The position numbers were made by a program, and so were the translations under genes. The notes below the pieces were generated by a model. It was not told where the DNA came from. It saw nothing but the letters and a program-made list of their open reading frames with translations, and ran no database searches. From a virus: a stretch of DNA of 25,089 nucleotides. The first letter of the stretch is position 1; each line of letters begins with the position of its first letter. This document shows positions 1 through 25,089 of the stretch, piece after piece. The stretch covers positions 1-25,089 of IMG/VR virus record IMGVR_UViG_3300042946_001446; one strand, 5' to 3'.

Positions 1-1419
1 GCTGGTGCTCGAAAGGATCATCCGCCGGATCGGCGCGAGGTCTCCGCGGAAGGCCTGCGCGAGGTCCGCGGCGCCCGCGCGGGCCACCGCATCCACCGCA
101 TCATCGCCGAGGCGCGCCCGGTCGGCCGGCGCGGCCGCCAGCGCCATCAGAGCCGCCATCGGCAACTTCCCCGCCGCCCCGCCGGCGTCCACCCGCTCGA
201 TCGGCAGGCCCAGCTTGTCGCTGAGCTGCGGCAACCCGTCCGCCGCCACCCGCAGGCCCGCCTGGGCCAGCGACTTCAGCAGCTCGCCCGTCGCCTGGCT
301 CTCCGCCACCGAGACGCCGCCCCAGCTCACCCGCGGCACCCCGCCGCGCAGGCCGTTGATCTCGCAGATCTGGCGAAAAAGTTGGTCGCGCAGCGTGCCG
401 GCCAGCGTCTTCCCGTCGAACTGCCGGTAGTCGTCCCGCACCCCCGCCTGCGCATTGGCCACGCCCGAGCCCAGCCCGGTGGACTGCGCCTCGGCCGAAA
501 GGGTCTGCCCCACGATCAGCTTGCTGATCTCCCGCCGGCTCAGCGTGAAGAACTTCTCGAAGGCATCCCCCGACGTCGATGCCGCCGCTTGCTGCAGCTC
601 CACCGACGTGTCGCGCGAGACCACCAGCCCGCCGATCCGCACCGCGGCCGAGAAAGCCCGCTCCAGGAGCGACCGCGAGGCGTCGTCGCTCGAGTCGTAT
701 TTGCCCACGAGGAAAGGCGCCCCGTAGCGGTCCAGGAAGCGCGCCCACCAGTCGCGGTCCATCGCCCCCAGCAGCCACCAGAAAAGGATGCAGCGCATCG
801 GCCCGCCCCAATGGTCCGGCGTCGAGAGCAGGTGGTTCCGGTGGACGATGTAGCGCCGCGGGTCCGGCTCCACGCCTTGATTGTAGCGCGGCCACCCGCG
901 CTCATCCGTCGGCATGATCCGCAGCCGGCCCGTCGAAAAGTCCAGCAGCTCGTGCGGCACCGGCACCAGCGCATCAAGCACAAAGCCACCCGCCCGCGGC
1001 CGGTAGATCTTCTCCACCACCGAGACCGGCCAGAGGATCGAATCCTGCAGATGCGCCAGCGCCGGCAGCCAGCCGTTGAGGTCCTCGATCTGCCCGCGCA
1101 CCTCGGCCGCCGCCGCCGCGTCAGCCCCCTTCGTCTTGTCGAGGGGCAGCACCGACATCGTGTCGCCCAGCACCGCCAGCTTGCGCTTCGAGAACTCCGT
1201 CTGCACGTGCGAGTCCGAGAGCACCGTGTCGCGGTAGATGGCGAAGAGCTGCCGCACGTCCCCGCCCTCGGCCGAGCGCAGCGCCGCGTGCAGGCCGGCC
1301 GCGTCCAAGGTCGCCGCCGCGAAGCTCATCTCGGCCAGCGGATTGAAATCAGTCAGCCGCCGCACCGGCACCAGGCTGCGGAGGTAGGATTCAAGGCGTT
1401 GGCGGAGGGCGTCAAACAT
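1..1419 (-). CDS. Mu gp29-type portal protein (DUF935), C-terminus cut by window edge
   Basis: The frame is open from ATG at 1419 to the window edge, giving 473 codons without a stop. The sequence fits the DUF935/Mu gp29 portal family, which forms the dodecameric ring at the capsid vertex through which DNA enters and leaves. Visible signs are VLSDSHVQTEFSKRKLAVLG near the N-terminus, a Trp-rich core (residues about 210-235, HWGGPMRCILFWWLLGAMDR), then ISKLIVGQTLSAE and a segment matching the usual 'GQTLT...V..D...ADA..LA.TL...L' region. About 500 residues is normal, so little is missing. The start overlaps the terminase nuclease stop by 8 bp and has GGAG upstream at proper spacing. It is the last visible gene of the leftward arm, whereas its usual partner, Mu F, lies 17 kb away on the other strand. 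Confidence 0.93.
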   Translation of the reverse strand, partial: MFDALRQRLESYLRSLVPVRRLTDFNPLAEMSFAAATLDAAGLHAALRSAEGGDVRQLFAIYRDTVLSDSHVQTEFSKRKLAVLGDTMSVLPLDKTKGADAAAAAEVRGQIEDLNGWLPALAHLQDSILWPVSVVEKIYRPRAGGFVLDALVPVPHELLDFSTGRLRIMPTDERGWPRYNQGVEPDPRRYIVHRNHLLSTPDHWGGPMRCILFWWLLGAMDRDWWARFLDRYGAPFLVGKYDSSDDASRSLLERAFSAAVRIGGLVVSRDTSVELQQAAASTSGDAFEKFFTLSRREISKLIVGQTLSAEAQSTGLGSGVANAQAGVRDDYRQFDGKTLAGTLRDQLFRQICEINGLRGGVPRVSWGGVSVAESQATGELLKSLAQAGLRVAADGLPQLSDKLGLPIERVDAGGAAGKLPMAALMALAAAPADRARLGDDAVDAVARAGAADLAQAFRGDLAPIRRMILSSTS

Positions 1420-2119
1420 TGCGGGTCTCCGGCCGACGATGCAGGTAAGCGAGCGGGTTCTTCCAACGGCCATGCGCGGACTGCGCCCCTTGCGTGCCCA
1501 CGCCGGCTGCCGCCGCCTCCGCTGGCCCGCCCGCGCCCTCCAGCGCGTAGATCGCCAGCTTCAGCGCGTCGAAGCAGTCCCCGTGAGAGCCGTCAGCCGC
1601 CACCTCCGTGGCGAACGTCCCCCGGTCCCGCTTCACCAGCCGGAGGTCATCCCGCAGCCAATCCCCGCCGGGCAGCAGCATCCGCCCGTCCTCGACCGCG
1701 TTCACCAGCAGATTGCCCAGGAAGACCTTGTAGGTCATCGACTCGCCCAGGTATTCCAGCGCCTCGCTCGAGACGATCAGCTCCACCGGGACCAACGCGC
1801 CGAGCTTCCGCTTCAGGGCCGCCGCGAAAAACCGCTCGCTCGTCGCGTCAATGCACAGCCGCCGCGCCCGACGCGGGGCCAGCCGCATCAACAGCGTGGT
1901 GAGGATCGCCTCCGTCACCGCCGGGTCAGTCGTCTTCCACCGCAAGATCAGCCGCGCGAAATACTCCCGGCCCGTCCGCTCCACCACCGCCAGCGCCGAC
2001 GGGTTGCTCGTCTGCTTCTCCGTCGTCGCCACGTCCAGGCCGAGGCCGATCGCGCTATGCTCGATCAGCGGCAGCCGGGGCGGCACCACGTCCGCCAGCG
2101 AGATCCCGCGCCGGCTCAC
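1412..2119 (-). CDS. Large terminase, separate nuclease subunit (TerL-C, Mu gp28-type)
   Basis: This 235-residue protein corresponds to the RNase H-fold nuclease half of a Mu gp28-type large terminase, which cuts packaged DNA. The acidic active-site residues are all in place: D29 in GLGLDVATTE, D91 in LCIDATSE and D181/D184 in HGDCFDALKLA. The chosen start is a GTG whose last two bases form the TGA stop of the upstream ATPase gene (GTGA overlap). It is preceded by GAGGAGG seven bases away, which is a very good ribosome binding site. The nuclease is therefore made as its own polypeptide, probably by termination-reinitiation, not as the C-terminal half of one chain. No ATPase motif occurs in this frame. 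A sequencing error that splits one gene is the main alternative. Confidence 0.85.
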   Translation of the reverse strand: MSRRGISLADVVPPRLPLIEHSAIGLGLDVATTEKQTSNPSALAVVERTGREYFARLILRWKTTDPAVTEAILTTLLMRLAPRRARRLCIDATSERFFAAALKRKLGALVPVELIVSSEALEYLGESMTYKVFLGNLLVNAVEDGRMLLPGGDWLRDDLRLVKRDRGTFATEVAADGSHGDCFDALKLAIYALEGAGGPAEAAAAGVGTQGAQSAHGRWKNPLAYLHRRPETRNV

Positions 2120-3018
2120 AGCCGCACCTCCTCGGTCACATCTACCGCCAGGCAATCCGCCGTCACCCCGAGCGCCATTGCCCGGCCGATCGCGCCCAGG
2201 CTCAGCGCCGACTGACCGCCCGAGACAAAGCGCAGCCCGAAGTTCCGGTCCCACGCCGTCTTGTCGAACGCCCGCGCCCTGTGCTCCTCCGGCGAGATCG
2301 GCTGCCGCGTCTTGTCGTCGAACATCGGCACCCCCGCGGCCATCGCGTCGAAGGCATCCACCCGGTGGACCAGATAGCCCGCCTGCGAGGTGTAGTAGTT
2401 GCCCTTCGGGTTGACCGGGAACTCCTCCTGCGGCGGCAGCACCATCTCCCACGAGTAGTGTCCGTCATCCGGCGGCGGCGTCGTGATGCCCAGCAGCCGG
2501 AACTGAGGATTGCTCGACATGAACGGCAGCACCGCCTCGAGCACGTCCTTGAAGTCCGGCATCCGGCCGAACTCATCGAGCCAGATGTCCCCCGTCCAGC
2601 CGACCGCCGTGTCCGGGTTCGGCGCCACCACGATCGAGCGCGAGTAGGTCGTGCGGTCGTGCCAGATCCGCGTCTCCAGCCGCTGGTGCTCGAAGAGATC
2701 GCACACCGCGTCGAGATCCAGCCCGTCGGCGTTGCTCGTGAGCTGCAGGCCCTGTTGCTTCGCGGCATCACGGAAGGCCGCCAGCACCATCTGCCAGATC
2801 ACCGCCTCCTTGCGGATAAACTCCATGCCCAGCGCAATCGAGGCCGAGACGAACACCGAGAGCAGCCCGCGGATCTGCATCATCCGCCGCATCGCCTTCC
2901 CACCCGCGTGGAACGATTTGCCCGACTGCCGGCGCCAGTTCCAGAAAACGATGCCCGTCTCGTCATCCCAGAACGGGTCCACCGCGTAGGGCCGCAGTTT
3001 GATGATTGGTTCTTTCAT
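2116..3018 (-). CDS. Large terminase, separate ATPase subunit (TerL-N, Mu gp28-type)
   Basis: This 300-residue protein is the packaging motor ATPase half of a Mu gp28-type large terminase. A Walker A-like motif RRQSGKS is at residues 29-35. A Walker B motif DIWLDEF is at about 144-150 with the acidic pair D148-E149. ITTPPPDDGHYSWEM at about 178-192 fits the ATPase coupling motif. The chain ends after the ATPase domain (VTEEVRL, then stop) where single-chain terminases continue into the nuclease. ATPase plus nuclease add to 535 residues, close to an intact gp28. The last codons contain the GAGGAGG that serves the downstream nuclease gene. The start lacks a clear Shine-Dalgarno site. The small terminase lies 88 bp upstream. 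Confidence 0.88.
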   Translation of the reverse strand: MKEPIIKLRPYAVDPFWDDETGIVFWNWRRQSGKSFHAGGKAMRRMMQIRGLLSVFVSASIALGMEFIRKEAVIWQMVLAAFRDAAKQQGLQLTSNADGLDLDAVCDLFEHQRLETRIWHDRTTYSRSIVVAPNPDTAVGWTGDIWLDEFGRMPDFKDVLEAVLPFMSSNPQFRLLGITTPPPDDGHYSWEMVLPPQEEFPVNPKGNYYTSQAGYLVHRVDAFDAMAAGVPMFDDKTRQPISPEEHRARAFDKTAWDRNFGLRFVSGGQSALSLGAIGRAMALGVTADCLAVDVTEEVRL

Positions 3019-3106
3019 GGGAAAATGCGCGGGGACGGGACGAGTTCACCTGAGCAAGGCAGCGCTCGTTGGGGCCGAATAGCCGCCCGCCCCCGCAACA
3101 GTCGTT

Positions 3107-3775
3107 TCATGCCGGCGGCTCCGCGGCGGCGGCCGTCGGCCGCTCGCCGAACATCAGTTGCACCAGCTTCTCCATCTTCGCGCCGGCGTCCTCGCGCGAA
3201 GAGGCAATGGTCCGGGCCTCCTGGTCCGCATACCACTTGAGGAACCTCTCCGCCGTCTGCCGTTGGAAGCGGGCCTCGGCCAGCTCCAGCTCGCGGTCCT
3301 TCTGCGCGAGGCGCGCCTGGGCCACGCGGGCATTGATCGCCGAGGCCTCGGACGTCCGCAGGCTCGCCAGGGCGCCCACCAGCTTGCCCACGTTGTCCTC
3401 ATCGAGGCTTTCCAGCATCTCGAGGATGCGACCCCCGGCCACCGCGGCCGCGCCTTCGGAGACCCCGCCGCCGGCCTTGGCCAGGTCGAGCGCGTAGGCC
3501 GAAAGCGTCTTGAGGTTGTCCACCCGGTCGCGGCGGTTGAGCCAGTCGCGGTAGCCGCCCTGCCGCCAGTCGGAAAGGTTCTGCGCGGACACCGGCTCGC
3601 CCTCGAAGTGCTCGGCCAGCACGGCCAGCGTCTCCGGCTTCGCGTTCAGCCAGGCAAGGATCTGCCCGCCCGTGTGCCCGTCGTGCAACCGCCGGCACAC
3701 CTCCTCGCGGAGATCCGCGGGCAGGCGGCCGATCTTGCCCCGTCGGGCGCGCTCAGGTGCGGGTGTCTCGCTCAT
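3107..3775 (-). CDS. Small terminase subunit (Mu gp27-type, DUF3486-like)
   Basis: This 222-residue protein is placed directly before the large terminase, as in Mu (gp27 before gp28), and should recognise phage DNA and load the packaging motor. The N-terminus (GKIGRLPADLREEVCRRLHDG, about residues 13-34) matches the helix-turn-helix start of DUF3486-like small terminases. QNLSDWRQGGYRDWLNRRDRV (about 85-105) looks like the second DNA-binding helix pair. The middle is Ala/Gly-rich. The C-terminal third is a long charged helix (LAQKDRELELAEARFQRQTA, then FLKWYADQEAR) likely to drive oligomerisation. The family assignment is by pattern recognition and position. Confidence 0.8.
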   Translation of the reverse strand: MSETPAPERARRGKIGRLPADLREEVCRRLHDGHTGGQILAWLNAKPETLAVLAEHFEGEPVSAQNLSDWRQGGYRDWLNRRDRVDNLKTLSAYALDLAKAGGGVSEGAAAVAGGRILEMLESLDEDNVGKLVGALASLRTSEASAINARVAQARLAQKDRELELAEARFQRQTAERFLKWYADQEARTIASSREDAGAKMEKLVQLMFGERPTAAAAEPPA

Positions 3776-3779
3776 GGCT

Positions 3780-4334
3780 TCAGCCCTGCGCCTCGATCAG
3801 CAGGTAGGGGACCGTCTTCTGCCCGTGCCGGTCCATCTCGGCATAGACGAGGTTGAGGAACGCGTCCCACTGGTCCGGGTGGATCGTCTGGCACCCCAGC
3901 GAGCTGGTCGTCTTGCGGCCGCCGCGGTGGATGTTGATCGCCACGCCCTCCGACGTGCCGGGCTGCCCGTCGCGCCGCACCGGGAGCTTCTCCCCCGGCG
4001 TGGCCGGCCGTAGCGCCGGGTAGCCCGCGCCGCGCGAGATCCCGTGCCGCCCCTTGCGGTAGCGGTGCAGGCCCGGCAGCAGCGAAGCCACCCCCGCGCG
4101 CCAGGGCGAAGGGTCCGTGTTCGCGTTGAAGCTGAAGCTGCCGTTCGGCGAGCTGACGAAGATCGCGTCGTCGTAGATCCCGCGGTCGTTCTTGCCCCGT
4201 GCGCCCATCGTGTCGCGGTAGTAGCCGCGCACGCCGAGCAGCGCCGTCGGGTCGGTGACCTCGGCGCGGGACAGGATCTCCGCGACCATTTCACGCGGCC
4301 ACGCGGGCCGTGCAGGTGGTAGGATGGCGCTCAC
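3780..4334 (-). CDS. YkuD/L,D-transpeptidase-like lysis enzyme (putative endolysin)
   Basis: This is a 184-residue protein starting at GTG (4334); an ATG 15 codons later (MVAEIL) is possible. The key signal is AINIHRGG followed by SSLGCQTIHPDQW near residues 135-160. The His and the S-x-G-C arrangement resemble the catalytic core of YkuD-type L,D-transpeptidases, cysteine enzymes acting on murein cross-links. There is no signal peptide, so export would depend on the adjacent holin-like protein, as for a canonical endolysin. The position between holin and small terminase matches the lysis module of Mu-like phages, where a lysozyme normally sits. The exact bond cleaved cannot be deduced. Confidence 0.62.
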   Translation of the reverse strand: MSAILPPARPAWPREMVAEILSRAEVTDPTALLGVRGYYRDTMGARGKNDRGIYDDAIFVSSPNGSFSFNANTDPSPWRAGVASLLPGLHRYRKGRHGISRGAGYPALRPATPGEKLPVRRDGQPGTSEGVAINIHRGGRKTTSSLGCQTIHPDQWDAFLNLVYAEMDRHGQKTVPYLLIEAQG

Positions 4335-4349
4335 TTCGTGCGAGGGCGC

Positions 4350-4556
4350 TTAGGCCTGCGGCTTGCGCATCAGCTTTTCCGCGATGCTCCAGCCGAGGGC
4401 GATGAGCAGCGTCACTCCGGCGACGGCGACATCGCCGAGGTTGGAGACCGTGCCGTCCGTGAGGCCAGGCATGCCCTGGGCGACGAAGTAGCCGCTCAGA
4501 ACGGTGAGGCCGTGGCGGATGATCGGCCCGATGGAGCTTTTGACGAGTGGGTTCAT
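4350..4556 (-). CDS. Holin-like small membrane protein
   Basis: This 68-residue protein has two hydrophobic stretches: HGLTVLSGYFVAQGM (about 15-29) and DVAVAGVTLLIALGWSI (about 42-58). They are separated by a short polar turn, and the tail is positively charged (EKLMRKPQA). Size, topology and position just before the lysis enzyme fit a class II-like holin or a related membrane protein of the lysis cassette. The start is not preceded by a Shine-Dalgarno site but by a CA-rich leader (minus strand 4570-4553) that is identical over 18 bases to the one before the gene at 14928. The name holin is inferred from context and hydrophobicity only. Confidence 0.65.
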   Translation of the reverse strand: MNPLVKSSIGPIIRHGLTVLSGYFVAQGMPGLTDGTVSNLGDVAVAGVTLLIALGWSIAEKLMRKPQA

Positions 4557-4572
4557 GGTGTGTGTGGTGTTG

Positions 4573-4839
4573 TCAGGCCTCGCCCCGCTCGATGAGCAGC
4601 TCGCCCTCGAGCGTGGCTTGGTAGGTGGTGGAAGCGCCCAACGCGCCACGGACCTCCCGGGCGAACTGCCCGGAGACCAGCGACTGCAGGGCGGAAAGGG
4701 TCTCTTCCTCGGAGAAATCGAAGCCCGCACGGTTCACGCCGTTGCGGATCGCCGCGGGCGAGTGGGCCAGCAGGTTGCGTTCGGCCAGAAAGCGGAGGAC
4801 CTCGCGGCGGGCCTCCTCACGGCGCAGGGCGGTGCTCAC
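4573..4839 (-). CDS. Winged-helix-like small protein of the lysis/packaging module
   Basis: This 88-residue protein (STALRREEARREVLRFLAER...) has predicted helices, a helix-turn-helix-like centre (FSEEETLSALQSLVSGQFA) and a short strand pair at the end (ASTTYQATLEGELLIERG), as in winged-helix proteins. Mu-like phages commonly carry a protein of this size and build between the lysis genes and the small terminase; its role is not known to me. It starts with GTG, overlapping the upstream stop as GTGA, with AAGG upstream, so translation is coupled. Confidence 0.7.
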   Translation of the reverse strand: MSTALRREEARREVLRFLAERNLLAHSPAAIRNGVNRAGFDFSEEETLSALQSLVSGQFAREVRGALGASTTYQATLEGELLIERGEA

Positions 4840-5237
4840 TTTGCCACCTTCCCTTCCACGCGGCCGATCGAGCGCTGCAGCTCGGCGAAGCCTTGGGTCA
4901 TCATGCCGCGCAGCGCCGTCATGTCCGCCCGCAGCACGCTCAGCTCTGCCGCCCGATCATCCCGGGCGGTGTCGCACTGCTCCAGCACCCGGTCCTCGAA
5001 TTTCTGCACCGCCTCCTTGGTTGCGTAGGTCTCCGCGACCTCGCGGGCGAAATCCTTCAGCGAGTCCGCCGCCGACGCGCGCGGTTTGAAGTTGTTCCAG
5101 ATCGTCGAGATGCCCGCCCCCAGCGAGACCAGCACGCTTAGCCCCAGCAGAACGATGCCGAGCGCCAGGTATTGCGGCGGCAGATCGAAGACGAGTTTCG
5201 TGTTGTCCTGGGCGACAAACGCGGCAATGGGTGGCAT
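4836..5237 (-). CDS. Membrane-anchored coiled-coil protein (DUF2730/spanin-like architecture)
   Basis: This 133-residue protein starts at MPPIAAF. A single transmembrane helix (YLALGIVLLGLSVLVSLGAGIS, about residues 29-50) is followed by a long charged helix with heptad-like spacing (VAETYATKEAVQKFEDRVLE through MTQGFAELQRSIGRVEGK). This is the layout of DUF2730-type proteins in Mu-like phages and resembles an inner-membrane i-spanin without proof of function. The SD of this gene (AAGGTGCGC) lies in the arm of the hairpin at 5242-5295, so folding of the leader could limit translation. Confidence 0.68.
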   Translation of the reverse strand: MPPIAAFVAQDNTKLVFDLPPQYLALGIVLLGLSVLVSLGAGISTIWNNFKPRASAADSLKDFAREVAETYATKEAVQKFEDRVLEQCDTARDDRAAELSVLRADMTALRGMMTQGFAELQRSIGRVEGKVAK

Positions 5238-5241
5238 ATCA

Positions 5242-5295
5242 GCGCACCTTGCCCGCACACGGCGTCCGGGTCACAAAAGCGTGCGCGGGGTGCGC
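5242..5295 (-). promoter_or_regulatory. Long hairpin between tape measure and downstream gene, covering an SD
   Basis: GCGCACC at 5242-5248 pairs with GGTGCGC at 5289-5295. Inside it, CCCGCACACG (5252-5261) pairs with CGTGCGCGGG (5280-5289) apart from one mismatch; the loop is about 18 bases. On the transcribed strand the hairpin starts directly after the tape-measure stop, and its 3' arm contains the SD of the next gene. No U-tract follows, so it looks like a translation- or processing-control hairpin more than an intrinsic terminator. Confidence 0.45.
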
Positions 5296-6978
5296 TTAGA
5301 TGAACGCGCCCGCCGGATCGGTGCCGTTGCGCAGAGCCTTCATCTCATCCAAGAGGCCCTTGCCGTTCTCGTAGAGCTTCTGCAGCCACTTCTCCGAAGA
5401 CCCTCGCGCGGAGTCCGACGAAGGCCGGCCCATGATCTCGTCGAGCCGCGCCGTGTTCAGCGGCAGCGCCGGCGCCGAGTAGCCGCCCTCGGCCGTCGGG
5501 ACGAACGCGCGGCCGGAACGTCCGCCCGCCAGGAACATGTCGCCGCCCGCCCGCGAGGCCTGCGCAAGGTAGTCGCGCAGGCTCTGCCCGGGCGCGGTTT
5601 TGCCGGCATCGGCCACCGCTTGGGCCGCCTCGCGCAGCGCGGGATTGTTCACCACGCTGGCGCGCACCTGCGCGAAAGCATCGCCGATGATCTTGCCGCC
5701 CTCGGCCACGCCCTGGGTCACGGGCGACATGACAGCATTCCAGTCCACCTGCGCAAAAGCGTCTTCCGCCTTGCCCCGGGCCGACATCGAAGCCCCTCGC
5801 GCTGAGCTGGCCATGTCGCGCAGGCCTTGGGTGTCGGCCCCGAACTGGAAAGCCGTCGGCAGCTTGTCGATCATGCTCGCCACGGTATCCAGCAGCGCGG
5901 CCCGCACGGCGTGCGTGATCCCGAGGGCGCTTTGGAGCAGCGCCTTCCAGAAATTGCCGTCTCCCAGCAACGCCACGCCCGAACTGAACGCGGTCTTGAT
6001 CCCCACGCCCAAGAGTTGCACCGCCGCGCCGATGCCCGTGCTGATGTTGCCCAGAAAAATCTGCGACGCGCCCTGCAGCGCGATGCCCAGCGTGCTGCCC
6101 AACTCGCCGGACTGAAACAGCCCGCGCACCCCAGCCACGGCCGTGCCGATGGCCTGGCCGAACTCCTTGGCGATAGGTGGCCATTCATGGAGCAGCTTGG
6201 AGGCGTCCTCCAAAAGAGGCTTGAGCGAAAGCATGATCGGCTCGGCGAAGGCGCGCTGCAGGTTGTCCCACGCGTCTGACAAGGTCGCCGTCTTGGCCCG
6301 GAAGGTTTCGGCCTGGGCTGCCGTGTTGCCGAAAAACAAGCCGCCCTTTGAGGTGGCCGACCGGAAGGCCTCCTCGACCATCTGCGCAGAGATGCTTCCC
6401 GCCTCCATGTCCTTGCGCAGATCGGCCATCGTCTTGCCGGTCGTGCGCGAGATCTCGTTAAGCGGATTGAAGCCGGCGTTGATCAACTGCAGCAAGTCTT
6501 GCCCGGTCATTCGTCCAGCCGATGCAATCTGAGCGAATGCCAAAGTGAGGCCGTCCATTCGCGCCTGAGATGACCCTGCGATGTCTGTGAGCATGCGGAG
6601 ACTGGGCATGACCTCCTCGACAGCAACGCCGAACCCCATCAGCGTCTTCACATTCGCCATCAGCCCGCCTGTTTCCATTGGACTGGCTGCAGCAAGTTGC
6701 TTCACGTCTTTTATGAGAGAGGCTGCACGCTGCGCCGATCCCGCGAGAATACCCGTTTCGGCTGTAATGGACTCCATCTCAGCGGCCAGTCCGATGGGTT
6801 GGTTTAGCGCGCCCACCAAATCCCCGATCAAGCCCTTCGCCGAGGCCAGGCCGGTGGTGATGTTGCCGATGTTCGAGGCCACGCCGAGGAAGCCCCCCAG
6901 CGCCGACTTGGCCATCCCCAGCGGCCCGGTGAACCCGGCCGTGCTGAGGCCGATGGCTAGTTGCAGTCCGTCCTTCAT
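5296..6978 (-). CDS. Tail tape measure protein
   Basis: This 560-residue protein sets tail length and is threaded inside the tail tube. The diagnostic tape-measure domain is clear: LMGFGVAVEEVMPSLRMLTD, then GRMTGQDLLQLINAGFNPL, ISRTTGKTMADLRKDMEAG and MVEEAFRSATSKGG (about residues 110-220). Central hydrophobic helices (about 280-370) and a Gln/Ala-rich helical remainder follow. ATG at 6978 has AGGAG nine bases upstream. At 560 residues it is short for the family and would suit a short tail by the usual length rule. The first third (about 6300-6978) is less GC-rich than the rest, consistent with mosaicism. No tail tube or sheath gene is visible nearby, although those usually precede it. Confidence 0.9.
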   Translation of the reverse strand: MKDGLQLAIGLSTAGFTGPLGMAKSALGGFLGVASNIGNITTGLASAKGLIGDLVGALNQPIGLAAEMESITAETGILAGSAQRAASLIKDVKQLAAASPMETGGLMANVKTLMGFGVAVEEVMPSLRMLTDIAGSSQARMDGLTLAFAQIASAGRMTGQDLLQLINAGFNPLNEISRTTGKTMADLRKDMEAGSISAQMVEEAFRSATSKGGLFFGNTAAQAETFRAKTATLSDAWDNLQRAFAEPIMLSLKPLLEDASKLLHEWPPIAKEFGQAIGTAVAGVRGLFQSGELGSTLGIALQGASQIFLGNISTGIGAAVQLLGVGIKTAFSSGVALLGDGNFWKALLQSALGITHAVRAALLDTVASMIDKLPTAFQFGADTQGLRDMASSARGASMSARGKAEDAFAQVDWNAVMSPVTQGVAEGGKIIGDAFAQVRASVVNNPALREAAQAVADAGKTAPGQSLRDYLAQASRAGGDMFLAGGRSGRAFVPTAEGGYSAPALPLNTARLDEIMGRPSSDSARGSSEKWLQKLYENGKGLLDEMKALRNGTDPAGAFI

Positions 6979-6989
6979 CTTGGATTCTC

Positions 6990-7448
6990 CTACTCCAGCA
7001 CTCGAAGCTTGATCTTGATAGCCTCCTGCACTCTGCGTTTGGCCAGATCGGTCAGGCGACCGCTGCGATCGATGGGAAAAAACGGTCGGGCAGGCATGTA
7101 GCGTGTGCCCATTTGGTGGAAGCGCGCATAGTCACGATCCGTCCCGATGGTCACGCTCGACTTGGTGAGTTTGTGAATCGCGATGGACTGCCACATGGTC
7201 CCCTCGGCCTTCAAAAGCGCCGTCTTGAATTTTATCTTCGGGTCCCTCTCTTTCGCCGCCAGCGTCGATGCTGCGAGAGCCTGCCATGGCGCGGGGCGTA
7301 TGCCCGGATCATCAAAAGCCCTCAAAATCTGCGAGCGGATCGCCAGCCCTGCGGCCTCCAGAGCCGGCCGAGCATCACTCACTCGGGCCAACATCCGACC
7401 CAGGCGAGGGGTGATCGCATCGCGGGTCACATTGACGGTCACCATCAT
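6990..7448 (-). CDS. Mu G-type virion morphogenesis protein, copy 1 (leftward arm)
   Basis: This 152-residue protein belongs to the Mu gpG/phage virion morphogenesis family. It contains PALEAAGLAI, IRPAPWQALAASTLAAKERD, VTIGTDRDYARFHQMGT and MPARPFFPIDRSG. These features are shared almost word for word with the second copy at 19171-19620, but the N-terminal 30 residues and the segment around residues 70-85 differ. The product should act in head-tail joining or tail completion. It sits next to the tape measure, not to Mu F. Its DNA is less GC-rich than the second copy. The start could also be ATG 7445 or ATG 7469; 7448 or 7445 gives the better N-terminus. Confidence 0.85.
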   Translation of the reverse strand: MMVTVNVTRDAITPRLGRMLARVSDARPALEAAGLAIRSQILRAFDDPGIRPAPWQALAASTLAAKERDPKIKFKTALLKAEGTMWQSIAIHKLTKSSVTIGTDRDYARFHQMGTRYMPARPFFPIDRSGRLTDLAKRRVQEAIKIKLRVLE

Positions 7449-7461
7449 GCACCGGAGCCTC

Positions 7462-7509
7462 GCGCACATCTCACCCGCGCCTCAAAACACGCCGCGCCGG
7501 GTGCGCGGG
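7462..7509 (-). repeat. GC-rich inverted repeats upstream of G copy 1
   Basis: CCCGCGC (7474-7480) can pair with GCGCGGG (7503-7509), or GCGCAC (7462-7467) with GTGCGC (7501-7506). The two pairings exclude each other. The parts (GCGCAC, CCCGC, GTGCGCGGG) resemble those of the hairpin at 5242-5295, so both may be copies of one small element in the leftward arm. No U-tract is present. Confidence 0.35.
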
Positions 7510-7510
7510 A

Positions 7511-7756
7511 TCAGCGCACGTTGCGGCCCCGTGGCTGCTCGTAGCCCTTGCGGTTGCGAGCGTAGGCGATGTATTCGGCGTTGAGCGCCTCCACCAAGTC
7601 ACCGCGGCTCACCGTGGGGTGCGACTCCAAGCACTGATCGACCAGCGCATTGAACCGCCGCAGGTGCGATTCTTTCTCGCTGTCCTCGCATTGGCGCATC
7701 TCATAGAGAGTCGCCAGCAAACGTTCGCGAGATTCATTCCGCGCTCCCGAAGACAT
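7511..7756 (-). CDS. Small hypothetical protein upstream of G/tape measure
   Basis: I do not recognise this 81-residue protein. It is charged and mostly helical (SRERLLATLYEMRQCEDSEK; LRRFNALVDQCLES; SRGDLVEALNAEYIAYARNR) with a basic tail (KGYEQPRGRNVR). Its start overlaps the end of the 166-residue gene by 23 bp in another frame. A pair of overlapping small genes ahead of a tape measure is where tail assembly chaperones are often found. No slippery heptamer is visible in the overlap, and G copy 1 lies between, so this stays a positional hint. Confidence 0.65.
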   Translation of the reverse strand: MSSGARNESRERLLATLYEMRQCEDSEKESHLRRFNALVDQCLESHPTVSRGDLVEALNAEYIAYARNRKGYEQPRGRNVR

Positions 7757-8234
7757 CGGACAGTATGCTCTTTCGGCGATCCTCGGTCATGTCGCCGTGC
7801 CAGATGCGCATATCGTCATCGAGTTCGGTGATCTGCGCGTCCACGTCTTTCAAAGGGATGCCGATGTCCTCTGGGTCGATATCGACGTGGTTGCCTAGTT
7901 CCACCCGCAGAATGGCCCCTTCGCCCGCGAGGAACTTCAGCATCGCCCGGTGGTATTCGTAGTCCCGCGCTGAAGGCTCCTTTTTTAGCATCTGACGATC
8001 CTCGATCTGTCGGAACATTCCGACGAGGGTATACCAAGTCGAGAGACGGCGGAGCAGATGGATGCGCCTCTCGGCCAGTTCGCGCTCGATCTGCGTGATC
8101 AGCATCATCGCGGGCACCCAATCCGTCGGATCTACGTTGTAGTCCTTGTGCCCAAAAAGCTCAGGGTGGTCTTTTGCGGCGGGCATCGAGGGAGGCGGAC
8201 CTGCAAAACCTACCGCGGGCCGGGCGCTTTTCAA
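7734..8234 (-). CDS. Hypothetical protein, 166 residues
   Basis: Family unknown. The N-terminal 30 residues are Pro/Ala-rich. The middle is helical (ITQIERELAERRIHLLRRLS, then YTLVGMFRQIEDR). The C-terminal third is acidic (VDIDPEDIGIPLKDVDAQIT, then LDDDMRIWHGDMTEDRR). No membrane segment or metal site is obvious. The first start in frame is TTG at 8234, whose TTGA overlaps the stop of the secreted-protein gene; ATG at 8186 would remove 16 residues. The tight overlap with both neighbours puts it in the repressor operon. Confidence 0.6.
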   Translation of the reverse strand: MKSARPAVGFAGPPPSMPAAKDHPELFGHKDYNVDPTDWVPAMMLITQIERELAERRIHLLRRLSTWYTLVGMFRQIEDRQMLKKEPSARDYEYHRAMLKFLAGEGAILRVELGNHVDIDPEDIGIPLKDVDAQITELDDDMRIWHGDMTEDRRKSILSDVFGSAE

Positions 8235-8863
8235 TTCCCCTTTTTGGGCGGGACTCCCGTCTGCCGGACTACCGGCGTAGGGATCGGCGTGGGGGCTACA
8301 GGAATGCTGTCTTTGGCGGCCAGCGCTTCCTCACGTAGCGTCGTCCACCGGGGGATGGTGCGCTGTGCGCCCATCACAGTCGTGAAGCTGAATGTCCCCA
8401 CTTTCCACGCACGCCCCTGCCACAGGTCGCCATCCACCTTGCCTTCAAAGTCGCCCGCCAAAAAGACCTCGCCAAAATGCTCCTGCGCCGAGGTTGCAGT
8501 GCCGACCCAAGCAGTGCAAAGCGCTCCTCCCTCTACAATCTGCTTGATGCGGATCGTAAGCGGCCTCGACCTGGCAGAAAGCATCTGCTCCGTCGCGGCC
8601 TCTGCCTTCTCTCGCTCCTGACTGTCCTTCGCTGCAAAGTAAGCTTCGCGGTCGTAGGCCACGCCGAGTTGATCGCGCTGTGCCTCGGTGAGTGACCCGA
8701 GGTCCACGGAAGCGAGGCCCTCGGAGTGGGTAAGGCTCGCCCGGGAAGCCGTCGTGCTGCTGACCTTCACATCTTTGAGCACCGTGCCGTCGGGGAGGGT
8801 GAAATCCATTGCCGATGCGCATGCGGCGAAGCCAAGCGCGAGCGCGAGAGCGGCGGCCTTCAT
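8231..8863 (-). CDS. Secreted protein of host type, co-operonic with the repressor
   Basis: This 210-residue protein has a clean signal peptide (MKAAALALALGFAACASA, cleavage probably before MDF). The mature start DFTLPDGTVLKDVKV...LTHSEGLASVDLGSL is a pattern I associate with short periplasmic proteins of Verrucomicrobiota. The middle (EQMLSARSRPLTIRIKQIVE, GEVFLAGDFEGKVDGDLWQG) looks like strands of a small beta domain, and the tail is Pro-rich (APTPIPTPVVRQTG). Its ATG overlaps the repressor stop (ATGA), so it should be made in the lysogen. A role in superinfection exclusion or lysogenic conversion is inference from location and export. Confidence 0.72.
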   Translation of the reverse strand: MKAAALALALGFAACASAMDFTLPDGTVLKDVKVSSTTASRASLTHSEGLASVDLGSLTEAQRDQLGVAYDREAYFAAKDSQEREKAEAATEQMLSARSRPLTIRIKQIVEGGALCTAWVGTATSAQEHFGEVFLAGDFEGKVDGDLWQGRAWKVGTFSFTTVMGAQRTIPRWTTLREEALAAKDSIPVAPTPIPTPVVRQTGVPPKKGN

Positions 8864-9324
8864 GGGCTGACGATGCGCGGAAGTTGGTTCTGAGCGCGGC
8901 GGCGGATTTCACTGAGGTAAGGGAGGATCGTCTCGACCTTCGCAATCCGCTTCCGCGGATTGTCGTCACCTTTAAGTGAGGACCACCACTCGTCGATCAT
9001 CTCGTGCAGATCAGCGTCGGTCATCGTGGCCAATGTGCCCGGCGGCCCCCCGGCAATTTGCTCGTCCACGCTCGGGCCTGCGGGATCTCCTTCGCCGGTG
9101 AGAAGCCATTGAACGCTCACGTTCAATGCGGCAGCAGCTTTTGCCGCTTTGTCGGTTTCTGCGGAACTGCCATCCAGCCACCTGCCGATGGACGTGTGCG
9201 AAGTGCCGATCTTCTTTGCCAGCGACGAGTTTGATTCGCCGGCCGCTTCCATAGCAGAACGGAGGCGTTCAGAGAAAGTGCGTAGCCGTTCACTTTTTTC
9301 TTGCCGCTGCACGATTCCGTTCAT
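8860..9324 (-). CDS. XRE-family phage repressor (cI-like, no LexA-type peptidase)
   Basis: This 154-residue protein has an N-terminal helix-turn-helix (about residues 18-75: FSERLRSAMEAAG...SSLAKKIGTSHTSIGRWLDG...ALNVSVQWLLTGEG), the usual signature of cI-like repressors. The remainder is Pro/Gly linker plus a helical C-terminus (DLHEMIDEWWSSLKGDD; KVETILPYLSEIRRRA) probably used for oligomerisation. It has no S24 peptidase domain, so RecA-stimulated self-cleavage is unlikely. It is divergent from the Ner-like gene with only 11 bp between ATGs. GAACG-N4-CGTTC dyads lie over its 5' end. GTG at codon 5 is an alternative start. Confidence 0.85.
   Translation of the reverse strand: MNGIVQRQEKSERLRTFSERLRSAMEAAGESNSSLAKKIGTSHTSIGRWLDGSSAETDKAAKAAAALNVSVQWLLTGEGDPAGPSVDEQIAGGPPGTLATMTDADLHEMIDEWWSSLKGDDNPRKRIAKVETILPYLSEIRRRAQNQLPRIVSP
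9107..9128. promoter_or_regulatory. Perfect 22-bp palindrome, putative intragenic operator
   Basis: CATTGAACG (9107-9115) and CGTTCAATG (9120-9128) are perfect inverted copies around CTCA. The core GAACG-N4-CGTTC has the same build as the dyads at 9257-9322 beside the divergent starts. It lies within the repressor coding sequence, so it could be an auxiliary operator for looping; chance within coding DNA is not excluded. Confidence 0.45.
9257..9322. promoter_or_regulatory. Putative three-site operator array of the lysis-lysogeny switch
   Basis: There are three 14-bp dyads: GAACG-gagg-CGTTC (9257-9270, perfect), gtgCG-tagc-CGTTC (9278-9291, degenerate left half) and GcACG-attc-CGTTC (9309-9322, one mismatch). 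The centres are 21 and 31 bp apart, about two and three helical turns, so the proteins would line up on one face. The array spans the start of the repressor and ends 14 bp before the Ner-like ATG. The expected binders are the XRE repressor and the Ner-like protein. No convincing -35/-10 pair was found. Confidence 0.55.
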
Positions 9325-9335
9325 ACCTTGCACGC

Positions 9336-9575
9336 ATGTTGACACGGAACGAGGCGCGGCGCGAACTAAAAAACAAGGGCTGGAGCCAGCGGAAGGCCGC
9401 GGAGGCCCTTGGAGTGAGCTTGGGGCACTTGGCCAAAGTGCTCTGCGGGGATCGGGACAGCCGCCGCGTGCGGCTGGCCATTGAGGCTCTGCCTGAGAGT
9501 CCCGAAGGCCGCCGGATGAGCGGCTTCGCGGTGAAGACCTACCGGCCTGGGAAGAATGCAGGAGGATGCAAGTGA
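9336..9575 (+). CDS. Ner/Cro-like small helix-turn-helix regulator
   Basis: This 79-residue protein is divergent from the repressor and opens the rightward early operon, the position of ner in Mu. The helix-turn-helix is at about residues 13-38 (KGWSQRKAAEALGVSLGHLAKVLCGDR), a typical XRE pair of helices, followed by a short basic tail. It should shut down early transcription or oppose the repressor. No Shine-Dalgarno site precedes the ATG. TTGACA lies at 9339-9344 within the gene without a good -10. Confidence 0.72.
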   Translation: MLTRNEARRELKNKGWSQRKAAEALGVSLGHLAKVLCGDRDSRRVRLAIEALPESPEGRRMSGFAVKTYRPGKNAGGCK

Positions 9576-9790
9576 AGATTGCACACCGCCTCCGCCTCGC
9601 TGCGATCCAATCGCGGCGTGATCGCGCCGAGATCGGGACGCTGAGGGCGGGCATCGGCTACGCCCATGGGGTCATCACGAAGGACGCCGCCCTAAAGCAC
9701 CGAAGTCTCTGCACCATGCTCGTGGAGATTTGCGCTTTGCGGGTCGCCGACAACGAACTGGCCGCGGCCACATGGGGGACCAGCAAGTGA
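9572..9790 (+). CDS. Small early protein, hypothetical
   Basis: A 72-residue product of no family I recognise, rich in Ala, Arg and Ile. GTG at 9572 is preferred over ATG 9566 because AGGAGG (9560-9565) stands six bases before the GTG but directly against the ATG, and because GTG overlaps the Ner-like stop as GTGA. The sequence starts VKIAHRLRLAAIQSRRDRAE and looks helical. It lies second in the early operon, where Mu has small non-essential genes. Confidence 0.6.
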   Translation: MKIAHRLRLAAIQSRRDRAEIGTLRAGIGYAHGVITKDAALKHRSLCTMLVEICALRVADNELAAATWGTSK

Positions 9791-10002
9791 GGGACAAAAC
9801 CTCCCCCGAGGGCGCCCTGCGCCCGCACGCCCTCACGCTGCTGAAAAACGCGGCGGCGAACTTGGAAATTCTCCACCTGCACCCCGAACAAGTGCAGCCG
9901 CTGCGGTTCACCGAGATCGCGGCCTACCGGACGCTGCTCAACCGCGTGGCCCACGCCGCCACCGAACTCTGCGCGGACTTGGACGACCGCCGCGAGGACT
10001 GA
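9787..10002 (+). CDS. Small early protein, hypothetical
   Basis: A 71-residue helical protein (ALTLLKNAAANLEILHLHPE; EIAAYRTLLNRVAHAATELC) without recognised motif. GTG at 9787 overlaps the preceding stop as GTGA, as elsewhere in this phage; ATG 9772 in the same frame is the alternative. It is the last short gene before the antisense gene at 10046-10534. Confidence 0.6.
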   Translation: MRDKTSPEGALRPHALTLLKNAAANLEILHLHPEQVQPLRFTEIAAYRTLLNRVAHAATELCADLDDRRED

Positions 10003-10045
10003 TCCATGCAAGGCACACACCACACCAGCGAGATAGAGGCGCGGT

Positions 10046-10534
10046 TCACAGGTCTAGCGCGCGAGTTAAATCGGCATCTCCCGGCAATCCCTGTTCATCC
10101 CATGCGAGAGCTAAGCCGAGTGCTCTCATCGCGCCTTCAAGCAGAGAGCGCTCGCCCTCTGCCATCGCAGGCCAGCGGAACCCCAGAATGAAAACGCCCT
10201 CGATGCGATTTCTCATGGACTCGTCGGCATACACGGCCTCCGCCGACATCCAGACGCTGGGCGAAATGAATACCCCCTCCGTTGGGCGGCCGTGCTCCTC
10301 GAACACATCGCGGGCAAAGGCGGCGAGTTCCGCGGCAGTCCAAGCGGCAGGAGATCGGGCAGCCAGATGCTTGCCAAGGAAGCAGCCGGATTCCACGTCC
10401 ATCATCACAAGAGCCTGGCAGCCATCGGTGTGGCCGCCCGCCGCAAGAGGAACCGAATACGGAAGAAACAGGCCGCCGCAGGCAAACCACCGCCGCTTGC
10501 TGACGTGCCGGAACAAGGAATCGGGCGTCTCCAT
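10046..10534 (-). CDS. Antisense-oriented hypothetical protein, RNase H-like in outline
   Basis: This 162-residue protein lies against the direction of the early operon. The middle reads CQALVMMDVESGCFLGKHLA, then AAFARDVFEEHGRPTEGVFI. This is the beta-hairpin plus 'long helix, HGxP, strand' outline of RNase H-like folds (integrase cores, DUF6930-like proteins), but only the first Asp is kept; a catalytic Asp is not seen at the end of the next strand (FISPS). The sequence is natural-looking with several Trp and Cys, which is why I prefer it over the plus-strand readings. Its codon use is less GC-rich than the transposase. It is probably a moron gene with its own promoter; function unknown. 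Confidence 0.68.
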   Translation of the reverse strand: METPDSLFRHVSKRRWFACGGLFLPYSVPLAAGGHTDGCQALVMMDVESGCFLGKHLAARSPAAWTAAELAAFARDVFEEHGRPTEGVFISPSVWMSAEAVYADESMRNRIEGVFILGFRWPAMAEGERSLLEGAMRALGLALAWDEQGLPGDADLTRALDL

Positions 10535-10574
10535 GCTCCGCTTTTAGCCACCTCCCCACACGAACACCACCTCT

Positions 10575-11423
10575 ATGCCACACCTCAAGACATCCGCCCG
10601 CCTCGACCGCACGCCCAAAGCCGCCAGCGCCGCCGACTCCGCCATCCTGATGCTCCCCCCGAAGACTCTCAGCGTTCACGAACTCCTCGCCGACGTGCCT
10701 TGCTGGACGGACGGCAGCGAGGACATGCAGTCCTTGGCGGCCGACATCGCGGCGCGGGGAATCGACCAGCCAATCATCGTGACTCAGGGAGACGGCGCGT
10801 TTCTGGTGATCGATGGTCGCCACCGTCTGCGCGCCGCCTGCCTCGCCGGCCTGTCAGAGGTCCCCGTTGTGGTGCGCGATGAAGGCCAAGCCTTGGAGAT
10901 TATCCTCGGGTCGCTCACCCAGCGCCGCCACTTCAACAAGGGCGCCCTAGCTTACCTCTGCTATCCGGTCCTCGAGGCCGCCACGCATGCTTCCAGCGGT
11001 CGGCCGCAGAAATCGTCGCCTCAGGCGACTATTTCGGCTGAGGAGGCCTGCGCACGCTTCGGATTTAGTCGGGACAGCTACTTCAGGGCCGCGAAAGCCC
11101 ACGAGATCTTCCGCCGCCGGCCGGATCTACGGGAGCACTTCGAGCCGCTGATCCTGACCGGTCAGGTCGGCCTCGGCGCGGCCATCGCGGGATGCGCCGG
11201 CCACGATGCGACCAAGGGGCAGGCCCGCAACACGCAGCCGCCCGAGCAGCTCCTGCTTGCCGGCTTCGAGGTCATCGAGGTGCGCTTCCGCGCCTGGGAC
11301 AAGCTCGAAGGCACCGCCCGCCGCGTCGTCACCGACCGCGCCATCGAGACGGTCATGGGCCTCCCCGAAGAGGTCCAAGAATCCATCGCCCGCGCCCTGC
11401 GGGCCGCACGGAGGGCGGCATGA
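10575..11423 (+). CDS. ParB/Srx-fold nuclease-domain protein upstream of transposase
   Basis: This 282-residue protein has a ParB-like N-terminal domain: SVHELLADVPCWTDGSEDMQ, SLAADIAARGIDQPIIVTQ, then AFLVIDGRHRLRAACLAGL with the GxHR signature at residues 81-84, and VPVVVRDEGQALEIILGSL. ParB boxes of this type bind CTP in ParB proper. A helix-turn-helix-like segment follows (ISAEEACARFGFSRDSYFRA, about 150-172) and then a helical C-terminus. The end overlaps transposase A by ATGA. In a transposing phage it could act as a DNA-binding regulator or help position DNA; the partner is unknown. Confidence 0.8.
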   Translation: MPHLKTSARLDRTPKAASAADSAILMLPPKTLSVHELLADVPCWTDGSEDMQSLAADIAARGIDQPIIVTQGDGAFLVIDGRHRLRAACLAGLSEVPVVVRDEGQALEIILGSLTQRRHFNKGALAYLCYPVLEAATHASSGRPQKSSPQATISAEEACARFGFSRDSYFRAAKAHEIFRRRPDLREHFEPLILTGQVGLGAAIAGCAGHDATKGQARNTQPPEQLLLAGFEVIEVRFRAWDKLEGTARRVVTDRAIETVMGLPEEVQESIARALRAARRAA

Positions 11424-13306
11424 TTCTCGAAGCCCCCGCAACAGAGGACAGGAGCGCGGGCGTCCCGCCCGCATTGTCGGCCGAAGCGGGCGAGACGCCC
11501 GCGCTCCCTTCCGAGGCTCAGATGCCCGGCATCATCCCGCCGCAGGCCATGGAGCGCTATGACGCCGTGCGCAAGGTCGAGGCCCTGGCCAAGACCCGCG
11601 GGCTTTCCATCGCCGCCGCCTGCGGCGAGGCCGGCGTGCCGCGGGCCTCGTTCGAGCGCTGGCGCACGCGCATGGCCCAGGGGGGCATCGAGGCGCTGGC
11701 CGACAACTACGCCAACTGCGGGCGCAAGCCGCTGGCCACGCTCGACGAGCAGGAGCTGCAGATCGCCCGCGGCCTCTACGTCCAGACCGGCAGCGCCACC
11801 GCCGCCCTGCGCATCCTCGCCTCGCGCCCCGAGTGCCGCGAGGAGACGGCCGAGGCCATCACCAAGCGCCGCCGCAGCAAGCACACCATCACGCCGACCC
11901 TCCGCGGCCAGATCGCGGCGGTTCCGCAGGCCGTGCGCGACTGGCACAAGTCGCCCACGCGCGTGCAGCGCGAGCAGTTCATCACCCCGCGCACCCTCGG
12001 CTACCTCGGCGCGGACGGCCGCGAGGCTCCGCTGCTCCCGGGCCAGCTCTTCGAGCGCGACGACATGTCGAACAACTTCCTCTTCTGGGTCGAGTGGCCA
12101 TGGGGCGGTGACCCGTGCTCAGACAAATTCGGCGTGCGCCTCGCCCGCGGCCAGAACCTCCTCGCCCTCGACGCCGGCAGCCTGCGCTTCCTCTCGTTCG
12201 AGCTGCTCGTGCGCCTGCGCGACAGCTACCGCGCGGACGACATCTGGCAGTGGGTCGGCTCGACCTACCGCGACCTCGGCATCCCCGAGATCGGCGAGCG
12301 CTGGGAGCGCGGCATCTGGACCGCGAACAAGCTCCACGGCATCCCGATCGAGGCCGGCCACACCGACAACGACGTGCGCCTCGGCGGCCTCCGCGCCCTC
12401 GGCCGCCGGGTCGTCACCAGCCAGAGCCCGACCACCAAGATCATCGAAAACCGCTTCCGCTACCTGCAGCGGGTCTGCACGGACATCCCCGGCCAGATCG
12501 GCGCGCGGCGCGGCGAGATGGAGGCGGTCAACAAGCTCTGGACCGCCTGCCGCGAAGGCCGCCGCGACCCGCGGGACCACTTCCCGAGCTACGCCCAGGT
12601 CACGGCCGCCCTCGAGGCCAAGCTCCAGTGGTGCAACGCCGAGCCGGTCGAGGGCGCCCTCTACCAGGGCATCCCGAACGAGATCTGGCAGCGCGAGGGC
12701 GGCGACCAGCGCCTCATCAAGCTCGCCCCCGAGCAGTCCTACCTTTTCAGCCGCGACCTCCGCCGCGTCACCGTCACCAAGGGCCACGCCCTGGTGCGCC
12801 GCACCGAGCCCGACGGCCGCCGCCTCGGCTGGTGGTTCCACCACGAGGATCTGTGGCGCCACGAGGGCGTGAAAGTCGCCCTCTATCTCGACGACCAATG
12901 CGCCGAGGCCGGCGCCACCGCCGTGATCGCCGAGGGCCGCGAGGTCGGCAAGGTGATCGGCCACTGCGCGCTTGTCCAGGGCTGCCCGCAATTCGCGCTC
13001 GGCCTGCCCGATGGCGAGGACACCCGCGGCAGCGACGCCCTGGCCCGCCGGCGCGACTTTACCACCGCCGTGCGCAGCGAATACCGCGCGCTCGGCCTGC
13101 GCCACACCGTGGCCCGGAGCAGCCGCGCGGCGACCAGCAAGGCCCGCGCCGAAATTTCCACGGGGGATGGAAACCGCGGCGGAGGGGCGGGTCTCACCGC
13201 CCCCCGCCGCGCGATCCCCGCGGACACCTACGACGAGGCGGCCGAGCTGGCCCACGTGGAGGCCGCGGAGGCCGCCATGCGCGCCACCGGAAGCCTCATC
13301 ACCTGA
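11420..13306 (+). CDS. Mu A-type DDE transposase
   Basis: This 628-residue protein should cut and join phage ends during integration and replicative transposition. An N-terminal helix-turn-helix is at about 62-95 (SIAAACGEAGVPRASFERWR). The RNase H-fold core includes D215 (FERDDMSNNFLFWV), LLALDAGSLRFLSFELLVRL (247-266), then GERWERGIWTANK (292-304) and E343 (TTKIIENRFRYLQ). A beta-barrel C-terminal domain follows (GHALVRR...GWWFHHEDLW...GVKVALYLDD). The second catalytic Asp expected in the 'DNG' strand reads Glu (E296). Residues 11-31 come from a palindromic repeat. The C-terminal tail (HVEAAEAAMRATGSLIT) may contact the B ATPase. ATG overlaps the ParB-like stop (ATGA). Confidence 0.92.
   Translation: MILEAPATEDRSAGVPPALSAEAGETPALPSEAQMPGIIPPQAMERYDAVRKVEALAKTRGLSIAAACGEAGVPRASFERWRTRMAQGGIEALADNYANCGRKPLATLDEQELQIARGLYVQTGSATAALRILASRPECREETAEAITKRRRSKHTITPTLRGQIAAVPQAVRDWHKSPTRVQREQFITPRTLGYLGADGREAPLLPGQLFERDDMSNNFLFWVEWPWGGDPCSDKFGVRLARGQNLLALDAGSLRFLSFELLVRLRDSYRADDIWQWVGSTYRDLGIPEIGERWERGIWTANKLHGIPIEAGHTDNDVRLGGLRALGRRVVTSQSPTTKIIENRFRYLQRVCTDIPGQIGARRGEMEAVNKLWTACREGRRDPRDHFPSYAQVTAALEAKLQWCNAEPVEGALYQGIPNEIWQREGGDQRLIKLAPEQSYLFSRDLRRVTVTKGHALVRRTEPDGRRLGWWFHHEDLWRHEGVKVALYLDDQCAEAGATAVIAEGREVGKVIGHCALVQGCPQFALGLPDGEDTRGSDALARRRDFTTAVRSEYRALGLRHTVARSSRAATSKARAEISTGDGNRGGGAGLTAPRRAIPADTYDEAAELAHVEAAEAAMRATGSLIT
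11451..11507. repeat. 57-bp imperfect palindrome inserted in frame in transposase N-terminus
   Basis: GGAGCGCGGGCGTC (11451-11464) is perfectly inverted at 11494-11507. After one mismatch, CGCCCGC (11466-11472) pairs with GCGGGCG (11486-11492); the loop is 13 bases. It encodes transposase residues around RSAGVPPALSAEAGETPALP. The 'AGVPPAL...GETPALP' translation is one I recall from dispersed palindromic repeats in Verrucomicrobiota. Confidence 0.75.
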
Positions 13307-13330
13307 ACCACACCAAGAAAGAGCACCCAC

Positions 13331-13366
13331 ATGAACGAGCAAAACAACCCACGGAGGGCCGCGTAG
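13331..13366 (+). other. Eleven-codon mini-ORF ahead of the B ATPase
   Basis: ATG at 13331 opens an 11-codon frame (MNEQNNPRRAA) that stops at TAG 13364-13366, three bases before the B start. It contains the GGAGG that could serve B at a spacing of about 11. It could be a short leader coupling transposase and B expression, or chance. Confidence 0.25.
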
Positions 13367-13368
13367 CC

Positions 13369-14352
13369 ATGGCCCCGAACCTCCTCGCCACCCGCGACGC
13401 CGCCGAGCTGCGCGAACTCGGCCAGAAGATCCGCGCCTGGCAGACCGAGCGCGGCCTCAGCGACACCGCCATGGTCAAGCGCTTCGGCGGCCTCGGCAGC
13501 ACGAAGACCTACACCCGCGTCCATGCCGGCGACCTCGCCGAGCTGGATCTCGACCGCCAACTCGCCAACTACCGCGCCGTCTGGGCGCTCCTCGAGAGCG
13601 TCGAGGGCGGCGACGAGCGCGGCGAGGAACTCTACGACGACCTCAGCCCCGTCGTGCAGCTCAAGCGCGCCGTCTTCGACGTGTTCCGTCAGACCGGCAA
13701 CGCCCGCTTCGTCCTCATGGAAGGCGACACCGGCCTGGGCAAGAGCAAGGCCCGCGGCCTCCTCATCGAGAAATACGGCCAGCGCCTCCTCTGGGTCGAG
13801 GCCACCGAGGTGTGGAACGACTCCCCGGGTGCCTTCCTCGCCGCCGTCATGGTCGCCCTCGGCATCCGCGAGGTGCCCCAGATGGCCGTCGAGCGGCTCA
13901 ACCGCGTGCTGGCCCGCCTCAACGAGACCCGCGTGTGCCTCATCGTGGACGAGCTGCACCACGCCGGCCCGCGGATCTTGAACACCCTCAAGACCATCCT
14001 CAACCAGAGCCCCGGCGAAGTCGTCGGCCTGGCCATGCCCACCCTCTGGCGCCGCATCGAGCGCGAGGCCTACGAGGAGGTCCGCCAGCTCACCGGCAAC
14101 CGCCTGGCCGAGCGCATCAAGCTCGCCCTGCGCGAGAGCGACGTGGCCAAGCTCATCACCCGCCGCGTGCCGGAGGCCTCCGACACCGTGAAAGAGGCCA
14201 CGCGCCTCCTCATGGACCGCGCCCCGCGCTACGGCAACCTCGCCTTCGTCTCGGCCGTTTGCTCCCGCGTGGCCGAGCTGGCCGAAGGCCACGACGGCCC
14301 CGACCTCGAGACCTGGGGCACCGCGATCAGCCAGGAGGTGGCACGCCGATGA
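13369..14352 (+). CDS. Mu B-type AAA+ ATPase, target-DNA selector for transposition
   Basis: This 327-residue protein is the partner of transposase A: it binds target DNA as an ATP-dependent filament and activates strand transfer. The N-terminal helix-turn-helix region (about 10-60, LSDTAMVKRFGGLGSTKTYT) matches the Mu B N-domain. Walker A is GDTGLGKS at 119-126 and Walker B is LIVDE at 191-195 followed by LHHAG. The C-terminal helical domain has LAERIKLALRESDVAKLITRRV and ends YGNLAFVSAVCSRVAELAEG. Length is in line with Mu B (312). Its stop overlaps the next gene by ATGA. Confidence 0.93.
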   Translation: MAPNLLATRDAAELRELGQKIRAWQTERGLSDTAMVKRFGGLGSTKTYTRVHAGDLAELDLDRQLANYRAVWALLESVEGGDERGEELYDDLSPVVQLKRAVFDVFRQTGNARFVLMEGDTGLGKSKARGLLIEKYGQRLLWVEATEVWNDSPGAFLAAVMVALGIREVPQMAVERLNRVLARLNETRVCLIVDELHHAGPRILNTLKTILNQSPGEVVGLAMPTLWRRIEREAYEEVRQLTGNRLAERIKLALRESDVAKLITRRVPEASDTVKEATRLLMDRAPRYGNLAFVSAVCSRVAELAEGHDGPDLETWGTAISQEVARR

Positions 14353-14864
14353 GCAGGCCCCTCCACAACCCCGCCGCCCGCGCCGAGGCCTCGACCGGCC
14401 CGCAGCTCACCATCGTGGATGTTTCCACCGCGGCCGGCGGTCGCTCGGGCTTCGACGGCCGCTGGCTGCGCGTCCAGGGCCCACACCTCCGCGCCGTCCG
14501 CAGCCGGCACGCCCGCAACCGCACCGGCTGCCCGGGCGTCAGCTTCAGCGTCGAGCGCCGTGGCCGGAAGACCTACCAGTTCTTCTACGTCAACCTCGGC
14601 CGGCGCAACCGCCGCTTCAACATCACCACCCTCGGCCGCGAGGAAGCCTGGCGCCGCGCCATCAAACTCCGCGCCGAGCACGAGGCCCGCGTCGAGGAGA
14701 TCAACCACGGCATTTTGCTCGCGCGCAAAAACGCCGCAGGCGCGGCCCTCAGCGGATCGGAGGAGCGGAGGGGCGGGGCGCTCGCCCCGACGCCTCGTAG
14801 GGGTCGGCGAACGTCGGCGAGAGGCCTTCTCGTCGATGCGATCCCAAAACCAGACCCCTCCTGA
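14349..14864 (+). CDS. AP2-like DNA-binding protein with repeat-derived C-terminus
   Basis: This is a 171-residue protein. Residues about 60-115 (GVSFSVERRGRKTYQFFYVN, RRFNITTLGREEAWRRAIKL) have the three-strand-plus-helix pattern of AP2/ERF-type DNA-binding domains seen in phage proteins. After ARKNAAGAALSG the chain changes character to GSEERRGGALAPTPRRGRRT...VDAIPKPDPS. This tail is encoded by nested inverted repeats (14759-14860) and probably is not part of the original protein. ATG overlaps the B stop. A regulatory or accessory role in transposition is inferred from position. Confidence 0.7.
   Translation: MSRPLHNPAARAEASTGPQLTIVDVSTAAGGRSGFDGRWLRVQGPHLRAVRSRHARNRTGCPGVSFSVERRGRKTYQFFYVNLGRRNRRFNITTLGREEAWRRAIKLRAEHEARVEEINHGILLARKNAAGAALSGSEERRGGALAPTPRRGRRTSARGLLVDAIPKPDPS
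14759..14860. repeat. Nested inverted/direct repeats at the 3' end of the AP2-like gene
   Basis: GGGGC-gctc-GCCCC forms a compact hairpin at 14775-14788. GTCGGCGA occurs twice in tandem (from 14803 and 14813). AGGGGTC (14799-14805) is inverted as GACCCCT (14853-14859). Together they look like an intergenic REP-type element that became the gene's tail. T5 at 14871-14875 follows, so termination is possible though the geometry is poor. Confidence 0.5.
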
Positions 14865-14927
14865 CCCGACTTTTTCGCATTCAACCCTTCCCACCTTCCC
14901 ACAACCACACACCACACCACACACACC

Positions 14928-15212
14928 ATGACCACCAAGAAAGCAGCACCCACGCCCACCACTGCCACCCCGAACATGCGTCGGGAGTGGCAGGCCGAAC
15001 TCCGCGACATCCGCCGCCAGCAGAAGGCGATCGAGCGGAACCACAAGCGGCTCGTCCGCGCCACCACCCGCGGCATCACCGCCGCCCGCCGCGCCGTCGA
15101 ACTCTTCGAGCGCCGCACGCGCCGCGTCGAGGCCGCCATGGTCCGCCGCCAGATGAAGGACCTCCGCGTCCTCACCCAGCGCGCCCAGATCCTGGAAGGG
15201 AGGCTCGGTTGA
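14928..15212 (+). CDS. Basic coiled-coil small protein
   Basis: After a Thr/Pro/Lys-rich start, this 94-residue protein is a continuous highly basic helix (MRREWQAELRDIRRQQKAIE, KRLVRATTRGITAARRAVEL, MVRRQMKDLRVLTQRAQILE). It probably binds nucleic acid or a coiled-coil partner; no family is recognised. The start lacks a Shine-Dalgarno site and is preceded by the CA-rich leader ending ACACACCATG. The stop overlaps the next start (TGATG). Confidence 0.65.
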   Translation: MTTKKAAPTPTTATPNMRREWQAELRDIRRQQKAIERNHKRLVRATTRGITAARRAVELFERRTRRVEAAMVRRQMKDLRVLTQRAQILEGRLG

Positions 15213-15733
15213 TGAACGCCGTCCTCGATTCTGTAGCGGCGGTGTCCACACCGCCGTCCGCTGCCGCCGTGCGCAAGGCCGTGGACCGCGGCCTCGAGAT
15301 CCGCGCCCAGATCGAGGCCCTTGAGGCCGAGATGGGCGAGATCGAGTCCACCCTGCGCGCCGCCGGCCTGGCCGGCGAGCAGGTGGAACTCAACGACACC
15401 GAGCGCGACGGCCGCCAGTTCCTCGCCGGCGGCACCGTCCACATCGTGCCGGTCGTCTTCACCAGCGACCTGGTCGCGCAGTCGTTCCAGGACGGCAGCG
15501 CCGTCCACCTGCGCGCCCAGGACGCCGCCGCGGGACTCCTCACCGAGTTCTACCGGCCCGTCACCACGTGGAAGATGCTCGCCCGCACGGGCAAGGCCTT
15601 CCGTCGCGACGCGGCCGCGCTGCTCTCGGAGAAGGCCCCCGCCTTCGTCAGCGCCTGCCTGCAGCGGGACAAGAACGGCATCCCCAAGAGCCAGATCAAG
15701 GTCGAGTGGGACCGCGCGGAGGCGCGCAACTGA
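15212..15733 (+). CDS. Hypothetical early protein with N-terminal coiled coil
   Basis: This is a 173-residue protein. Residues about 20-55 (VRKAVDRGLEIRAQIEALEA, EMGEIESTLRAAG) form a coiled coil. They are followed by GRQFLAGGTVHIVPVVFTSD and a helical end with FYRPVTTWKMLARTGKAFRR, AALLSEKAPAFVSAC and a short strand SQIKVEW. The order (coiled coil, small beta, helices) is one I associate with unnamed proteins in phages of this phylum; position after A and B recalls Mu gam, but I see no Gam signature. Residues 7-19 come from a palindrome (15237-15256). Confidence 0.65.
   Translation: MNAVLDSVAAVSTPPSAAAVRKAVDRGLEIRAQIEALEAEMGEIESTLRAAGLAGEQVELNDTERDGRQFLAGGTVHIVPVVFTSDLVAQSFQDGSAVHLRAQDAAAGLLTEFYRPVTTWKMLARTGKAFRRDAAALLSEKAPAFVSACLQRDKNGIPKSQIKVEWDRAEARN
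15237..15256. repeat. Perfect 20-bp palindrome in the 5' end of a coding sequence
   Basis: CGGCGGTGT-CC-ACACCGCCG is perfectly inverted with a two-base centre. It sits within CTGTAG...GTCCGCT near the start of the 15212 gene. It resembles small dispersed palindromes of the host type and, like those at 11451 and 14759, lies at a gene end. Confidence 0.5.
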
Positions 15734-15735
15734 CC

Positions 15736-15852
15736 ATGGACCCGATCGCCGCTCTCCAACTCGCCGCCGACGTGCTGGCGTGGCCGCTCCTGGCGGCCGC
15801 GCTCGGCGCGGTGGTGGTCCTCCTGCGCGACCTCCTCACCTCCCTGCGATGA
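15736..15852 (+). CDS. Very small single-pass membrane protein
   Basis: Only 38 residues: MDPIAALQLAADVLAWPLLA, then AALGAVVVLLRDLLTSLR. One transmembrane helix with a basic end on the C-terminal side. The ATG follows two bases after the previous stop and its own stop overlaps the next ATG (ATGA), which supports reality. Role unknown; a regulator of a membrane function or a second holin-like element is possible. Confidence 0.6.
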   Translation: MDPIAALQLAADVLAWPLLAAALGAVVVLLRDLLTSLR

Positions 15853-16052
15853 AAACCCTCACCGAGACCGAGGCCCGCCGCGCCCACCTGATCCCGCTCA
15901 CCACCGGCTACCGGCCGGAGGAGAGCGGCATGCTCGAGAACGTCATCGGCGACATGCGCAGGGGCAACCGGCCCTTCGCCCTCGTCCCCGACCCCGAAGG
16001 CCACCCCGAAGTCTGGGTGGAACCCATCCCCGGGTTCTCCGCCGCCGACTGA
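15849..16052 (+). CDS. Small hypothetical protein
   Basis: A 67-residue acidic/polar protein (KTLTETEARRAHLIPLTTGY, MLENVIGDMRRGNRPFALVP, GHPEVWVEPIPGF). No domain recognised. ATG is coupled to the membrane protein stop. It is followed by 22 bp and then a new cistron. Confidence 0.6.
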   Translation: MKTLTETEARRAHLIPLTTGYRPEESGMLENVIGDMRRGNRPFALVPDPEGHPEVWVEPIPGFSAAD

Positions 16053-16074
16053 CAACCGCTAACTGCCCACTCCC

Positions 16075-16521
16075 ATGACCCACGCACCCGATCTCGCCTG
16101 GCTTCCACTCTCCAAAGAGCAGCGGCAAGGCCTGGCACGCCTGGCGCGCCGCGCATGGGCGACGGTCGGGGGCGACCAGCCCTTCGACGCCTGGCGGCAC
16201 GAACAATGCCGCCGGGCGTGCGGGCGCCGGATCTCCGAGGCCTCCCAGCCCGACTTCCTGCCCCTGCGGGCACACTTTCTCAACCTCGCCGGCGATCCCG
16301 TCGCCGCCCTGCAAGATTTGATGCGCGCCGAGACCGAGCCGCGCCGCATGGCCATGCACAAGCTCCGCCGCGACTGCGCCGACCGCGGCCTCTCCCTCGA
16401 CTACCCCGCCGCCATCTGCCGCCGCCAATACCGCTGCGCCCTCGAGGACGCCTCCCCGACGCAGCTCTGGCAGCTCGTCTTCACCATCCGCAACCGCCGC
16501 CCAACCCGCCGCGCCGCATGA
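16075..16521 (+). CDS. Hypothetical protein at the Mu gp16/GemA position
   Basis: A 148-residue, Arg- and Cys-containing helical protein: LAWLPLSKEQRQGLARLARR, FDAWRHEQCRRACGRRISEA, FLNLAGDPVAALQDLMRAET and a C-terminal LWQLVFTIRNRRPTRRA. The position in the late part of the early operon and the 'LW.L...I..R' ending recall GemA-type regulators of Mu-like phages (DUF1018), but the core motif is not convincing and I leave it unnamed. A CA/CT-rich leader without SD precedes it. The end overlaps the next gene by ATGA. Confidence 0.62.
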   Translation: MTHAPDLAWLPLSKEQRQGLARLARRAWATVGGDQPFDAWRHEQCRRACGRRISEASQPDFLPLRAHFLNLAGDPVAALQDLMRAETEPRRMAMHKLRRDCADRGLSLDYPAAICRRQYRCALEDASPTQLWQLVFTIRNRRPTRRAA

Positions 16522-16832
16522 AAGCCATCGACTACCGCAACACCACCTGGGACGAGATCCAAGGCCGCCTGAAAGGCGAGCGCAACGCCGTCTATCACGG
16601 CCTGCGCGCCCACGGCCCCTGCACCACGCGCCAACTCGCCGAGGCCCTCGGCCGCGACATCCTCACCGTCCGGCCGCGCGTCACCGAGCTGCTCCAGCTC
16701 GGCTTCGCCGAAGTCGGCGACGAGCCCGGCCACGAGGGCATCTACCGCGCCGTCCCCCTCTGGCAGGCCATGCACCGCTTCACCGAGCGCGTCCGCCGCG
16801 AGACCGCGCCGCAACTCGAACTCTTCCAATGA
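16518..16832 (+). CDS. Winged-helix DNA-binding protein
   Basis: This 104-residue protein has a clear winged helix-turn-helix at about residues 22-72: AVYHGLRAHGPCTTRQLAEA, GRDILTVRPRVTELLQLGFA and a wing ending EGIYRAVPLW. The C-terminus is a short helix ending QLELFQ. It is a candidate transcription regulator for the switch from early to late genes, since no Mor/C-type activator is seen. It is coupled on both sides by ATGA overlaps. Confidence 0.68.
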   Translation: MKAIDYRNTTWDEIQGRLKGERNAVYHGLRAHGPCTTRQLAEALGRDILTVRPRVTELLQLGFAEVGDEPGHEGIYRAVPLWQAMHRFTERVRRETAPQLELFQ

Positions 16833-17281
16833 ACACCACGACAAAGAGCAAACCACCGCAGGGCGCGCCCGATGGGCAGCGCATCCCCGTCCACATCCAC
16901 CCCACCGGCGACGTCCTCGAGGTCGCGCCGGGCGAGCGCTACGCCGACCTCCCGGCCACGCACGTGCCGCGCGCCGGCATCGTGCGCTGGACGCCCGAGG
17001 GCGACGGCACCTACCGCCCGCGCCTCCAGGTCCTCGAGATCTGGGTCCGTGTCACCCACGCCCACGAGTATGGCGTGACCATCCCGCGCGACACCCTCGT
17101 GCGCCTGGGCAACGCCGGCTTCATCGAGCTGGCCCAGCCCAGCCCGAACCACGTCGCCGTCAACCTCGACTCCCTGCTCGCCCACATCGAGCGCTGCAAA
17201 GATCCCGAGTTCTGGAACCAGGAGCGCCGCCAGCGCTACCGCGAGGCCCTCTGGAACTGGAGCGACAAGGAGGGCAAATGA
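16829..17281 (+). CDS. Helix-turn-helix protein of excisionase-like type
   Basis: A 150-residue protein. The segment VTIPRDTLVRLGNAGFIELA (about 87-106), followed by QPSPNHVAVNLDSLLAHIER, matches 'recognition helix, then AGFI, then strand' of small winged-helix DNA-binding proteins in phages. The N-terminal part (HIHPTGDVLEVAPGERYADL; RLQVLEIWVRVTHAHEYG) looks beta-rich. The end (PEFWNQERRQRYREALWNW) is an amphipathic helix. It may work with the preceding winged-helix protein. Confidence 0.65.
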   Translation: MNTTTKSKPPQGAPDGQRIPVHIHPTGDVLEVAPGERYADLPATHVPRAGIVRWTPEGDGTYRPRLQVLEIWVRVTHAHEYGVTIPRDTLVRLGNAGFIELAQPSPNHVAVNLDSLLAHIERCKDPEFWNQERRQRYREALWNWSDKEGK

Positions 17282-17428
17282 GCTACGGCCCCTACACCCG
17301 AACCCCCACCGCCGCCATCATGGCGGGTGGTATCACAACTACAACACTAAGGACTTTGCGTGGGCGCTGGAATGCTGGAAGAGGGAGTGCGCGCATAAGT
17401 GGCCTAACAAAGAGGTCAGCCATGAGTG
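17278..17428 (+). pseudogene. Frameshifted small ORF (about 50 residues if restored)
   Basis: ATG at 17278 is coupled to the preceding stop (ATGA) and begins MSYGPYTRTP. From about 17305 the sensible reading is in the -1 frame: HRRHHGGWYHNYNTKDFAWA, LECWKRECAHKWPNKEVSHE, stop at 17426-17428, which overlaps the ATG of the Lar-like gene. One extra C in the C5 run at 17303-17307 would join both parts. The uninterrupted frame gives a low-quality Thr/Arg-rich stretch fused to the next gene. It is either a recent frameshift, a base-calling error or a slippage site. Confidence 0.5.
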
Positions 17429-17739
17429 ACGAAGGAACGGAATTGGCTGCACCGTCTGGTTCGGCCCTTCCGGTTGACGACATCATACTGACAGAACCGG
17501 ATATTAATCTATGCCTCGGCTCGCAGGAGTTGCTGCGCTGCCCGTTCTGCGGAAGTGACGCTATGAGCCACGGTGAGAAAACGCCAAATGGCACGGCGAT
17601 CTGTTGGAAGATAACGTGCCTCAGCCTTGAGCGAGGAATACCGAACTGCACCGCCTCTGTGTGGGAAACCAACCGCGATCAGGCTAAGGCGCGGGCTGGC
17701 GCTGTCAGGAAATGGAATCGTAGGCCGAACGTCGTATGA
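17422..17739 (+). CDS. Lar-like zinc-ribbon protein (restriction alleviation type)
   Basis: A 105-residue protein. ELLRCPFCGSDAM, then ICWKITC, and the closing AVRKWNRRPN give the Lar pattern (CPFCG, a Cys pair, and A..xWNRR at the end). In Rac prophage, Lar counters type I restriction. The start at 17422 is preferred over the in-frame ATG 17278 because the region between reads better in another frame; AGAGG is found ten bases upstream. The base composition is noticeably less GC-rich than neighbours, suggesting separate acquisition. Confidence 0.7.
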   Translation: MSDEGTELAAPSGSALPVDDIILTEPDINLCLGSQELLRCPFCGSDAMSHGEKTPNGTAICWKITCLSLERGIPNCTASVWETNRDQAKARAGAVRKWNRRPNVV

Positions 17740-18098
17740 ACGCGGAATTGGCATGGACACTCGGGTTGCTGCTCGGGCTCGCGGGAGGATATGCCGCGTG
17801 CCGCCTCAACTCTGTCACGTTCAAAGAATACGACAGGGCGATAAACGGGTGGAGAAATCTGCACAACCAGGCGCTCCAGGACCTCTTCAAAGCGTGGTCT
17901 ATCGCCGAGAGGGCGGAAGAATCGGCGCGATGGCTGCAGACGCCCGCAGAAGTCGCAAGCAATGTGGCGGCCAGGCAACTCCGCTGCCGTGTCTGCGGGG
18001 CTGACCGATTCGTGGCAAACTTCAAGTTCGGCTCGCATGCGCCCGCCGCGCAGGCCGAGGTGACGCCGCCGGCCGCGCTCTCTACCACTGAAAACTGA
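17736..18098 (+). CDS. Membrane-anchored small protein
   Basis: A 120-residue protein with an N-terminal transmembrane helix (LAWTLGLLLGLAGGYAACRL), a helical middle (FKEYDRAINGWRNLHNQALQ, LFKAWSIAERAEESARWLQ) and a CRVCG pair near residue 85 before a Pro/Ala-rich tail. The start overlaps the Lar-like stop (ATGA). It is part of the same less GC-rich insert. Function unknown. Confidence 0.65.
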   Translation: MNAELAWTLGLLLGLAGGYAACRLNSVTFKEYDRAINGWRNLHNQALQDLFKAWSIAERAEESARWLQTPAEVASNVAARQLRCRVCGADRFVANFKFGSHAPAAQAEVTPPAALSTTEN

Positions 18099-18118
18099 AT
18101 CACTGGCAACTGCCCACC

Positions 18119-19171
18119 ATGATGCTCCTCAAACCCGTGCCGCAGAAAGAGGCCGCCGACTTCATCAAGTCGAAGCCGGCCGTCACGCGCGCGGTGTTCG
18201 ATGAGCTGCTCCCGGAGCTGAAGGCCCGTGCGTTCACGGTCTCGGGCATCGAGTCCGCGAACGTCTTGCAGGACCTCCGCGACCGCATCGCGGATCTGCC
18301 GCTGGGGGGTGATTGGGACAAGATCAAGGCCGACCTGGTCGAGCAGATCAGCCCGTTCCTGGCATCCGGCGGCGACGATGAGGAGGCCCAGAAGAAGACT
18401 GCGGCCAAGGCCACCCGCCGCGCCGAACTGCTCCTGCGCCTCCACGGGTTCCAGGCCTACGCGGCCTCGGCCTATCGGGTGATGGACCGGCAGCGCGACG
18501 TTTTCCCCTTCTGGATGTATCGCTCGATGGGCGACGGGAAGGTGCGGGATTCGCACGCGGCCCTCAACGGCAAGATCCTGCCGAGCACCAGCCCATTCTG
18601 GCAGAAGCACTATCCGCCCTGGGAGTGGGCCTGCCGGTGCCAGGTGGTGCCGATGATGCAGGGCGATGTGGACGAGATCCGCGAGGCGGAGAAGGACCGC
18701 CCGCTCGAGGAGCGCCGCGTCCTCGAGGGCGCCGCCCTGGAATCGGTCGAGCAGCGCGGCTCGCTCGTGGCCGGCCCGAACAAGGTTTTCGATCTGCGCA
18801 CGCCGAGCGAGAAGGGCCAGCCGGGCGGCTTCGAGTGGAGCCCCGGCGACCTCACGCTCACGCCGGACCAGCTCCGCGACCGCTACTCGCCCGAGGTGTG
18901 GACGAAGTTCGAGACCTGGGCGAAGGCCGCGCGGATCTCGAAGAACCTCACGGTCTGGCAGTGGATGAACCGCTCGACGCCCGCGCCGAAGGACGAGATC
19001 CCGGCCAGCCTCGCCGCCATGACGAAGGTCAAGGACCTCGATGCCTCACGGGACTCCCGGATCTGGAAACTGGCCAAGGAGAAGGTCTTGATGCCCGGGG
19101 CTTCGTGGTCGTTTGGGATCTTGCTCGAATACCTCAAGGCCGAGGCCAAGCGCACTCTGGGTCTGCCCTGA
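18119..19171 (+). CDS. Mu F-type minor head protein (MuF domain)
   Basis: A 350-residue protein that opens the head module. The MuF/SPP1 gp7 domain is clear around residues 128-180: FPFWMYRSMGDGKVRDSHAA, LNGKILPSTSPFW, then YPPWEWACRCQVVPM, with the H and CxC typical of the family. These proteins sit near the portal and are packaged with the DNA. The C-terminal half (LTLTPDQLRDRYSPEVWTKF; LTVWQWMNRST) is less known. In Mu the portal gene comes directly before F; here it is on the opposite arm. ATG 18122 is an alternative start. Confidence 0.9.
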   Translation: MMLLKPVPQKEAADFIKSKPAVTRAVFDELLPELKARAFTVSGIESANVLQDLRDRIADLPLGGDWDKIKADLVEQISPFLASGGDDEEAQKKTAAKATRRAELLLRLHGFQAYAASAYRVMDRQRDVFPFWMYRSMGDGKVRDSHAALNGKILPSTSPFWQKHYPPWEWACRCQVVPMMQGDVDEIREAEKDRPLEERRVLEGAALESVEQRGSLVAGPNKVFDLRTPSEKGQPGGFEWSPGDLTLTPDQLRDRYSPEVWTKFETWAKAARISKNLTVWQWMNRSTPAPKDEIPASLAAMTKVKDLDASRDSRIWKLAKEKVLMPGASWSFGILLEYLKAEAKRTLGLP

Positions 19172-19620
19172 TGCAAGCCACTCTCAAACTCACCAAGGAC
19201 ACGGTCTCGCGGGATCTGCTGAAGAAGCTGAAGGCCGCCGCGGACCCGAAGCCGGCGCTCGAGGCCGCGGGCCTGGTCATCGTCCAGCGGGCCGTGCGGG
19301 CTTTCGATGAGCCCGGCGTGCGTCCCGCGCCCTGGCAGGCGCTGGCGGCCTCAACGCTGGCCAGCAAGGCCAAGGCGGGCAAGAGCAACGCGATCTTGAA
19401 GCGCGACGGCGTCCTCTGGCGCTCGATCCGCATCACCAACCTGACCAAGTCGGGCGTGACCGTGGGCACCGATCGCTTCTACGCGCAGTTCCACCAGCTC
19501 GGCACCAAGCGCATGCCTGCGCGCCCGTTCTTCCCCTTCGACCGAAGCGGCAAGCTCGAAGCCACCGCGGCCGCGCGCGTGCAGTCGGCGATCCAGATCA
19601 AGCTCGGCGTGGACAAGTAA
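19171..19620 (+). CDS. Mu G-type virion morphogenesis protein, copy 2 (rightward arm)
   Basis: This 149-residue protein follows F by a TGATG overlap, the canonical F-G order. It shares PALEAAGL, RAFD-PG-RPAPWQALAASTLA, LTKS-VT-GTDR-YA-FHQ-GT and RMPARPFFP-DRSG with the leftward-arm copy (6990-7448); well over half of the aligned positions agree by eye. It is richer in GC than the other copy and carries AKAGKSNAILKRDG where that one has a longer insert. Role: head completion or head-tail joining. Confidence 0.88.
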   Translation: MQATLKLTKDTVSRDLLKKLKAAADPKPALEAAGLVIVQRAVRAFDEPGVRPAPWQALAASTLASKAKAGKSNAILKRDGVLWRSIRITNLTKSGVTVGTDRFYAQFHQLGTKRMPARPFFPFDRSGKLEATAAARVQSAIQIKLGVDK

Positions 19621-19662
19621 CTCGCCCTCCGCGCATCCGGCGCAGGGCGGTTAGAGGGCGAG
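19621..19662 (+). promoter_or_regulatory. Intergenic inverted repeat before the I protease gene
   Basis: CTCGCCCTC (19621-19629) is perfectly inverted as GAGGGCGAG (19654-19662). An alternative shorter pairing uses CGCCCT (19623-19628) with AGGGCG (19644-19649). The SD for the protease (AGAGG, 19666-19670) lies just beyond. No U-tract follows, so it may act as an RNA stability or attenuation element between G and I. Confidence 0.35.
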
Positions 19663-19675
19663 GGCAGAGGGCGGC

Positions 19676-20611
19676 ATGTTGGCCGCCATGAAATTGGACG
19701 GACTTCTCGCCTGCCAGGCCATCTCGAACGGTGCGCTGGCCGCGGAGTCTCTGCCCACCGAGGTCAAGCTGCTCGCCTGGGGCGACAACCCTTCTCTCAA
19801 AGGCAACATCCGCGTGGGCGCGAAAACGCTCGCCGCCCTCTCGGCCAATCAGGCCCGCCTCGGCTTCGACAAGGTCGGGCTCGACTACGAGCACCAGTCC
19901 GTGGATGGCCACAAGAACTTCAAGGCCGCCCCCCGCGAATATGCCGCCTACGGTGTGCCGGAGGTGCGCGAGGGTGACGGCCTCTACCTCACCGCGTTGA
20001 CCTGGACGCCGAGCGGTCAGGCAAACGCCAAGAACTACTGCGACCTCTCGCCCGTCGTCCTTCGCCAAGACGGCGAGGTCGTCTTCCTCCACAGCGTGGC
20101 CCTCTGCCCGCAGGGCGCCGTTGCCGGCCTCGAGTTCTTCTCGGCCGACGCGACCCTCGAGACCCTTTCGACCAAAGATCCCATGAACCCTGACCTCAAG
20201 AAACTGCTGTGCGCCCTCTTCGGGTGCGAAGACTCGGCCGATGAGGCCGCCATCCTCTCGGCCGGCCAGGCCTTCGCCGAGAAGATCACCAAGGCCGGCG
20301 ACAAGCCCGAGCAGACCGAGCTGACGGCCCTGGCCGCCACGGTCGCCGATCTGGCCCAGCGCCTGGACTCGCAAGAGCGCAGCCGCGTCCTCGAGGCCGC
20401 CCTCCACGAGGGCAAGCTCGTGCCCGCCAGCGCGAAGACCCTTCCGCTCGATCAGCTCACGGCCCTCGTCGCCGAGCTGCCCGCCGGCTTGGTGCCGCTC
20501 GCCCAGCGCACCCCGGAGAGCGTGCAAACCCTCTCGGCCCAATTGAGCGCCACCGACCTCGCGGTCGCCGCCCAGCTCGGCCTCAAGCCCGAAGAACTCA
20601 CCACCAAGTAA
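19676..20611 (+). CDS. Mu I-type prohead protease with scaffold C-terminus
   Basis: This 311-residue protein corresponds to Mu gpI, which cleaves scaffold and prepares the capsid. GFDKVGLDYEHQSVDGHKN (residues 63-81) matches the family's DYEHQ signature. TALTWTPSGQANAKNYCDLS with PVV (107-128) is the second conserved block. Residues from about 170 on are helical and charged (LAATVADLAQRLDSQERSRV), i.e. the scaffold part. As in Mu, where Z is an internal in-frame start, ATG 20183 (MNPDLKKLLC) could give a free 142-residue scaffold, though no strong SD is visible before it. AGAGG precedes ATG 19676. Confidence 0.88.
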   Translation: MLAAMKLDGLLACQAISNGALAAESLPTEVKLLAWGDNPSLKGNIRVGAKTLAALSANQARLGFDKVGLDYEHQSVDGHKNFKAAPREYAAYGVPEVREGDGLYLTALTWTPSGQANAKNYCDLSPVVLRQDGEVVFLHSVALCPQGAVAGLEFFSADATLETLSTKDPMNPDLKKLLCALFGCEDSADEAAILSAGQAFAEKITKAGDKPEQTELTALAATVADLAQRLDSQERSRVLEAALHEGKLVPASAKTLPLDQLTALVAELPAGLVPLAQRTPESVQTLSAQLSATDLAVAAQLGLKPEELTTK

Positions 20612-20629
20612 CCCACCAAATCCACCGCC

Positions 20630-21142
20630 ATGGCTGCTGCAACCGCTGAAATCAACACGCCGGAACGTCCCGGCACCACCACGAGCTACCCCGTCGCCGC
20701 GACGACCAAGATCTTCGCCGGCACGCTGGTCGCCCTCAACTCGTCCGGCCTCGCCGTTCCGGCCGCCGACACCGCAGGTCTCCGCGTCGTCGGCCGCGCC
20801 GAAGCCACCGTGCACAACACGGGCAGCGCCGGCGACCTCAACGTCGACGTCAAGGAGGGCGTGTTCCTCTACAACAACAGCGCCACCGACGCGGTGGACG
20901 CGAACGACCGCGGCAAGATCTGCTTCGTCGAGGACGACAACACCGTCGATGAGACCGGCGCCACGCACCGCGTGGTCGCGGGCCGCGTGGTCGATGTGAC
21001 CTCCGAGGGCGTGTGGGTCGATGTGCGGGCCGGCCAGGCCGCCCGCGTGCCCAGCGCCGACACCATCACCGGCGCCGCCGATCTGGCTGCGCTCAAGACC
21101 GCGCTCCTGGCGCTCCTCCAGGCCCACGGCATCGTCAAGTAA
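20630..21142 (+). CDS. Capsid decoration protein (DUF2190-like)
   Basis: A 170-residue, Ala/Val/Thr-rich beta protein between protease and major capsid. The PVAATTKIFAGTLVALNSSG ... GRAEATVHNTGSAGDLNVDV ... EGVFLYNNSATDAV pattern is that of DUF2190/head-decoration proteins that trim the capsid surface. A short C-terminal helix (DLAALKTALLALLQAHG) follows. A C/A-rich leader without SD precedes the start. Confidence 0.8.
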   Translation: MAAATAEINTPERPGTTTSYPVAATTKIFAGTLVALNSSGLAVPAADTAGLRVVGRAEATVHNTGSAGDLNVDVKEGVFLYNNSATDAVDANDRGKICFVEDDNTVDETGATHRVVAGRVVDVTSEGVWVDVRAGQAARVPSADTITGAADLAALKTALLALLQAHGIVK

Positions 21143-21169
21143 TCACCGAAACCTCACACACCACACACC

Positions 21170-22078
21170 ATGGAAATCACGACCCACTCACTGGCCAGCG
21201 TCAAGCGCGGCCTCCAGCGCATCTTCGACAACGCCTACCAGGGCGTCGCGGAAATGTGGTGGAAGATGCTCGCCCTCGAGTCCACCTCGACCGGCGCGGA
21301 AGAGGAATACCACTGGCTCGGCGCCGTCCCGGGGCTCAAGGAGCTGACGGGCGAGATCTCGATCCAGAACCTTCTCCGCCACGGGTTCACCATCAAGAAC
21401 AAGGAGTGGGAGAGCACCGTCGGCATCAAGCGCAAGGACCTCGAGCGCGACCGCCTCGGTGTTTACAGCCCGCTCGTGGCCTCGATGGCTGAAGCTGCTG
21501 CCTACCAGCCCGGCGAGCTGATCGCCGAGCTGCTCACCGGCGGCTTCACCAACACGGACTACACCGGCTCCGCGTTCTTCCACACTTCGAAGAAGGCCCA
21601 CGCCAAGGCTGCGGCCTTCAGCAACAAGGGCACGAAGAAGCTCAGCCAGGCGAACTTCCGCACCGGCCGCGCCAGCCTGCGCAGCCGTTTCAACGGCGAA
21701 GGCCGCGCGATGCGCCTGGGCAAGGACCTTGTGCTCATCGTGAGCCCGACCTACGAGGCCACCGCGCTCGAGATCACCACGGCCGAGAAGATCGGGAACA
21801 ACACGAACGTGGACCGCGGCACCGCCCGCACCCTCGTGCTGCCCGAGCTGCTCGCCCTGGACGCCGAGCACAACTGGTTCCTCGTCGAGGCCGGCTCGAC
21901 CATGAAGCCCTTCATCTTCCAAAAGGAGCTGGCCCCGCAGACCGCCATGGTCACCAACCCCGACGACTCCCACGTCGTGACCAAGCAGGAGTTCCTCTTC
22001 CAGGTCTACGCCCGCCACAACGCTGGCTACGGCCTGCCGGAGCTGGCCTACGGCTCGACCGGGGCGGACGTTGCCTAA
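21170..22078 (+). CDS. Mu T-type major capsid protein
   Basis: A 302-residue protein, close to the Mu T length. Conserved blocks: ASVKRGLQRIFDNAYQGVAE at the N-terminus, KELTGEISIQNLLRHGFTIK, then WESTVGIKRKDLERDRLGVY, LLTGGFTNTDYTGSAFFHTS, and a C-terminal FLFQVYARHNAGYGLPELAY. The start has no SD but is preceded by CACACCACACACCATGG, almost the leader found before the holin and the 14928 gene. A hairpin terminator follows. Confidence 0.95.
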   Translation: MEITTHSLASVKRGLQRIFDNAYQGVAEMWWKMLALESTSTGAEEEYHWLGAVPGLKELTGEISIQNLLRHGFTIKNKEWESTVGIKRKDLERDRLGVYSPLVASMAEAAAYQPGELIAELLTGGFTNTDYTGSAFFHTSKKAHAKAAAFSNKGTKKLSQANFRTGRASLRSRFNGEGRAMRLGKDLVLIVSPTYEATALEITTAEKIGNNTNVDRGTARTLVLPELLALDAEHNWFLVEAGSTMKPFIFQKELAPQTAMVTNPDDSHVVTKQEFLFQVYARHNAGYGLPELAYGSTGADVA

Positions 22079-22097
22079 GTCTTCGACTCCACCGCAT

Positions 22098-22140
22098 GAG
22101 GCGCGTCTGGCCCTTCCGCCGGGCGCGCCTCTTCTTCTTA
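22098..22140 (+). terminator. Intrinsic terminator after the major capsid gene
   Basis: GAGGCGCG (22098-22105) and CGCGCCTC (22124-22131) form a perfect 8-bp stem with a GC-rich 18-base loop. The tract TCTTCTTCTTA follows at 22130-22140. Placed 20 bp after the capsid stop, it could limit read-through so that capsid protein exceeds connector proteins. Confidence 0.6.
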
Positions 22141-22147
22141 TCCCGAC

Positions 22148-22396
22148 ATGAGCGACCAACCGCGAGACGAGATCGGACGATGGGCAGCCACCGCCGGAGC
22201 CCGTGTTTCAGGTAAGGCGAAGAAGATGAACATCTCGGATGCCGTCCGGGGTCTGCAAAAGAAGGGCTGGGGCTTGGGCAAGGCCCTCCCATGGACGCCC
22301 GGAGACAAGGAGACGATCTACGAGGTCCACAACTTCAAGACGGGTGAGAAACTCACCAAGTCAGCCCGGGAAATCTCAGCCTTTGTGTCCGCATGA
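22148..22396 (+). CDS. Small hypothetical structural-module protein
   Basis: An 82-residue basic protein (SDQPRDEIGRWAATAGARVS, KKMNISDAVRGLQKKGWGLG, then YEVHNFKTGEKLTKSAREIS). The 'RDE.GRWA' start is common in small capsid-module proteins, but the family is not known to me. The stop overlaps the gp36-like start (ATGA). Confidence 0.62.
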   Translation: MSDQPRDEIGRWAATAGARVSGKAKKMNISDAVRGLQKKGWGLGKALPWTPGDKETIYEVHNFKTGEKLTKSAREISAFVSA

Positions 22397-22806
22397 GCTA
22401 CTTCGCACTCTCCGACCTCGAAGCCCTCATCCCGGGCGACTTCCTCACTCAGGCGCTGGACGATGACGGCGACGGAGTGGCCGATGCCTGGCAGATCGTC
22501 CAGACGGCCGCCTGCCGCGAGGTGGACGCCATTCTGGGCGTCCGCTACGCCGTCCCGCTGCCCGCACCCTACCCGGCCGTGGCGGTCCATGCTGCGGTCA
22601 CCCTGGCCGCGGAGGCTTGCTATTTGCGGCGGGGCATGACGGACGAGAAGAACCCCTTCAGCAAGTCCGCCGACGCCGTCCGAAAGCAGCTCCGCGAGAT
22701 CGCCGCGGGCGCTCTGCCGCTGGATCCGCAGATCGGCCGCGTGCGGCCTTCCGGCACGCTGATCAGCGAGCCCAGCCGCACTGCCGGCGACCGCCTGAGC
22801 GTATGA
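22393..22806 (+). CDS. Mu gp36-type head-tail connector (DUF1320)
   Basis: This 137-residue protein matches DUF1320: FALSDLEALIPGDFLTQALD at the start, WQIVQTAACREVDAILGVRY, then AVPLPAPYPAVAVHAAVTLA and ACYLRRGM. These proteins form the ring below the portal. The tail (RPSGTLISEPSRTAGDRLSV) is typical too. It is coupled to neighbours by ATGA at both ends. Confidence 0.88.
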   Translation: MSYFALSDLEALIPGDFLTQALDDDGDGVADAWQIVQTAACREVDAILGVRYAVPLPAPYPAVAVHAAVTLAAEACYLRRGMTDEKNPFSKSADAVRKQLREIAAGALPLDPQIGRVRPSGTLISEPSRTAGDRLSV

Positions 22807-23342
22807 TCTTCCCGCCGGAGCCGGGTTCGGGTGACCGCATCCTGGTCTGGGCCCGGGAGGTGCAGCGGGCGCTGCGGGAGTTTGACCGCCGCCTCAACAG
22901 CATGCTCCCCGCGCGCCCTCGCCGACGCACGGAGGTGCCCACGGGCGAGGTGCGCCCGTTCGGCCTGAGTATCGTCCTGGAAGACGACGAGCCCATGGTG
23001 CGGGTGCGGGCCTCGACGCTGGCCGGAGGCTCGGCCACGGATCTCGGCTTCGCCTCTGCCGATTCCCCACCGTATCTGCTGCCAGCCTCGGCCGGGGTCG
23101 TGCAGGGCGGTATCACCATCGACGCCAACGGCGGCGTGACCTCCCGCTGGATCGAGATCGTGGCCGAGCTGAGCGCCGACACGGAGGACACCTTCCACGT
23201 GGAGATCGGCACGGTGGCCGAACTGGACGAAGGCTGGCGCGCGAACAACTCCCGCTACGGCCCCATCGACGTCCAGATCTGCCGCGATTGGTTCGCCAAC
23301 CCGCCCCGCTACGGGGTGACCTTTATCGGTTCCGAGGCATGA
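22803..23342 (+). CDS. Hypothetical virion protein, 179 residues
   Basis: N-terminal helix (ILVWAREVQRALREFDRRLN) followed by a basic linker and a beta-rich C-terminal part (RPFGLSIVLEDDEPMVRVRA; GGITIDANGGVTSRWIEIVA; FHVEIGTVAELDEGWRANNS). The helix resembles the multimerisation or anchoring helices of tail and connector proteins. I see no named family. ATGA overlaps with both neighbours. Confidence 0.65.
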   Translation: MIFPPEPGSGDRILVWAREVQRALREFDRRLNSMLPARPRRRTEVPTGEVRPFGLSIVLEDDEPMVRVRASTLAGGSATDLGFASADSPPYLLPASAGVVQGGITIDANGGVTSRWIEIVAELSADTEDTFHVEIGTVAELDEGWRANNSRYGPIDVQICRDWFANPPRYGVTFIGSEA

Positions 23343-24280
23343 GCGCTTGCGATTGCTGCAATGAGATGGAGTGCTTGCAGCCGACCATCGAGGTCAATCA
23401 GGCGGCTGGCGCGTTGGGCAAGTGTGGCCACCTCCACGAGGGGCGCTACTACCTGAAGCGGATCACAGAAGTGCTCATTGACTACGGACCAAGCGAGGAG
23501 GCGTTTTTCGAGTGCGGCGATGATCCGGCGCTGATCACCATTTACTCGCTCTCGACCAAGACCGAGGAGTTCACCTTCGACGAAGAAGCTCTGGCGTGCG
23601 CGGGGCCGACCGTTGTTTACGAGGGCACCCGCTCCAGCTCCATCGTCTGCCAGGGGCCGACCTGGACCTGGTCGGAGTCGCTGTCCGCCACCCAGAACGC
23701 GGACGGCTCCTGGAGTGGGGACATCTTTCTGGGAGGGCAGACGCCGACAACGACCATCACGCACGAGGACGAATACACGACGGCTCAGCTCCTCGAGCGG
23801 GCCGAGCAGCTTGAGCTGTCCTTCGATCCCGAGGGCTGGGCGGGAGTCCTCGACGGGTCCACGATCGCATCGCGCTCCCTGGCGCCCGGCGGCAACTCGA
23901 TCTATCTGGAGCGGGCCAAGTTTCGCTTCAAACACCGGCCCACGGCTTCGTGCTACCTCAAGGTGTGGGTGCTGCTGATCTTCACGCCGGAGGAGGGCGA
24001 TCCGGTCGAGGAGCGGGTGGAGTATGAGTGGACGGGCACCGGCCGCCCTTGCGTGCCGGACTCGGCTGCCAGCATCGACGGCGAGGACAACCTGATCACC
24101 AGCACGGAGTTCGACGTCGCCCTGCCCACGGAGAACGGAACGATGTCGATCTGGCTGCTCAAGTGGTCCTGCCTCCCGGGCTACGTGCCGGACGATCCAG
24201 ATCTGGAGACTTTCTTCCGCCCGTCGCCGGATTGCCGTCCGAACGGCTTCCCCTACATGGGCACAGAGCTGGCCTGCTGA
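23339..24280 (+). CDS. Cys-rich hypothetical virion protein, 313 residues
   Basis: This protein contains 13 Cys, four of them in the first 12 residues (SACDCCNEMEC), a metal-binding-like knot. The rest is rich in Trp, Tyr and Thr and looks beta-structured (FLGGQTPTTTITHEDEYTTA; NSIYLERAKFRFKHRPTASC; CYLKVWVLLIFTPEEGD), typical of receptor-binding or baseplate proteins. The start at 23339 overlaps the preceding stop; upstream in-frame starts are less likely. Family not recognised. Confidence 0.65.
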   Translation: MSACDCCNEMECLQPTIEVNQAAGALGKCGHLHEGRYYLKRITEVLIDYGPSEEAFFECGDDPALITIYSLSTKTEEFTFDEEALACAGPTVVYEGTRSSSIVCQGPTWTWSESLSATQNADGSWSGDIFLGGQTPTTTITHEDEYTTAQLLERAEQLELSFDPEGWAGVLDGSTIASRSLAPGGNSIYLERAKFRFKHRPTASCYLKVWVLLIFTPEEGDPVEERVEYEWTGTGRPCVPDSAASIDGEDNLITSTEFDVALPTENGTMSIWLLKWSCLPGYVPDDPDLETFFRPSPDCRPNGFPYMGTELAC

Positions 24281-24281
24281 G

Positions 24282-24731
24282 ATGATGCCGCCGGCCGTCC
24301 TCCAGGTGCGTTTGCGCCTGTGTGCTCTCTGCGCGGATCTCGCGCCCGATCCCTGCGCGGTGTGCCGTCATGGCCGCTGGCCGGCGTGGGAGCCCTGCGA
24401 GCCCGGCAGCCGCCCGCTGGCGGCCCTGCAGGCTGCGAGTCCGCCCGCCGCATCCCCGAGGCCGCCAGACGGCCCCGGCACGCGCCTGACGGCCCTGCTG
24501 AGCCGCCTTGGCCTGCGCGCGGCGGTCGGGTGCCGCTGCAAATCCCGGGCGGCTGAGATGGACCGGCTCGGCCCGGATTGGTGCGAGCAGAACATCGACG
24601 AGATCGTGGCCTGGCTGCGCGAGGAGGCGAAAGCCCGGCGACTGCCTTTCTTGGCCCCCGCGGCGCGTCTGCTGGTGCGCGTGGCCATCGCCCAGGCCCG
24701 CCGAAACGCGCACCCCGCGCAGGGCCGATAG
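24282..24731 (+). CDS. Zinc-ribbon hypothetical protein of the virion module
   Basis: This 149-residue protein has a CxxC-x7-CxxC zinc ribbon at residues 14-28 (CALCADLAPDPCAVC), a Pro/Ala linker and a C-terminal domain with GCRCKSRAAEMDRLGPDWCE followed by NIDEIVAWLREEAKARRLPF. The last part resembles the small Cys-containing proteins next to tail-fibre genes in many phages, whose role is unknown. It starts one base after the preceding stop. Confidence 0.65.
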   Translation: MMPPAVLQVRLRLCALCADLAPDPCAVCRHGRWPAWEPCEPGSRPLAALQAASPPAASPRPPDGPGTRLTALLSRLGLRAAVGCRCKSRAAEMDRLGPDWCEQNIDEIVAWLREEAKARRLPFLAPAARLLVRVAIAQARRNAHPAQGR

Positions 24732-24769
24732 CGGCCGGCACCACGCTGACCGAGGATGCGGCTTTCTCG

Positions 24770-25089
24770 ATGGACTTCTTCATCCACGTCCCCACTGGCA
24801 CTCTCCTGGCTACGCGCACGTCGCTTACCCCGCTGGCCGATCTGTCCATCGCCCAGCGCAACGAGATCGCCGTGCGGGTCTGGTTCCTCGGCAACGGCCC
24901 GGACGTGGCCACGCCGGTGCAGGTGCAGGCCATCCCCGACCCTTACACGACCATCGTCCTCTCGGCCCGGCCGAACGACGACCTCGACGAGGAGTCGCTG
25001 GTCTTCCAGCTCGACGAGCTGACGGAGACCGGCACGGGCAACGAGCTGCACTACGAAGGCACGCTCAACACCCGCACGGCCGCCGCCGG
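24770..25089 (+). CDS. Hypothetical virion protein, cut by the right window edge
   Basis: An open frame runs from ATG 24770 to the end: MDFFIHVPTGTLLATRTSLT, then SIAQRNEIAVRVWFLGNGPD and PYTTIVLSARPNDDLDEESL. Beta-rich with ordinary amino-acid use, it fits a tail-fibre or baseplate protein. The frame stays open upstream (GTTLTEDAAFS), so a non-ATG start slightly earlier is possible. The competing reading starting at 24756 is Ser/Arg-rich and is a shadow. Confidence 0.65.
   Translation, partial: MDFFIHVPTGTLLATRTSLTPLADLSIAQRNEIAVRVWFLGNGPDVATPVQVQAIPDPYTTIVLSARPNDDLDEESLVFQLDELTETGTGNELHYEGTLNTRTAAA

Follow-up and report, generated by a model that had tools for sequence, protein, structure and literature searches.

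A large terminase encoded as separate ATPase and nuclease genes in a lineage of Mu-like phages

The stretch of DNA analysed here (hereafter the window), a virus record of 25,089 bases from a metagenome, encodes the large terminase subunit (TerL) as two adjacent genes. The first gene (positions 2116-3018, minus strand) is an open reading frame of 300 aa with an ATG start and a TGA stop and encodes the ATPase; the second (1412-2119, minus strand; 235 aa, GTG start, TGA stop) encodes the nuclease. The first-pass annotation had described the two as separate frames sharing the letters GTGA, with a ribosome-binding motif ahead of the second, and the window sequence confirms this description. At the junction (...GACCGAGGAGGTGCGGCTGTGAGCC...), the GTG of the nuclease gene (2119-2117) overlaps the TGA of the ATPase gene (2118-2116), the nuclease frame lies at -1 relative to the ATPase frame, and the Shine-Dalgarno-like (SD-like) sequence GAGGAGG (2127-2133, minus strand) is found 7 nt ahead of the GTG, within the codons of the VTEEV tail of the ATPase. 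We counted 403 [AGT]TGA sites on both strands of the window and four of them combine an SD-like element with at least 200 aa open downstream: the TerL junction, that of the tape-measure gene, a site with a start at 11420 (plus strand) and a site at 2802 inside the ATPase gene. The nuclease frame remains open for 111 codons further upstream of the GTG (2452-2120); despite this longer open frame, homology to the nuclease family starts at the GTG. Together, the two halves sum to 535 aa (300 + 235); the one-chain TerL of phage Mu (gp28; 12899-14554) has 551 aa. The first-pass annotation had anticipated this match in length and was also right that gp28 of Mu is one chain.

A candidate small terminase subunit (3107-3775, minus strand; phrog_426, E 7.7e-05) lies upstream of the two genes, and a portal gene (Portal_Mu; 1-1419, minus strand), which leaves the window and shares 8 nt with the end of the nuclease gene, lies downstream. 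The window therefore presents the gene order typical of TerL (small terminase, TerL, portal). The upstream small terminase and the downstream portal are conserved in relatives, with the small terminase found in split and fused loci alike. The small terminase, the TerL halves and the portal occupy the left end of the window (1-3775, minus strand), and MuF-like, protease I-like and gpT-like head genes occupy its right end (18119-22078, plus strand); in Mu, the counterparts of both groups lie on one strand. This two-strand layout possibly reflects a rearrangement or a misassembly of the record. The window also encodes, one on each strand, a pair of related virion-morphogenesis (Mu gpG-like) proteins (6990-7469, minus strand, recognized by Pfam; 19176-19620, plus strand, recognized by eye).

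The ATPase half matched the PHROG family of terminase large subunits (phrog_2; E 3.3e-09), as did 29 of the 30 ATPase family members, and the ATPase profile matched T4 gp17 (E 1.5e-04). The Walker A-like motif RRQSGKS and the Walker B-like motif IWLDE are both carried by this first chain, where the first-pass annotation had placed them, together with a TTPPP motif; residues K34, S35, D148 and E149 are invariant across 30 members. The window nuclease matched Pfam Terminase_6C with 26.0 bits (cut-off 22.6), a family that is found at E 0.01 in only five of the 30 nuclease members. Since a PDB profile search with the nuclease alignment returned nothing relevant, we compared folds instead. The AlphaFold2 model of the window nuclease (pLDDT 85.8; 30-row alignment) matched the TerL nuclease of G20c (Z 17.2 over 164 residues, 2.7 Å), with E217, T4 gp17, P74-26, Sf6 and herpesvirus terminase nucleases at lower ranks. 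Both the Pfam match and the match to G20c identify the RNase H-like nuclease fold of TerL. The fold of the ATPase half was assigned through its homology to the model of a fused relative, L036 (pLDDT 83.7), in which residues 2-271 matched the ATPase domain of P74-26 (Z 19.6) and residues 272-495 matched the G20c nuclease (Z 18.4).

The metal-binding acids of a TerL nuclease are also present in the second chain. The positions that had been proposed (D29, D91, D181 and D184) are indeed all found there, but D91 and D184 vary among relatives: the residues invariant in 30 nuclease members are D29, E95, H179 and D181. The acid at position 91, an Asp in the window, is replaced by Ala or Leu in five relatives (L009, L010, L011, L015 and L021). 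The replacement of D91 in sequences that keep E95 suggests either that E95 is a metal ligand or that these nucleases are altered, and some nuclease halves may thus have changed chemistry. Because its ATPase and nuclease reside on separate polypeptides instead of a single one, we consider this terminase to be a two-gene variant of TerL and not a canonical TerL.

We then located the break relative to the protein domains. In the L036 model, the nuclease domain starts at residue 271-275 and the point equivalent to the split, taken from the profile ends, lies at about residue 301. The alignment to G20c starts at residue 273 for the stand-alone window nuclease and at residues 254-257 for L036. The break thus lies some 27-30 residues past the start of the nuclease domain as defined in crystal structures. 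The first-pass annotation was correct that the split is real, but one detail has to be refined: the chain is broken not at the hinge between domains but after one helix and one strand of the nuclease domain. Because the nuclease domain of L036 starts before the split point, the ATPase chain is predicted to keep the helix and strand that begin this domain. In the window, this C-terminal tail corresponds to residues ~273-300 (2119-2203, minus strand), which end with the VTEE segment, and it is equivalent to the helix and strand with which the nuclease domain opens in solved TerL structures. A free ATPase would have no evident reason to keep such a tail, which makes it the best candidate for an element on which the nuclease likely docks. 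Its conservation is moderate and lower than that of the ATPase core (mean majority-residue fraction of 0.53-0.60 and 0.64-0.78, respectively).

To describe the distribution of this arrangement, we scanned viral contigs and one genome per species for about 85,000 species. Relatives were found in genomes of Verrucomicrobiota and Kiritimatiellota, in one uncultured bacterium and in metagenomic viruses; 17 of 388 sampled genomes of the phylum contained a match, split or fused. A tblastn search of 50,697 phage records with each half and two fused forms yielded no relatives. After removal of duplicates, the set comprised 34 split and 29 single-chain non-redundant loci, and all 34 split loci are broken at the same point. 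The first-pass annotation had called for a search of related phages and had reasoned that close relatives with a single reading frame would speak against a split; the opposite was observed, as the nearest relatives are all split, several of them with genes between the halves. The isolate Geminisphaera colitermitum TAV2 contains four TerL loci of the family, three split and one single-chain (an open frame of 542 aa).

The spacing of the two halves varies across split loci. The 4-base overlap of the window is shared by 12 other non-redundant loci (L002, L007, L014, L026, L032, L033, L037, L039, L074, L075, L076 and L080; 13/34 with the window), one locus has an 8-base overlap and one (L023, TAAATG) has a gap of zero. 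The remaining 19 loci present 34-1,237 bases between the halves, with varying relative frames. Most of these gaps contain small genes, and DNA methyltransferases are found in two of them. For instance, the gap of L004 (2670-3914), which is the same locus as the TAV2 locus L019, encodes a C5-cytosine methylase; that of L018 (4912-5499) contains an MT-A70 protein gene, and that of L057 (3639-3914) an N4 gp49-like protein. The gap of L020 (4921-5806) holds unknown ORFs. These observations indicate that the space separating the TerL halves serves as an insertion site for additional genes. Purifying selection acts on both halves, with pN/pS of 0.02-0.52 across eight pairs.

We further analyzed the history of the split. 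In a tree of the concatenated halves, one clade (support 100/99) united 31 split loci with two fused loci, L036 and L050, and a tree with more genomes recovered a clade of 34 rows (32 split and the two nested fused loci; 95/91). Two divergent split loci, L076 and L080, fell outside the clade; joining them to it was not rejected (AU test, p = 0.34), and their break lies at the same alignment position as in the other split loci. The more distant homologues (29 loci) are single-chain. The simplest account suggested by these trees is one ancestral split in phages of Verrucomicrobiota/PVC bacteria followed by two re-fusions. L036 and L050 keep the split-type VTE/ITE/VTD tail and nuclease head across the join (KITETLTLANIRDLVPADW and DVTDKFGIDDIPMLFPADW), which is consistent with natural re-fusions. 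In the fused L051 and L055, CLA leads directly to the DDFPPNW region, without the extra ITE tail or the nuclease head. L036 and L050 should be useful as natural controls.

The two halves also present distinct histories. The nucleases of L044 and L004 are 69% identical and group together (100/99), but their ATPases share only 53% identity, and this grouping is rejected by the ATPase tree (p = 2e-9). Similarly, the ATPase of L015 is 83-85% identical to those of L003 and L004, and its nuclease groups with that of L021 (100/99); the grouping of L015 with L021 is rejected by the ATPase tree (p = 6e-6), and that of L003, L004 and L015 by the nuclease tree (p = 0.004). The conflict between the trees indicates modular recombination, in which nuclease genes were swapped between prophages. 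We also considered whether the nuclease diverged further after splitting and did not retain this idea: at equal ATPase identity, the nuclease identity of split pairs is only slightly below that of fused pairs.

Overall, this is a genuine two-gene TerL; we consider it quite probable that it originated by an ancestral split and that its halves still form one machine, with the nuclease presumably docked on the ATPase tail. In the scenario that we propose, the single-chain TerL of an ancestral Mu-like phage of Verrucomicrobiota would have been divided into two genes, one for the ATPase and one for the nuclease, at a point just past the initial helix and strand of the nuclease domain. Both halves would be produced from one message, with translation probably coupled through the GTGA in the window. 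The ATPase would assemble on the portal and pump DNA, and the nuclease would dock non-covalently on the C-terminal helix-strand tail of the ATPase and, once docked, make the initial and the final (headful) cuts. Among relatives, tight coupling would have been lost where genes were gained between the halves, and the halves would have been re-joined in two lineages. The more specific proposal, that the ATPase tail holds the nuclease by strand/helix complementation, that the motor and the cutter can be separated and exchanged between phages and that a covalent link is dispensable for headful packaging, has in our judgment slightly better than even chances of being correct.

The strongest competing explanation accepts both genes as true but makes the nuclease a free enzyme outside the motor, with DNA packaged by the ATPase ring alone in the manner of phi29. 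The tolerance of relatives for unrelated genes between the halves would fit with such independence, as would the exchange of partners and the faster evolution of the nuclease half (L003 and L004 share 88% identity in the ATPase and 59% in the nuclease). However, the nuclease domain evolves faster in fused relatives too, so that its speed is no sign of independence. Moreover, split members keep the helix and strand of the nuclease domain on their ATPase chain, the halves remain neighbours, flanked by small terminase and portal, in every split locus examined, and two lineages have re-fused them. We consequently view a free nuclease as improbable.

It is much less probable that a -1 ribosomal frameshift at the GTGA of overlapping members produces a fused TerL some of the time. 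The window does offer a nuclease frame at -1, a 4-base overlap and a strong SD-like element as potential stimulator, but the nuclease family homology begins at its own start codon, and neither L023, where the stop and start abut, nor the 19 gapped loci out of 34 agree with this mechanism. Because of their stops and intervening DNA, mostly other genes, these 19 loci can be joined neither by a frameshift nor by a one-base error. The first-pass annotation had taken the SD-like motif at the exact junction as an argument against a random frameshift, and its conclusion is upheld by the common break of the 34 loci and the gaps in 19 of them.

Splicing offers another route to a single chain, the two halves being then exons of a gene interrupted by an intron or an intein. 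There are precedents in the TerL genes of gut Jug phages, which are split by group I introns (PMC12363816), and in the TerL inteins reported in mycobacteriophages (PMC5050341). The terL of Jug phages likewise appears as separate ORFs, but RNA splicing restores one chain there, whereas in the window family no intron is found and the two genes either overlap or have other genes between them. With its 4-base overlap, the window cannot accommodate an intron; the halves each carry a start and a stop of their own, an Rfam intron search of nine loci found none, and no intein or homing-endonuclease families were detected in ten inter-gene ORFs. We did not retain splicing as a candidate on these grounds and hold it to be very doubtful. 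Finally, an error of sequencing or assembly, or the decay of TerL, which the metagenomic origin of the window might suggest, has a negligible probability given that the same break occurs in independent assemblies, including those of the isolates Geminisphaera colitermitum TAV2 and Haloferula luteola, and that pN/pS is well below 1 in both halves with key motifs intact. The two-gene arrangement is old, inherited and still working.

This two-gene TerL can be compared with several known systems. The canonical single-chain TerLs (Mu gp28, T4 gp17, P74-26 and G20c) share its ATPase and RNase H-like folds, Walker motifs and gene order; in the window, the activities reside on two polypeptides and the break lies within the nuclease domain as crystallised. 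The fused TerLs of related uncultured phages and prophages (L051, L006, L055 and others) are homologous across both halves and have the same neighbours, but consist of a single ORF. Packaging ATPases of the phi29 gp16 type are motors without a covalently attached working nuclease, a property shared with the window ATPase, although in the window the adjacent gene encodes a true TerL nuclease. The P2-type terminase is also made of two polypeptides, gpP and gpM, named ATPase and endonuclease subunits, with gpM being the counterpart of the small terminase. In contrast, the window has a separate small terminase candidate and its nuclease is the C-terminal domain of TerL.

To our knowledge, TerL is regarded throughout the tailed phages as a single protein with two domains, and packaging models invoke the movement of one TerL domain against the other. 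The C-terminal nuclease domain is described in one survey as a universal feature of TerL (PMC7824862). None of the open-access papers searched described a two-gene TerL free of introns, which is not proof of novelty. A search for split or two-gene TerL returned only the intron-split terL and the TerL inteins cited above, along with unrelated matches on RNA polymerase genes (PMC5468394), a split polymerase (PMC10848311) and spanins (PMC12210895).

These results carry a warning for genome annotation: the nuclease half will often be overlooked, because the window nuclease matches no PHROG family at E 1 and few members are reached by Terminase_6C. More generally, a natural lineage in which TerL was split, maintained by selection, invaded by inserted genes, supplied with swapped nucleases and twice re-joined constitutes a ready-made test of the role of the covalent linker, both in translocation and in the switch from pumping to cutting.
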